Part shown: positions 1 to 64,000 of the stretch, in pieces
How the letters are laid out: the number at the start of each line of letters is the position of its first letter
How positions within the stretch are numbered: position 1 is the stretch's first letter
Assembly: GCA_004292955.1 (NCBI GenBank)
Contig: RDXX01000018.1
Location: 1-64,000 of the forward strand
Direction of reading: 5' to 3'
From: Oscillatoriales cyanobacterium
Lineage (GTDB): Bacteria; Cyanobacteriota; Cyanobacteriia; Cyanobacteriales; Microcoleaceae
Length of the DNA stretch: 64,000 nt
The notes under the pieces: generated by a model
What the model was told of the DNA's origin: nothing
The model's input: the letters and a program-made list of their open reading frames with translations, nothing else
Databases searched by the model: none
Position numbers and translations under genes: made by a program

Positions 1-98
1 ATTGAGCTAATCTCTGATTGGGCGATCGATCGTATTCCCTCAATTACTCGTATTTTGATACATCTCTCAAAGAGCGCTGAAGCGCAACTACGTACCTT

Positions 99-890
99 TT
101 AGTCCCAACCGAAGTCTCGATCGCACAATTGAGCTAATCTCTGATTGGGCGATCGATAATATGCTCTTAATTGCTCGTATACTGTCTCGCTGACGGGCGG
201 ATATTGGTTGGAATTGTACTTTTCGTAGGTTTCTAATTCGTGCGGCGGCGAGCCTAGAAATTCTAACACGCTGTTGTATGTGCCGCAAGGATTAACATAC
301 AAATCTTCGCTTTTGAGGATTAAAAGTTGTGATTTGGGAAATAGCTGCATCCAGGCTGGAAGTTGGTCTGCGTAAATGCCGCGGCCCAGATATGTGTAGT
401 GGCGGTGGTTGTAACTTTCGTAGGTTGGACTCGCTAGGATTTTTTCGATTTCGCCTTTGAGTCTTTCGGGTTCGTGGGCGATCGCACTTTCGAGAGATAG
501 CGATTCGTAGCCAATTTTTATGTAGTAATGATAGTGGGAAATTGCGCGTTCTACTGGGTTTCTCAGCAGGGCGATGATTTTAACTTTCGGACATAAATCG
601 TGGATGCGCTGGGCGACTCGGGGATGAAAAATATAGTAGGGGCTGGCTTCTCCGGTTAGCAGGTGTTCGCCGCTTTGTGCTTGGGGAAATTGGGAATAAT
701 ACCAGTCGGGGCTTTTGTCGAAGTTGAGGTCGAAATAATGGATTTCTTTTTGGGCGGCGGGGGCGATTTGGGGATGTTGGATTAGGTAGTTGTACAGGGA
801 TGTTGTGCCGCCTTTTTGGACGCCGATGATGATGAAGTCGGGGGGTTTGGAGGGTTGTTTCATGGATTGGTGATGATATCTGTGGATCAA
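99..890 (-). CDS. Sulfotransferase domain protein (NodH/heparan-sulfotransferase-like); likely start at 863
   Basis: PAPS-binding 5'PSB motif 'FIIIGVQKGGTTSLYNYLIQHP', 3'PB-like 'IIALLRNPVERAISHYHYY', C-terminus 'YRSPNQRLAQLCDRDFGWD' typical of this family. Confidence 0.9.
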   Translation of the reverse strand: MIHRYHHQSMKQPSKPPDFIIIGVQKGGTTSLYNYLIQHPQIAPAAQKEIHYFDLNFDKSPDWYYSQFPQAQSGEHLLTGEASPYYIFHPRVAQRIHDLCPKVKIIALLRNPVERAISHYHYYIKIGYESLSLESAIAHEPERLKGEIEKILASPTYESYNHRHYTYLGRGIYADQLPAWMQLFPKSQLLILKSEDLYVNPCGTYNSVLEFLGSPPHELETYEKYNSNQYPPVSETVYEQLRAYYRSPNQRLAQLCDRDFGWD

Positions 891-1072
891 TATAACGGTT
901 TTTAGTAGGGAAACGGCACTGCCGTGTCCTGTATTTGAATCGTCTAACTCCGCGCGGTTGTGGTTTTTTAGCCGATCGTGCTACTATTACGTTTAGCGCG
1001 ATTGCGCGCAATACGTAGTAACTCGTTCTCGATCGCCAGATGCGAGAATGCAGATATGCGCGCAATTGAGAT

Positions 1073-1249
1073 ATGGCTAAAAAAATTCCACCTGACATGG
1101 CTGAGCTGAGCGTTTACGTAGACAAAAAGCTAAAGTTGCAATTCAAACTAGCTTGTACGGCTCAAGAAAAACCGATGAGTGAAGTCGTTGGTTTGCTGAT
1201 GAAGCAATGGCTAGAGATACAAGCAACCTCGCCAGAGTCTGAACCCTAG
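1073..1249 (+). CDS. Small ribbon-helix-helix (CopG/ParG-like) protein, 58 aa (missing from the supplied ORF track)
   Basis: Translated by hand: MAKKIPPDMAELSVYVDKKLKLQFKLACTAQEKPMSEVVGLLMKQWLEIQATSPESEP*. beta-strand followed by two helices with RHH-like pattern. Confidence 0.6.
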   Translation: MAKKIPPDMAELSVYVDKKLKLQFKLACTAQEKPMSEVVGLLMKQWLEIQATSPESEP

Positions 1250-1343
1250 CGCATCAAGACGGCCACCAAAACTGAGGAAACAGACTGATGACCGATCGAC
1301 TATATCGAATAAACGGCATCCTCGAACCAACCGCGAGGGACAA

Positions 1344-1559
1344 ATGTTGAGAGATTCAGACAACCCTGAGAAATCTTGGGAAGATTTAGAAGCCGAACTG
1401 CTTCCTCACCGTCCTTTTTATGCCCCGGGCGAGACTGAAATTGAAAAAGACCTTTACGCTAAGCGTCGATGTGCTCAGCAACAAATGAAGGCTGAAAAAC
1501 GCCCCGATATTGCAGGCCACTCTTATTACTACTGCACGGAGACCAATAATGATGACTAA
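1344..1559 (+). CDS. Hypothetical protein, 71 aa
   Basis: Intact ORF; its 3' end overlaps the likely start (1549) of the next ORF, suggesting translational coupling. Confidence 0.5.
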   Translation: MLRDSDNPEKSWEDLEAELLPHRPFYAPGETEIEKDLYAKRRCAQQQMKAEKRPDIAGHSYYYCTETNNDD

Positions 1560-1956
1560 CTCGAATTACCGACTGCTACCTCCGAAAGATGAGTACGTTC
1601 AAGTGTCTATCTATCTGAATCGGGTGCACTTGGATGGATGTACGCCCGATCGCGCGATCGCACAATTGATCGAAATGGGTTACGATCCTAGTTTGCAATA
1701 CCAGTGGAATCCAAAACGCAACGAGTTTGATTTGTTTGCTGTGATTCACGATCGCCCGATCGCAGATTCACTGATGGATAAACAGGCTTGTGATGCTCTC
1801 TGGGCTGCATTTAACGAATCTTCGCTTTACGTCATTGGTTGCGAGGCGGCGCAAAATCCTAATTGGCTGGCTGCGGGCAGTTTTAAGGACCCGCGCCGTC
1901 ACGCTGCGCCGGAGGAAATTGAGCCCCTGCAAGCAAATGCTGCGGCTGCTGCTTGA
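1549..1956 (+). CDS. Hypothetical protein (MMTNSNYRLLPPKDEYVQVSIYLNRVHLDG...)
   Basis: ORF 1510..1956; ATGATG at 1549/1552 is the more likely start. Confidence 0.55.
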   Translation: MMTNSNYRLLPPKDEYVQVSIYLNRVHLDGCTPDRAIAQLIEMGYDPSLQYQWNPKRNEFDLFAVIHDRPIADSLMDKQACDALWAAFNESSLYVIGCEAAQNPNWLAAGSFKDPRRHAAPEEIEPLQANAAAAA

Positions 1957-2190
1957 TATTTGTGGGCGGGGATTCCCTATGGGATAGGTTGGAGGAGGAC
2001 ACGGCGCCGTACCGTTTCCCTGCGGATATGGCGTAAAATTTAGTCCCAGTCGAAGTCTCGATCGCACAATTGGGCTAATCTCTGATTGGGCGATCGAAAT
2101 TATGTTTTCAATGTCTCGATCGCACAATTGGACTCATCTCTGATTGGGCGGATCGAAATTATGTTTTCAGTGACAATTTTATGCGATTTT

Positions 2191-3078
2191 TCACTCCACC
2201 AGCTCATAACCAAGCTCTCTAGCTAAAGGATTTACCACACTATTTAATAATCTCAATTCTTCGGGCGCTGCCTGACGTTTTGTACTGTATATGACTTTTT
2301 CGATTGTCGTTTTATTGAGCTTGAGTTCTAAATAACTTTCTAACTCAGTAAAATTAAAGTTTTCATTGCATAACTCTTCATATTTTATTAGCATTCCATT
2401 TACTTTATGACTGTCTGCAATGTATCCTTGAAGTAAATTAGTCCAGTGCAATCCAAACTGCTCTGGTGTGTATACAGGCTCGTTCGGCCATTTTTTGTAC
2501 CAGTAAAAACCCTGAAAAGAAGCATAAGCATTATAAGGATTTCTATACAAAAATAAGAATTTTGCCTTGGGAAACAGCCATTTTAAGTAAATAGCGTGAT
2601 CGATAGTCAACCTCACTTCTTTTAGTCCCCACCGCACAATTCCCCTTGCCTTTGCGGGTTTTTCAAAATGATTTACCAAGAAGGCAATATGAGATTCAAG
2701 TAAGTAATTTATGTCTGGATAAAGGTTGGCAATCCATTCACCAGCCAAGTCAGACAGTGGAGCCCGATCGCTTAAAACTTCATCAATGAACCATTCAGCA
2801 GCAGGATAGGTATCAGTAATTGATTTGAGCGGGCTAGATAAATGGTCGATTAGTCCTGAGCGACCGTAGGGTTCACCCCATACGATGATAGAACCCGATG
2901 ACATCACTAACCTTTGCAAAAGAGTTGACCCTGACCTCCAACCAGCAGAAAATATAAATACTGGACTGGAATCGGAATTACTTTTAATGTTCGGCCACCT
3001 GACAGAAAATGTTTTAAGGGCTTCTTCGATTGTGGGAACTTTTTTCAAGTCTTCTTCATGTTTGATTTTAAAGTCCAT
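2191..3078 (-). CDS. Sulfotransferase family protein (second, divergent type)
   Basis: 'PVFIFSAGWRSGSTLLQRLVMSSG' P-loop-like PAPS motif, 'KFLFLYRNPYNAYASFQ'. Confidence 0.85.
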   Translation of the reverse strand: MDFKIKHEEDLKKVPTIEEALKTFSVRWPNIKSNSDSSPVFIFSAGWRSGSTLLQRLVMSSGSIIVWGEPYGRSGLIDHLSSPLKSITDTYPAAEWFIDEVLSDRAPLSDLAGEWIANLYPDINYLLESHIAFLVNHFEKPAKARGIVRWGLKEVRLTIDHAIYLKWLFPKAKFLFLYRNPYNAYASFQGFYWYKKWPNEPVYTPEQFGLHWTNLLQGYIADSHKVNGMLIKYEELCNENFNFTELESYLELKLNKTTIEKVIYSTKRQAAPEELRLLNSVVNPLARELGYELVE

Positions 3079-3750
3079 ATTTAAAATTAGTGGCTGTTAT
3101 AATTTATGTGGTTGTTGGTTATTTAATTTTAGTGGCAATCTGCGAAAACTTCAACTCTAGTTTAAGTTTATATGCAAGTGGTATAACTCCAAATACCGAA
3201 TCTTACCTTCCTTTGATGAGTACGATCGCCCTTCGATCGCTGTTGGCGGGCGATCGCTATTCGGGATAGCCTTGCCGCGCGTACTTTTGGACATCGCGGA
3301 CATTCGATCGCGCCTTGGGGTTGGAGGAGGCGGGGCGGTGCCTGCGGGCGATCGCACAACTAAAATTCGATCGCACTTTTATAGCCGTTTTTGGGTAGGG
3401 AAACGCCATTGCCGTGTCCTGTCTTTGATGCTTTGCCAGCCCCAAACCGCGATCGTCATCACTGATTCCTCAATCTAAAATCTAAAATCGACGAGTGAAG
3501 AGGCCGCTGGGCACTGACATCTCGATCGAACTAGACTAGAGTGGAGTTCCCGATCCGAAATCCTTGCGGGGTAAATTTATCGGGAAAAATATATCGGCGG
3601 TGAGCTTGCTTGTGGGTTTGGAAATTTTATTTGTTAGCCAGATAACACGTTATGTGAATTTGTACAAGGGGTTGATATGAAAGTTGTCGAAAGTGGGAAT
3701 GATAAATTTAGGATCGTACTGTCCAGCAGTAACTACCAAATTTTCGGGGT

Positions 3751-3780
3751 TAAAGCCACGCCCATAAGCGGGCGGCTTTA
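3751..3780 (+). other. Putative IS200/IS605-type left-end hairpin
   Basis: TAAAGC-ca-CGCCC-ataagc-GGGCG-GCTTTA stem-loop directly upstream of tnpB. Confidence 0.6.
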
Positions 3781-3847
3781 ATTGGTTATAAGGAATTTTT
3801 TGACGATTTGTAGAGTTGATCTATATTTAGTCAAGGAGGTGAAGCAA

Positions 3848-5065
3848 GTGTTTAATTTGACGTTTGAATTTAAGTTAAAGCCCACACCGACACAAGTAGC
3901 AGTCTTTGAAGACTGGTTAGAACAGTGTCGCAAAGTGTACAACTATGCGCTGAGAGAGCGCAAAGACTGGTACAACTCACGCAAATGTCAAATAAACTCT
4001 TGCTCCCTGCGCTCCGAGTACATAATTCCTGCTGACACGCCTAGACCGACATATTCAAGTCAGTGCAAAGCTTTAACAGTATACAGAAAAACCAGCCTCC
4101 CATTGCAGCGAGTTAACGCAGCCGTACTGCAACAAACGCTGCGTAAACTGGAAAAAGCTTTTGTCAGTATGTGGGAGCAAAACCACGGGTTTCCTCGATT
4201 TAAAAAAAAGGGAGCTTTGAGGTCTTTTAACTTCCCACAGTTGGGTGTAAATTTTGATCGAGGCAACCGCTTTTTTAAATTGCCTGTAATCGGCTGCATA
4301 AAATTTTGGCAGTCGCGCCCTATTCCTGGTGGCGCAATCGTCAAACAAGCTTGCGTAGTTAGGCGGTCTAGCGGCTGGTATATAATGTTGACGTTGCAAT
4401 GGGATGTCTCGATTCCCGATGTTATTCCTCACGGCAACCCCATAGGAATTGATGTGGGGTTGACTAATTTTATTGCAACTTCTGGAGGGCTTTTGGTCAA
4501 GAGAATGAAGTTTTTTAGTGACGCAGAATGCAAGCTTAAATTGCTGCAACAGCGCGTCAGTAGAAAAAAGATCGGCTCAAATAATTGGAAGAAAGCTCAG
4601 AAAAAGGTCGCTTTGCTGCATGAATATGTGGCAAACTGCCGAAAAGATTGGCATCGCAAATTGTCACATCAAATCTGCAATGACGCGGGGATGGTGTTTG
4701 TCGAAGACCTTAATTTAATCGGACTGTCTAGGGCGATGTTGGGCAAGCACTGTTTAGATGCTGGGTTTGGGCAATTCTTTAATATATTGGAACACACTTG
4801 CTTTAAACGTGGTGTGTATTTCCAAAAAGTAGATGCTAAAAAAACTAGCCAAATTTGCCCTAACTGCTTCAGTGAGACAGGAAAAAAAGAGTTGTCGGAA
4901 CGAGTTCACTCGTGTCAGCATTGCGGCTATACAAATGACAGAGATGTAGCAGCCGCACAAGTAGTTCTAATTAGGGGACTTGCAGCCGTGGGGCACAGGG
5001 TTAAGATGCTTGCCGAGGGTAAATTCATTGGAATCCCTGCGAAGCAAGAATCCCCACGCCTTTAG
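3848..5065 (+). CDS. tnpB: IS200/IS605-family RNA-guided endonuclease TnpB
   Basis: RuvC motifs GIDVGLTNF, VFVEDLNLIG, CxxC zinc finger 'CPNCFSETGKKELSERVHSCQHCGYTNDRDVAAAQV'. GTG start at 3848 after AGGAGGT; catalytic D-E-D present. Confidence 0.92.
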   Translation: MFNLTFEFKLKPTPTQVAVFEDWLEQCRKVYNYALRERKDWYNSRKCQINSCSLRSEYIIPADTPRPTYSSQCKALTVYRKTSLPLQRVNAAVLQQTLRKLEKAFVSMWEQNHGFPRFKKKGALRSFNFPQLGVNFDRGNRFFKLPVIGCIKFWQSRPIPGGAIVKQACVVRRSSGWYIMLTLQWDVSIPDVIPHGNPIGIDVGLTNFIATSGGLLVKRMKFFSDAECKLKLLQQRVSRKKIGSNNWKKAQKKVALLHEYVANCRKDWHRKLSHQICNDAGMVFVEDLNLIGLSRAMLGKHCLDAGFGQFFNILEHTCFKRGVYFQKVDAKKTSQICPNCFSETGKKELSERVHSCQHCGYTNDRDVAAAQVVLIRGLAAVGHRVKMLAEGKFIGIPAKQESPRL

Positions 5066-5109
5066 GCCCGGGAGTGTCAACATCTCTGAAATTATTCAGG
5101 AAGGCGTCA

Positions 5110-8100
5110 ATGTTTAAGAGCAAATTATCCAAAGTTATCGTATCGCTGCTGCGGCGGATTGCTGGTGTTACCAGATCCGGGGCTAAGCGGCTGATGAGAG
5201 CAATGCTGCAAGCCCTCATGGCTATGGGCCGCAGGGCAAAGTTGCCGGTGGCGGGGTTTGTGCTGCCGACGGTGACGATGGTGTTGCTGGTAGTAATCTT
5301 GTTGACTGTGGCGATCGTCCTGCGATCGTTCGATCGGGCGAATATGGCTCGCAACGTGCGCGTGAACCAGCAAGTGCTGGCGGCCGCAACTCCCGCGCTC
5401 GATCGGGCGAAAGCGAAAATAAATTATATGCTCAACGGCCCGCTAAGACCGACTGCAACACCCTCAGATAAAGAGTTGTATCGGCTGATGGCGGAGTACG
5501 ATACAGCCAACCCGACTACAGATATTTATAGTTTTGGTGACGAAACTCGCCTGAAACTGAGCTTTCCTCTCGATGCCCCGACAATCGATGATCCTCAAAA
5601 GCCACCTTCAACTCAGAATGGCGCTATAACAACAGAAAATAAAGCGATAAATACTGCTTGGAGATATCCCGTCGATACAAATAACGACGGCTTTTACGAC
5701 ACTTTTACTCTTTACGGCATATTCTTCCGCAGCCCCCCACTCGTTCCAAACGGTTCTAATGCAGGTCAATTCAAAAGGGCTAGAAAACCGCTGGATGCCA
5801 GAACCCCACCAATGGTTCTAGGGAGCGTCAAGCCGGGCTGTGAAGCAGCAGTAGGTAATGCCGCTAGCTTAGTTGGTGACTCTGGTTGGTACAGGATAAA
5901 AGGTAGACTTCAAAAAAGTTTCTTTGTTTACACCGTCAATGTACCTGTTAAAGCAGAAGACATCCCTAATAACATCACTACTATCGGTAATACCAGCGAT
6001 CCCGCAAATGATCCCGCCAAATATAAACCATTTACTGGAACTACGAGCTTATCGGCTCTAGAATACCAACAAGACGCAGTGCGTATTCCTCTCAGTAACA
6101 ATGCGGTTGTCTATGAAGACGATTTAGACATATCGCCTGGGGTACCATTAAATTTAAATGGGCGGATACTTACAAATAGCAACTTGCTGGTGTCTTCTCT
6201 GAGCGGTGCTAATGGTGTAAAACTGTATCAAGTTAGCAGCCCAGATTCTTGTTTCTACGATCAAGAAAACAGCAAAATAATTGTTGGTGGCAACTTAATT
6301 AACGGTAATGCTTTAGATGGCAGGGCTATTCCAGTAGAAGCACACCTTTTCAAGGGCGCCAATACCCCTCCCGATACAAGCCAATTTATTAACAACACAA
6401 ATCAGTCAGTTAGTAATACAAGCTTTGATGTACTTTATAACAACAATGCCTACGCTAATCGCCTGGCGATGCTAGTAACAGCACAAGAGGATAAACCACC
6501 TGATAGCGATCCTGAGTCGGTAAAACTAGCAATCAAGGGACCGCCTCCCAAGACTAGACGGGAGGCTCTACAAGCTTATTTTAAAGAAAGAATACGCAAA
6601 GTTCCTTTTGCAGAAGCGCCTCTAGGAGACAAAGGAGTTGGTACTTACTCGGTCGCTAGTCCTCCGATTGTAGATAGCGGAAATGCCCTCAGACCAGTTG
6701 ATGATTGGAGCCTTCCAACAGGTCCTGGCACAGCCAAGGAAGGCGGTCCGGGAGGCAATACGGGTTTGTCTCTTAAACCCGAACAGCTACAAGCAGCCAA
6801 GCCCGATCCGCAGCCCGAAAAAGAACTCTTTTTGGGCGATCGCATCAACATCGGTAACAATTTGCCAGCACTGCGGTGGGACTCGACCGCAACCCCCCCA
6901 GCTTTTCTTGACAGAAGTGAAGCACAAACAGTCCTACCGAAAACGAAGTGGGACAACGGAGCGCCAGATGATCGTACACGTACACCACAAGTGACACAGC
7001 TAGGTGATGTCGGCGGTCAAGACAGGGGTGGTTTTTGGGAAAACTCTGCCGCTGAAATACCCAAAACTGTGGTTGATGGGGTTGGCGGTTTGCGCGTCAT
7101 CACGGGTGCAGGAGTTTACGAGCGCGTGAATTCTTTTCTGCCGCCGCCTCTGTGGGACGATCCGAGCACACCCACCCTACTAGATAGTTCGCCGACATAC
7201 GATGACCCGGCAACGGCTGCTGTAGAAACATTCCCGATAGTTTGGCCGGACTCGATGCCGATGTCGCCAGTACCGGGGGTACAGATAGTCTACAACAATG
7301 GCGTGGCGGACACCGTAGCGCCGTCAGCACCAGCTAACGGTTGGGCTACTCTCCCGTTGCCCAACCCTGACGACACTACCACTCCCACTCCCCTACCACC
7401 CGCAGAAAATCCTGCTGTGGGTACTACCATTGACCCCAATACTCCCAAATATGCCAAGGGCGACTTACGGATGCGGGCGACAGCCGTATATCATTACGCA
7501 CAAAATGGCTACGACAAATCAGCATTAGCTTTACAGCCAGCAGGAACTCAGCCCACACAAACTCCTATTGCTTGTGTCAGCAGCTATTATGACCCCAGCA
7601 CTGACTCTACAGCAAGAAATATCACAGGAGTAGGATTGACAGGTGCGACTTTCGATGTCAGTGGTGACACGGCAAGAGGAACGCGCAGCACTGTATTCGG
7701 CTCCAACAACGGAGTAGTCTACGCATGGTCGGGAGCAGCGCGACCGGGTGCTTTAGCGCTGACGAATCGCTTGTTCACTGGTGGCTCTACTTTAGAAACG
7801 CAAGCTAATTACGTCTTTCCTGACGGTCGCTTCGCCAATGAGCCTTTAAGAGAGGCTCTACAGCTAGATGACGATAAACGCACCTTGGCACAAAAAGCGG
7901 CGATCGACTCTACTCAGTGTTCTTTGGATATTTTACAAGCTACTGCTCCAACTACTCCAACTGTAGCTATTCCTCATGGAGCAATTCGGGAAGTAGCATT
8001 TCTGAACGCCAGAGAAATCAAGGCGATCGAACGTGACGACCTCACAACAACTGGAGTAGACGAAACTTTCAGCCTCAGTAGCCCGCTGTCTCCCGTAGGG

Positions 8101-10437
8101 GGACCTCGCAACCCCCAAGCTGCATTCCTGAAAGGGAATTACAATCTGGCATTAGAAGACAGACAGCCGCTCGAAGTTCGCGTCACTCAGTTGGATATAG
8201 ACCAGCTACGGAAGGCTCCGATCGGACAAAACTATACTGATACAGCACCACCCAATGAGTTTTTGCTACCCAACAGCGGGATAATTTATGCTAGCCGGGA
8301 TGACGCGCTGCCCGATCGCAGCGATCGCACCCAGTCAACAACTGCACCGGGAACTATTGACGACAATACCAGCAGGCTAGCAAGTCCCACAGATGCTAGG
8401 CTCGACCCCAGTCGCAAGCCAAACGGAATTATGCTCGTTAACGGCGCTCAACTGTTCCGTCGCGCCACCCCCACAACTACCAGTGCGACTGATGTGGTCA
8501 TAGAAAAAGGAGTCACCCTAGTATCAAACTTGCCTGTCTACATCAAAGGAGACTTCAACTTTCACGGTCGTATCGATCCTCCCGCTACTGATCCTACCCA
8601 AGTTGAAGAATTTAACGCTCCTTTGGATCTACCTAGTTGGGGAAATTTCTACAATCGCATTGGTAGCAACATTCTGAACAAGAGCTTTGCGTGTCGCGCC
8701 GGAGACCCCAGGCTCCCAGACTGTCAAGGTGATTATTGGAGACCGGCAACGGTGCTAGCAGACTCAATCACCGTGCTGTCTAGCAATTTCCGTCCCGGCT
8801 TCCGTAACGAGGGAGACTTTGACCTGAGAAACAATGCAGGCAGTACAGTTCTTAAAGCCTTTAAAATAGATGGCACACCTGGTACTTTTGCCAACTTTGA
8901 CCCGGTGTCAGCCAAAGTCTCGCGATTGTATAACGGTTTATTTGCCAACAACTTTGTTACAAACGGACTTAGCAGCGGCTCATTTAATACTCAAGGCTTA
9001 ATTGATCCCCTCCCTACAGGTCTCACAGGCCTTCCCCCTGGTGCGCTTAATGATGCCACTTACACAGCAGCCCCTCCTGCACCGACTGCTTTGCCTACTC
9101 CCCTCCCAGTGACAGACAGTTCTTACTTCAACAACTTCGTCACTCCCGTCCAGCGGCGCGGTAACTTCCCCCATTACGTCATGGAAGTATGTGTCAAGCT
9201 GCCTACTGCTGCCTGTGGCCCTAATGATTGGTTTATAGATCCACCACGAATCGGAAATACAACAGGAACACAAGCAAACACTATTGCTGCGGGTAATCCC
9301 TACACTCAAGCTTTGACTTTGGCTGATACCAGTCAATTTAAAGCAGGGACAACAGCCAACCCACCCGTACCCGAATTACAGCGATTCCCTCGTCGTTTAG
9401 CTTTTCACCGGAACCTAACTAATCAATTAGTCGATGTTTCTGGGGCTAACGTTGTAACACCAGCAAATCCACCACAACCCCTAGGAATTAGTAGAACTAA
9501 CAATGTTCTGTTTGGCGAAGGTGATCTGACGGCTAACTCTTTGTGGTTCGTAGCATCTGCTGGCACGTCCGTAAATTATGGCGGCACGGGTGGCTCGCCC
9601 TACATAGTCAACAACGCTCAGAGAGACGGAAATGGTCAGGAGCTGCCACCATTGCCCTCCGCACCACCAGCAACACCACCATTGTCTCTGACGGCAACTC
9701 CCCTAGAGCAGCCTATGTTGATGCCAGTATTGCAAACTCAAGTATTGGTAAATACCAATGGTTCAGGATCGACACCCCCAGCATCCCTAAATGTCGCTAC
9801 TGTTGTTAATACGCGGTGGTTGCCGAGACCTACCGATACATCACAAAATCTGCTCTTGGTCGCGGGAGATACTCCTTCGCGAGCAATCTCGTCCACCGCA
9901 GGCGATTTTAATGGGGGGCTACAAAACTTGCCACGCTTTTTGGAAAATTGGAACTCTCCTAGTGGTAATGCTGCTACTAATATCCAAGGTGGTTTCTTTC
10001 AATTTAACCGCAGTGCCTACAGCACCGCTCCTTACACCCCTATTTTGAGTGAAGTCCCCTTAGATGTTGTCGCTATTCCACCTGTAGCACCAAATCTCCC
10101 TGAACAAAGACTCCAAAGTTTATTCACACTGACAACAGCTCCAACAGGCTACACTCCTCCTCCTGCAAGATATGTCACTAACATTGGTGGGAATCGGATT
10201 CCTTTCTTCAGCCCACCTATTCGTAACTGGGGTTATGATGTCGGCTTGCTGTCTCAGCCACCCGATTTGTTTACCCAAAGATTCACGACTCCTCCTGTCA
10301 CTCCCAAACCAGCAGAGTATTTCCGCGAAGTATCTCGCGATGACGACTGGGTAAAAACTTTGATGTGTGGGGTACTGGAGAGGGAAACCAGTAAGCTAGC
10401 AATTAACAACTCCATCCGTCCAAACTGTCCAAGTTGA
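5110..10437 (+). CDS. hpsA: Hormogonium polysaccharide biosynthesis protein HpsA
   Basis: N-terminal 'AGFVLPTVTMVLLVVILLTVAIVLRSFDRANMARNVRVNQQVLAAATPALDRAKAKI' matches remembered HpsA N-terminus; very large protein followed by HpsB/HpsC-like pseudopilins. ATG at 5110 preceded by AGGAAGG; the listed GTG at 5074 lies inside the tnpB element right end. Confidence 0.88.
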   Translation: MFKSKLSKVIVSLLRRIAGVTRSGAKRLMRAMLQALMAMGRRAKLPVAGFVLPTVTMVLLVVILLTVAIVLRSFDRANMARNVRVNQQVLAAATPALDRAKAKINYMLNGPLRPTATPSDKELYRLMAEYDTANPTTDIYSFGDETRLKLSFPLDAPTIDDPQKPPSTQNGAITTENKAINTAWRYPVDTNNDGFYDTFTLYGIFFRSPPLVPNGSNAGQFKRARKPLDARTPPMVLGSVKPGCEAAVGNAASLVGDSGWYRIKGRLQKSFFVYTVNVPVKAEDIPNNITTIGNTSDPANDPAKYKPFTGTTSLSALEYQQDAVRIPLSNNAVVYEDDLDISPGVPLNLNGRILTNSNLLVSSLSGANGVKLYQVSSPDSCFYDQENSKIIVGGNLINGNALDGRAIPVEAHLFKGANTPPDTSQFINNTNQSVSNTSFDVLYNNNAYANRLAMLVTAQEDKPPDSDPESVKLAIKGPPPKTRREALQAYFKERIRKVPFAEAPLGDKGVGTYSVASPPIVDSGNALRPVDDWSLPTGPGTAKEGGPGGNTGLSLKPEQLQAAKPDPQPEKELFLGDRINIGNNLPALRWDSTATPPAFLDRSEAQTVLPKTKWDNGAPDDRTRTPQVTQLGDVGGQDRGGFWENSAAEIPKTVVDGVGGLRVITGAGVYERVNSFLPPPLWDDPSTPTLLDSSPTYDDPATAAVETFPIVWPDSMPMSPVPGVQIVYNNGVADTVAPSAPANGWATLPLPNPDDTTTPTPLPPAENPAVGTTIDPNTPKYAKGDLRMRATAVYHYAQNGYDKSALALQPAGTQPTQTPIACVSSYYDPSTDSTARNITGVGLTGATFDVSGDTARGTRSTVFGSNNGVVYAWSGAARPGALALTNRLFTGGSTLETQANYVFPDGRFANEPLREALQLDDDKRTLAQKAAIDSTQCSLDILQATAPTTPTVAIPHGAIREVAFLNAREIKAIERDDLTTTGVDETFSLSSPLSPVGGPRNPQAAFLKGNYNLALEDRQPLEVRVTQLDIDQLRKAPIGQNYTDTAPPNEFLLPNSGIIYASRDDALPDRSDRTQSTTAPGTIDDNTSRLASPTDARLDPSRKPNGIMLVNGAQLFRRATPTTTSATDVVIEKGVTLVSNLPVYIKGDFNFHGRIDPPATDPTQVEEFNAPLDLPSWGNFYNRIGSNILNKSFACRAGDPRLPDCQGDYWRPATVLADSITVLSSNFRPGFRNEGDFDLRNNAGSTVLKAFKIDGTPGTFANFDPVSAKVSRLYNGLFANNFVTNGLSSGSFNTQGLIDPLPTGLTGLPPGALNDATYTAAPPAPTALPTPLPVTDSSYFNNFVTPVQRRGNFPHYVMEVCVKLPTAACGPNDWFIDPPRIGNTTGTQANTIAAGNPYTQALTLADTSQFKAGTTANPPVPELQRFPRRLAFHRNLTNQLVDVSGANVVTPANPPQPLGISRTNNVLFGEGDLTANSLWFVASAGTSVNYGGTGGSPYIVNNAQRDGNGQELPPLPSAPPATPPLSLTATPLEQPMLMPVLQTQVLVNTNGSGSTPPASLNVATVVNTRWLPRPTDTSQNLLLVAGDTPSRAISSTAGDFNGGLQNLPRFLENWNSPSGNAATNIQGGFFQFNRSAYSTAPYTPILSEVPLDVVAIPPVAPNLPEQRLQSLFTLTTAPTGYTPPPARYVTNIGGNRIPFFSPPIRNWGYDVGLLSQPPDLFTQRFTTPPVTPKPAEYFREVSRDDDWVKTLMCGVLERETSKLAINNSIRPNCPS

Positions 10438-10556
10438 TACGCTAATAATCTTTCAGGGTGTGTCAAAAATGGAAAATTACTGAGCTTTGAGAAACTTTCC
10501 CTGACTGACACATCTTACAAGTTAATTTTTGCCGCGCAATTACTGGAGTTTTATTT

Positions 10557-11207
10557 ATGACTAAGCGCAAACAACAGCAAAATTTATGTCAGTCGCCAGA
10601 CGGTGGCTACACGATTATCGAATCATTGGTAGCGATGGTTGTAGTCTCGGTGCTGATGATTGCGATCGCCCCCGTGATGGCTTTCTCAGTAGCAACTCGC
10701 GTACAAGCGCGGCGGACGGAACTCGCCACGCAAGCAGCAAGAACATACATTGATGGTTTGAGAACAGGGGCGATCAAGCCTCCAAATAATCCGCAACCTA
10801 CTGGGTTTCCAGTTAAAGGAGATATCTCTGCCCCTAATCTCCCAAATAATGTAAATGCTTTATACTGCGTTAACTTTGACAGCACTCCAGACTGCCAAAA
10901 TACCAGTAATAAAGACTTTCTCGTTCAAGGTATTTGGGATGTTGGTCCAGTAACCTTAGCTAATCCTAACAATCCAACGCCAGTAGGTTACAACCTAATC
11001 GTTCGGGTTTACAGAGCAGATTCCTTTGCTCCTGGGGTAGCCCTAAGAGATCCAAGAAATAGCAAGCAATCTGTTGTGGGGGGACTGGGCGATCGAACAA
11101 TTCCTGTAGTAGAAATGAGCACACAGATCCCTCCTACAAGTGGAGGTGGATCTGCTTACAGCTCTCTGTGCGATCGAACCAAAGGCTGTAAAAAAACAAC
11201 ACCATAA
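10557..11207 (+). CDS. hpsB: Hormogonium polysaccharide secretion pseudopilin HpsB
   Basis: Type IV pilin-like N-terminus 'GGYTIIESLVAMVVVSVLMIAIAPVMAFSVATR'; immediately after hpsA. Confidence 0.85.
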   Translation: MTKRKQQQNLCQSPDGGYTIIESLVAMVVVSVLMIAIAPVMAFSVATRVQARRTELATQAARTYIDGLRTGAIKPPNNPQPTGFPVKGDISAPNLPNNVNALYCVNFDSTPDCQNTSNKDFLVQGIWDVGPVTLANPNNPTPVGYNLIVRVYRADSFAPGVALRDPRNSKQSVVGGLGDRTIPVVEMSTQIPPTSGGGSAYSSLCDRTKGCKKTTP

Positions 11208-11244
11208 AAGTTTCTGTTTTTAGACTAAAAAAGTCTTTCACAAA

Positions 11245-12303
11245 TTGGCAAAGGAAGAAGTGAAAATGAAAAATTTACTCAGGTTGCTTCTAAAAAGTCA
11301 GCACCAGCAAAACCTCTCTAAGCTACCTCAAACAGAAAAGGGCATGACCCTAATCGAGCTGTTGATCGGAACGGTGATGGCATTTTTGATTCTGACGCCG
11401 ATGCTCGCCTTTGTAGTCGATATGCTGAATACCGACAGAAGGGAACAAGTCAAGGCAAATACCGAGCAAGATATTCAAGCAGCAGTTGATTTCATCGCTC
11501 AAGATTTGAGTCAAGCAATTTATATTTATGACAATAGTACAACCAATGGTATCCCTAAAATATCAAGTTTTCTCCCCCTCACAACAGCAACTCAAACCCC
11601 TATTCTTGTATTTTGGAAGCGACAACTTCAGAGAAATGCTCTTCCCTATGCTCCAACAGCACCGAATACTCCTGCACCAGATACTTGCGATTCAGGTACA
11701 GTGTGTAATGACACCTATGTTTTATCATTAGTCGCCTACTACAAAGTTAGCGCCTCCGATCCTACTTGGTGTGAACCTAAAGGAAACCCATGTCCTAACC
11801 GTATTGTTCGGTATCAAATTCGAGACGGGCTAAAAGACCCTCAAGCTACTGCGGCTAGTCCTTACTATACTTCTGTAGAAACAGGACAAAAAATAAGCGC
11901 CGCCTATAATCGAAGTTTTGACATCAGTAAGCCTACAGAAAATGTGACCCTAGGAAGCAATCTTTGGGACCCGCAATCGCAAGATGTATTAGTTAATTAC
12001 ATCGATCACAACCCAGTAGCACTCACAGGCAATGAATGCCAGACTGCTCTTAGCAAGCCCAGAACTACTGATTCTAGTAATGCACTAATCGATGAAACAA
12101 CGCTAAAAATAACCGATGGTCCAACAAATCAAACAAATAGCTTCTACGCTTGTGTCGATACTGCTAGAAATTTAGCCAGAGTTACTATTAGAGGAAACAG
12201 CCTCCGCCGCCTTCAGACCGATGCTAATTATGATGCCAATAGATCGGCTTTTTTCCCAACAGCAAGCGTTCAAGTACAAGGTTTGGGAGCGCGAGGGAAA
12301 TAA
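11245..12303 (+). CDS. hpsC: Hormogonium polysaccharide secretion pseudopilin HpsC
   Basis: 'KGMTLIELLIGTVMAFLILTPMLAFVVDMLNTDRREQVKANTEQDIQAAVDFIAQDLSQAIYIYDN'. Confidence 0.85.
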   Translation: MAKEEVKMKNLLRLLLKSQHQQNLSKLPQTEKGMTLIELLIGTVMAFLILTPMLAFVVDMLNTDRREQVKANTEQDIQAAVDFIAQDLSQAIYIYDNSTTNGIPKISSFLPLTTATQTPILVFWKRQLQRNALPYAPTAPNTPAPDTCDSGTVCNDTYVLSLVAYYKVSASDPTWCEPKGNPCPNRIVRYQIRDGLKDPQATAASPYYTSVETGQKISAAYNRSFDISKPTENVTLGSNLWDPQSQDVLVNYIDHNPVALTGNECQTALSKPRTTDSSNALIDETTLKITDGPTNQTNSFYACVDTARNLARVTIRGNSLRRLQTDANYDANRSAFFPTASVQVQGLGARGK

Positions 12304-12362
12304 CTTGTGTTTGAGAATGATTTACTAAGTGCGCTAGTGTTGGATCAAAACAGGAAAGTAGA

Positions 12363-12968
12363 ATGAAAACCCCAATATTATTAAAAGTTTTGCAGATGTC
12401 TGCAACAAAAAACAACCCCGATTACAAAAAGATTGCATCCATAAAGGGCGATGCAGGGTTCACCATTTTAGAATTGCTGGTCGTAGTGATTATGTTAGGT
12501 ATATTAGCTTCGATCGCCGCTCCGGGCTGGCTGGGCTTCATCAACCGACAAAGAGTCCGCACTGTGAACGATCGAGTTTTCCAATCATTACGAACTGCAC
12601 AAAGCGAAGCTAAGCGAACTAAGCGTGATGTAACGATTGTATTCAATAATAATACAAGCACTCCTCCCGTTGACCCGCCAACAGTTGCGATCAATGGTAA
12701 TACGCAGCAGTTAAATGCTCAAGGTGAAATTAAACCCGGCACTATTGCACTTCGTACTAATGCACCTGCACCATCTGCAAACTCAATCACTTTTGACTAC
12801 CAGGGAAACGTGAATCAACTTCCCCTAGATCCATCAAGTCCAAATGGTCATCGATTTGTTGCCACAGTTTCTGTATCTGGTGGCGGTGCGAAACAGTGCG
12901 TATTTGTGGAAACTCTCATAGGAGGAATGAGAACTGCTGAAGGAAATGATTGCCCGACGCTACCCTAG
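12363..12968 (+). CDS. GspH/FimT-like pseudopilin
   Basis: 'DAGFTILELLVVVIMLGILASIAAPGWLGFINRQRVRTVNDRVFQSLRTAQSEAKRTKRDV'. Confidence 0.85.
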   Translation: MKTPILLKVLQMSATKNNPDYKKIASIKGDAGFTILELLVVVIMLGILASIAAPGWLGFINRQRVRTVNDRVFQSLRTAQSEAKRTKRDVTIVFNNNTSTPPVDPPTVAINGNTQQLNAQGEIKPGTIALRTNAPAPSANSITFDYQGNVNQLPLDPSSPNGHRFVATVSVSGGGAKQCVFVETLIGGMRTAEGNDCPTLP

Positions 12969-13082
12969 CTTTCAATAAATTTAATCTTAATCTCTAACAT
13001 CAATTCCGCGTAAGTGCTGAATTGCTAAAATCTATTAACTTAAATTCTTTTATATTTATAATCTAATTAAAATATACAAACT

Positions 13083-13721
13083 ATGCAGCTAGAACTCAAG
13101 CAAATCACCGTACCACCAGGAAATCAACTATTGCTCAGAGACATCACCTGGCAAATGTTTGAAACCCTACTAACAGAATTGGGAGAAAACCGCTCATCCC
13201 GACTTTCATACAGCAACAGAACATTAGAAATCATGGTTCCGTGCATGGAACACGAAGTTAACAAAGTGCTGATTGGCGACTTATTAAAAATTCTCCTCGA
13301 AGAACTAGATATAGAATTTTGGCCGCTGGGTTCAACCACATTCAAAAATGCAAAAATAGCTCAAGGAGTAGAAGCCGACAACAGTTTCTACATCCAAAAC
13401 GAAGCCGCAGTCAGAGGCAAAAACCGCATCGATTTAGAGACAGATCCACCTCCCGATTTAGCCATAGAAATAGACATCACCTCCCGCACTCAATTCAACA
13501 ACTACGAAGCATTGGGAGTTCCCGAATTGTGGCGCTACAACGGCCGCAGCCTGCAAATCAGTGTATTGCAAGATGGAAAATACGTACAGTCCGATCGCAG
13601 TTTCCAATTTCCCAGCTTCCCGATCGCCCATCTCATCCCCCAGTATGTAGATCGCAGCAAAACAGCCGGCAGAAACGTCGCCATGAAAGCCTTTCGAGCT
13701 TTAGTACGATCGCAAATTTAG
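13083..13721 (+). CDS. Uma2 family endonuclease-like protein
   Basis: 'RLSYSNRTLEIMVPCMEHE', 'GVEADNSFYI', 'PPDLAIEIDITS' motifs. Confidence 0.85.
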   Translation: MQLELKQITVPPGNQLLLRDITWQMFETLLTELGENRSSRLSYSNRTLEIMVPCMEHEVNKVLIGDLLKILLEELDIEFWPLGSTTFKNAKIAQGVEADNSFYIQNEAAVRGKNRIDLETDPPPDLAIEIDITSRTQFNNYEALGVPELWRYNGRSLQISVLQDGKYVQSDRSFQFPSFPIAHLIPQYVDRSKTAGRNVAMKAFRALVRSQI

Positions 13722-13943
13722 CAGCCCCGCAAGCTCTCATCCACAGCGGGCGATCGCATCAATACCCGCAATTTGTCCCAAAGGGCGATCCTCATCCACA
13801 CCGCCCCTACCAGATCCTAATTTTTTATGTAAATTTTATTTAAGCGACCTATACAGTAACCACGCTCAAAGTTAAAATACTCCCAACAAAAATAGAGCCT
13901 TCCAGCTATTTTTTTTAAACAAAAAATCACTGAGTGTACTTAC

Positions 13944-14576
13944 GTGTCAACAAATAAAACCCCCAAACGCAGATCCACAGCACCTAACGCCGGTTTTACA
14001 ATGCTTGAGACATTGATAATTATCGCAATACTGGGGATATTTTGTGCGATCGCCAGCCCCTCTTGGCTAATGTTCATCAACAACCAGCGTTTGAAGGTAT
14101 CAGTCGATCGGGCTTATTGGGCAATGGAACTTGCCCAAAGCAACGCCAAACGCGACAAAATTGCATGGCAATCCAGCTTCAAGCAAGTAGGAGAAAACCT
14201 ACAAGTAGCAGTCCACAAAGCCGAGATTACACCAGCCCAAGTACCAGCCAACCAATGGAAAAATCTAGAATATCAGATTAGGATAAATCAAAATGACACA
14301 ACATTGCGGAAGGTCAATGAGAACACAAATGAAGTAAAAGAAAATGGAACAGTCTGGCGAGCCATGTTCAATTACCAAGGTTGCCCAGTGTATAACAAAA
14401 CTGACGAATGCGGCCTCACAAGCATTCTAGCAAAAGGAAACCTCACACTATCTCATCCAAATCTTCCAAAAGGCGATCGATGCGTCATCATCTCCACACT
14501 TTTAGGACATACACGCACCTCCGAAAGACAAAGAAAACCCAATCCAGACAATAACAAAAATAGATTCTGTTACTGA
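13944..14576 (+). CDS. GspH/FimT-like pseudopilin (second copy), GTG start
   Basis: 'NAGFTMLETLIIIAILGIFCAIASPSWLMFINNQRLKVSVDRAYWAMELAQSNAKRDKIAWQ', similar to the 12363..12968 product. Confidence 0.8.
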   Translation: MSTNKTPKRRSTAPNAGFTMLETLIIIAILGIFCAIASPSWLMFINNQRLKVSVDRAYWAMELAQSNAKRDKIAWQSSFKQVGENLQVAVHKAEITPAQVPANQWKNLEYQIRINQNDTTLRKVNENTNEVKENGTVWRAMFNYQGCPVYNKTDECGLTSILAKGNLTLSHPNLPKGDRCVIISTLLGHTRTSERQRKPNPDNNKNRFCY

Positions 14577-14629
14577 ATTCAGTTACATCGAATTCGGCGA
14601 TCGATATATCACCGATCAACCCAAAATCC

Positions 14630-14925
14630 CGGCGGTTGAAACCGCGTCTACACAAACAAAACCCGCCTCCGCGGGTTGAAGAGTCAATCGCACATTTCTC
14701 TCAAATTCCATATTTCTTCGTCCGCGGAGGCGGACATCGTTTGTGTAGGCGCGGTTTCCAACCGCCGGGATTTCTCAAATTCCATATTTCTTCGTCCGAG
14801 GCGGACATCGTTTGTGTAGACGCGGTTTCCAACCGCCAAGATTTCTCAAATTCCATATTTCTTCGTCCGCGGAGGCGGACATCGTTTGTGTAGACGCGGT
14901 TTCCAACCGCCAAGATTTCTGCTTC
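14630..14925. repeat. Repeat family A ('GCGGTTGAAACCGC ... CCCGCCTCCGCGGG'), 4 copies
   Basis: One forward and three reverse copies; the reverse copies are spaced 74 and 71 bp. Array abuts the stop codon of ftsI. Confidence 0.9.
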
Positions 14926-16833
14926 CTACTTCTTACTCGGCGCAATCTTCTCAATATTAATCAGCGCCTCCATCACCGACTCCACAATCGGCGCCGCCAC
15001 AACTCCCCCCGTACCACCACCCTTAGGCTCATCAATCACCGCCAGCACCACATACCGAGGAGCCTCCACAGGCATGATCCCCACAAAGCTAGTAATAATC
15101 GCCTTATCAGAATAACCCCTACCAGCACTAGCTTTTTGAGCCGTCCCCGTTTTCCCAGCAATCCGATACCCAGGAATTTGTGCAGCTTTCCCCGTACCAC
15201 CATCCACCACAGTTTCCATCATTTCCAAAACCTTCTTGGTAGTTTGTGGCGAAAAAACCTGCTTCGGAACAGCCCTCGGCAGCTTCCAAAAAGGTTGACC
15301 TTCGCGATCGAAAAGTCCCCGCACAACATGAGGAGTTACCAACTTGCCACCGTTAGCCAAAGCCCCATTAAGCTGCACCAACTGCATCGGAGTCATCGAA
15401 AAACCCTGACCAAAAGCAGTAGTGGCAACTTCCACCGGAGAATTGATAAATTGCTCTCGATTTTTAAGCTGACTCGTTACTTCAAAAGGCAAATCTGTAC
15501 CCGAAGTTTGTCCCAGTCCCAATTTTTCTAAAGCTTGATAGTAAAGAGAAGATTTCATCGTGTTCATTACGTGAACCATCCCCACATTACTAGAATGTTT
15601 CAAAATCTCCGTAACAGTCGAAGGGCCGCGGGCGCCTGCTTGTTTGTAATCGGAATTTTGGATAGTCCAGATATCCATATAAATCCGACCTTCGTCGTTA
15701 AACACAGTGTTAGGCTTGACCGCACCGGCTTCCAGGGCGATCGCCACATTAATCGGTTTAAAAGTCGAACCAGGCTCATAAACATCAGTTACAGCCCAAT
15801 TTTTATAGCGCGACAAATCGAAATTAAAATATTGATTCGGATCGTAGGAAGGTTCAGCCACCACCGACAGCAACTCCCCGTTGCGGGCATCCATCACAAT
15901 CACCGCGCCGCGCTTCGCCTCGTGTTTCAGCATTTTCTCCTTCAGAGCAATCCGGGCCGCCCGCTGCAAGCGACTGTCGATCGTCAATTGCAATTTCAAG
16001 TCATCAAGCTGCACAAAACCCGCCGTCAGTCGATCGGGAAGCCAACGCCCGTCGATCGACTTACTAAATTGAATCGACGGCATCGATCGTTCCAGCAAAT
16101 TCTGCTGGCTGTATTCCACCCCCGCCTGTCCCTTCCGTTCCCCATCCACATAACCCAGAACATCCGCCGCCAAATCCTGCTGCGGGTAAAAACGCTGCTG
16201 CTGCCGCACCAACTCCAGCCCATCCACAGGACTATCTTTAATTTGCATCTGCCCCACGCGATCGGCAACCTCTTGAGCCAAAGAACTAGCAATCGTAATA
16301 CCGCTTTCTGCCAGATTAAACCTTCGCAGCAGTTCAGTTTCCGCCGTATTGCCAGGGGCTACTTCGATCGGCAACATCGGAGCCAATTTAGCCGCAATAT
16401 CCGCCTTCGAGTGCTTGAACAACTTCGGGTGAGCGTAGAGAGTGTACACCTGTCTGTCGATCGCCAACACATTCCCCGCGCGATCGACGATCGGGCGTCT
16501 CGGCACAAACGGCTTCGTTTTGAGAGTTTGCTGCTGAAGAGCCTGTTTGCGTAGCGCCGGAGCTCGCGTCACCTGCAAATAAAACAAATTTACAGCCAGC
16601 CCCAGCCCCCCGAGCATCAACACCACCCACACAACCCACAAGCGGAACTTGTTGCGTTTTAAACGCTCCAGGGGTGGCCGAGGCGGGCTGCTAGCCGTAG
16701 CCGCAACTCTGGGTTTGACTGGTTTGCCCCACCAAGTGCGTGAAGCGTAGCTATCCCGTAGGGAATCGCTCGACGCTTTTGGACGTTTAAAATTCGGCGA
16801 TCTGTAGCGGTCAAAACGGGGATCGTAGCTCAT
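14926..16833 (-). CDS. ftsI: Penicillin-binding protein 2 / peptidoglycan transpeptidase FtsI
   Basis: PBP dimerisation domain and transpeptidase: 'EPGSTFKPINV' (SxxK), 'KHSSNVGMV' (SxN), 'AGKTGTAQ' (KTG). Confidence 0.92.
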   Translation of the reverse strand: MSYDPRFDRYRSPNFKRPKASSDSLRDSYASRTWWGKPVKPRVAATASSPPRPPLERLKRNKFRLWVVWVVLMLGGLGLAVNLFYLQVTRAPALRKQALQQQTLKTKPFVPRRPIVDRAGNVLAIDRQVYTLYAHPKLFKHSKADIAAKLAPMLPIEVAPGNTAETELLRRFNLAESGITIASSLAQEVADRVGQMQIKDSPVDGLELVRQQQRFYPQQDLAADVLGYVDGERKGQAGVEYSQQNLLERSMPSIQFSKSIDGRWLPDRLTAGFVQLDDLKLQLTIDSRLQRAARIALKEKMLKHEAKRGAVIVMDARNGELLSVVAEPSYDPNQYFNFDLSRYKNWAVTDVYEPGSTFKPINVAIALEAGAVKPNTVFNDEGRIYMDIWTIQNSDYKQAGARGPSTVTEILKHSSNVGMVHVMNTMKSSLYYQALEKLGLGQTSGTDLPFEVTSQLKNREQFINSPVEVATTAFGQGFSMTPMQLVQLNGALANGGKLVTPHVVRGLFDREGQPFWKLPRAVPKQVFSPQTTKKVLEMMETVVDGGTGKAAQIPGYRIAGKTGTAQKASAGRGYSDKAIITSFVGIMPVEAPRYVVLAVIDEPKGGGTGGVVAAPIVESVMEALINIEKIAPSKK

Positions 16834-17262
16834 AGCATTCTAAATTTACCGACAAGTTCTACCATTTTAGATTTTAGATTTTAGATTTTAGATTTATGAA
16901 TTGAATAATTGAAGAATTGCGAATAATTTATAAATATTAAATTGGGATTTGCTGCTTACTGTAGCATTATTTTTTTGAACTTCTCTTTATTATTTTCAAA
17001 TAATATTTGAAAACTTTAACCGAGGGTAGGTAGGACCAAAATCGATCGGCACTTTCACAAAAATCAAACCCGAAGCAAGACCCTCGGACACATCCCCAAG
17101 AGGGCCCTCTCCGCGTTGACATTGCCCAAAAACGGGTACCGCAGTTCCGACAGACAATGTTTGTGCATCCCCAAATTTTAGACTCAAGATTCAAGCCTCC
17201 AGATTCACGGCGCTGCGAGTCAATCTAAAATCTCAAATCTCAAATCTCAAATCGACATTGCC

Positions 17263-17856
17263 TCAATAGCCCAGCGGCGTTTCCCCACCCGATCGCTTCT
17301 TGAGAGCAGGTTCTTCGGAATTTGGTGCCGCCGCACCGGGCGATCGGTTTTCCGGGGCCGGGCGCAAGAAAATCGTGTCCGCAGGCTTCTGTGCAGCCAA
17401 ACCGGTTTCTGGATTTTCAGCTTCTTTAGCAAGTTGGTGTTTCAAGACTTCGCTAGCAGCACTCAACTGCTGTTCGCCCCGGCGCAGAGTTTCCAGCTTT
17501 TGATACTCTTGACTCCAGCGCTGCTCGCCGTAAACAGTCAAACCGTAGAGAGTCAGAGCGCCGCCCAACAGCAGCACCAATGCGGCCCAGGAGGCGCGCT
17601 CCACCCGCAGGAGCGATCGCAGCCACATCGGATGCGACTGGCGATCGGGCATCACTTTCAGCACCGATCCTTGCGCGCGAGGTTTGGCCTGTTCGTCCGC
17701 TGGGGAGTAGTTAGGCAATTGGGGCCCAGTTTTTGCCCGTCTAGCTCGGGCAATAGAAGTAACTTTGCTTTTGGCGGCGTCTGTGGTGGGCTTGCCGGTC
17801 GATCGGGAGCGGCGGGGAGAATCCGGGGATCTGATAGCAGCGGTCATAAAAAACAC
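17263..17856 (-). CDS. Small bitopic membrane protein upstream of ftsI (FtsL-like topology)
   Basis: Basic N-terminal region, single TM 'WAALVLLLGGALTLYGLTVYG', then coiled-coil-like 'WSQEYQKLETLRRGEQQLSAASEVLKHQLAKEAENP'. Confidence 0.6.
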   Translation of the reverse strand: MFFMTAAIRSPDSPRRSRSTGKPTTDAAKSKVTSIARARRAKTGPQLPNYSPADEQAKPRAQGSVLKVMPDRQSHPMWLRSLLRVERASWAALVLLLGGALTLYGLTVYGEQRWSQEYQKLETLRRGEQQLSAASEVLKHQLAKEAENPETGLAAQKPADTIFLRPAPENRSPGAAAPNSEEPALKKRSGGETPLGY

Positions 17857-18556
17857 TCGGTAAGTGGGAAACTCAGTATCTTTAGATCTGAGAGGAAAAC
17901 TCCAAGAGCGGTTTCAATCGCCTTGAATCTTTATCTGCCCCTTTCGGGGTTGGAGGGGTATGGTTGCCCCTCCGTGGAGATCTGGTTGTCTCCTAATCCC
18001 TTCCGGGTAATGTTCGCTTGTCGGTCAATGTTATAAGGGCTTGTTAGGCTGGCAATACTGTCTCAGTGACCTTAAGACTGTTTAACTACCAACGACAGAG
18101 CGGAAAACTAGCGTCGCATTCTCCGGTGTCGTGACCCAAATAACGTAGTCAGTTAAGACTTAGGCTGGTCAGTACAGCTTGCTCGATTTCTCTTACAAGC
18201 TCAGTCCGTTTAGGGCTGGGTTACTGACAGAGTTCACCAATACGTATAGAGGGCAGCTTCAGCTTGAGTGAGGTTAGGAGTTTTTGCGGTTGCCGATCGC
18301 CAATTTCTGGAAATCTCGGTTATCCTTACCAAAGATACCTCACAAACCAACCAACCCATCCTACCACTGGTCTCTTTGACTTCTAGATTTGCCAAAAAAA
18401 TGAATTTTTTGCCGGTTCGCCAGAATCAATGTGAAATTTATTAATAAATGCAGTATTGTAATCAACGAGCGAATCGTCGATCTATTCGTGCCAGCATTGT
18501 TTCTCAAGTACACTATTCCCTTCCTTGCGATGGGTTTTGAATGTTAAGGAGTGTTT

Positions 18557-18820
18557 ATGAACAAGGGATTAATTCGTTTGACTTTGGTAATTGGCATTGC
18601 AGCAGCCCTCGGCGCTTGCGGCGGTGATGCCGGCAGTGGCGGTGGCGCTAGCCCCACTCCTGGTGGCGGTACTACTCCTCCTCCTGTTTCTGCTCCAGCA
18701 ACACCAAAGGAAAGTCCAAAGGCTACTCCTGGCGCTGAAAAGTCTCCTGGGGCTGAAAAGTCTCCTGGGGCAGACAAGCCTCCAGCAGGCGGTGCTTCTC
18801 CCTCTCCTAAAAAGCCCTAA
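18557..18820 (+). CDS. Small Pro/Thr-rich lipoprotein
   Basis: Signal peptide with lipobox 'ALGAC', then GGAGSGGG...KSPGAEKSPGAEKSPGADKP low-complexity repeats; AAGGAGTG upstream. Confidence 0.7.
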   Translation: MNKGLIRLTLVIGIAAALGACGGDAGSGGGASPTPGGGTTPPPVSAPATPKESPKATPGAEKSPGAEKSPGADKPPAGGASPSPKKP

Positions 18821-18939
18821 CTAGGCGATCGCGGAGTAAAACCCCAACGGGCCTAGCCTCAAGGGTGAAAAATGGTTCGCTCTTCGCATTTTTCAATCTC
18901 ATCAGTCTAGGCCTCAAGTTGGGTGTTATTTTTTGTCAG

Positions 18940-19611
18940 ATGCTTTTACTACAGTTCAGTACCTCCCCTTACTGCCGCAAAGTCCGCCTAGCGCTGGGTT
19001 ACAAGGGCATCCCCTTTCAAGTAGAAAATTTGACTCCGGGCCTGCACGTTTTGAAACTCAAGCCTCTCACGGGGGGTTTGAGGACAGTGCCGGTACTGCT
19101 GCCTCAACTTGAAGGTCAACCAGGGGCGATCGCAGACTCGACGCAAATTTTCCACTGGATCGAGTCTAGTTTTCCTTCAACGCCGCTGTTGCCGGCAGGC
19201 GAGAGTTTGCAAGCAGAGGTCTGGATGCTGGAAGACTGGCTCGATGAAAGCATCGGCATTGCCACTCGATTTGTTTACTACGAGTTTCGCGCCGGTGCGG
19301 GCAAGGAAATCGACCCGTCTGTGTTGAGCCAGTTAGTGATTCAGTTGGCGCGCCGCCAGTTCGGCATTAACCACGCTTCGGCAAAACTCGCCGAGTTGCG
19401 CCTGAGCGCTGCTTTAGGCCTGTTGCAGCGTCGCTGGCAAGATGGTTCCTATTTGGTAGGCGACTCCTTGAGCGTGGCAGATATTACTGCTGCCGCGCTG
19501 CTGAGTCCTTTAGCTTTGATTCCTCAATACCGGATTGAGCATCCTTGGCTGTTGGAGCGCATTGCCAACATTCACCAAGTTTGCGGCGAAACCCTGCCTC
19601 CGGGATTTTAA
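18940..19611 (+). CDS. Glutathione S-transferase family protein
   Basis: 'LQFSTSPYCRKVRLALGYKGIPFQVENLTPG', 'TVPVLLPQ.....IADSTQIFHWIE'. Confidence 0.85.
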   Translation: MLLLQFSTSPYCRKVRLALGYKGIPFQVENLTPGLHVLKLKPLTGGLRTVPVLLPQLEGQPGAIADSTQIFHWIESSFPSTPLLPAGESLQAEVWMLEDWLDESIGIATRFVYYEFRAGAGKEIDPSVLSQLVIQLARRQFGINHASAKLAELRLSAALGLLQRRWQDGSYLVGDSLSVADITAAALLSPLALIPQYRIEHPWLLERIANIHQVCGETLPPGF

Positions 19612-19996
19612 AAGATACCTGTCGGGCGATCGCCCCAGCCTGAAAATTCCACTAATTAATCAACATTGAGTTCTCGGCCAAACTCACCCACCTTGACCAC
19701 CTTGGTTTGGCACATTAACCATAATTTGCCAAAATTTTATATCACACAGGTTAAAAAAAGTCAAGGATATTATCTAAAAAATATAAATTTTTCAATTTGT
19801 TTTAATATTTCTATACTTAGATGTTAGCCCTTAGCAGTAAAAGCACAGCTTGGTCGCCAGCAAGGCAAGAGCGCGCGCAAGGGTTGCAGTAAGCGTGGTA
19901 GCATTAGCGATCAAAAATGTATCCAAATGTAAAGTGCAGCTCCGCTCTAGGTTTTGAAAGCCGCCATTTAGTCAAAAGATTGAGGTAAGTAGTTTT

Positions 19997-22291
19997 ATGC
20001 CCGCGACCGTCCCCTTTGAACAGATAGACCGGATTGTTTGGAATCAGCACCACGATCCATTTGAAGTGCTAGGCCCCCACGCGATCGAAGAAAATGGCAA
20101 AAAAGTCTGGGTCGTCCGAGCTTATCTGCCGAATGCCGAAGCAGTATCGGTAGTTTTGCCTGAAGCGAGGGCCGAATACCCGATGAAATCAGAGCATCAC
20201 CATCACTTTTTTGAATGTACGATCGACACCCCAGAACTAGCAAACTATCAACTGCGAGTCAAAGAAGGGGAACACGAACGCTTTATCTACGACCCCTACG
20301 CCTTTCGATCGCCCAAACTCACAGAATTTGACCTTCACCTATTCTCAGAAGGCAACCACCACCGGATTTACGAAAAACTAGGAGCCCACTTCACCGAAGT
20401 AGACGGCATTACAGGAGTATATTTTGCAGTTTGGGCTCCAAATGCCCGTAACGTCTCAGTCTTAGGAGATTTCAACCTGTGGGACGGCCGCAAACATCAA
20501 ATGCGGAAATCCCAAAACGGCATCTGGGAATTATTCATTCCGGGACTATCCTACGGAACTCACTACAAATACGAAGTGAAAAACCAAGACGGACATCCCT
20601 ACGAAAAGTCCGACCCCTACGGTTTCCAGCAAGAGGTACGGCCCAAAACAGCCTCAATAGTCACCGACTTAGATACCTACACTTGGCACGATAGCGCTTG
20701 GATCGAACAGCGGCGGCACACAGACCAACTGACGCAGCCAGTTTCGGTTTACGAATGCCACATCGGTTCTTGGCTGCACGCAGGTACAGCCGAACCTGCG
20801 GTACTGCCAAACGGAGAAATACAACCAGCAGTGCCGGTTTCGGAACTGAATCCGGGCGCGCGCTTTTTGACTTACCGCGAATTGGCCGATCGGCTAATTC
20901 CCTACGTCAAAGACTTAGGATTCACCCACATCGAAATGTTGCCCATTGCCGAACATCCCTTCGACGGTTCCTGGGGCTATCAAGTAACAGGCTATTTCGC
21001 CCCAACATCCCGCTACGGCACACCAGAAGATTTCATGTATTTTGTTGACCAGTGCCACGCCGCAGGGATAGGCGTACTGGTAGATTGGGTGCCGGGACAT
21101 TTCCCCAAAGACGGTCACGGTTTAGCCTTCTTTGACGGAACTCACTTGTACGAACACGCCGATCCCCGCAAGGGCGAGCACAAAGAGTGGGGAACCCTAG
21201 TATTTAACTACGGCCGCAACGAAGTGCGGAATTTCCTAGTATCAAATGCTCTGTTCTGGTTTGACAAGTATCACATCGACGGCATTCGCGTAGACGCAGT
21301 AGCCTCGATGTTGTACTTAGATTACTGCCGCGAACCCGGAGAATGGCTGACCAACCAGTACGGTGGACGCGAAAATATCGAGGCGGCAGATTTTCTGCGC
21401 CAGACAAATCACGTCATTTTTAGCTATTTCCCAGGCGCATTGTCGATCGCCGAAGAATCTACCTCTTGGCCGATGGTATCTTGGCCGACTTATGTAGGCG
21501 GTTTGGGCTTCAACCTGAAATGGAACATGGGTTGGATGCACGATATGCTCGACTACTACCACATGGATCCGTGGTTCCGGCAGTTCCACCAGAACAACAT
21601 AACTTTTAGTATGTGGTACAACCACAGCGAGAATTTTATGTTGGCTTTGTCCCACGATGAAGTTGTCCACGGCAAGGCCCACATCATCGGGAAAATGCCA
21701 GGGGACGAATGGCAAAAGTTTGCAAACGTGCGGTGTTTGTTTACCTTTATGTTTGCCCATCCCGGAAAGAAAACCATGTTTATGGGGATGGAGTTCGGCC
21801 AGTGGCAAGAGTGGAACGTTTGGGGCGATTTGGAGTGGCAGTTGCTGCAATTTGAGCCACACCAAAAGTTGAAGCTATTTTTCAAGGATTTGAACAATTT
21901 GTACCGCAGCGAAACGGCACTTTACAGTCAAGATTTTGCTGAGGATGGGTTTGAGTGGATTGATTGCAGCGACAACAGACACAGCGTGGTGGCCTTTGTG
22001 CGCCGCGAGAAGGATGGCGATCAGTTTGTGATTACTGTGTGCAATTTTACGCCACAGCCACACTCTCACTATCGCGTCGGAGTGCCGGAACCGGGTTTCT
22101 ATACGGAGTTGTTTAACAGCGACGCGCGGGAGTACGGCGGCAGCAATATGGGGAATTTGGGAGGTAAGTGGACTGATGAGTGGTGGTTCCACAACAGCGC
22201 TTATTCGATCGACTTGTGTTTGCCGCCTTTGGGTGTGTTGATCTTAAAGATCGATCGGGAAAAAACAGGAGCAAAATCTCAAGAGTTTTAA
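19997..22291 (+). CDS. glgB: 1,4-alpha-glucan branching enzyme GlgB
   Basis: Full-length GH13: '[36 protein letters not shown]', '[17 protein letters not shown]', '[14 protein letters not shown]'. Confidence 0.97.
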
Positions 22292-22344
22292 GTTGTGAGA
22301 GTTTTGAGTTAACAATCAAAACTTGATTAAGCATCAAACTTTGA

Positions 22345-22390
22345 GGTTATTCAGAAACCCGGTTCTTCAAGAAACCGGGTTTTTTCTGTA
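22345..22390 (+). terminator. Putative Rho-independent-type hairpin after glgB
   Basis: AGAAACCCGGTTCTTCAAGAAACCGGGTTTTTT stem followed by a T tract. Confidence 0.6.
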
Positions 22391-22695
22391 ACTCCATATA
22401 GCAAAGTTTCTTGTTTGAAGGAGAGAAAAATCGGCTCGCGATTTCAAATCGGGTAACTGCGGAATTATTCAACCACAGAAGAAGCAGAGAAAGAGGAGAG
22501 AAATTTATCATTCCCATGCTACCGGATTCGAGATCCCAGAAAAACTCGGTGTTGCAGCGACGGCATCTGGCGGCGGACTTGTTTTAGTCGATCGCGAGTT
22601 ATCGGCCGTTCATCTTCGGCAAAAAAAAACCTTAATGAATTTCGCTAGTTTTTTCGTGTACGAACGTACACAATTACGCGACCGAATAAAAACTA

Positions 22696-22796
22696 TTCAG
22701 CTCAAATCCGGTAACTGCGGAATTATTCAACCACAGAAGAATCAGAGAAAGACGAGAGAAAATTATCATTCCGATGCTAACGGATTTGAGCTGAAA
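22696..22796. mobile_element. Small MITE-like element with terminal inverted repeats; degenerate second copy at about 22440..22535
   Basis: TTCAGCTCAAATCCG ... CGGATTTGAGCTGAA; interior 'GTAACTGCGGAATTATTCAACCACAGAAGA' shared between copies. Confidence 0.6.
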
Positions 22797-22924
22797 TAGC
22801 GGTTTTATACTTTTTCTCTGGTTCAAATTCACCACGCCTGACAGGGCTGGGTTTTCTAGCACCCTAGCAACTCAATCAGTGTCCAATTCCCAATTCCCAA
22901 TTACCAATTCCCAATTCCCAATTT

Positions 22925-23842
22925 TCAACTGCGAGTATCGGAAGCGCCAAGATTGTAAGAAACTTTAGACTGCTCAACTGTTATTACTTCCGAAATAGAC
23001 TGTTCCGACCCTGCATCTAAATTGGGCAGCGGCATATGCTTCATTTCCCACACTTTGAGCAATATTAAATATTCATAAAAAGCTTGTAGCGTGCACCAAG
23101 CCAATCCAGCTTGACCGTCAAGAAATCCGCCGAGTAAAATATACATATAGAAAAAGCGCACCACAGGCCGCAAAGGCAAACGCAAAGAAAAATCTTTCAA
23201 AGCGCGGCGCCTTTCCACCTCCGACGCGCCAAACAATAAATCCCACCAATTTACTTGACCCGCTGCTAATTGGCGGAGAGTTTCAGCCGCCTCGTCAGTC
23301 GAGTAGCGGTTGTGCTTTTCAATCCAGCGAGAAAGACCTTTGCTGCAAGTATAGTGAGGGTAGGTTTCCTTCAAAAAGTGAGTGGGCCCGTTGCAGACTT
23401 CCCGTTCAGTGTGACCGTAGTCAGTAAACCATACTTGGTCTTTGCGAAACAGGCGCATTTGATAGCGCGGATATTGAGTGCTGCGACGAATCCAGCGCTC
23501 CATAAATATTACTTTTTCAGCTACGTAATAACCTATATATTCTTGACTTTCGATCGCCTTTAAGCATTCAGCAAACAGTGCAGGCGTCATCCGCTCGTCA
23601 GCTTCGAGGATGTAAACCCATTCGTACTTGCATTCTACTTCTCGGAGCATCCAAGTCCGCTGGCGTCCGTGAGTTTCAAAGCGATGCTGCACTGTTTGCA
23701 CGGGATAGTTTTGAACAATCTCAAGGGTGCGATCGCTGCTGAAAGAATCAACTACAATGATATCGTCACAAAGCAGTGCCGATTCAATGCAAGCGGCGAT
23801 ATCAATCTCTTCGTTGTAAGTCAGAATATAAATTGAGAACAT
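22925..23842 (-). CDS. Glycosyltransferase family 2 protein
   Basis: 'MFSIYILTYNEEIDIAACIESALLCDDIIVVDSFSSDRTLEI', 'EWVYILEADERM' GT-A fold. Confidence 0.9.
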   Translation of the reverse strand: MFSIYILTYNEEIDIAACIESALLCDDIIVVDSFSSDRTLEIVQNYPVQTVQHRFETHGRQRTWMLREVECKYEWVYILEADERMTPALFAECLKAIESQEYIGYYVAEKVIFMERWIRRSTQYPRYQMRLFRKDQVWFTDYGHTEREVCNGPTHFLKETYPHYTCSKGLSRWIEKHNRYSTDEAAETLRQLAAGQVNWWDLLFGASEVERRRALKDFSLRLPLRPVVRFFYMYILLGGFLDGQAGLAWCTLQAFYEYLILLKVWEMKHMPLPNLDAGSEQSISEVITVEQSKVSYNLGASDTRS

Positions 23843-23872
23843 TCCCAGCTTTCAGTAAGGGCAAACTATAGC

Positions 23873-24064
23873 AGAAGGAAGAAGGAAGAAGGAAGAAGGA
23901 AGAAGCAAGAAGGAAGAAGGAAGAAGCAAGAAGGAAGAAGGAAGAAGGAAGAAGCAAGAAGCAAGAAGGAAGAAGCAAGAAGCAAGAAGGAAGAAGGAAG
24001 AAGCAAGAAGGAAGAAGGAAGAAGGAAGAAGCAAGAAGCAAGAAGGAAGAAGGAAGAAGGAAGA
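23873..24064. repeat. Heptamer STRR, about 27 units of AGAAGGA/AGAAGCA
   Basis: Uninterrupted 7-bp periodicity read directly. Confidence 0.97.
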
Positions 24065-24196
24065 TGTGAAAATGCAAGAAGAACGATGGTTTCAGCAATT
24101 AACAGCGTCCTAACTACTAGGTGCAGTTGCTATATTCAGCAGATCAAGTATTTCTTAGGGATATCTCGACTTGCGCGTTCCGAGCAGTCGGGCCGA

Positions 24197-25027
24197 TCAA
24201 TTTTTGCGGTGACCGAACCGCAGAATTCCCATACTTCTGAGTCCACTCCAACCAACAGTAATGTAGCCGATCGCCAACAGCAAACTGTTGATTCCAGTCT
24301 GCAAACTCGAATTTCTCGATCGAGTTCTCAACTCTTTCTCTTTTTGTTGCTTCTGGGTACCAATCTCTTTGCGAGCTTGATTTGGCAGTTCTTGGGCTTG
24401 CTGTTCCAAGAACTTATCGAGGGCTTTCGGGTCATTTTTCGACTCCTGAAGCACGGCTTTCAATTCCTTGGGAAGATTTGGATTCTTGAGTTCTTGTTGC
24501 AGCTTCCCGTCGTCTTGCAGTAGCGCGCCTATCTGGTTCCGGAGAAGGCTTTTACGCTGTTCTAACTCAGATTTATACTGCTCGCTTTTAATTTGGGCAT
24601 CTAGTTTAGCTTCTGCTTGTCCGGCTTCCTTATCGAGTAGAACCAGAGCATCTTTGAGTTCCAGGCGAGTATTGTTGAGATGAACGGGAACCAGCAATAG
24701 GTAAATTAGCCCTAACAAGCTGGAAATCAATAGTGCCCAAAATCGCAAATCAACCCAAACATTGCGCCGGTCAATAGAGACTCCACTGCTGCTGTCCACC
24801 CAAAAGCCCGTCATCAGCAGGGCGATACCCATCAAAGGAATAATGCCCCGGTCAACTATCTGAGTTGCTGCGGCCAACTGCCAGCCTCGATTGCTCATGT
24901 CCGAGATTTCTCCCGGCAGCGATAGAACAATGCTGTTAAGCAAGGCAGAGAGAATCAAGATAATCCCGACTACTTTGAGAGTGCGAGCAGCTACTGAAGA
25001 AAATTGACGGCTGTTAGTTGCTTTCAT
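24197..25027 (-). CDS. HpsJ-like membrane protein
   Basis: Four apparent TM segments flanking a coiled-coil; resembles remembered HpsJ-type cyanobacterial proteins ('GIILILSALLNSIVLSLP...', 'WQLAAATQIVDRGIIPLMGIALLMTGFWVD'). Confidence 0.6.
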   Translation of the reverse strand: MKATNSRQFSSVAARTLKVVGIILILSALLNSIVLSLPGEISDMSNRGWQLAAATQIVDRGIIPLMGIALLMTGFWVDSSSGVSIDRRNVWVDLRFWALLISSLLGLIYLLLVPVHLNNTRLELKDALVLLDKEAGQAEAKLDAQIKSEQYKSELEQRKSLLRNQIGALLQDDGKLQQELKNPNLPKELKAVLQESKNDPKALDKFLEQQAQELPNQARKEIGTQKQQKEKELRTRSRNSSLQTGINSLLLAIGYITVGWSGLRSMGILRFGHRKN

Positions 25028-25408
25028 AATTGCTGTTAGATAATTCTACACTGTTAGATTAAACGAAATTTTGTTTAATGAGTTGACTGATGAGAGGGTT
25101 CAATTGCTCTTCCTCACTGATTGCTTCGTTTGGGGAGATCGCGCGGCCGGTGCCACACCATCGCAGAGGTTAAGTCCCGAATCTGTGCAAACAGGAGTCC
25201 TGAATCTGAAAAGGGCTGCTGAGACGGGAAAGTCCGCACGCGAAAGACGAATCAAACCGTCCCCCATTTGATGATTTGGGAAGTCCCAACAAGATGCTTG
25301 CACAGGTTGGTACTTCAGATTATTTTCCACCAAAATAGCTCGATCGGGTAATCGCCTCAAATTTCCTCCCACCAGTTGCTAAGCTGTTAGTCATTTAAAT
25401 TTATTGCC

Positions 25409-26398
25409 TCAACCCCTTACAGTATGGGGTCTGGCACACAAATAGTGCAGTTTGAATGTCGAACAGCTTACCCCAAACACTTTGCCAAAATATTCAATCC
25501 AATTTCTAAAAGTTGTCCAAGCCGCATCAGATATCGACTTGGATAGCTTTTTGTTTTTGACCATGTTCTTCACCTGCAAGTCTTCATAGGCTACCAAGTC
25601 GTTAGACTGGACTACGCACCTTGCCAATTTCACAGCAAAGTCTTTACGTCGCCTACTTACCTTAAGGTGTTTTTTGTTCAAGCGATTTCTCGCCTTATCT
25701 CTGTTTTTGGAACCCTTTTTGGTTCTGGAGAGTCTCCGATTAAGTCGTTTTAGCGACTTCTCTGATTTTCTTAGATGACGCGGGTTCTCGACGGTATTAC
25801 CGTCAGAGTCCGTGTAGAAATGAGTTAGCCCTACATCCAAACCGATAGTTTTCCTGGTCGGTTCACGCTTTTCGTTGCGTTCAGCGTCAATACAAAATTG
25901 CACATAGTAGCCGTCTGCCCGACAAACTACGCGCACCCGTTTAATTTGATTTAGCTGATATTCGTGCAAGTCGCGACTTCCCCATAACTTGAAACAACCT
26001 GCTTTGAAGCCATCACTGAAGTTGATGCTTCTTCTGTCTTCAGAAAGTTTCCACCCACAAGTCTTGTATTCTACAGAACCGTGCGACGAGTGCTTTTTGA
26101 AGCGCGGAAAACCTTTCTTTCCTGGTTTTGCCTTTTTGCAGTTGTCGAAGAACCGCGCAATTGATGACCAAGCTCTTTCTGCGGAAGCCTGCCTAGCCAT
26201 TGAATTAAGCTTGGTGGCCCAAGGAAATTCCTTGGCAAGAACTACGCAATAAGCGCTTAAGTCGTAGCGACCCACCCCTTTCGTATCCATCCAGTATCTG
26301 ATGCAGCTATTACGAATGAAGCGAGCAGTACGAATGGCTTCGTCTAGCCGTTCGTACTGCTCGCTTTTTCCTTCTAGCTTGGCTTCAAATACTAACAT
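25409..26398 (-). pseudogene. TnpB-type protein truncated at the C-terminus (zinc finger and third RuvC motif absent)
   Basis: 'GLDVGLTHFYTD', 'LVAYEDLQVKNMV' present; protein ends '...EYFGKVFGVSCSTFKLHYLCARPHTVRG*' without CPxCG...NRDxNAA. Confidence 0.85.
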
Positions 26399-26447
26399 TT
26401 ACGTTACCGAACCGGATATAAAAACTCTAACACAGTTCTGGCAGAAT

Positions 26448-26476
26448 TAAAGCTGTCCTAAAAGGATGGGGCTTTA
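26448..26476 (-). other. Putative left-end hairpin of the truncated tnpB element
   Basis: TAAAGC..TCC..taaaa..GGA..GCTTTA imperfect palindrome just upstream of the tnpB start. Confidence 0.5.
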
Positions 26477-27125
26477 GACCCAAATTTTTGGTAAGATTTA
26501 GGTGTGTTTCACCGCTATATTTCTCGCTTGCCAGATGGCGTGGCACTTTCATCCCCTGTCTTATAGTAATTGATCTCACAGAGATCTGAAACAAATAATT
26601 GTTTCCCAATCTTTTGAACCTCCAATTACCAACTGCACAACACGGCAGTCACTCGATCGATTTGAGATTTTCCGTTTTCGATTGTAGGATTTGTACCTAT
26701 TGACAAAAACAATGCAACTTTCGGATCGCGATCGAACCCATACAGAATAAGTCATTCCTCATCGCCTACCGCGCTCTTGAAAATCGAAATTTTTATTACT
26801 CGATAGATGAATCTGGGAGTTTGAACTCTTAGTCTCAAATTTGGGGCTGCTGGCGGCTGTGGGAAAGCAAGTATCGGTTTTTTTGGTGGGAGGAGAGATA
26901 CAGGAGTAGCTATTTTCCCCTTTTTCGTTCTGTTTGCCGGAAAGCGCAGCAGAAGGGCATTCTTGTTTGTTGCTTTCTCCTTAAGAGCGATCAATTACTA
27001 ATTACCAATTACTAATTACCAATTACTAATTATTGGCAGCTCGATCGCTGGCTCGTTCAATGGCAAACGCGCTCTTATCTCACATTTTTTGCTAGGATGA
27101 TTCATCGCCGTGCATTTTTTTAGTT

Positions 27126-27629
27126 ATGACTGTAATGATTTCGGGTGTTTACACGTTGGGAGAACTTGAAAGATCGATCGCCTCCGATCCTCAAAAGTGG
27201 CGTCCGATGGTGTTTACTAATGGCTGCTTCGATATCCTGCACGCGGGGCACGTCCGCTATTTGCAGGCGGCAAAAGCTTTGGGGCGATCGCTCGTGGTGG
27301 GCTTGAATAGCGATGTTAGCGTGCAAACTATCAAACCGCAGCAGCCGGGATTGCCACCCCGCCCGATCGTACCGGAAATTCAGCGAGCGGAAGTGCTGGC
27401 TGCTCTCAAACCAGTGGACGCCGTGGTAATTTTTTCCGAAATTACAGCTACTAAACTGATAAGTATCCTGAAGCCTGAGATATACGTTAAAGGAGGTGAC
27501 TATCAACTCGAAAGTTTGCCGGAAGCACCGGCAGTTATCGCCGGAGGTGGCAAGATTTCCTTGATCGAAATAGAAGTTCCGAGTTCTACCAGTGCGATCG
27601 TCAAACGCATTTTGCAGTTAGGCGTTTAA
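27126..27629 (+). CDS. Adenylyltransferase/cytidylyltransferase family protein (RfaE2/HldE C-domain-like)
   Basis: 'VFTNGCFDILHAGHVRYLQAAKALG' HxGH motif, 'YVKGGDY'. Confidence 0.88.
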   Translation: MTVMISGVYTLGELERSIASDPQKWRPMVFTNGCFDILHAGHVRYLQAAKALGRSLVVGLNSDVSVQTIKPQQPGLPPRPIVPEIQRAEVLAALKPVDAVVIFSEITATKLISILKPEIYVKGGDYQLESLPEAPAVIAGGGKISLIEIEVPSSTSAIVKRILQLGV

Positions 27630-27745
27630 CCCCCGATCGCAAATAGCAAACAGTGAGCTAAACTCAGAAGTTACCCCATCCAAAATACCAAGAGTGCGAT
27701 CGCTCGTACAATTTTATCCAAATTGCTAAGCAGGAGATAATTTTA

Positions 27746-28615
27746 ATGGAACTCACAAGCAATAACACGATCGCGGAAATCCTCGAAAAAAACAAAGCTG
27801 AGTTACTAGCAGACTGGCTCAAAGAACTGCAAAACACCGGGCTGCGGCGGGACGACTTGATGAGAGCCAAAGAATTGCGATCGGAGTGTCAAGAGTTCCT
27901 GCAATTGCTCCAAATAGCTGTGGGACACGGTAACTTGAGCGACATCCAGACACCAGAGTGGGAAAATATGCGGCTGCTGCTGGCCGAAGTTTCGCGATCG
28001 CGCGTTCAGAGGGGCTTTACCCCATCAGAGATAGCCAGTTTTATCTTATGCTTCAAAAAGCCATTGTTCGATCGGCTTTGTCGCGAATTGACACAAAACC
28101 GCGACGCACTTGTCGAACAACTTTGGCTTTCCACCAGCTTATTAGACCAGCTCGGTCTTTGGGTGACAGAAATCTTTCTCAAAGCTCGCGAAGAAGTCAT
28201 CGAACGCCAGCAGCAAGAAATGCTCGAATTGTCAACACCTGTAGTCAAACTTTGGCAAGGTATTCTCGCTTTACCAATGATTGGAACTCTTGACAGCGCT
28301 CGCACTCAAATAGTCATGGAAACTCTGTTGCAGGAAATCATGGAAACAGGATCAGAATTTGCGATTTTAGATATTACAGGGGTGCCTACTGTTGATACTT
28401 TAGTCGCTCAACATTTATTGAAAACTGTAGCCGCCGCCCGTTTGATGGGTACTGAGTGCATCATTAGCGGCATTCGCCCGCAAATCGCTCAAACCATCGT
28501 TCATTTGGGAGTTGACTTGCAGGATATTCTGACTAAAGCGACTTTGGCAGATGCTTTTAAAGTAGCTTTGCAACGCCAAGGTTTAACTATCAAAAATATT
28601 AAAGAGGAAAGATAA
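27746..28615 (+). CDS. RsbR-type stressosome protein (N-terminal RsbR domain + STAS)
   Basis: C-terminal STAS 'FAILDITGVPTVDTLVAQHLLKTVAAARLMGTECIISGIRPQIAQTIVHLGVDL', containing conserved Thr positions. Confidence 0.88.
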   Translation: MELTSNNTIAEILEKNKAELLADWLKELQNTGLRRDDLMRAKELRSECQEFLQLLQIAVGHGNLSDIQTPEWENMRLLLAEVSRSRVQRGFTPSEIASFILCFKKPLFDRLCRELTQNRDALVEQLWLSTSLLDQLGLWVTEIFLKAREEVIERQQQEMLELSTPVVKLWQGILALPMIGTLDSARTQIVMETLLQEIMETGSEFAILDITGVPTVDTLVAQHLLKTVAAARLMGTECIISGIRPQIAQTIVHLGVDLQDILTKATLADAFKVALQRQGLTIKNIKEER

Positions 28616-28620
28616 AATAT

Positions 28621-28768
28621 AGTAATGGGTAATGGGTAATTGGTAATTGGTAATTGGTAATTGGTAATTGGTAATTGGTAATTGGTAATGGGTAATTGGT
28701 AATTGGTAATGGGTAATTGGTAATTGGTAATTGGTAATTGGTAATTGGTAATTGGTAATTGGTAATTC
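28621..28768. repeat. Heptamer STRR (TAATTGG/TAATGGG)n
   Basis: About 20 tandem 7-bp units between rsbR and rsbS. Confidence 0.95.
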
Positions 28769-28854
28769 CTCTGTTATTTACATTGAAAACCGCTCTATTG
28801 TGTTTATTGCTGCTAAAAATTCATTTAATTCAAAACTCAAATAGAGGTGAATTT

Positions 28855-29229
28855 ATGGAACGGATTCCTATCCTGCAAATGGGAGAATTTCTGCTAGTAA
28901 CAATCCAAGTAGATATGCACGATCGCTTGGCAATGACGTTGCAAGACGACCTGACAAACCGCATAGTAAAAACTGGAGTCAAAGGAGTTTTAATAGAAAT
29001 CTCTTCCCTGGAAATCGTAGATTCTTTTATCGGTCGCATTCTCAACAATATCGCTACCATGTCGCGATTTTTAGATGCTGAAACAGTTGTGGTGGGGATG
29101 CAGCCGGCGGTGGCGATTACGCTGGTTGAATTGGGGCTTTCTTTGACAGGAGTTCGGACAGCTTTAAGCGTTGAGAAGGGGATGAATTTATTGCGAAAAT
29201 CCTTGGGTTTGTCTGATTCAGAGGTGTAA
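28855..29229 (+). CDS. rsbS: RsbS-type STAS-domain antagonist
   Basis: 'MERIPILQMGEFLLVTIQVDMHDRLAMTLQDDLTNRIVKTGVKGVLIEISSLEIVDSFIGRIL'; GAGGTGA upstream of the ATG. Confidence 0.88.
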   Translation: MERIPILQMGEFLLVTIQVDMHDRLAMTLQDDLTNRIVKTGVKGVLIEISSLEIVDSFIGRILNNIATMSRFLDAETVVVGMQPAVAITLVELGLSLTGVRTALSVEKGMNLLRKSLGLSDSEV

Positions 29230-29484
29230 ATAATCGATGAATTGTCCGGTGATTTAGAGACGGAGAATTAAAAAACGGGTTTGTTTGTAAATACGTTTTT
29301 GATACAGTGAAGATTTATTACAAGGAACTAGGGTGATACCAATTCACTATGAAGCTGCACGATCTGGGAAGCCTCAAATCCTTTCCGGTAAAGGATCTAT
29401 TCCATGCAGCTTCATAGAAAAATAGTATGAGAAGTGTAACTTCTATGTTTTGTGGAGAAGTTCTATTTTAACTAGAGTAGCGCC

Positions 29485-29883
29485 ATGTCAAAACGTGAGA
29501 CACTAGAAATTCGATCGTCCTCCGATATAGTCCACGTCCGGCAGCAAGTGCGAAACTTGGCTGTAGCAATGGGATTCGGCTTGGTAGACCAAACGAAAAT
29601 TGTTACCGCAGCCAGCGAACTAGCCCGCAATACTGTAGACTACGGCAAGGGGGGAACTGTAACTCTAGAAACGCTCCAATTAGGTACTCGCAAAGGGCTG
29701 CGGCTGATATTTGAAGACAAGGGCCCGGGAATTCCAGATATTGAATTGGCGATGACTGATGGTTATACTTCCGATCGTGGTTTGGGTTTGGGGCTCAGCG
29801 GTTCTAAGCGGTTGATGCACGAATTTGAGATTGTTTCTAAGGTGGGTAAGGGTACTAAAATTGCGATCGTCCGTTGGAGATGA
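29485..29883 (+). CDS. rsbT: RsbT-type serine kinase/ATPase
   Basis: HATPase_c: 'AASELARNTVDYGKGG', 'FEDKGPGIPD', 'RGLGLGLSGSKRLMHEF'. Confidence 0.9.
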   Translation: MSKRETLEIRSSSDIVHVRQQVRNLAVAMGFGLVDQTKIVTAASELARNTVDYGKGGTVTLETLQLGTRKGLRLIFEDKGPGIPDIELAMTDGYTSDRGLGLGLSGSKRLMHEFEIVSKVGKGTKIAIVRWR

Positions 29884-30306
29884 GAGGGGGAGATGGGGAG
29901 AGGGGGAGAGGGGGAGAGAGGGGGAGGGGGAGAGGGGGAGATTGGGAGATGGGGGGACAAAGCGGGTTTCTAGGAGTTTTGTGTTTGGTAACTAGAAATA
30001 TAGGAAGAAATTCGGTTTATAAAACGATTGATGAGGGGCGAGAAACCGGGTTTATACGAATTTTGCATTGAGTGGCGATAAATCTTTTAAGAAACCAGGT
30101 TTCTGAGGTGTCACTAATCACTGATTACTGCTGACTGATGAGGGCGAGAAACCGGGTTTATACGAATTTTGCATTGAGTGGCGATAAATTTTCTAAGAAA
30201 CCCGGTTTCTGAGATCACTCATGATAACTGTCAACTGTCCACTGTCAACTGTCCACTGTCAACTGACTTTTTGGCGCGACAGCTTAAGATTAGAACTACA
30301 CAAATA

Positions 30307-31326
30307 ATGATAAATGTCATAGCCTTACCCGTAACAGAAGAAAGTCAAGTCGGAGAAGCGCGACGAATTGCAGTCGCCCTCGCGGCGGAAGTTGGATTTA
30401 ATGAGACCGATCGCGGTAAAGTTGCAATTGCGATCGCCGAAGCAGCAAAAAACGTTGTCAAACACGCCCGCGAAGGAGAAATTTTGCTGCAAACCGTACA
30501 AACAGCGGCAGGATATAGCATTCAAATAGTAGCGCTAGACCGGGGGCCGGGTATGGCAAATGTCGGTCAGTGTTTGCGGGATGGTTTTTCGACTGCGGGA
30601 ACTCTGGGAACCGGACTCGGCGCGATTCAACGCCTTTCTAGTTTTTTTGATATTCATTCTGTACCGAAACTGGGGACTGCTTTGTTAATGCGACTCTCCC
30701 CTACCCAGAATCGCGTGGAAGCCTCGGAAAACGGCAATTACTTGGAATTTGGGGTTGTTCGCTTGCCGAAAGTAGGAGAGCAGATTTGTGGCGATTCCTG
30801 GGCGACGCAAAATCATCTGAACAAAAATCTGATTTTAGTCGCTGATGGGCTTGGCTACGGGGTTTTGGCCCAGGAAGCGTCGCAGGAAGCTGTGCGAGTT
30901 TTTGGGGAAAATGCTAAACTCGGGCCGAAAGCTATTTTAGAGAAGGCTCACGCTGCTTTAAAAAATACCAGAGGAGCGGCTGCTGCGATCGCCCTGATCG
31001 ATCGTACTCAAAAAACCATCTGTTTTGCCGGAGTTGGCAACATTACTGGTGTAGTGTTCACAGATAACCAAACCCGCAGCATGGTTTCCCACAACGGCAC
31101 TGTTGGACATATGATGCGAAAAGTAGCAGAATTTGTCTATCCTTGGTCGTCCCATTCCTTGTTAATTATGCACTCCGATGGTTTGGCGGCACAGTGGGAT
31201 TTAAACCGCTACCCGGGTTTGGCTGCGAGACATCCGGCTTTAATTGCAGCCGTACTCTACCGAGACTTTAAACGCACTCGCGATGACATGACTGTTGTAG
31301 TAGCCAAGGTAAGACAAGCAGCTTGA
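30307..31326 (+). CDS. Fusion: RsbT/RsbW-like ATPase + PP2C (SpoIIE/RsbX-like) phosphatase
   Basis: N-terminal 'AEAAKNVVKHA...DRGPGMA...GTGLGAIQRL'; C-terminal 'GDSWATQ....LILVADGLGYG', 'LLIMHSDGL', 'RDDMTVVVAK'. Start at 30307; the upstream part of the listed ORF is repeat DNA. Confidence 0.88.
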   Translation: MINVIALPVTEESQVGEARRIAVALAAEVGFNETDRGKVAIAIAEAAKNVVKHAREGEILLQTVQTAAGYSIQIVALDRGPGMANVGQCLRDGFSTAGTLGTGLGAIQRLSSFFDIHSVPKLGTALLMRLSPTQNRVEASENGNYLEFGVVRLPKVGEQICGDSWATQNHLNKNLILVADGLGYGVLAQEASQEAVRVFGENAKLGPKAILEKAHAALKNTRGAAAAIALIDRTQKTICFAGVGNITGVVFTDNQTRSMVSHNGTVGHMMRKVAEFVYPWSSHSLLIMHSDGLAAQWDLNRYPGLAARHPALIAAVLYRDFKRTRDDMTVVVAKVRQAA

Positions 31327-31408
31327 GAATATTTCCTAACAAGCATGAAACTGTAGGCGAACTATAAATCACGATCGTCATGAGTGATTTCCCGATCGAC
31401 AATCCCCA

Positions 31409-32968
31409 ATGCTTCAATGCGAAAATGGCATGATTTACCCAATTCTGACAACGGAAGTCCGCTTTGAACAAGACATCGTACAAGTACGCCAAAGAGCTCG
31501 CCAAATAGGCGCATTGTTGGGATTCGATTCCCAAACACAAACGCGCATCGCGACAGCCGTTTCCGAAATTGCTCGCAATGCTTTTAAATATGCAGGTGGT
31601 GGTAAAGTAGAATTTTTTGTGGAAGGGGAATCGCCACAGGTTTTTCGGACTCGGATTTCTGATAGCGGGCCGGGAATTGCTGATTTAGCGCAGGTTTTAG
31701 GCCCCAATTTTCGATCGCAAACTGGTGCGGGCCTCGGTTTAGCAGCAGCCAAACGGTTGATGGATGAGGTGCAAATCGATTCGGCGCGCGATCGCGGGAC
31801 GGCTGTACAATTAATCAAGCAGTTTTCTAAGCAGATGCCTGCGCTGAGTGCGATCGATCTAAACAAATTACTTGATAAACTAGCGCGCCAAATTCCTGAA
31901 GATCCCTATGCGGAAATTCAGCAGCAAAATCAAGAATTGCTGCGTACTTTAGACGAACTCCGCCAGCGTCAAGAAGAACTCGTACAATTAAATCAAGAAC
32001 TAGAAGATACGAATCGCGGAGTCGTCGCACTTTATGCCGAATTGAACGATAAAGCCGAATCTCTCCAGCGAGAGGGCGAACTCAAAACCAGCTTTCTCTC
32101 CAACATGAGCCACGAGTTTCGCACTCCGCTAACCACAATTCTCAGTATTTCCGAAATCTTGTTAAATCGCATCGACGGAGAACTTTCGCCCGAACAAGAC
32201 AAGCAGTTAAATTTTATTCGCAAATCTGCCGAGTCTCTCGCAGAACTTGTTGATGACTCGTTAGATTTAGCTAAGGTGGAAGCCGGAAAAGTAACGGTTC
32301 GCGTGGCTGATTTTGAAGTCGAAGATTTGTTCAGCGCGCTGCGCGGAATGATGCGCCCCCTGCTACCACAAAACTCGCCCGTCAGTCTAATTTTTGAAGT
32401 GCCTTTGGAACTACCAACTCTTACCACTGATGAGGGAAAAGTTTCTCAGATTTTGCGTAATCTGATTTCTAATGCGCTGAAATTTACCGAAGCGGGAGAA
32501 GTCAGAGTTGCGGCCGAAATGGGAAAGGGGGGAATGGTTACTTTTTCAGTGGCTGATACGGGTATTGGAATTCCAACCGCCGACCAAACGCGGATTTTTG
32601 AAGAATTTGTTCAAGTGGAAAATCACTTGCAGAAGGGGGTGAAAGGCACAGGATTGGGATTGTCTCTGTGTAGAAAAATGGCTGAATTTCTGGGGGGGAG
32701 TATTAAAATAGAAAGTTCGCCCGGGGTGGGTTCGACTTTTTTGGTGAATTTGCCGATCGCCTATGCTGGAGATTCAGAAGTATCTGCGGAAATCTCGGAA
32801 TCTCAACCAGAGGAAACAGGGCGGGCGATCGAGAATTTGCGATCGGCTGCGCGCGATCGGGCACCAAAAGTTGCGATCGTGAAAGAGCAAAAGAGTTTTT
32901 CGCTATTTGGTGAAAGACTTGCGGGCAGAAATCCATTGTACTGCGACGTGCGCCGCCAACGATGGTGA
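31409..32968 (+). CDS. Histidine kinase with N-terminal RsbT-like ATPase domain
   Basis: First HATPase 'AVSEIARNAFKYAGGG..SDSGPGIAD..GAGLGLAAAKRLMDE'; then HisKA 'LSNMSHEFRTPLTTILSISEILL' and second HATPase 'VADTGIGIP...GTGLGLSLCRKMAEFLGG'. Confidence 0.9.
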   Translation: MLQCENGMIYPILTTEVRFEQDIVQVRQRARQIGALLGFDSQTQTRIATAVSEIARNAFKYAGGGKVEFFVEGESPQVFRTRISDSGPGIADLAQVLGPNFRSQTGAGLGLAAAKRLMDEVQIDSARDRGTAVQLIKQFSKQMPALSAIDLNKLLDKLARQIPEDPYAEIQQQNQELLRTLDELRQRQEELVQLNQELEDTNRGVVALYAELNDKAESLQREGELKTSFLSNMSHEFRTPLTTILSISEILLNRIDGELSPEQDKQLNFIRKSAESLAELVDDSLDLAKVEAGKVTVRVADFEVEDLFSALRGMMRPLLPQNSPVSLIFEVPLELPTLTTDEGKVSQILRNLISNALKFTEAGEVRVAAEMGKGGMVTFSVADTGIGIPTADQTRIFEEFVQVENHLQKGVKGTGLGLSLCRKMAEFLGGSIKIESSPGVGSTFLVNLPIAYAGDSEVSAEISESQPEETGRAIENLRSAARDRAPKVAIVKEQKSFSLFGERLAGRNPLYCDVRRQRW

Positions 32969-33197
32969 AGTTCCGAGGTATGGATATCGTGTTCGATCGA
33001 TTACCATAACCAAAATGGTTTGTAGTGCGCCTCCCATTCCGCAGCAGGAGAGCGGACTGAAGTCCTTACTGCGAACCGTTTGTAGTGCGGTTAATCGAGC
33101 CGACACGATAGGAAACCGCGTTTACAAAAACGAAGTTTCTTTAATTTGCAACAGCATTTAACCCTTGTGCTGTAAAATGTATGCGTTCTCAGTAGTA

Positions 33198-33400
33198 ACC
33201 GTAGGGTGCGTCGCCATTCACAATCCCTAAAAAAAATCGACAATTTCATAGCGACGCACCAGTGCCATCCCTCGCCGAGTGTAAACAAACCCAATAATTA
33301 TATTGTAGCCAAACTTTTTTGAAATAATATAAGGTGCGTCGCTGTGAGATTGTCGCTCTTGATGCAAGGGCTTGTCGGTGGCGACGCACCCTACGAATAC
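33198..33400. mobile_element. MITE-like nested inverted repeat
   Basis: GTAGGGTGCGTCGCCA at about 33202 and TGGCGACGCACCCTAC at about 33382; inner pair GCGACGCACC / GGTGCGTCGC. Confidence 0.65.
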
Positions 33401-33537
33401 TTTGGCATGATTTTTAATAGTTAGTATTAGCTTTAGTCTCGATTTAAAAAACAATGAAACAGTAGCCCCGCGCTCCCAACCCACACATAATCAGCCCTTC
33501 CCAATTCTAAAATCCCAAATCCAAAATCTAAAATCGC

Positions 33538-35010
33538 ATGACTTTCATTTCCCTTCAATATGCCCTGTTTCTATTAGTTTTGTTCGTGGCTTACTGGTTG
33601 GTTCCCCTGCGGTGGTGGCGGCTGTTTGTCATGCTGGCGGGAAGTCTGATTTTTTATGCTTCGCTGCAAATTTGGTATATTCCTCTGCTGTTACTCGGTG
33701 TTGTGTTTAATTACTGCTTGGCGATGGCGATCGGGGAACCTTTGGATTGGCGGATTGCTAATGAATCTTGGAATCGCCGGCGCTTGTTGGTACTGTGGCT
33801 GGGAATAGGGCTGAATGTTTTGCTGCTGCTGGGTTTTAAGTATGTACCTTTTTTCTTGAATTCGATCGGCACTTTGTTAAATTGGCCTGTTGCTTTAGAC
33901 GGTGCTAACTGGGTAAAAACTCACGTCATCGCACCCCTGGGATTGAGTTTCTTTTGCTTTGAGTGCATTGCTTATTTGATTGACGTGTACCGAGGCGCGC
34001 CGGCTGCTACTTCGCTGCTGCACTTTGCTGCTTACAAGTTGTTTTTTGCGAAACTGATTTCCGGGCCGATTACTCGCTATCATAACTTGATATATCAACT
34101 GAAATCCCAGAAATTTCCGACGCCCGATCGCATTTCTGAGGCCCTTTGGACGATCGCCTTTGGTGCAGTAAAAAAAGGTCTTTTCGCCGACAACTTGGGA
34201 ATTTATGTCGATTTAAGTTTTACCAACTTGCAGCGGGCGGGAAGCGAGGATTTGTGGCTGGCGATTTTTGCTTACGGGCTGCAACTTTATCTCGATTTTA
34301 GCGGCTACGTTGACATGGCGCGCGGTACTGCTTTGCTGTTGGGTTGGTATTTGCCACCAAATTTTGATTTTCCTTATTTTAGTACGAGCATCGCTGACTT
34401 TTGGCGGCGCTGGCACATGACTTTGGGGGATTGGCTGCGGAATTATTTGTATTTTCCCTTGGGAGGTTCGCGCGTTGGTTTGTGGCGCACTTGTTTCAAT
34501 TTGTCTCTTGTCATGTTAATTGCGGGAATTTGGCACGGTGCAGCTTGGGGATTTATAGTGTGGGGGGGTTTGCACGGTTTGGCTTTGGCGGTGCACCGGG
34601 TGACGGATGTGACTTTTAAGAAGTTGCGGATCGACTTTTTGTGGGAAAATCCGATCGGAATGGCAATGGGTTGGCTGTTAACTCAAACAATGGTTTTTGG
34701 TAGTTGGATATTTTTCCGGCTTCCCGATTTAAAGAATTCGGGATGGGCGATTTCGCATTTGTGGGGACATCCTGCTGATGTGCAGTTTTCGCATAAAGTT
34801 TATGTGGAAGCTTTGGGCTTGGAAAGAATACATTTAACTTGGATGTTGGCTGCTGTGGCTGCTGCTATGCTGGGGAATTATATTTTGAGTCGGGGTTTGA
34901 AGTTGGAGTTAAATTGGCCGGTGAAATTGGTATTAGTGCCGCTTTGTTTGTATGCGGTTTGGGTGTTGGCGCCGGAAGGCGGTTTACCTTATATTTATTT
35001 CGATTTTTAG
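33538..35010 (+). CDS. MBOAT family O-acyltransferase (AlgI/DltB-like)
   Basis: 'GLSFFCFECIAYLIDVYRG', 'ADFWRRWHMTLGDWLRNYLYFPLGGSR', 'GIWHGAAWGFIVWGGLHG'. Confidence 0.92.
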   Translation: MTFISLQYALFLLVLFVAYWLVPLRWWRLFVMLAGSLIFYASLQIWYIPLLLLGVVFNYCLAMAIGEPLDWRIANESWNRRRLLVLWLGIGLNVLLLLGFKYVPFFLNSIGTLLNWPVALDGANWVKTHVIAPLGLSFFCFECIAYLIDVYRGAPAATSLLHFAAYKLFFAKLISGPITRYHNLIYQLKSQKFPTPDRISEALWTIAFGAVKKGLFADNLGIYVDLSFTNLQRAGSEDLWLAIFAYGLQLYLDFSGYVDMARGTALLLGWYLPPNFDFPYFSTSIADFWRRWHMTLGDWLRNYLYFPLGGSRVGLWRTCFNLSLVMLIAGIWHGAAWGFIVWGGLHGLALAVHRVTDVTFKKLRIDFLWENPIGMAMGWLLTQTMVFGSWIFFRLPDLKNSGWAISHLWGHPADVQFSHKVYVEALGLERIHLTWMLAAVAAAMLGNYILSRGLKLELNWPVKLVLVPLCLYAVWVLAPEGGLPYIYFDF

Positions 35011-35017
35011 GAAACGT

Positions 35018-35102
35018 GGCGGTTGAAACCGCGTCTATACATACAAAACCCACCTCCGTGGGTTGAAGAAAATGTTGTACAAACAAGGTTTTAACCGCCG
35101 GG
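35018..35102. repeat. Repeat family A element between convergent genes
   Basis: GGCGGTTGAAACCGCGTCTATACATACAAAACCCACCTCCGTGGGTTGAAG ... AACCGCC. Confidence 0.9.
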
Positions 35103-35927
35103 TTATAGCTGATAGGAACACCAGTCACTCCAGCTACCGACATAGAGTTTAGCATCGGGAATTCCGGCGATTTCTAAGGAGAGTAAATTTACGCAAGCTG
35201 TCACGCCGGAACCGCAGTAAACGATGATTTCTTCGGCTTTTTCTAATTCCGTCCATCGCTGTTTTTGTTCGGAGATCGATCGCACTTTTCCAGTTTCCTC
35301 GGTCACTCCTTGCCAAGGGTAGTTGACAGCACCCGGAATGTGGCCTGCAATAGGGTCGATCGGCTCCCGCAAGCCCTCGTATCTCTCACTTTCTCGCGAA
35401 TCAACCAAAACTGTCTCCGGCAAGTCTTTTCGCTCTTTTACAGCCTCGATATCAACCGCCATATTCGGCTGCAATTGCACTACAAATTTACCATCGCGGA
35501 TTTCTGTCCAAGTATCTGTTACCGGATATCCCGCCGCTTTCCAAGCACTGAAACCGCCGTCTAACAAAGCGACTTTGCTGTGTCCCATGTATCGCATCAG
35601 CCACCACAAGCGAGACGCAAAAGCTAGTCGCGAATCGTCATAAGCCACGACTAAAGTTTCTGATGAATTAATGCCGATAGCGCTGAATTTATTAGCTAAT
35701 TCTGCAATATTGGGCAGCGGGTGTCTGCCGCCGTGGGTGCCAACTACACTCGCCAGATCTTCGTTTAAATCTAAATAGAAAGATCCGGGAATGTGACTTT
35801 CTTGATATTGTTTTTGTCCCAATTTTCGATCGGCGAGAGCAAACCGACAGTCTACAATTACCACTTGCGGATTTTCGGTATTGGCGGCCAACCATTCAGG
35901 GGAAACGATTAAATTATTGTCATTCAT
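35103..35927 (-). CDS. Sulfurtransferase (two rhodanese domains, SseA-like)
   Basis: 'VIVDCRFALADRKLGQKQYQESHIPGSFYLDLNEDLA', 'IIVYCGSGVTACVNLLSLEIAG'. Confidence 0.9.
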   Translation of the reverse strand: MNDNNLIVSPEWLAANTENPQVVIVDCRFALADRKLGQKQYQESHIPGSFYLDLNEDLASVVGTHGGRHPLPNIAELANKFSAIGINSSETLVVAYDDSRLAFASRLWWLMRYMGHSKVALLDGGFSAWKAAGYPVTDTWTEIRDGKFVVQLQPNMAVDIEAVKERKDLPETVLVDSRESERYEGLREPIDPIAGHIPGAVNYPWQGVTEETGKVRSISEQKQRWTELEKAEEIIVYCGSGVTACVNLLSLEIAGIPDAKLYVGSWSDWCSYQL

Positions 35928-36004
35928 AACTATTCAAATTTGTGCTAGGACATCTCTCGGTAATTCATAAATACCCAAGAAAGCAGAATATCTCGGCTAA
36001 TTCT

Positions 36005-36396
36005 TAGGTATGTAGTTGCGCTTTAGCGCTCTTTGAGATATATAGGAAATAGCGCTTGAACTAGGCTAATTCTTAGGTATGTAGTTGCGCTTCAGCGCTC
36101 TTTGAGATATATAGGAAAGAGCGCTTGAACTAGGCTAATTCTTAGGTATGTAGTTGCGCTTTAGCGCTCTTTGAGATATATAGGAAAGAGCGCTTAATCT
36201 AGGCTAATTCTTAGGTATGTAGTTGCGCTTCAGCGCTCTTTAAGATATATAGGAAAGAGCGCCCAAGCGCAACAACGTACCTTTCGTTCTCCGGTTCGGC
36301 TTTTTGGAAGATCTAGGCTAATTTTTAGGTATGTAGTTGCGCTTCAGCGCTCTTACATATATATAAGAAAGAGCGCCCAAGCGCAACAACGTACCT
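36005..36396. repeat. Repeat family B array ('GGTATGTAGTTGCGCTTTAGCGCTC'), 5 copies
   Basis: Copies begin at 36007, 36076, 36145, 36214 (period 69) and 36328. Confidence 0.93.
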
Positions 36397-36399
36397 AAT

Positions 36400-37386
36400 T
36401 TATCGAGAAGGATTTGCTTTCTCCGGTTCGGCTTTTTCGGAATTAGCTTTCTTAGGATTAGGTTTTTCGGAGCTTTCTTTTTCGGGATTGGCTTTCTTAG
36501 AAGTTGCTTTCTCCGGTTCGGCTTTTTCGGAATTGGCTTTCTTAGAAGTTGCTTTTTCGGCTGTTGCGGGAGTTGGCTCTGGGGGAGGTGGATTTACTGC
36601 TGATTCTTGAGCGTAAAGCAGATATTTTTGATACTCGATTACTTTTGTCTGAGCTAGTTCATGGTTGGCGCTGGACACGGGTACTCTTCTCATCAACGAT
36701 ACCGCTTCTTGCCAGCGATCGACAACGATCGTCCAATCTTCCTTCGTTTTTGCCGATCGCCCTAACTCTGCTGCTTTGAGGGCGCTGTTAACGGCTTCTC
36801 GAAAGGTATCCGGTACTCTTGCTACATTGGCAGTTTCATCTGGATTCTTCAGAGCAGTTGCTGGCGGCTCGTTTAACATCTTACTGACAAATGCCACCAC
36901 GGCGATCGCCAACAAACCCGTTACCAGCCCGACGACAATGAAAGTCGATCGCAATCGGTTCTCAAATGCAGCCAATTCCGGCGATTTCTCCTCATCCATA
37001 TCTGTACTCTCTCTTTCTGTGCGATCGTCCATATTAGCAATAGCAAGATTTTGCACTGATTCTCCCGCAAAGCTTTGTGGTTCCAAAATGCTGCTCTCCA
37101 AACTAAACTCTTGACTCCAAGCAGCCCCAATCTCACCGCTTTCTCGCCCCTCAACCTTCACTTTGCGAATCGAATTCGGCTGCAAATCCGTCAGTTTTTC
37201 ACGGACAAAATCAACTAATGTATCTTCTATCGGTAGTTGCTCTGCCTCCAGAATTACATCCAAACAGTCGCCGTCGAGATTCGCGGAGGCTGCGATCCCT
37301 TCAGATGGCAACTGGCTGTTGAGCCAAGATGCGATCGCCTGTGGATTTCCCTGCTTGGCAAGTTCCTGAAAATTAAGCTCTGTCAT
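36400..37386 (-). CDS. Membrane protein with C-terminal K/E/A/P-rich repeats (EKANSEKAEPEKATSKK...)
   Basis: Likely start MTELNFQELAKQGNPQAIASWLNSQL at 37386; the longer listed ORF runs into an STRR (37405..37495). One TM 'TFIVVGLVTGLLAIAVVAFVS'. Confidence 0.75.
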   Translation of the reverse strand: MTELNFQELAKQGNPQAIASWLNSQLPSEGIAASANLDGDCLDVILEAEQLPIEDTLVDFVREKLTDLQPNSIRKVKVEGRESGEIGAAWSQEFSLESSILEPQSFAGESVQNLAIANMDDRTERESTDMDEEKSPELAAFENRLRSTFIVVGLVTGLLAIAVVAFVSKMLNEPPATALKNPDETANVARVPDTFREAVNSALKAAELGRSAKTKEDWTIVVDRWQEAVSLMRRVPVSSANHELAQTKVIEYQKYLLYAQESAVNPPPPEPTPATAEKATSKKANSEKAEPEKATSKKANPEKESSEKPNPKKANSEKAEPEKANPSR

Positions 37387-37404
37387 AGCTGGACACCTGA
37401 TAAT

Positions 37405-37495
37405 GCAGAAAGGAAGGAAGAAGGAAGAAGGAAGTCGGAAGAAGGAAGAAGGAAGAAGAAAGTCGGAAGAAGGAAGAAGGAAGGAGGAAGAAGCA
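37405..37495. repeat. Heptamer-type STRR (GGAAGAA)n
   Basis: Read directly; imperfect 7-bp periodicity. Confidence 0.85.
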
Positions 37496-37876
37496 ACTAA
37501 TAGTTTTTTTGAGTTAAAAACACCATAACTGAAATTCAACGAATAGTATAATCTATCTCGGTAAATTCAAGCTCAAAGATGCAAATTATCACCCTCGCTC
37601 CCCCTCGCATCTCTTGGGGAAGGACTGAAGTCCTTACTACGAAACGAACTCAGGTTTGATCGTTCGGACTTCAGCCCTCAGAAATTCGATCTCGGGCGCG
37701 CAACTCCAAGATACCGCAAGCATCGCCCCTCAAACCGACATCAGGCTGCAAAAAGACTTGCTGCGCCCGGATTCGAGATTCGAGATTAAAAAATTGTGCG
37801 ATCGCAGTGCCATCGACGGACAGCGAGTGATATCATCATTTAGTCAATTTTTTATAGCAAATAGCTCGATCGCACA

Positions 37877-39262
37877 ATGATAGCAATAGCAATTTTAGCT
37901 GCTGGACGCGGCACGCGCATGAAATCTGACTTGCCCAAAGTTCTCCACGAATTGGGTGGTCGATCGCTAGTTGAGCGAGTCCTCCAAAGTTGTCAAGAAA
38001 TAGAAATTTCCCGGCGACTTGTTATAGTCGGTTATCGAGGTGAACTCGTTAAACAATCTCTGATGGAAGCTCATGAAAAATCGGACAATTCTCAATTTCC
38101 TCCCCTAGAATTTGTCGAACAAACCGAACAATTGGGAACCGGTCACGCCATCCAGCAATTGCTGCCTCACTTAAAGGGATTTCCAGGAGATTTGCTGGTA
38201 TTAAATGGGGATGTACCTTTGCTGAGGGCAGAAACTATCAAACAATTGATGGCAATTCACCAACAGCACCAAAACTCTGCTACTATATTGACAGCTAATT
38301 TGCCGAATCCTCAAGGATATGGGCGAGTATTTACTGACAGTCAAAACTTAGTCCAGCAAATTGTCGAAGACCGCGATTGTACAACAACTCAAAAGCAAAA
38401 CCAGCGAATCAATGCAGGTGTTTATTGTTTTCACTGGCCGCATTTAGAGAAAATTTTGCCAGATTTGAAAGCAGACAATGACCAAAAAGAATATTACCTA
38501 ACTGATACGGTAAGTATTCTCTCTCCCGTGATGGCGGTGGATGTTGAAGATTATCAAGAAATCTTGGGAATTAACGATCGCAAACATTTAGCCACAGCTT
38601 CCGATATTTTGCAAGCGCGGGTAAAGGATAAGTGGATGAAAGCGGGCGTGACGCTGATCGATGCCAACAGCATCACGATCGACGATACCGTAGAGTTGCA
38701 GGCGGATGTCGTAATTGAACCGCAAACTCACTTGCGGGGTAAAACTTCGATCGCCTCTGGGAGTCGCATCGGGCCCGGTAGTTTGATTGAAAACAGTCAA
38801 ATCAAGGAAAACGTGACTGTGCTTTATTCAGTAATTTCGGACAGTATTGTGGCAGAAAATGCGCGAATTGGCCCCTACGCACACCTGCGGGGACACGCGC
38901 AAATAGGCGCCAACTGTCGCGTGGGCAATTTTGTAGAATTGAAAAATACTCAAATTGGCGATCGAACTAATGTCGCTCACTTGTCTTATTTAGGCGACGC
39001 GACTTTGGGAGAAAAAGTCAACATCGGCGCTGGGACAATTACCGCCAATTACGACGGCAAAAATAAGCACAAAACTCAAATAGGCGATCGTACTAAAATC
39101 GGTGCAAACAGCGTGCTAGTTGCACCGATAACTGTGGGGGAAGATGTGACTGTGGCCGCAGGTTCTGCGGTGACGGAAGATGTGCCGAATGATTGTTTAG
39201 TAATTGCCCGTTCCCGCCAAGTTGTCAAACCAGGTTGGAAGTTGAAAGATGGAAACAAATAA
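37877..39262 (+). CDS. glmU: Bifunctional UDP-N-acetylglucosamine pyrophosphorylase / glucosamine-1-P N-acetyltransferase GlmU
   Basis: '[32 protein letters not shown]', left-handed beta-helix hexapeptides, '[35 protein letters not shown]'. Confidence 0.97.
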
Positions 39263-39282
39263 CTAGGTTTGTAGTGAAGACT

Positions 39283-40077
39283 TTAGCCGACAGAATTTTC
39301 ACTCTGACTGCAATCATCACTACAAATACTTTCGTGCGATCGCGCGTGGAGGTAGTTGTTAATCGCTTTGGCGATTTCTACTTGCTTGTAAGGGCTCATA
39401 GTGTGGGGAAGGGATATGCGATCTCCTCCACTAACTAACAGTCTAACTTGGTACCAAACATCATGATCCCGATCTTTTGTGCGATCGACTTCCACCCCAT
39501 AAATCTCGAACAGAGAGCGTTTAATTACTTTACGGGCCAACAAACCCCGCCGTTTAACAGTCAAGGTGTTGGAAGTTCCATCGAAGCTGTAGGTTTCTTT
39601 ATTTCCCAAGGCGATGACTCCGACTCCTGCGAGCAAAAATATGCCTCCTGTCCATCCCAACCAGCGATCGTCTTGGCTTAAGCGCAGCAAGCGAGATTTT
39701 GCATTTTTAAGATAAAAATTGATGTCCGAAGCAGCAGCGTCTTTATTCCCCCAGTTAGTCGAGTTAGCACTAAAAGGAACATCGCCAACATTCGTCACAA
39801 GTACAACTCTGCTTTTGGAGCCAAATCTTTCTACTTTAGCTCCCTGCAAAGCAGCAAGCTGAATTTCTTGGATGTTCGATCCCAGTAAGTGCGATCGCAC
39901 CAACTGACAATTTCCTTGTTTTTCGTGCGATCGCTGGCAGCTCAAAGTTGCTGCATGATAGTCAAAAGTCAGCCCGATCAGTCCAAATGTCATTAATAAA
40001 CAACTAGGGAACCAAAAATCTAATATGCTTTTAGTCTGAATTATTAGTTCCGTTGCTGTGTACTTGATTATTTTCAT
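39283..40077 (-). CDS. Hypothetical membrane protein, founder-like member of a local paralog family
   Basis: 'YSFDGTSNTLTVKRRGLLARKVIKRSLFEIYGVEV' and 'LSCQRSHEKQGNCQLVRSHLLGSNIQEIQL' shared with neighbours. Confidence 0.7.
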   Translation of the reverse strand: MKIIKYTATELIIQTKSILDFWFPSCLLMTFGLIGLTFDYHAATLSCQRSHEKQGNCQLVRSHLLGSNIQEIQLAALQGAKVERFGSKSRVVLVTNVGDVPFSANSTNWGNKDAAASDINFYLKNAKSRLLRLSQDDRWLGWTGGIFLLAGVGVIALGNKETYSFDGTSNTLTVKRRGLLARKVIKRSLFEIYGVEVDRTKDRDHDVWYQVRLLVSGGDRISLPHTMSPYKQVEIAKAINNYLHARSHESICSDDCSQSENSVG

Positions 40078-40664
40078 TTACTTCACCTTTTAAATCCAAA
40101 ACTGATGTTACAGATCGACTTCCCGACCAGGCTACGTCAAATTGTTAAGTTATATATTATTGGAAGCGATCCTATAGGATAACCCTTTTTATCTTGCTAA
40201 TAGGCTAGCACTAAAATGTCTAACCGACAACAAATGTCGCGAGTTCACCTGCGGCTGCGTTTCAGATAGCTTTCCGTGATTTAAGGACAGGAATATTAAA
40301 AAATATTAATTATCTCATTGGGAGTGAAACGTTAGCTTTCTAGCGCGATCGTACAGGAAGTAATGGCAAACAAAAATGAAGAAAACTTTATAATGTAACA
40401 GAATGTAAAGTTTATTGGCGCCTACCTAAGTATCGTTAATTATTGATTTGGGCGATTAGCCCAGAGGGATAGCTGCGCCGCGCGTACTTAAAGTCGCAGG
40501 TGCATTCATTTAGTGCGATCGCTTGTCCAAATAGCTGCAAATGGAGTCAGCCATTTTTTGTTGTTTTTGCTTTCTGCTGTTAAAGTACATCTTGGGTTGA
40601 GATAACATTAACAGACAAAAATAGTAGCGAATACCTTAATTTTTATATTTTCCAGTACCTACTT

Positions 40665-41283
40665 CTACTCATAAATCTCGCAATAGAAGTATCCGGTAAA
40701 ATTATTCACCCACCAACCCCGTTGTTCAACAGTCATTTTACCGAAAGTTTTATCAAAGCTATAGATTTAATTTTTCGCGCTTCCAAACATATTCTAATAC
40801 CCCCGTCACCACACATATGCTCCCTAATGTCCATAGAAACCAACGATCGTCTTGACTTACATTCAACGATTTGCGATCGGGATTTGCAACAAAATCATTG
40901 ATTTTATTAGCAATATCATTTTTATCCCCCCAAGCAGTGTAGCCATCCGTAAACGGAATTTCCCCCGATTTGGTTAACAGTTCAACTCTGGTGCTACGCT
41001 TCCTACCTGTGGTAACTTTGCCTCCCACTAAATTATCCAGAGATATTTCTTGAATATTTGAACCCAAAAAGCTCCATCCTGTGAGTTTACAATTGCCTTG
41101 TTTAGATTCTATGCGTTGGCAACTTAGAGTTGTATTTGTTGCATTAAAAGCCAGCCACAATCCAATGAGAATGAAGGGCAAGCTAGATAACAAGTCCAGC
41201 CAGATGTTAGATCTTGTAATTTTTAGTTCATTAAAAGGCGTTCCCTTGAGTTTTTTCATGAGTTCATTTTTTTGATGACACAA
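40665..41283 (-). pseudogene. Frameshifted paralog of the 39283..40077 gene
   Basis: ORF 40759..41283 stops at 'WKREKLNL*'; in another frame the DNA continues 'IYSFDKTFGKMTVEQRGWWVNNFTGYFYCEIYE*', homologous to the C-terminal half of its paralogs. Confidence 0.75.
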
Positions 41284-41332
41284 AAGCTTGAATAGGTATT
41301 TTCTCTATTGTGTCCATTTTATCATGCACAAA

Positions 41333-41836
41333 TTATTTGACAATGCCTCGGGTGCACTTGCTTGGCAAAGATATTGCTTCAGTGCTATGACTGCGATCGC
41401 ACGTCGAGACATAGCTGCGGATTAAGTCAGCCATTTGGCATTGTTCTGTTACTGAATTGCTTCTCAAACAAATGCGATCGCACCCCAACATCAATAACTC
41501 AACATAGTAGCTATAATTTCCGTCGCCATCTTCTATTTCGGCTAATTCCACCGCACAAATATCGCGAATTGAGCGTTCAGTAACATGATTAAGCGACAAA
41601 CCCCGTCGTTTAACGGTCATTTTCCCCAAAGTTTTATCAAAGATATAAATTTCAGATATCGCGCCATCCAACAAACACAGGGAGAATAACAGAAATATGC
41701 CTCCACCGATCCAGTTGGATGCCAAGATGATCTGCAATAATCCAATTATAATGAAGGGAGAAATTAAGACTAAACCGTCCCAGATGCTAGAGTTTTGAAT
41801 TATTAGTTTAGTTGGTGTTTGCTTGAGAACTTTCAT
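41333..41836 (-). CDS. Hypothetical membrane protein, paralog
   Basis: 'IYIFDKTLGKMTVKRRGLSLNHVTERSIRDICAVEL'. Confidence 0.7.
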   Translation of the reverse strand: MKVLKQTPTKLIIQNSSIWDGLVLISPFIIIGLLQIILASNWIGGGIFLLFSLCLLDGAISEIYIFDKTLGKMTVKRRGLSLNHVTERSIRDICAVELAEIEDGDGNYSYYVELLMLGCDRICLRSNSVTEQCQMADLIRSYVSTCDRSHSTEAISLPSKCTRGIVK

Positions 41837-41910
41837 AAGCTTATCCTGTTATTTTTGAGAACGATCTAAATTACTGATTTCTCTGCTGTACGCAATTTGT
41901 TATGCACGGA

Positions 41911-42171
41911 TTATTTAGTCCGGCGGCCGACGAGCGCCATCTTGGTATTGCCAACAGCCTTGACAGCATAAGCATCGCCCGGAAGCACCTGCAAAGCTCT
42001 GTTAAAATTGATTAAAGCCGTTTGATAGTCTCTTTGCGCGTAGCAGACATAGCCAAGTTTTATTAATTTTTTAAATTCATCTTTGTTACCGGGTACAGAT
42101 GCTGCATCAAGTCGAGGAGATGGCTGAGTACCCGGAGATGATTCTTGAGTTGCTGGTGGGTGGGGAAACAT
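41911..42171 (-). CDS. Short TPR-like protein
   Basis: 'LGYVCYAQRDYQTALINFNRALQVLPGDAYAVKAV', near-identical motif in the 42994..43572 product. Confidence 0.6.
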   Translation of the reverse strand: MFPHPPATQESSPGTQPSPRLDAASVPGNKDEFKKLIKLGYVCYAQRDYQTALINFNRALQVLPGDAYAVKAVGNTKMALVGRRTK

Positions 42172-42193
42172 CGGTTTGTTGAGTCTAAGTGCA

Positions 42194-42952
42194 TCAATCT
42201 TGATAATCTGAACCTCGCTTTCCCATCATTCCCCAATAAGCCACACCGTAAAGTTGAGCAGCCTGCATTGCTTCCTCGTCATAGCCTTGAGCTTTGAACA
42301 AAGCCTCGGCCTCTTTGAGATAGCCCATTGCTTGTTCTTTATTGTTGGTTGCATCTTGAACCATCAAAGCTAATCCCAATTTCATGCGAGCATCAGCATC
42401 ATTAGCATCACTTTTAATTGCTGTTTTCCAGTGGGTAATTTCCTCTTCTATAGTGTCCCATTTGAGTTCGTTAGAGTTATCTGTGGGAAAGCCGTCAAGA
42501 CCATAATTTCTAATATTCAAGAATGTCGCAATGACTTCGGCTGTTTTGTGCTTGCTTCCTAAACCAGTGCTGAAACTAGAAGTTAGAGGAACACGTCTCT
42601 TACCTGAGTTCAACACCAGACATACACGATAGGTATTGCTCTCACTGCTCGACATCTCCTGTATTTCCACGCCTGAAATATCTTGAAGCAGGTGTTTGAT
42701 AAGTTTCGTTTTGGCAATCAGTGGTTTATGCCGCTTGATAGTCAGATGACCGAGACTTTTATCAAAGGCAATGGTTTCTATCTCGACAAATATCACCAAT
42801 AGCAAACCAACGACAGCAAATAAATAAAGGAAAAAACTGCCAGAAGACAAACCTCCAAATACGCCTACTAATAAAAAACTCCCCCCAACAAATAGCTGCA
42901 TCCAAAATGCGAACATTTCTACGAGTTCTAGTTTGTCTGATGTATGTTTCAT
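42194..42952 (-). CDS. Membrane protein with TPR-like C-terminus, paralog family
   Basis: 'IAFDKSLGHLTIKRHKPLIAKTKLIKHLLQDISGVEI' plus TPR-like C-terminus. Confidence 0.65.
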   Translation of the reverse strand: MKHTSDKLELVEMFAFWMQLFVGGSFLLVGVFGGLSSGSFFLYLFAVVGLLLVIFVEIETIAFDKSLGHLTIKRHKPLIAKTKLIKHLLQDISGVEIQEMSSSESNTYRVCLVLNSGKRRVPLTSSFSTGLGSKHKTAEVIATFLNIRNYGLDGFPTDNSNELKWDTIEEEITHWKTAIKSDANDADARMKLGLALMVQDATNNKEQAMGYLKEAEALFKAQGYDEEAMQAAQLYGVAYWGMMGKRGSDYQD

Positions 42953-42993
42953 GATTTTGTGTTGAGTTAATGTTAAGTGAATGTTGATGTGGA

Positions 42994-43572
42994 TTATTTG
43001 CTATTTGATTGGGCGATCGCCTTTTTGGTATCTTCAACACCCTTCAGGGCCTCAGCATCGCCGGGATTCGCTTGTGCAGCTCTGTTAAAATTGATTAAAG
43101 CTGTTTGATAATCTCCCTTTGCATAGGCTAATTTCCCAAGCTGCATCGATTGTTTGAAGTCATATTGTTGACCGCCAACAGTACCAAAACTAGGCTCAGA
43201 AGCAGGAGATTGCTCTTGACTTGGTGATGCACCAGCGTTGAAATCAGAAGGAAAAGGAGAGGGTGATTGTTCGCTAGCTCCAGGCATGAACATACCAAGC
43301 ATCGGCCCAACAGAACTTGCAAGATTTGAAACGAACTGGAAGCCTGCAAATAAATACATTGGCACTACAACAAGCTGCATGAAAAATGTCTTTCTGATTT
43401 TTGGATTGCTCCAATTCTTTATATAAAAAAATAATCCAGCAAATGGAACCAGCAAGTAAAGCACTCCCCAAAGATATTCTTCTCGAAAAGCTTGAGTTAA
43501 TCCCCAGATATTACCAACAACACTTAAAACTAAACCTAGAGCAAAAAATAAGCCGATCGCAATTCCAGACAT
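42994..43572 (-). CDS. Membrane + TPR protein
   Basis: N-terminal TMs and 'GKLAYAKGDYQTALINFNRAAQANPGDAEALKGVEDTKKAI'. Confidence 0.7.
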   Translation of the reverse strand: MSGIAIGLFFALGLVLSVVGNIWGLTQAFREEYLWGVLYLLVPFAGLFFYIKNWSNPKIRKTFFMQLVVVPMYLFAGFQFVSNLASSVGPMLGMFMPGASEQSPSPFPSDFNAGASPSQEQSPASEPSFGTVGGQQYDFKQSMQLGKLAYAKGDYQTALINFNRAAQANPGDAEALKGVEDTKKAIAQSNSK

Positions 43573-43769
43573 TTTCTATTTCTCCGCTTGATGTATAGTT
43601 GTTTTGCAAACTGTAAAGGTAAGGATTGAAACGCATTTTCAACCCGAAACTCTTTTGGCTGTTTGCTGTGTTAAAAATAGATTAGTGGTGAATCCAGTCC
43701 GATCGCGCACAGCGAATGTTAGGATTTTGGTTAGGAATTTGACTAGGAACTCGATCGCGACTGCCACAA

Positions 43770-45020
43770 ATGACACCCTCAAACCTCGATCGACCCGAAG
43801 AACCGTTTGTACGGGCAATTTACGACTGGGACATCGAAAAGCTCTACAGCGACTTAGCCAATGCCAAACTAGAATTCGCCCCCCACACCCGAAGAGGGCT
43901 GACACCCGTGGAAAAAAGGCACTTGTGCGGCTTGCTGTGCGGTTACAGCCCCGCCGAGATGGCGGTACTTCTTAACAAACAAATCAAGGGTGTAGAGGTT
44001 GACTTATCCAAAACCTTGTACCGATACATAGAAATATTGACAAATCGACCCCGAAATGCGCTCAAAAATTGGAGGGATGCGATCGACTGGCTGGTAATAG
44101 CCGGGTATAAAAAACAACCAAAAACCTCATCCGGCGCAGTCTTAAAAGCCACTCTCCACCATTCAGACAGCATTCTCTCGGCTGCGATCAGTCCCGACGG
44201 ACAATTACTAGCAACCGGTTCTCACGACAGTACAGTGAAAGTTTGGAGTTTGCACAGCGGGGAACTGCTGCGGACTATTTGCGGACATTCAACCGCCGTG
44301 TTGCTAGTTGCTTTCAGCCCCGCTAGCAAAACGCTGCTGACGCGATCGCGCGCGGGTACAGTCAAACTGTGGAACCTGCAAAATGGAGAACAGATGAAGC
44401 GTTTAGCAGACGTACACCGCCACGAATCTGTCGCTGTGAGTCCCGACTGGCAAATTTTGGCGATCGGCACCACCTGTGGCACTGTCAAGCTGCAACACCT
44501 CAACAGCGGCCAACTGCTGCAAGTTTTGAAAGGCTATCAAGGAGATGACATAAGTGCGATCGCCCTGAGTCCCAACGGCAAAATGTTAATAGCCAGCGGG
44601 CTGAATGCAACCAGCGGTTTCTGTCGCGCTACCGTCACTTTGTGGGAATTACCGGGGGGAGAAGTGCGGCGAACATTTGGTAGCGAAAATTATGTAGCAA
44701 TTACTCCAGACAGCCAAATTCTAGTCTGTCATTCCAACAAAACGATCGCCCTGTGGAATTTGGAAACAGGCGAATTATTGCATTCGGTGCAAACCGGAAT
44801 TCGCATCACTTCCGCCGCCGCCATTAGCCCCGACGGGAAATATTTTGCTGTGGGCTGTTTTGACGGTACTGTTAGGCTTTGGAATTTGCGCGGCCAATTG
44901 CTGCACGCTTTGGAAGGACATTCGGGCCCGGTGTCGGCGGTGGCGATCGGGCAGTTGGGCGACACTCTGGTTAGCGGTAGCGATAATGGTACAGTTAAAG
45001 TTTGGCAGTTGCGAATTTAA
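43770..45020 (+). CDS. WD40-repeat protein with N-terminal HTH-like domain
   Basis: Multiple 'SPDGQLLATGSHDSTVKVWSLHSGELL' repeats; N-terminal 'LTPVEKRHLCGLLCGYSPAEMAVLLNKQIKGVEVDLSKTLYRYIEIL'. Confidence 0.85.
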   Translation: MTPSNLDRPEEPFVRAIYDWDIEKLYSDLANAKLEFAPHTRRGLTPVEKRHLCGLLCGYSPAEMAVLLNKQIKGVEVDLSKTLYRYIEILTNRPRNALKNWRDAIDWLVIAGYKKQPKTSSGAVLKATLHHSDSILSAAISPDGQLLATGSHDSTVKVWSLHSGELLRTICGHSTAVLLVAFSPASKTLLTRSRAGTVKLWNLQNGEQMKRLADVHRHESVAVSPDWQILAIGTTCGTVKLQHLNSGQLLQVLKGYQGDDISAIALSPNGKMLIASGLNATSGFCRATVTLWELPGGEVRRTFGSENYVAITPDSQILVCHSNKTIALWNLETGELLHSVQTGIRITSAAAISPDGKYFAVGCFDGTVRLWNLRGQLLHALEGHSGPVSAVAIGQLGDTLVSGSDNGTVKVWQLRI

Positions 45021-45095
45021 GATCGTTGAGGTGAATGGTGATGATTAAATTATTATAGTATAATTGATTTAAGGTTTTTTAGAGGGGCCCAGACA

Positions 45096-45308
45096 ATGAA
45101 CGTTACCCTAAAACCCGAACAAGAAAATTACGTGCGATCGCAATTACAAGCTGGCAACTATGACAGCGTTCAAGAACTAATTAGCGAAGCATTACCACTG
45201 CTAGAAGAAAGAAATCGCGCATTGAAACAGCAGCGTCTGGCAGCACTCAGACAAAAAATTGCTAGCGGTACTGAGCAAATTGCTCAAGGAAAAGTGACGG
45301 TGAAGTAG
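45096..45308 (+). CDS. ParD/CopG-like type II antitoxin, apparently orphan
   Basis: 'MNVTLKPEQENYVRSQLQAGNYDSVQELISEALPLLEER'. Confidence 0.85.
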   Translation: MNVTLKPEQENYVRSQLQAGNYDSVQELISEALPLLEERNRALKQQRLAALRQKIASGTEQIAQGKVTVK

Positions 45309-45311
45309 TTT

Positions 45312-45429
45312 GGGAGCATCTCAGTTTTGCATTTACAGTGCTGTCCCCGCTCGCGTGCTTTTATACGCTTTGCTGTGCGGGGACAGCACTGTGAAGAAAA
45401 AATGCTTCTTGCAAAACTGAGATGCTCCC
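45312..45429. mobile_element. 118-bp MITE with 20-bp perfect TIR and 8-bp TSD (AGTAGTTT)
   Basis: GGGAGCATCTCAGTTTTGCA ... TGCAAAACTGAGATGCTCCC; AGTAGTTT at 45304..45311 and 45430..45437. Confidence 0.9.
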
Positions 45430-45536
45430 AGTAGTTTTTGCCAGATTGCAGGAAAAAATTCGCTTAATTTCTGAGTCTGGAGCCGGAATGAGTCGGCGAT
45501 CTTTGCTAAACTAGATTCAGAGCTAATACAAAAACT

Positions 45537-45860
45537 ATGATAACAGCACCTGCCGGATGGAAACCCCGCCACATCTCTGACAAATACAAAAAAACTCCGA
45601 TTTCTCCCGAAGAGAAAGCAAAACAAAAAGCTGAAAGCCAAGTGCGGTGGCAGCGCTGTCGCCCGATTTTTGAACGAGTCCGCGACGAACTCATGGCGAC
45701 TCACTACAATTGGTACGTTGTTATCGATCCTGATAGTGGCGAATATTTTGTTGAGAAAGATCAACTCGTCGCTTTTGGGAAGCTGTTAACAAATTCTCCC
45801 CAAAAACTAATGGTTGTTCGGCGCTTGAATGAGACCGGAGTTTGTGGCAGTATTTTATGA
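45537..45860 (+). CDS. Hypothetical protein (DUF5678-like 'WYVVIDPDSGEYFV')
   Basis: Overlaps the start of the next ORF; family name from memory. Confidence 0.6.
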   Translation: MITAPAGWKPRHISDKYKKTPISPEEKAKQKAESQVRWQRCRPIFERVRDELMATHYNWYVVIDPDSGEYFVEKDQLVAFGKLLTNSPQKLMVVRRLNETGVCGSIL

Positions 45861-46222
45861 TTCAAGGAAAGTTTGATGAAGAGACAAATCAACTATTTTT
45901 TGAAATAAGTTTGGTAGCGGCTGATGGGGAAGTCATATTTGCGGATGCGCTTCTAGATACGGGATTCAGCGGTTGGTTGGCGATAAACAGCCAAGATTTA
46001 GATTTTAATTGGCTGCTTGTAGATGATGAATACCCCATGAAGACTGCACGAGGAGAAGGTACTTTTAATATTTATATCGGCACTGTGCAAATTGACGGTC
46101 AAGAATTTAATATTCCTGTGGTAGCAGGAGATGAGATACCAGAAATTATCATCGGGATGGAATGGCTGAAAACTAAACGGTTAGTGGTAGATTTGGCGGC
46201 GGGAATCCTGACTTTGGGGTGA
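45857..46222 (+). CDS. Clan AA (retropepsin-like) aspartic protease
   Basis: 'DALLDTGFSGWLAI' D(T/S)G motif and 'IIIGMEWL'. Confidence 0.8.
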   Translation: MIQGKFDEETNQLFFEISLVAADGEVIFADALLDTGFSGWLAINSQDLDFNWLLVDDEYPMKTARGEGTFNIYIGTVQIDGQEFNIPVVAGDEIPEIIIGMEWLKTKRLVVDLAAGILTLG

Positions 46223-46375
46223 AGTTTTTGGCTCGTTACGGGATAGCTACCGTTCGTTTTAATATCAAGTCCGAATCGGAACGAGGCTACCGGACATGAT
46301 ATTAAACTAACGCCGATCGAGATTCCCGACAACTCCTGCGAAGTCGGGAATCTAAACCACCGCTTCTATGCAAAT

Positions 46376-47368
46376 TTAAGCAACAAAAACTAACGTTCCC
46401 TTGTTTGTTTCCAAAGTATCGCCCATTTCCGTACCGTTGTGAAAAGCACCGAGAATGATCTCGCTAGTTTTGCCGATCGCGATCGCACCATTAGCATCAA
46501 TCCCGATCGCACCAAAATCCCGCTTGCGATCGTCAGCTTCCGCAAAAGAACGCTCAAAAGCAGCTTTCAAACTCAAACCATCCGTTACCCGAATCACAAT
46601 TCGCGCCGCCAAACACTCATCCATGATGTGCTCGCCGATACCCGTACAGCTAACCGCCGCATTGCCCGTCGCGTAATTTCCCGCAGGCATTGCGGAGTCG
46701 CTAACCCGCCCGATGCGCTCAAAACCCTTGCCGCCAGTTGATGTTCCAGCAGCCAAGCGTCCCTGAGTATCCAAAGCTACAACGCCGATCGTGCCAACAC
46801 CCGCAGGTTCCGCGACCACATTAGCCATTGCTCTGTTAAAATTGCCTTGGCGTTCCTGCATCCACTCGTGCAACCGCAAATCCGTCATCGGATCGTAAAT
46901 CGGTAAGTGAAGTTCTCGCAGCAATTCCGCCGCACCGTAATCTGAGAGTACGCGATCGTCCGAAGTCTGCAAAAATTGAGCAAGTTCGATCGGATTTTGA
47001 ACCCGAGCCACATTAATTGTGCCGCTGAAACGCTGCGCCAAACCGTCCATCAGCGAAGCACTCATCCGAATTTGCCCGTCCGACTGTACCACAGAACCCG
47101 TGCCCGCATTAAATCGCGGGTCATCTTCCAACAACCGACAGCCCTGCACTACTGCATCTACGGCACTTGCGCCATTTTTCAGCAGCGGATACACTGCCTC
47201 CAAAACATCGTAAAGCGACTTCCGCACCGCTTCAATTCCGCCCTTGCTTTGCAGACAACTACCGGCACCGCCGTGAATAACTAGCTTTGGTTGCACCTGT
47301 TGCGATGCCATACTTCTAACCGTGAAATTTTTCCTTTGCAATCTTAGCCTCAGTTTGGCAAATGGCAA
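46376..47368 (-). CDS. Isoaspartyl peptidase/L-asparaginase
   Basis: 'PKLVIHGGAGS', 'NAGTGSVVQSDGQIRMSASLMDG', 'GTIGVVALDTQGRLAAGTSTGG' Ntn-hydrolase motif. Confidence 0.93.
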   Translation of the reverse strand: MPFAKLRLRLQRKNFTVRSMASQQVQPKLVIHGGAGSCLQSKGGIEAVRKSLYDVLEAVYPLLKNGASAVDAVVQGCRLLEDDPRFNAGTGSVVQSDGQIRMSASLMDGLAQRFSGTINVARVQNPIELAQFLQTSDDRVLSDYGAAELLRELHLPIYDPMTDLRLHEWMQERQGNFNRAMANVVAEPAGVGTIGVVALDTQGRLAAGTSTGGKGFERIGRVSDSAMPAGNYATGNAAVSCTGIGEHIMDECLAARIVIRVTDGLSLKAAFERSFAEADDRKRDFGAIGIDANGAIAIGKTSEIILGAFHNGTEMGDTLETNKGTLVFVA

Positions 47369-47375
47369 GACATTC

Positions 47376-47531
47376 TTAATTTTCTGTGCTATTACGGCGG
47401 CGGCGACAGCGATCCGAGCAGTATTTCACCTCATCCCAGCAGTCGGCCCATTTTTTGCGCCAAGTAAAAGGTCGATCGCACACCGGACACATCTTAGTCG
47501 GTAAATCGGACTTCAATCGTTGCTTTGCCAT
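47376..47531 (-). CDS. DUF2256-like small zinc-finger protein, 51 aa (not in ORF track)
   Basis: Hand translation MAKQRLKSDLPTKMCPVCDRPFTWRKKWADCWDEVKYCSDRCRRRRNSTEN*. Confidence 0.85.
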   Translation of the reverse strand: MAKQRLKSDLPTKMCPVCDRPFTWRKKWADCWDEVKYCSDRCRRRRNSTEN

Positions 47532-47585
47532 GCTAATTTTGACAGTAGGTAAATTAACTATAGTCTTTCTTAATTATTTGAGGGA

Positions 47586-47645
47586 ATGGGGAATCGGGAA
47601 TCGGGAATCGGGAATCGGGAATCGGGAATCGGGAATCGGGAATGG
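47586..47645. repeat. STRR (GGGAATC)n
   Basis: 7-bp units read directly. Confidence 0.9.
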
Positions 47646-47699
47646 TTACTGGTTACTGGTTACTTGTTACTTGTTAGTGATTTTTCTAATAGCCAATGC

Positions 47700-47775
47700 C
47701 CAATTACCAATTACCAATTACCAATTACCAATTACCAATTACCAATTACCAATTACCAATTACCAATTACCAATG
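47700..47775. repeat. STRR (CAATTAC)n abutting the trmJ start codon
   Basis: 7-bp units read directly. Confidence 0.95.
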
Positions 47776-48693
47776 CCCCATGCCAACATCCGAATCGTCT
47801 TAGTCGAACCCGCAGGGCCCTTAAATGTGGGATCTGTAGCCCGCGTGATGAAAAATATGGGTTTGCACCAATTAATTTTGGTGAATCCCCAGTGCGATTA
47901 TTTAGGGGAAGAAGCCCGGTTGATGGCTGTGCGCGCCGCCGACATACTGGAAACGGCGACAGTAGTTGAGAGTTTGCCGGCTGCTTTGGTAGGATGTGTC
48001 AGGGCGATCGCAACGACAGGAGATGATGGTCGATCGCACCCAATGCCACTAGAAGCACCCGCAGATGCTTTACCTTGGTTATTAGAAGCCCCCAGCGCCC
48101 TAATTTTTGGTCGAGAAGATTGTGGATTGACTAACGCCGAATTAAACCGCGCCCAGCGCTTGATTCGGATTCCCAGCAGCGATGCTTACACTTCCTTAAA
48201 TCTCGCTCAAGCTGTAGCTATTTGCTGCTATGAATTGTATCTGGACGAAGTCCGAGGGAAGAAGGAAGAAGGAAGAGGGAAGAAGGAAGAGGGAAGTTCG
48301 GCAACAGATTCTGTAACGGATGTAACGGATACAAGGAATCAGGAAGAGGGAATATTTTCCCAATCCCCCCCTCTCCCCCTCTCCCAATCCCCCCCTCTCC
48401 CAATCCCCCCCTCTCCCCCTCTCCCCAACAGTGCTCCGTTGGAACAGTTGGAGGGATACTACCAGCAACTAGAAGGGCTGCTGCTGAAAATTGGATATTT
48501 GCAGCCGCACACAGCAGCAAGTCGGATGGAAAAATTTCGGCGTTTGTACAACAGGGCTTATCCGACAGTGGATGAAGTCGCCATGCTGCGGGGCGCGATT
48601 CGTCAAACAGAATGGGGATTGAAAAGTTATCCGCGATCGCCAGTTTCTGATACTCTGGATGGGGCGTTGCCGGAAAATCCAAGGGATAGCTAG
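47773..48693 (+). CDS. trmJ: tRNA/rRNA methyltransferase, TrmJ-like (SpoU)
   Basis: 'IRIVLVEPAGPLNVGSVARVMKNMGLHQLILVNPQCD', 'ALIFGREDCGLTNAEL', 'SLNLAQAVAICCYEL'. Confidence 0.9.
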   Translation: MPHANIRIVLVEPAGPLNVGSVARVMKNMGLHQLILVNPQCDYLGEEARLMAVRAADILETATVVESLPAALVGCVRAIATTGDDGRSHPMPLEAPADALPWLLEAPSALIFGREDCGLTNAELNRAQRLIRIPSSDAYTSLNLAQAVAICCYELYLDEVRGKKEEGRGKKEEGSSATDSVTDVTDTRNQEEGIFSQSPPLPLSQSPPLPIPPSPPLPNSAPLEQLEGYYQQLEGLLLKIGYLQPHTAASRMEKFRRLYNRAYPTVDEVAMLRGAIRQTEWGLKSYPRSPVSDTLDGALPENPRDS

Positions 48694-48915
48694 GTGTCGT
48701 GGTATTAGAAACCGGGTTTCTTGCCGGGAAATTACCTTAAAGCGTAGGTTTTTAGTCAAGAAACCCGGTTTCTTGGGTGACAATTGGGTGCAGGGGTGCG
48801 TGTGGAGTAAATCTAAAATCTAAAATCTAAAATCTAAAATCTAAAATCTAAAATCGATTGGCTGTTAAGCTAAAAAATCTTAAACTTGAAATTTACAGTG
48901 CAGAAGGAGTAAGAC

Positions 48916-50535
48916 GTGGCAGAGCGGTTTCCCAAACGATCGATATTATCAGTGATGTCCTCGATAGCCTCTGCCAACTCCGGCCCGCAGCCGCCTCAAT
49001 CCGGCGCTTCAACCGAGTCTGGCAAATCCAGCCGTCGCCGCCCTCCCCAACAGCCAAACAGCAATTCCGAAATTCCCACATCAGAAACTGCGACTTTCTC
49101 ACCACAACCAAGCCGCAGCAAGAGAAGTAGAGCCAATTCTCCCGCACCTACCTCCGAAGAATTGAGCGCGCAGGACTTTTTGTCCAATCCCCAATCAGCA
49201 ATTAATCCCAGAAAACCCAGAAGCAGCAAAACCACCAAAATTGGGGAGGCGAAAAGTCGCCAACCTCGCAAAAAAGGCCTCGCTGCTGTGGATATGTTCG
49301 CTTTTCCCGAACCAAATTCCCCTGTCAGCACTCGGGCCAGCATTCCCATCAGCGAACCCGAAACGACAACTCCCCCCGCACCCCGTAAAAGTCGAGCCAG
49401 CGCACCACCAGAGAGTATTCCCGACCCGGTAACAGTCCCCAAGCTCAAAAAAGCCCCCGTGCCGAAACCGCGCCCGCAAGCGAACCAGAGACCGGGCAAA
49501 CGCTCTGCAACTGGGAACGTGCCGCCGTTGGTATATGCTACTCGGTTGCTGATTTTGGGAGTTGGGATGGCGGTGATTTGCGGTACGCTGCTGTCAGTGG
49601 TGAATGCTGTGAGTCGATCGGGCGTAACGACACAGGAAACCCCCGCAGGCCAGAAAAACCCAGCCGATAGCGCAGTTGCTGCACCAGCCACCCCAGAAGC
49701 ATTGCAATTGAATCAAGAAATAGCAGCTTTGAAAACAGAAGTTCAGGTGATAGCAACGGAAAATGCCACTTTGACAGCGGGAATATTTCTAGTTGATTTA
49801 GATACAGGAAGCTATGTAAATTTTAACGGCGATGCTCCTTTTGCTTCAGCGAGCACGATAAAAGTGCCAATTTTAGTAGCTTTTTTCCAAGCAGTAGATG
49901 AGGGCAAAATCCAGTTAGATCAGGTGCTGACGCTGAAACCGGAACACATTGTCGGCGGTTCTGGGGATATGCAAGACGACGCACCGGGTGAAAAATATTC
50001 GGCTTTGGAAGTTGCGAAAAAGATGATTGTTGTCAGCGACAATACCGCGACAAATATGATGGTTGAGTTGCTGGGAGGTGCGGAGGTTTTAAATCAGCAA
50101 TTTGCCAACTGGGGATTGAGGGCGACGGTGCTGCACAATAAGTTGCCAGATTTGGAGGGAACGAATACTAGCAGCCCGAAGGATTTGATAAATATTATAG
50201 CTCAAGTCGATCGCGGAAATTTGGTTTCTGTCAAATCGCGCGATCGTATTTTGCAAATCATGCGGCAAACTAAAAACGATTCTTTGCTACCGAGAGGCTT
50301 GGGCGAAGGAGCAGTGATTGCTCACAAAACCGGCAACATTAATACAATGCTAGCAGATGCGGGGATGGTAGATTTGCCAAACGGCAAGCGTTATTTAGTA
50401 GCGGTGATGGTGAAGCATCCGCCGGAAACCGAGAAGCCAGCTCAAATATTGATTCGGGATATTTCTAAGATGAGTTACCGTTATTTAAACGACGGGGAAA
50501 CACCCGCCGAGTCCAAAGTGAAAATTAAAAATTAA
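48916..50535 (+). CDS. Class A beta-lactamase-like serine hydrolase with Pro/Ser-rich N-terminus and TM
   Basis: 'ASASTIKVPILVAFF' (SxxK), 'VSDNTATNMM' (SDN), 'AHKTGNI' (KTG). Confidence 0.88.
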   Translation: MAERFPKRSILSVMSSIASANSGPQPPQSGASTESGKSSRRRPPQQPNSNSEIPTSETATFSPQPSRSKRSRANSPAPTSEELSAQDFLSNPQSAINPRKPRSSKTTKIGEAKSRQPRKKGLAAVDMFAFPEPNSPVSTRASIPISEPETTTPPAPRKSRASAPPESIPDPVTVPKLKKAPVPKPRPQANQRPGKRSATGNVPPLVYATRLLILGVGMAVICGTLLSVVNAVSRSGVTTQETPAGQKNPADSAVAAPATPEALQLNQEIAALKTEVQVIATENATLTAGIFLVDLDTGSYVNFNGDAPFASASTIKVPILVAFFQAVDEGKIQLDQVLTLKPEHIVGGSGDMQDDAPGEKYSALEVAKKMIVVSDNTATNMMVELLGGAEVLNQQFANWGLRATVLHNKLPDLEGTNTSSPKDLINIIAQVDRGNLVSVKSRDRILQIMRQTKNDSLLPRGLGEGAVIAHKTGNINTMLADAGMVDLPNGKRYLVAVMVKHPPETEKPAQILIRDISKMSYRYLNDGETPAESKVKIKN

Positions 50536-50566
50536 TTGATTCACCATAAAATATGTTTAAGGAAAA

Positions 50567-50655
50567 CCGGGCGAAGGTCATTCGCGTCTACACAAACAAA
50601 ACCCGCCTCCGCGGGTTGAAGAAAATCGGGCGAATGGAATTCGCCGTCTTCTCTA
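50567..50655. repeat. Divergent repeat family A element
   Basis: GGGCGAAGGTCATTCGCGTCTACACAAACAAAACCCGCCTCCGCGGGTTGAAG...GGGCGAATGGAATTCGCC. Confidence 0.85.
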
Positions 50656-50713
50656 TTCCGGGCCAGTTAGCGCAAGTCCCGTAGAGTTTACAAACTATAA
50701 ATGAGTTTGTATT

Positions 50714-51115
50714 ATGAAACTAACCACCCGACTTGCTTGTTTGCTAGCACTCTCAACCTTAGCCGTGGGAGTCTCCCCCGCCTTCAGCAATCCCCTTCGC
50801 TCTTCTCAAAGTGAATTCACGGATATTACAGTTATTTCCAATAACATTGAACTGAATCGAGCGAAAAACCTAGCCCGTCAAGCAGCAGAGAATACTAACG
50901 GCGGTTTGGGCGAATATCGAGCCGAAGCATCAATGCACGGCGCATCAGCAGAATCGCCTTTTGTTGATAATGGTGATGGTACTTGGACATTTACTTTTCA
51001 AGGTTACAAACCCGGTTCGTCTGTCTATACGGTAGAGACAGTTGTGACTGTTTCCCAACATGGCAGAATCACAGTTAATTACAACGGACGCATTCGTAGC
51101 TCAAGCCGATTTTAG
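50714..51115 (+). CDS. Secreted hypothetical protein
   Basis: Signal peptide 'MKLTTRLACLLALSTLAVGVSPAFS'. Confidence 0.7.
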   Translation: MKLTTRLACLLALSTLAVGVSPAFSNPLRSSQSEFTDITVISNNIELNRAKNLARQAAENTNGGLGEYRAEASMHGASAESPFVDNGDGTWTFTFQGYKPGSSVYTVETVVTVSQHGRITVNYNGRIRSSSRF

Positions 51116-51134
51116 AAACACCAGGACTCTTCTA

Positions 51135-51462
51135 GGTATGTAGTTGCGCTTTAGCGCTCTTTCATCCTAATATAAGAAAGAGCGCTGAAGCGCAACTACG
51201 TACCTTTTTGATTTGAGGTATGTTGTTGCGCTTTAGCGCTCTTTCATCCTAATATAAGAAAGAGCGCTGAAGCGCAACAACGTACCTTTTTGATTTGAGG
51301 TATGTTGTTGCGCTTTAGCGCTCTTTTATCCTAATATAAGAAAGAGCGCTGAAGCGCAACTACGTACCTTTTTGATTTGAGGTATGTTGTTGCGCTTTAG
51401 CGCTCTTTCATCCTAATCTATGAAAGAGCGCTGAAGCGCAACTACGTACCTTTTTGATTTGA
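51135..51462. repeat. Repeat family B tandem array, 4 x 82 bp hairpin units
   Basis: Units start at 51135, 51217, 51299, 51381; each is an inverted repeat ...GCGCTTTAGCGCTCTTTC..GAAAGAGCGCTGAAGCGC.... Confidence 0.95.
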
Positions 51463-51465
51463 GAT

Positions 51466-51693
51466 TTACAGAGATTCAAAAGTAGCAGTAAAACCCTCTA
51501 AAGTCAAGCATTCTTCCATAAAATCCTCTACATCATTGACATTTTCCAGTTTATATTCCATGATGCGTTCACCGTCGCCTTTCATCTTTTTGGAAGAAAG
51601 AGGCGTAGCCGGATATTTGTCAGCAATGACTTTGAAAGCTTTGGAATTGAGAGTCCAGCTTTCCGCAGAACATTTAATGATTAAAAGCCACAT
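51466..51693 (-). CDS. Hypothetical protein, 75 aa
   Basis: Internal start MWLLIIKCS; GGAGG upstream of the ATG. Confidence 0.6.
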   Translation of the reverse strand: MWLLIIKCSAESWTLNSKAFKVIADKYPATPLSSKKMKGDGERIMEYKLENVNDVEDFMEECLTLEGFTATFESL

Positions 51694-51729
51694 GATAAAA
51701 TCCCTCCTTGGGTTTGGTTTATTAATAGA

Positions 51730-51957
51730 AAACTCGGCGGTTGAAACCGCGTCTATACAAACTTGCACGTGCCTCCGCAGGTTGAAGAATTGACGGTGAA
51801 AATTGCGTTATTTTCTTCAGTTATTTTCTTCAGTCCGCGGAGGCGGACTTTGCTTGTGTAGACGCGGTTTCAACCGCCGTCTTCTTTATCTTTCTGGCGG
51901 TTTCAACCGCCGTCTTCTTTATCTTTCTGGCGGTTTCAACCGCCGTCTTCTTTATCT
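51730..51957. repeat. Repeat family A array plus 33-bp subrepeats
   Basis: GGCGGTTTCAACCGCCGTCTTCTTTATCTTTCT repeated in tandem. Confidence 0.9.
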
Positions 51958-53487
51958 ACTCGATAGTGCCGACAAATCAAGAGATTCTGTTGTTTGGAAA
52001 AAAGCTAAAAGGCGATCGACTATTTGAGCAACACCACCCTTAACATTCGACTCAACATTCAAAGGCATCACCGGATCGTGCAGTGACAAGCGTAGCAGAA
52101 ACCAGCCCGATTCGCTAGCTGACGTGCAGGAAACTCGCAAACCTTCGTAATTATTGGGTACAATTCCCCAGTCGGCTTGGGTTGAGACAAATTCTTGCAG
52201 TTGCTCAATTACCAAATTTCCCTGAGCTTTGAAATCATCCACACCAATTTTAATCCGAAACTCTGCACTTTCTTCAGGTTCTTGTAAATTCGCAATCAAA
52301 TCCGGCAAAGATTGATTAGCTAATTTGGATTTAGCCAACTCAATCAATAATTTGCTCACCAAGTAAGCGCCATCATCCAGAAAGTAATTTTCCTTCAAGG
52401 CGCCATGTCCAGAAGTTTCAATCGCCAGCCATGATTCCTGTCCCGCTGCATTGAGACGAATCGACTCGTCAATCACATTTTTGTAGCCGCGTTTAAAGCG
52501 ATGGTGAATTCCTTTTAAATCCTGTTCGATGAATTGCGTTAAACCATCGGATGTGATAGAATCCGTAACGACGGTAGAGCCTGGGTGCTCTTGTAGGACG
52601 ATCGCCGAAATCAACGCGATTAACCGATTGCGATTCAGTTCCTTGCCAAATTGATCCACAGCCGCACTGCGATCGACATCCGTATCAAAAATAATCCCAA
52701 AATCAGCTTGATTGGCAATTACCGCTTGACAAATTGACTGCATTGCCTGTTTATCTTCGGGATTCGGCACGTGATTTGGGAATGTACCATCCGGTTCTAA
52801 AAATTGACTGCCGGTAGTGTCTGCACCTAAAGGCTTTAAGACTTTATCCACATAAAATCCGCCCGCACCATTCCCCGCATCCACAACAATTTTCAAGCCT
52901 GTCAGCGGCTGCTCAAAATTATCGGGATGATTGACTGATTCCCTAATCTTTTCGACAAATTGGTTGCCATAAACTGAGATAAAATCATGCTTGGTAATAG
53001 TACCGAAAACGGCAGCTTTTTTAAACTCATTGGTTTCGGCAAATGTTAAGATATCGGTAATATCTTTTTTTTGTAATCCACCCTTAGCGGTGAAAAACTT
53101 TAAGCCGTTGCGATTAAAAGGTAAATGGCTAGCAGTCAGCATAATCGCGCCGTCGCACTCAAAACCTGGAGTGATTGTACTCATAAACATGGCGGGAGTT
53201 GATGCCATTTCAAAATCATATACTGTACAACCAACTGAGGCGATACCATCCATGACTGCTTGCATTAAAGTTGGCCCGGATAGGCGACTGTCACGCCCGA
53301 TCGCAATTATCAACTTTTCCGCAGGTTTATTGACTTTTTGCACCAGCCAACTGACAAAGGATTGACCTAAAATTGTCGCAATTTCGGGAGTGAGGTTAAC
53401 TTTTTCATCGGGAACCCCTTCGAGGGCGATACCGCGAATATCTGAGCCATTTTGCAGTTTTGTCCAGTTATAGTTTTGCATAATCAT
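51952..53487 (-). CDS. Phosphomannomutase/phosphoglucomutase
   Basis: 'AIMLTASHLPFNRNGLKF' phosphoserine loop, 'GIIFDTDVDRSAAVD' metal-binding motif. Confidence 0.9.
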   Translation of the reverse strand: MIMQNYNWTKLQNGSDIRGIALEGVPDEKVNLTPEIATILGQSFVSWLVQKVNKPAEKLIIAIGRDSRLSGPTLMQAVMDGIASVGCTVYDFEMASTPAMFMSTITPGFECDGAIMLTASHLPFNRNGLKFFTAKGGLQKKDITDILTFAETNEFKKAAVFGTITKHDFISVYGNQFVEKIRESVNHPDNFEQPLTGLKIVVDAGNGAGGFYVDKVLKPLGADTTGSQFLEPDGTFPNHVPNPEDKQAMQSICQAVIANQADFGIIFDTDVDRSAAVDQFGKELNRNRLIALISAIVLQEHPGSTVVTDSITSDGLTQFIEQDLKGIHHRFKRGYKNVIDESIRLNAAGQESWLAIETSGHGALKENYFLDDGAYLVSKLLIELAKSKLANQSLPDLIANLQEPEESAEFRIKIGVDDFKAQGNLVIEQLQEFVSTQADWGIVPNNYEGLRVSCTSASESGWFLLRLSLHDPVMPLNVESNVKGGVAQIVDRLLAFFQTTESLDLSALSSR

Positions 53488-53645
53488 TGATGGTAAGTAT
53501 AGCAGTTGACAGTTGACAGTTGACAGTTGACAGTGAATTTTTTGGATGGAGATTCAAACCCTACCCTCAAACAATCCATATTATAGGTGAGGGAGTTAAA
53601 CCCGCTTTCGATCCAATTATCAATTGCCCATTGTTAAAAGCCTTG

Positions 53646-53987
53646 TCAAACTGTATCACTTTCTTGACTGTCTAGGATAGCGGCAAGATGTTTGCGGATT
53701 GTGGGTGAGCGAAATCCCAAAATGATATCTTTGTTACAGACACCACGCTGAATTAGCTCTTGATCGATGAAGATTTCGGTGCTATTTTGCTGAATCCAAA
53801 CTTGGCCCTCGATGATATCTAAGTGCATGGCGCAACCATATATGCGATATTCATCGCGCCAACTATGATGTATCACCAAATAGCGATCGCGTGAATGGTC
53901 AAAAATTAACTGAGCTTGGGTGTCGTCTTTGGCGAAGTCTTCGAGAAATTGACAAACAATTTGGCGATACTCATTTATTCTATCCAT
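53646..53987 (-). CDS. xisI: XisI family protein
   Basis: 'YLVIHHSWRDEYRIYGCAMHLDIIEGQVWIQQNSTE' typical XisI. Confidence 0.92.
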   Translation of the reverse strand: MDRINEYRQIVCQFLEDFAKDDTQAQLIFDHSRDRYLVIHHSWRDEYRIYGCAMHLDIIEGQVWIQQNSTEIFIDQELIQRGVCNKDIILGFRSPTIRKHLAAILDSQESDTV

Positions 53988-54391
53988 TGTTCAATAGCCT
54001 CACTATTTGGATTATAAACAATTAACCGAACCTGATATCGCTGAATGACTGTTTTTGCTGGTTCAAAACGTAAAAAGGTTTGATAAGCATCTCTAGGTAC
54101 TGCTAGATACAAAATACGCCCTGGTTCATCAGAAACTTCTATGGCAATTCGGTAGTTTAGAAATTGACCAAGAGCCGTGTGAAATGCTGAAATGTTAGAG
54201 CCACTAATAAAGCTTTTTACTTCTACTGCGATTTGACTGCCTTCTTTTTCGGCTGCGATCGCTGATTCGGCAGCTAAGTCAATGTAGATATCAGCTATAC
54301 CATAGCGCAGTTGATAAGGATCGTGGGTGATTTGCCAACCTTCTTTTTGAAGAGCGATTTTGACGGTGTTATGAAATATGTCTTTTGCCAT
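53975..54391 (-). CDS. xisH: XisH family protein
   Basis: 'MAKDIFHNTVKIALQKEGWQITHDPYQLRYGIADIYIDLAAESAIAAEKEGSQIAVEVKSFI'. Confidence 0.93.
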   Translation of the reverse strand: MAKDIFHNTVKIALQKEGWQITHDPYQLRYGIADIYIDLAAESAIAAEKEGSQIAVEVKSFISGSNISAFHTALGQFLNYRIAIEVSDEPGRILYLAVPRDAYQTFLRFEPAKTVIQRYQVRLIVYNPNSEAIEQWIE

Positions 54392-54403
54392 AGTAATTAA
54401 TGA

Positions 54404-54580
54404 TTATCGTTGAGAAATTGTATAAACTCTTTGAAGTCTTGATTCAGTATTTTTGTATTTCCATTGGTGATAACTATGACGAATTTCTTCTAATGCCTTA
54501 AGTCTGGCTTGATAAGATTGAGTTTGCCAATAAGAAAAATCACTTTTTTGTTCTTTGAGGTTTATTTTACGACAAAGAAT
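54404..54580 (-). pseudogene. Possible remnant of a small TA-like protein
   Basis: Frame reads ILCRKINLKEQKSDFSYWQTQSYQARLKALEEIRHSYHQWKYKNTESRLQRVYTISQR*; no ATG in frame before an upstream TAA. Confidence 0.45.
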
Positions 54581-54599
54581 GGTCTTTTATTTGTATCCA

Positions 54600-54833
54600 T
54601 TATGTAGATTTAAATTGATTAATTTGATAGATTTCTTGAGCATCTTCCAAGGAATATTCAATTTCATCATCTTCGTAGAAAAGTTGCGTTAATGAATAGT
54701 CTTGCCACTCGGTACTTTGCCACTCAGTATATTCGGATATTATATCAAATTCATTGGTATTAGAATTATTCATCTCTCTCTTTTCTGACTCTGTGTTCTC
54801 TGCGCTCTCTGCGGTTAAATCATTCCGATCCAA
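54600..54833 (-). CDS. Hypothetical acidic protein
   Basis: ORF, possible internal start MNNSNTNEF. Confidence 0.4.
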   Translation of the reverse strand: MDRNDLTAESAENTESEKREMNNSNTNEFDIISEYTEWQSTEWQDYSLTQLFYEDDEIEYSLEDAQEIYQINQFKST

Positions 54834-54992
54834 GCTTAAACGATATTAGCTGTTGATTTTTCCATAACTTATCTTGATATCTCATTATAGCAATATCTCT
54901 GAGGGTAAGACTTAGGCATTACGGTGACAGAGTTTTTCAATCCAACAATGGAAATTATAGCCCCATCACCGCTGAGATTAAACTCTCATTGC

Positions 54993-55898
54993 TTAATCAT
55001 GCTCAACGCTGTAAACTGCCGCTAAGCGGAACTCGCCTTTCGCGGGGACTTCGACAATATCCGTCGCCGCATTGGTCGTTTCTACGCAGATTAAACGCTG
55101 ATAATCGCTATCATCAAGGTCGGCCATGCTTGCAGAAATTTTCACCCAGGGATTCCACACAACGGCGGATTTACTGCCAGATGATTTAATCCGAATCCGA
55201 CGATTGAGGGCGGCATCGTCTATGACGAATTCGTTGGTGACATCGAGATAAATTCGATCGACCTCACCGACAGCTACGACTGCACCTACTTGAGTTTTTT
55301 CGACTCCACCGTCAACTTTATCAAGATATTGGCTGTTTTCTAAACCCAACACCTGCACGCGGTTGATGTCGCCGACTAGGAAATAGGTGTGGAAGGCTTG
55401 GGTGAGGGGAAATGCTTTGTCGCCGAGATTGCGGGTGATTAATTCTACTGTGAGAGTGGTGCCGATCGTAATTGCGATCGCCAGTTCAAAAGCTTGGGGC
55501 CAAATTGCTCTAGTTTCCTCGGTATCCTTGAGGCCTAGGGTGACTTGGGTGGCGCCGTCAGGAGTTGTACCGGTGTTGACGACATTCCAGAGGCGATTGC
55601 GGACAAACCCGTGGGCTGGGCGGCCCAAGCCTTCGGGATCTGGGCCAAACCAAGGCCAACAGATGGGTACACCGCCTTTGATGGCTTTCCCTTCGGCGTA
55701 GTAGGCTTTGTCGCTGAGGAACATCAAATCTGCGGTTTCGGTGGCTGGTTGGAAGGAGAGCACTTGGCCGGAATACACAGATATCAAGGCTTTGGCTTGG
55801 CCGTTGTCGATGTGAATCATCGGGAAACCGCCGTTTCCGCTGGCGAAGGTGAGGTGGCCGGCGATGCTGTAGTCTGTGTTTAGTTGGTCAATACTCAT
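54993..55898 (-). CDS. D-hexose-6-phosphate mutarotase (aldose 1-epimerase family)
   Basis: 'GGVPICWPWFGPD', 'HGFVRNRLWNV', 'VVWNPWVKISASMADLDD'. Confidence 0.9.
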   Translation of the reverse strand: MSIDQLNTDYSIAGHLTFASGNGGFPMIHIDNGQAKALISVYSGQVLSFQPATETADLMFLSDKAYYAEGKAIKGGVPICWPWFGPDPEGLGRPAHGFVRNRLWNVVNTGTTPDGATQVTLGLKDTEETRAIWPQAFELAIAITIGTTLTVELITRNLGDKAFPLTQAFHTYFLVGDINRVQVLGLENSQYLDKVDGGVEKTQVGAVVAVGEVDRIYLDVTNEFVIDDAALNRRIRIKSSGSKSAVVWNPWVKISASMADLDDSDYQRLICVETTNAATDIVEVPAKGEFRLAAVYSVEHD

Positions 55899-56134
55899 GC
55901 TGGTGGCGGAGGTTAATTGCTTCCCAATTATCCGATATTATGGTTGCTGCGATTGTTTGTATTGTTGAGTTTGAGTGGAATGTGCGATCGGCTAATGTTG
56001 GTTGTATTCTGGTGTTGGGAGGACATTAAGAAGATTTGAGAGTTAACAAGGTTTGTTGAATTTTTATCCTGGTTGCAATTTCACTGTCTGAATTTTGAAC
56101 GAATACCGCATTTTTGTATCTGGAGCGCCCAACT

Positions 56135-56512
56135 ATGAAACTTAAGTTATCTTTATTTTATAAAACATTTTTAGTGGCTAATTTGCTACTAGGTTCGACA
56201 ATAGCTTTCAGTACCAATACTCAAGCCCAGACGAGAAATTCTGGTGAAAATTATAGCTCCAAATGCAGTTTTTACGGACAGAATCAAACGCAGGCTCAAA
56301 CAATAGGCTGTTCGATCAAGCAGAGTCCCAACCAAATTATAATTGACTGGAATGATGGATTAAAAACTATTCTAGTTGCCTCTAATGGTGGTTGGAAATC
56401 AATGCCTTCTGAAGCGAAAGCCGAAGTCAGATTTTATTCTGGGACTGGGCGAGTCGCTCACGTTGAAATTTTCTCTGGTCCAGGTAAGGGAATTATTGTT
56501 GTCAAGCCATAA
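56135..56512 (+). CDS. Secreted hypothetical protein
   Basis: Signal peptide 'MKLKLSLFYKTFLVANLLLGSTIAFSTNTQA'. Confidence 0.6.
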   Translation: MKLKLSLFYKTFLVANLLLGSTIAFSTNTQAQTRNSGENYSSKCSFYGQNQTQAQTIGCSIKQSPNQIIIDWNDGLKTILVASNGGWKSMPSEAKAEVRFYSGTGRVAHVEIFSGPGKGIIVVKP

Positions 56513-56780
56513 TCGCGTTCATTTAGTTAAGAAACCCGGTTTCTGGGAATTATGCAAAGATTAAGAAACCGGGTTTCTCAGATAACCTAGGTTGGTGGCC
56601 AGAGATTTCGGAAGAAACCCGGTTTCTGGGAATTATGCAAAGATTAATACAACTGGTTTCTGATATCAATTGCCAAAAATAATGCAAAATCTCCGATCGG
56701 GAATTTTGGTTTTTTTGCTGTTTTTGATTGTGTCAATCTTCACAGATAACGGTTTCAATCCCTATGTCAGGAAATAAGGG

Positions 56781-57821
56781 CTACAAGACTCCGACTGCTG
56801 ACAGCGCCTCCGCTTCAACCTCATTCATCTCATCGAGTTTCAGCCAAACTTGGTGCATCAATTCATCCAACCCAACTCGACTCACCGCCGAAATCATCAA
56901 CACCGGAGCACCGCTGATTTCCTGCAATCGCGCGATCGCATTTCCAATTTCCTCATCCTCAAGATCGATCGCATCTACCTTATTAAAAGCCAAAATCTGC
57001 GGCCGATCGCCCAAACCTCGCCCGTAAGCTTTCAATTCTTCTTGAATTGTGACGTAATCTGCGATCGGATCTTCATCAGTAATATCCACCAAATGCAGCA
57101 ACAACCGAGTCCGTTCAATGTGCCGCAAAAACTCATAACCCAAACCCGCGCCCTCGTGAGCCCCGGCAATTAATCCTGGAATATCAGCAAAAACAGTACC
57201 GTCGCCGGTTGGTTTTTTGACTACGCCCAAATTCGGAATTAAAGTTGTAAACGGATAATCTGCAATCTTTGGACGCGCCGCCGACAAAGCAGAAATTAGC
57301 GTAGATTTGCCAGCATTCGGCAAACCAATAATTCCAACTTCAGCTAACAGCTTCAATTCCAAGCGCAAAAACTTGTGTTCTCCTTCTTTTCCCGGTAACG
57401 CATAATCTGGAGCGCGGTTAGAATTTGTCAGAAAACACTTATTTCCTAAACCGCCTTTACCACCTTTGGCAACACAAAAAGTCTGTCCGGGCGTCACCAA
57501 ATCTGCTAAAATTGCCTGAGTTTCCGCATCGTAAACTACTGTACCGCAGGGAACCTCGATCGTGCGATCGGCTCCTGAAGCACCAGTCATATTCTTCGGC
57601 GCGCCCTTCTTCCCGTTTTCGCCTTTAAAAATCCGGTTGTACTGGAAATCCAGCAGCGTTTGCAGGCTTTCCACCGCCACCATAAACACAGAACCGCCCC
57701 GCCCGCCGGTGCCGCCGCTTGGCCCGCCCGCCGGTATATACTTTTCTCTGCGAAAAGCTACCATACCGTCGCCGCCTTTGCCGGCTGCGACTTGAACATC
57801 TGCGCGATCGATAAATTGCAT
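56781..57821 (-). CDS. obgE: GTPase ObgE
   Basis: Glycine-rich Obg fold 'VAAGKGGDGMVAFRREKYIPAGGPSGGTGGRGGSV', G1 'GLPNAGKSTLI', 'NKVD'. Confidence 0.97.
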   Translation of the reverse strand: MQFIDRADVQVAAGKGGDGMVAFRREKYIPAGGPSGGTGGRGGSVFMVAVESLQTLLDFQYNRIFKGENGKKGAPKNMTGASGADRTIEVPCGTVVYDAETQAILADLVTPGQTFCVAKGGKGGLGNKCFLTNSNRAPDYALPGKEGEHKFLRLELKLLAEVGIIGLPNAGKSTLISALSAARPKIADYPFTTLIPNLGVVKKPTGDGTVFADIPGLIAGAHEGAGLGYEFLRHIERTRLLLHLVDITDEDPIADYVTIQEELKAYGRGLGDRPQILAFNKVDAIDLEDEEIGNAIARLQEISGAPVLMISAVSRVGLDELMHQVWLKLDEMNEVEAEALSAVGVL

Positions 57822-57930
57822 AATTTAATCAATAATTATTGGTCAATAGTCAGTAGTCAGTAGTCATTAGTCAGTAGTCATTAGTTATGATACCAGATCC
57901 AAGTACAATGTTTATCTTTTGGTGTGAATT

Positions 57931-57965
57931 ACACATCCTACTCCCGAGTAGGGAGTAGGATGTGT
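57931..57965. terminator. Perfect 15-bp stem hairpin
   Basis: ACACATCCTACTCCC-GAGTA-GGGAGTAGGATGTGT. Confidence 0.6.
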
Positions 57966-58078
57966 TTTACTTTTGTATGTAGTGCTGTCCCCGTTCTAGT
58001 GCTTATATAATCACGCGAGCAGGGACAGCACTCAAAGAAAAAATGCTTTTTACAAAACAGAAATTCACCATCCTACTC
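57950..58078. mobile_element. Diverged second member of the 45312..45429 MITE family
   Basis: Shares AGTGCTGTCCCCG ... GGGACAGCACT.(G/C)AAGAAAAAATGCTT. Confidence 0.65.
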
Positions 58079-58198
58079 AACTAATTAGGAGTCATTGGTT
58101 CATAGCATACAGTCATTAATCGAAAATCTCACAAAATTGACCAATTACCAATTACCAATTCCCCATTCCCCATTCCCAATGCCCAATGCCCAATTCCC

Positions 58199-59074
58199 CT
58201 AACAATATGACGATACATCTTCCTTGCAATCATCTGCCAAATAGCAGAGAGCTCGAAAGCGCATCCCCACCAATTGTTCGTACAGCGGGTTAAGCTTGCA
58301 CATCGGTGGAATGTGGACGATTTTGCGGCCGAATAATACGACATCTCGCTCAAACGGACACTGCGGTGGAATCATTTTGCAGACAAAACGTGCCACTCTC
58401 GGATCGTGAACTTCCCAGCCGTCAAGCCAGTCTTTCACGGGTGTCAGGACATTTTTCTGCTGAGGTTGAGGCCGCCCAGAAAGCGGTGTTGCTGCATAAT
58501 CAACGGCTGTTTGGCTGCTTGATTCCTGCGGCTGCGCGCTGCTATCTTCGATCGTGTGTCGCAGAGATTCGATCGCCTCCACGTTATGACCCAAAGCTGT
58601 GCAAAACTTGTAAAGTACCTCGTCTTCGCTCAGAGAGTAAGTACCGTCTGCTAAGGCTACCATGACTGCTGTTCTCAAAAAATTCTCCCCGTTGGCGGTA
58701 CCTGTCCCGAATACAGCAGCTAGTTCCTCTGCGGTAATCGGTTCAAAACCGGTCTCAAAAGATACCGGATTTAGTTCATCCTGAGTCAGGCTAGCAATCA
58801 TTTTTTGCTCGTTTTCGTCAAAGTTGCCGTCAGCCCAAGCAATTGTCAGCAATCCCCGCAGCCAAGCGGCAATCTCTCCATCGGTGCAGTTAGATTTTGC
58901 GTTACTCATCAGCGTTTCCAGTTGGATGATATACCAGTCTAGTTGTTGGTTTGGAGCGGGATAACTATTCCCCTCTAAATAATTTTTACTGGTTTTTTGC
59001 TCGATCGATCTTTTTGTGAAAGGTTTGTGCCCGAAGATTGCTCCAAACGCTTGTAGTGGACGTGTTAAAAGCAT
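58199..59074 (-). CDS. TerB-like + Mo-dependent nitrogenase C-terminal domain protein
   Basis: 'LLTIAWADGNFDENEQKMIASL' and 'IPPQCPFERDVVLFGRKIVHIPPMCKLNPLYEQLVGMRFRALCYLAD'. Confidence 0.8.
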   Translation of the reverse strand: MLLTRPLQAFGAIFGHKPFTKRSIEQKTSKNYLEGNSYPAPNQQLDWYIIQLETLMSNAKSNCTDGEIAAWLRGLLTIAWADGNFDENEQKMIASLTQDELNPVSFETGFEPITAEELAAVFGTGTANGENFLRTAVMVALADGTYSLSEDEVLYKFCTALGHNVEAIESLRHTIEDSSAQPQESSSQTAVDYAATPLSGRPQPQQKNVLTPVKDWLDGWEVHDPRVARFVCKMIPPQCPFERDVVLFGRKIVHIPPMCKLNPLYEQLVGMRFRALCYLADDCKEDVSSYC

Positions 59075-59515
59075 ATTTGTGTCTCAGGAGCTTCGCCAAT
59101 TAGCGAGCTAATCTATGGTTTAATCCTCTTCCCCTAAAGCGTCGTCTATCTGGAGGAATAGGTTTTGTTGATTCATTGTTAAGTATAGTTGCACCGATTT
59201 TAGATAGCGTATCGAATTTTACGTAATTTCAACGCCAGATCGACCCAATTTATCGCAAGCAATCACAGGTTTGCCAAGATAGGATCTAATCAGCAACCGG
59301 GTTTCTCACCCACGGGCGATTTTACTTCGCTATGTTTACATTTTAATATATATATTTGTAAATTTTTGTGTGTCGGCTCCGTAACATTTGACAATAAGTC
59401 GGCTTTATGCTGTGAAAATAAAAAGACTTGATGGAACTATCAGCCTATCTCAAAGGTTTTGATTGCTGGGGCAGCTTATAAATCAGTCCGAGACGGAACA
59501 ATCACAATAAAAAAA

Positions 59516-59709
59516 GGTACGTAGTTGCGCTTCAGCGCTCCGAAGGTACGTAGTTGCGCTTCAGCGCTCCGAAGGTATGTAGTTGCGCTTCAGCGCTCCG
59601 GGTGGATCTAGGTTTTACAGAAGAAATACCATTAAATCAAGGTACGTTGTTGCAATGAAAGCGCTCTTTCCTAAGATTATAAAGAGCGCTGAAGCGCAAC
59701 AACGTACCT
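59516..59709. repeat. Repeat family B: 3 half-arm tandem units (period 29) plus one full hairpin
   Basis: GGTACGTAGTTGCGCTTCAGCGCTCCGAA at 59516, 59545, 59574; hairpin 59641..59709. Confidence 0.93.
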
Positions 59710-59725
59710 CAGATCGAAAATAGTA

Positions 59726-60799
59726 TTAGCTGCGACGGCACAAAATCCAGCGCAATTCCATGGGCGGCCGTCCATTTGCCATCGGGAAGACATCTCTACC
59801 TGTGGCCCAACTCGGGAACCAAGGCGTTGGCGGCCAGGCTTCTTTTGGCAGGTGGTGGCGTTCGTATTCCCACACCAATTCGTCGGATATTTGGACTAAG
59901 GGTAAGCCTTCCATGGCGGCGGCGAGCTCTTGGGGCGTGAATAAAGTAGACCAGGAAAGTTGTGCAACTTGTCGCACGAGGGCGTCTGGCTGGTAGTCGC
60001 CGACGGTTAAGAATGTGCTGAAGAGCAACACGCCTCCGGGACAGAGGAAATCGCACATTTTGGCAAGGAAAAGCCGTACTTGATCGATGTCTCGAAAATG
60101 TGAGATGACTTCGGCGGCAACTGCAAGTTGGTAGCGGGCTGGTTTCATCCGCATTAAGGGATCGAGCACGTCGCCTTCTGTTACTGTGACGGGAAGGTTT
60201 TCGGCGGTGGCGGCTGTTTGCAATTGTTCTGCAAAAGCTGGGGTTAGCTCGATCGCATCTACAGAATAGCCCAATCTCGCCAGCGGTAAGGTATTGCGCC
60301 CGGTACCGGCCCCCACGTCTAAGATGCGGATGCGATCGGGATTTCCCAATTTAGCAGCCGTTGCCATCAATTTTGCATCGGGATGGGAACCAAATAGAGG
60401 CGGTTCTCTGGTGTCAACCCAGCTTTTATATTGTTCTCCTACTGTTGAAGTAGTGACAATTACTTTGCAAGCTAAACCGGTTTGTGGCGGCTGCACTGAT
60501 TCGTATTGCAGAATCATCATCGATGCTGTTGAAGTGCGGTAGCCCTGTTCTAATTTAGTCGCTAAAAGCTTTCTGAGTTCCTCTTTACGGTCTTCTGGGA
60601 GGGGTCTGTCGAGGGTGCTAAATAGCTTTTCGATTGACTTGAGATAGTGGTTTACCATTCCCGGTACGCAGGGGAAAACTAATTCTCCGCGTGCGGTGAC
60701 GCGAGTGTTAATTTTGTAGAGGATGGCTTGCTGGAGAATGTCGGGATTGACTACCAGCGGCATTTGTTCGGTTTGGTCGATCGTGCTTTCGGCGCCCAT
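59726..60799 (-). CDS. Class I SAM-dependent methyltransferase
   Basis: 'IRILDVGAGTGRNTLPLARLGYSVDAIELTPAFAEQL'. Confidence 0.88.
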   Translation of the reverse strand: MGAESTIDQTEQMPLVVNPDILQQAILYKINTRVTARGELVFPCVPGMVNHYLKSIEKLFSTLDRPLPEDRKEELRKLLATKLEQGYRTSTASMMILQYESVQPPQTGLACKVIVTTSTVGEQYKSWVDTREPPLFGSHPDAKLMATAAKLGNPDRIRILDVGAGTGRNTLPLARLGYSVDAIELTPAFAEQLQTAATAENLPVTVTEGDVLDPLMRMKPARYQLAVAAEVISHFRDIDQVRLFLAKMCDFLCPGGVLLFSTFLTVGDYQPDALVRQVAQLSWSTLFTPQELAAAMEGLPLVQISDELVWEYERHHLPKEAWPPTPWFPSWATGRDVFPMANGRPPMELRWILCRRS

Positions 60800-61283
60800 A
60801 AGTTCCGGGAAGAAGTCAGTTGACAGTTGACAGTTGACAGTTGACAGTTGACAGTTGCCAGTTGTCAGTTGTTAGTTGTCAGTTGTTAGTAAAAAACAAT
60901 AGTATCTTGTAGATACGATGTTTTTGCCCTTATCTACTTAGAGCTTTGTTTTAGATAAATCTTAAATCTCTCATCTCAAATCTACCAGGCTCAGAACCCG
61001 ATTATGTCTGAAAATTCGAGTTAATATAGCGCTTCTTAAGTTAGTGCACTCAAGTGATTACTAATTACCAATTACCCATTACCAATTACCCATTACCCAT
61101 TACCCATTACCTGACATACCTCACCGCCCTTGAAAAGGGCAATACCTCGATCGGCTGTAGCGCATTTAAAGTGTATTTTTCAGGACGAGGTGGAAAAAGC
61201 AAATCCTCTCGCCTTCTCCCCCTCTCTCGTTCTCCTGTTAGCCATCACAGGCAATTTATCTGGGTAGCAACTGAAAGCTAGGC

Positions 61284-61583
61284 TTAGTTGCTGCCGGTAA
61301 AAGTCACTTCAGGGAACTTTGACTGAGCTTCAGTCATCGGGCGCCGTCTGCCTTCTTCTTGCCAGTAGTTGATTACTTCTGTAGCTTGGTTGAGGACTTC
61401 GACGCGATCGTTGTCAGCAATCCAGTGTTTGGCTTCGAGTTCGTTTTTGAGTTCTTCCCACGCATCCTTGCGCGGCCAGAAAAAATAAGCTGTCAGCGGG
61501 CTAGTTCCTTTACCGACAACTTGGTCAACGGCGAGGGCAACATTCTCTTCTAGCCAGAGAACTTTTAAGATGAACTTGGACAA
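61284..61583 (-). CDS. 30S ribosomal protein PSRP-3 / Ycf65
   Basis: '[47 protein letters not shown]'. Confidence 0.93.
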
Positions 61584-61772
61584 GCAAACCTCCAGGGTTC
61601 CGATCGAACTTATTAAAAATTTCTACAATCGCTAAGCGTAGCACATTCTGTTCAATAATGGCTCATCGGCGATTAAAAGTTTTGTCGAAGGGCTGGGTTT
61701 CCCGCTGCTTAGGGGCCCGAAACCAATAAAATTTGTCCACTCACTCGCCCCAGCTACAGGGATAATTAAGTT

Positions 61773-62561
61773 ATGAGCAGATTTATTTTAGTTTTTGACA
61801 TTGATGGTGTGGTGCGGGATGTGTCCGGTTCCTACCGAAGGGCGATCGCAGATGCGGTAGAACATTTCACGGCTGGTGCTTTTCGCCCGAATTCGATCGA
61901 TATCGACTCTCTGAAGTCTGAGGGTGTGTGGAATAATGACTGGGAAGCGTCTTTGGAGTTAGTTTGCCGTTATTTTGATGGAATTGGGCGATCGCGAAAT
62001 CAACTCGATTTCAAATATGACGAATTAGTCGCTTTTTTCCAAAGTCGCTATCGCGGGAATGACGATAAAAATTGGACTGGTTACATTTGTGACGAACCGC
62101 TGCTGTTAAATCCAGCTTACCTGGAAAATCTAACAATTGGAGGCGTTGCTTGGGGATTTTTTAGTGGCGCGATGCACGATGAAGCAGCTTATGTTTTGGA
62201 AGGGAAACTCGGCTTAAATTCCCCCGTGTTAGTCGCGATGGAAGATGCACCGGGAAAACCAGATCCGACTGGACTTTTCTCGACAATTGAACAGTTGGAA
62301 AATCGGCACGGTTTAGAAAGCAATTTGCCCGTGATTTATGCGGGAGATACAGTTGCCGATATTTACACCGTGGTGAAGGCGCGGGAATTGCAACCGAATC
62401 GGATTTGGCTGGGTGCAGGAATTTTGCCACCTCACGTTTTGGATGATTCTGTTCGCTGTGAAGCGTATGCTGCGGGGCTGAAAAAAGCTGGTGCTGCGGA
62501 GATTTTTAGGAATATCGAGGAGTTGAATGCTGCACGAATTGGAGAATTATACGGCGGTTGA
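61773..62561 (+). CDS. HAD family hydrolase
   Basis: 'ILVFDIDGVVRDVSGSYRRAI' DxDG motif, 'AGDTVADIYTV'. Confidence 0.88.
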   Translation: MSRFILVFDIDGVVRDVSGSYRRAIADAVEHFTAGAFRPNSIDIDSLKSEGVWNNDWEASLELVCRYFDGIGRSRNQLDFKYDELVAFFQSRYRGNDDKNWTGYICDEPLLLNPAYLENLTIGGVAWGFFSGAMHDEAAYVLEGKLGLNSPVLVAMEDAPGKPDPTGLFSTIEQLENRHGLESNLPVIYAGDTVADIYTVVKARELQPNRIWLGAGILPPHVLDDSVRCEAYAAGLKKAGAAEIFRNIEELNAARIGELYGG

Positions 62562-63045
62562 AACCGCGTCGGTACATTGGAGAATTAGACGGCGGTTGAA
62601 ACCGCGTCTACACCAACAATGTCTGCCTCCGCAGACTTAAGAAAGAGGGCGGTTGAAACCGCGTCTACACCAACGATGTCCGCTCAGACGGCGGTTGAAA
62701 CCGCGTCTACACAAACGATGTCCGCCTCCGCGGACTCAAGAAAATAACATAATTTTAACCGTTTTATCTTCAACCTGCGGAGGCAGGTTTGGTTTGTGTA
62801 GACGCGGTTTCAACCGCCGTTTAATCTTCAACCCGCGGAGGCGGGTTTGGTTTGTGTAGACGCGGTTTCAACCGCCGTTTTATCTTCAACCTGCGTCGGC
62901 AGGTTTGGTTTATGTAGACGCGGTTTCAACCGCCGTATAATCTTCAACCCGCGGAGGCGGGTTTGGTTTGTGTAGACGCGGTTTCAACCGCCGTCTAATC
63001 AACCGCCGTCTAATCAACCGCCGTCTAATGAACCGCCGTCTAATC
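62553..63045. repeat. Repeat family A mega-array: 4 forward + 4 inverted copies, then four tandem AACCGCCGTCTAATC units
   Basis: Direct reading; the first copy overlaps the HAD gene stop codon. Confidence 0.95.
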
Positions 63046-63864
63046 TTATTTCAAGTTCAAGAATTTGTCTAAAGCGCTAACTACAACTGGCGGCCAGCGG
63101 CGGGTTTTTGCCACCCAATCGAGGTCTTTGTAGCGGGAATCGAGACCGACTGCGGCCACCCAATTGCTCTCAGCTTCACCGCGCTGTCCAGCCTCCCAAA
63201 GACAGGCGCTGAGGGCTGCTCTCATATCCGCAAATTGGGGATATCTGCGGACAATGTTTTTCATGTTGCGAATTGCTTCTTTGGTTTGCCCGTTTTGATA
63301 AAGTGCGAGGGCGTGATTGGCACGAGCAAAGGCGTATTCGGGCGCCAATTCAAAAGCTTTGCTGTAGTCTTTAATTGCTATTTCCCATTGTCCTAAACCT
63401 GCTTCGGCGTTACCTCGGTTGTTGTAGGCGGCTGGATCTTTCGGGTCTAATTCTAGCACATGATTGTAGTCGGCGATCGCTTCTTCCCAGCGTCCTAAAC
63501 CTTCTAAGGCTGTGCCGCGATTTAGGTAGGGATCGGGAGCATTCGGAGCTAGTTCGATCGCCTTTTCGTAGTCAGCAATTGCTAATTGTAGTTTGTTTTG
63601 GCTGACTCTCGAATTGCCTCGGTTACTCCAAGCGGCGGCTTGTGAGGGAAATTTGTCAATAATTTCTGTCCACAAAGTTTCTGCGGCGGGAAATTTGCCT
63701 TCGTTTGTAGCCTCAAAAGCTTTCTGAACAAGTTCTCCTAATTCCTGCTGCTGAGGGGTGAGCTCTGTTGCTTGTAGTTGTGCGGCGGCGGGCGCGATAT
63801 TTCCCAACCAAACTAACCCGGTTACAATTAATACTGTAAAAAATGTGAAAAGTGAGCGAATCAT
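63046..63864 (-). CDS. TPR-repeat protein with signal peptide
   Basis: 'AIADYEKAIELAPNAPDPYLNRGTALEGLGRWEEAIADYNHVLELDPKDPAAYNNRGNAEAGLGQWEIAIKDYSKAFEL'. Confidence 0.9.
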   Translation of the reverse strand: MIRSLFTFFTVLIVTGLVWLGNIAPAAAQLQATELTPQQQELGELVQKAFEATNEGKFPAAETLWTEIIDKFPSQAAAWSNRGNSRVSQNKLQLAIADYEKAIELAPNAPDPYLNRGTALEGLGRWEEAIADYNHVLELDPKDPAAYNNRGNAEAGLGQWEIAIKDYSKAFELAPEYAFARANHALALYQNGQTKEAIRNMKNIVRRYPQFADMRAALSACLWEAGQRGEAESNWVAAVGLDSRYKDLDWVAKTRRWPPVVVSALDKFLNLK

Positions 63865-64000
63865 CTTTGGTGGCAGTTGAAACTTTACTAAGCTGTTGCG
63901 TATTTAAATTGAGTATTTGGGACGGGCTAGAAGCCCATCCCACAAGACTTTGATTTGTTTTTGACACAGAACAATTTAAATACAGAACAGCTTAAATATA

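Follow-up and report, generated by a model that had tools for sequence, protein, structure and literature searches.

The window, by which we mean the whole 64,000-nucleotide stretch of DNA analysed, carries a gene for a HAD-like hydrolase, whose protein scored 28.6 bits against PF00702 (cut-off 26.4). The gene is followed by an array of repeat A, in which forward units come first and inverted 58-bp units follow, up to about position 63045. The features of this region are listed below.

61773-62561, forward strand: HAD-like hydrolase gene, 262 aa (PF00702; taken from the ORF list)
62538-62570, forward strand: copy 1, last HAD codons plus hairpin A, ATTGGAGAATTATACGGCGGTTGAAACCGCGTC, 32/33 identical to copy 2
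62553-62570, forward strand: repeat A core GGCGGTTGAAACCGCGTC, first hairpin of the array, folding at -6.2 kcal/mol
62571-62575, forward strand: unrepeated filler GGTAC between the copies, the same in the sister genome G017
62576-62608, forward strand: copy 2, tail plus hairpin A, ATTGGAGAATTAGACGGCGGTTGAAACCGCGTC, 32/33 identical to copy 1
62591-62725, forward strand: forward repeat A units with cores at 62591, 62648 and 62690, including a 42-bp tandem unit
62759-63000, reverse strand: inverted repeat A units, a 58-bp tandem array of about 4.2 copies
62984-63045, reverse strand: 15-bp tandem remnant units, TCAACCGCCGTCTAA

The stop codon of the HAD gene (TGA, 62559-62561) is located inside the first hairpin A and is supplied by repeat A, and in the orthologue L033, which lacks repeat A, the C-terminus continues as ...GELVK before the stop. 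The two tail copies recur with a period of 38 and differ at 1 base of 33. As the first-pass annotation had noticed, the end of the gene was thus duplicated together with the hairpin containing its stop codon, and this duplication is real. The duplicated unit consists of 12 bp of flank plus hairpin A, present twice, as in tandem REP/REPIN units, and the GGTAC filler is short unrepeated DNA of the kind found between the units of REPIN clusters. The right-hand junction of copy 2 (GTCTACAC..AAC) is that of the single-copy state in relatives.

The core of repeat A was detected in 150 exact copies throughout the 7.29-Mb genome and repeat B in 179, compared with 0 for the reversed control of each. 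The hairpins of both repeats fold, and the two are high-copy dispersed extragenic palindromes like REP/REPIN sequences; the list of positions repeatedly shows a forward A core and a reverse one at a distance of about 110 bp. A Y1 transposase gene (C17:29603-30046; L071:15704-16147) has a repeat A array on either side, as RAYT genes have REPs, and its own stop codon is inside repeat A. The homologue in the relative G027 (C9:2054-2473), 95% identical, also has A cores on both sides, at 1842 and at 2568 and 2653. Such a placement is rare: of the 1960 genes called, 4 had repeat A within 300 bp at either end. The presence of repeat A on both sides of an IS200-like Y1 transposase in two genomes indicated that it is probably a REP-like family. 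The C17 protein passed the IS200/IS605 model NF033573 (70.4 bits, cut-off 55) and failed the RAYT model NF047646 (26.6 bits, cut-off 80). Among the relatives, G017, G004, G014 and G020, like the genome studied (G000), are rich in A and possess a Y1 homologue of at least 73% identity; G010, G025, G024 and G001 are rich or moderate in A without a close homologue, and G023 and G027 have few A copies though a homologue is present. As the RAYT cut-off was failed and the abundance of A did not closely track the transposase, we regard repeat A as REP-like and not as a proven REP/RAYT system. By reading, two of the three other Y1 genes in the fetched DNA adjoin different palindromic repeat families. 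The Y1/RAYT-type genes L195:16821-17267 and L161:5893-6342 are each beside a palindromic family of their own (AGAAACCGGGTTTCT type and GCGAGCGGGGACGCTCGC type, respectively). It was also observed that repeat A (GGCGGTTGA or a close variant) is the source of the stop codon in several genes, with altered C-termini (window 62553-62570, C86:58568-59251 and C3:58469-59254).

The HAD orthologues were compared in 28 genomes of the same genus; the comparison across relatives covered three loci, namely HAD, C9:14432 and C21:25510. The closest relative G017 (protein 95% identical) has the same duplication with the same GGTAC, and differs from G000 at the TATAC/TAGAC base of copy 2 and in having more 58-bp inverted units in the array than the window. 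G004, G014, G020 and G025 have one HAD tail leading directly into hairpin A, indicating that the one-tail state is ancestral among the repeat-bearing relatives. In G001 and many others, the gene has a different C-terminus and no repeat A on its 3' side. The array was also found enlarged with the tail not copied: G004 has three 57-bp units at the HAD end, and in G020 and G025 an unrelated spacer is followed by a second hairpin. Judging from these sequences, the HAD duplication is one event, which would have occurred in the common ancestor of G000 and G017, the closest relative sampled. That the HAD tail was copied several times independently was rejected, the event being single and common to the two genomes.

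The frequency of tail copies was determined in 2.42 Mb of sequence, corresponding to a third of the genome, in stretches picked largely for their A/B content and not at random. Genes were called by a home-made procedure (ORF plus hexamer score), the tail test was applied to the 3' ends of genes of at least 100 aa, and an end was assigned to A/B when a core was located within 400 bp. A tail copy was present at 11 of the 246 gene ends beside A/B, compared with 6 of 1019 elsewhere (2/447 with other high-copy repeats and 4/572 with none; Fisher p about 4e-4 and 6e-4). Four of the 11 were ORFs themselves reading into the repeats, and a hand count of clean cases gave 7/246 for A/B versus 3/1019 (p=7e-4). 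These values supersede a first count of 14/256 versus 13/1039, since several matches in it were ORFs reading into repeat arrays. The genome-wide scan suggested in the first-pass annotation thus gave the anticipated enrichment of gene-tail duplicates at A/B arrays, about 6- to 10-fold, indicating that hairpins or a hairpin-specific enzyme do contribute. Chance similarity was also considered for the HAD copies and rejected on the basis of the exact copy numbers of the core in the forward and reversed searches and of a mispaired control, in which tails compared with the downstream DNA of other genes gave only 4 matches in 980.

Two further loci in the window had been grouped with the HAD case. 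The copy at 36400 is real and short: it matches exactly over 19 bp, is situated between two repeat B units and derives from an internally repetitive tail. The locus at 99 supports the grouping weakly, because its duplicated tail closely resembles the segment 2055-2169, which is tandem there without an A or B hairpin; a directed process was not borne out at either locus. The tail in question (99-190) is that of the sulfotransferase ORF at 99, and the tandem at 2055-2169 is near the second ORF at 2191. Outside the window, tail duplications without A/B were found at C4:32692 (38 bp of tail) and C62:108225, as well as in the orthologues of C21:25510 in Tychonema strains (L237, L239). The duplication at C21:25510 itself is common to the sister genome and absent in relatives without the repeat B array. 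At C9:14432-15346 (L067, L201-L205), a 78-bp palindromic insert in G000 and G001 lies between two copies of the tail, a 56-bp direct repeat that includes the stop codon; in G004 and G010 there is a single tail and no insert. This locus looks like an insertion with a long target duplication. A similar tail-element-tail order, without a second copy of the element, was found at C35:28041, C40:11178 and C56:29218.

Locus-unique duplications were detected in 71 of 196 intergenic regions with A/B (36%) compared with 156 of 1351 without (12%), corresponding to an odds ratio of 4.4 (p=3e-16). Of 126 A/B duplications, 81 had the core within the unit that was copied; the copies were separated by 1-20 bp in 19 of the 126 and by no gap in 50. 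The first-pass annotation had explained the tail copies by a directed expansion, in which the 5' side of the hairpin, i.e., the end of the upstream ORF, is preferentially copied, possibly via RNA such as the 3' end of an mRNA. Three apparent cases within one window, the enrichment at A/B gene ends and the excess of 3' over 5' tail duplications (18 versus 4 regions) speak for this explanation, but such an excess is also expected if duplications at gene starts disturb promoters. The duplications in A/B regions were entirely intergenic in 67 regions and reached a 3' tail in 12, so that flanks other than ORF ends were duplicated more often, and the tail-reaching ones numbered 19 against 46 expected by random placement under a crude null. 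For co-directional genes, the duplicated flank was on the upstream-ORF side in 14 A/B cases and on the other side in 14; when all high-copy repeats were included, the numbers were 24 and 17 (p=0.35). With the crude null and home-made gene calls, these results run against a bias of tail copying to ORF ends, and the relatives enlarged the HAD array without the tail. A process aimed at ORF ends was therefore rejected by the placement and polarity tests, which have already largely refuted directed expansion. A directed or RNA-templated process is not supported, nothing pointing to an RNA template, and we consider it very unlikely as the origin of the HAD copies.

Another explanation is that the element was inserted, either by transposition or by patch-type repair of a staggered break, leaving direct repeats of 20-60 bp of the target. 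The filled and empty sites at C9:14432 and the similar structures at C35, C40 and C56 agree with such an insertion. At HAD, however, the gap between the copies is only 5 bp, and repeat A predates the duplication, as the four single-tail relatives already have it. Y1 transposases of the IS200/IS605 type are not known to leave target duplications, which also counts against this route, and insertion is an unlikely origin of the HAD copies. A broader proposal, that some Microcoleus palindromic repeats enter sites while duplicating 20-60 bp of the target and that the HAD tail copies are a related product, is also unlikely; if true, REP-like elements would have an unusual way of entering new sites, by insertion or repair, as at C9:14432. 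The copies might also have arisen by unequal recombination or gene conversion between A units, which would have moved a tail-bearing unit into place with no slippage. The numbers of the 58-bp and 57-bp units indeed vary between close relatives, and the base by which G017 and G000 differ in copy 2 fits gene conversion, but recombination between A units cannot create the first tail copy, because the tail is outside every A unit in the single-copy relatives; as the origin of the duplication, this exchange is hardly probable.

We consider it highly likely that the HAD case is a single, ordinary tandem duplication of about 38 bp at the DNA level that reached into the end of the gene. Its left edge would have fallen by chance in the last HAD codons and its right edge just after hairpin A. 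A junction with a few bases of filler and no obvious long homology is consistent with an illegitimate event. REP-like palindromic intergenic DNA may generally gain tandem duplications of the repeat plus its flank, in which hairpins probably stall replication and promote slippage or template switching, and the number of units may be altered later by unequal exchange. Slippage or template switching at the hairpin, the cause suggested in the first-pass annotation, thus stays plausible, while its supposed aim at the end of the upstream ORF is not supported, the duplicated sides being evenly divided. Against plain slippage, the tail-element-tail structures at C9:14432, C35:28041, C40:11178 and C56:29218 are not given by it directly. 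A duplication across the 3' boundary keeps the first copy and the gene intact, so that tail copies would be tolerated and survive. In the literature on filler-DNA repair and slippage, the parallels found were eukaryotic only.

The architecture of the HAD unit has a published counterpart in the REPIN clusters of P. fluorescens SBW25 (Bertels and Rainey 2011, PMC3116915). In these clusters, each tandem unit consists of the REPIN with a flank on its 5' side and a second, shorter flank. Neighbouring units are usually separated by a few bases that are not repeated, and the authors inferred a second, cluster-forming mechanism (PMC3116915). The HAD unit likewise has a flank plus REP in tandem with a short spacer; unlike in SBW25, the flank includes the last codons and the stop region of a gene, and the cyanobacterial repeats are unrelated in sequence. 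As this arrangement was described in 2011, the proposal of a hitherto undescribed phenomenon was not upheld. The GTAG- and CGTC-tagged REP families (Di Nocera et al. 2013, PMC3733652) are short high-copy palindromes located mainly downstream of genes, often as inverted pairs, and this predominance downstream of coding regions explains why the flanks are so often gene ends. On reading the sequences, repeat A has CGTC just after the hairpin and repeat B has GTAG just before it, in likeness to these families, but the CGTC of repeat A partly pairs with GAC whereas the published tags are unpaired; no CGTC repeats were reported for cyanobacteria in that study (PMC3733652). The C17 Y1 gene between repeat A arrays resembles RAYT genes with flanking REPs (Nunvar et al. 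2010, PMC2817692), and differs from them in the score of its protein below the RAYT cut-off and in the several A-rich relatives without a close homologue.

The HAD gene, with a stop codon derived from a repeat and another end in use in relatives without that repeat, illustrates how a duplication in intergenic DNA rich in hairpins can extend into the end of a coding sequence and remodel the C-terminus. The origin of tandem REP clusters, open since 2011, becomes testable by the comparison of empty sites in about 30 Microcoleus genomes, and the apparent insertion with a long target duplication at C9:14432 deserves a separate study. Other tandem structures were also observed. At C62:25732, an 81-bp tRNA-like sequence is duplicated with a period of 147, and long 7-bp tandem arrays, common in the intergenic DNA of the window, are present at 23873-24064, 28622-28767 and 47700-47774.
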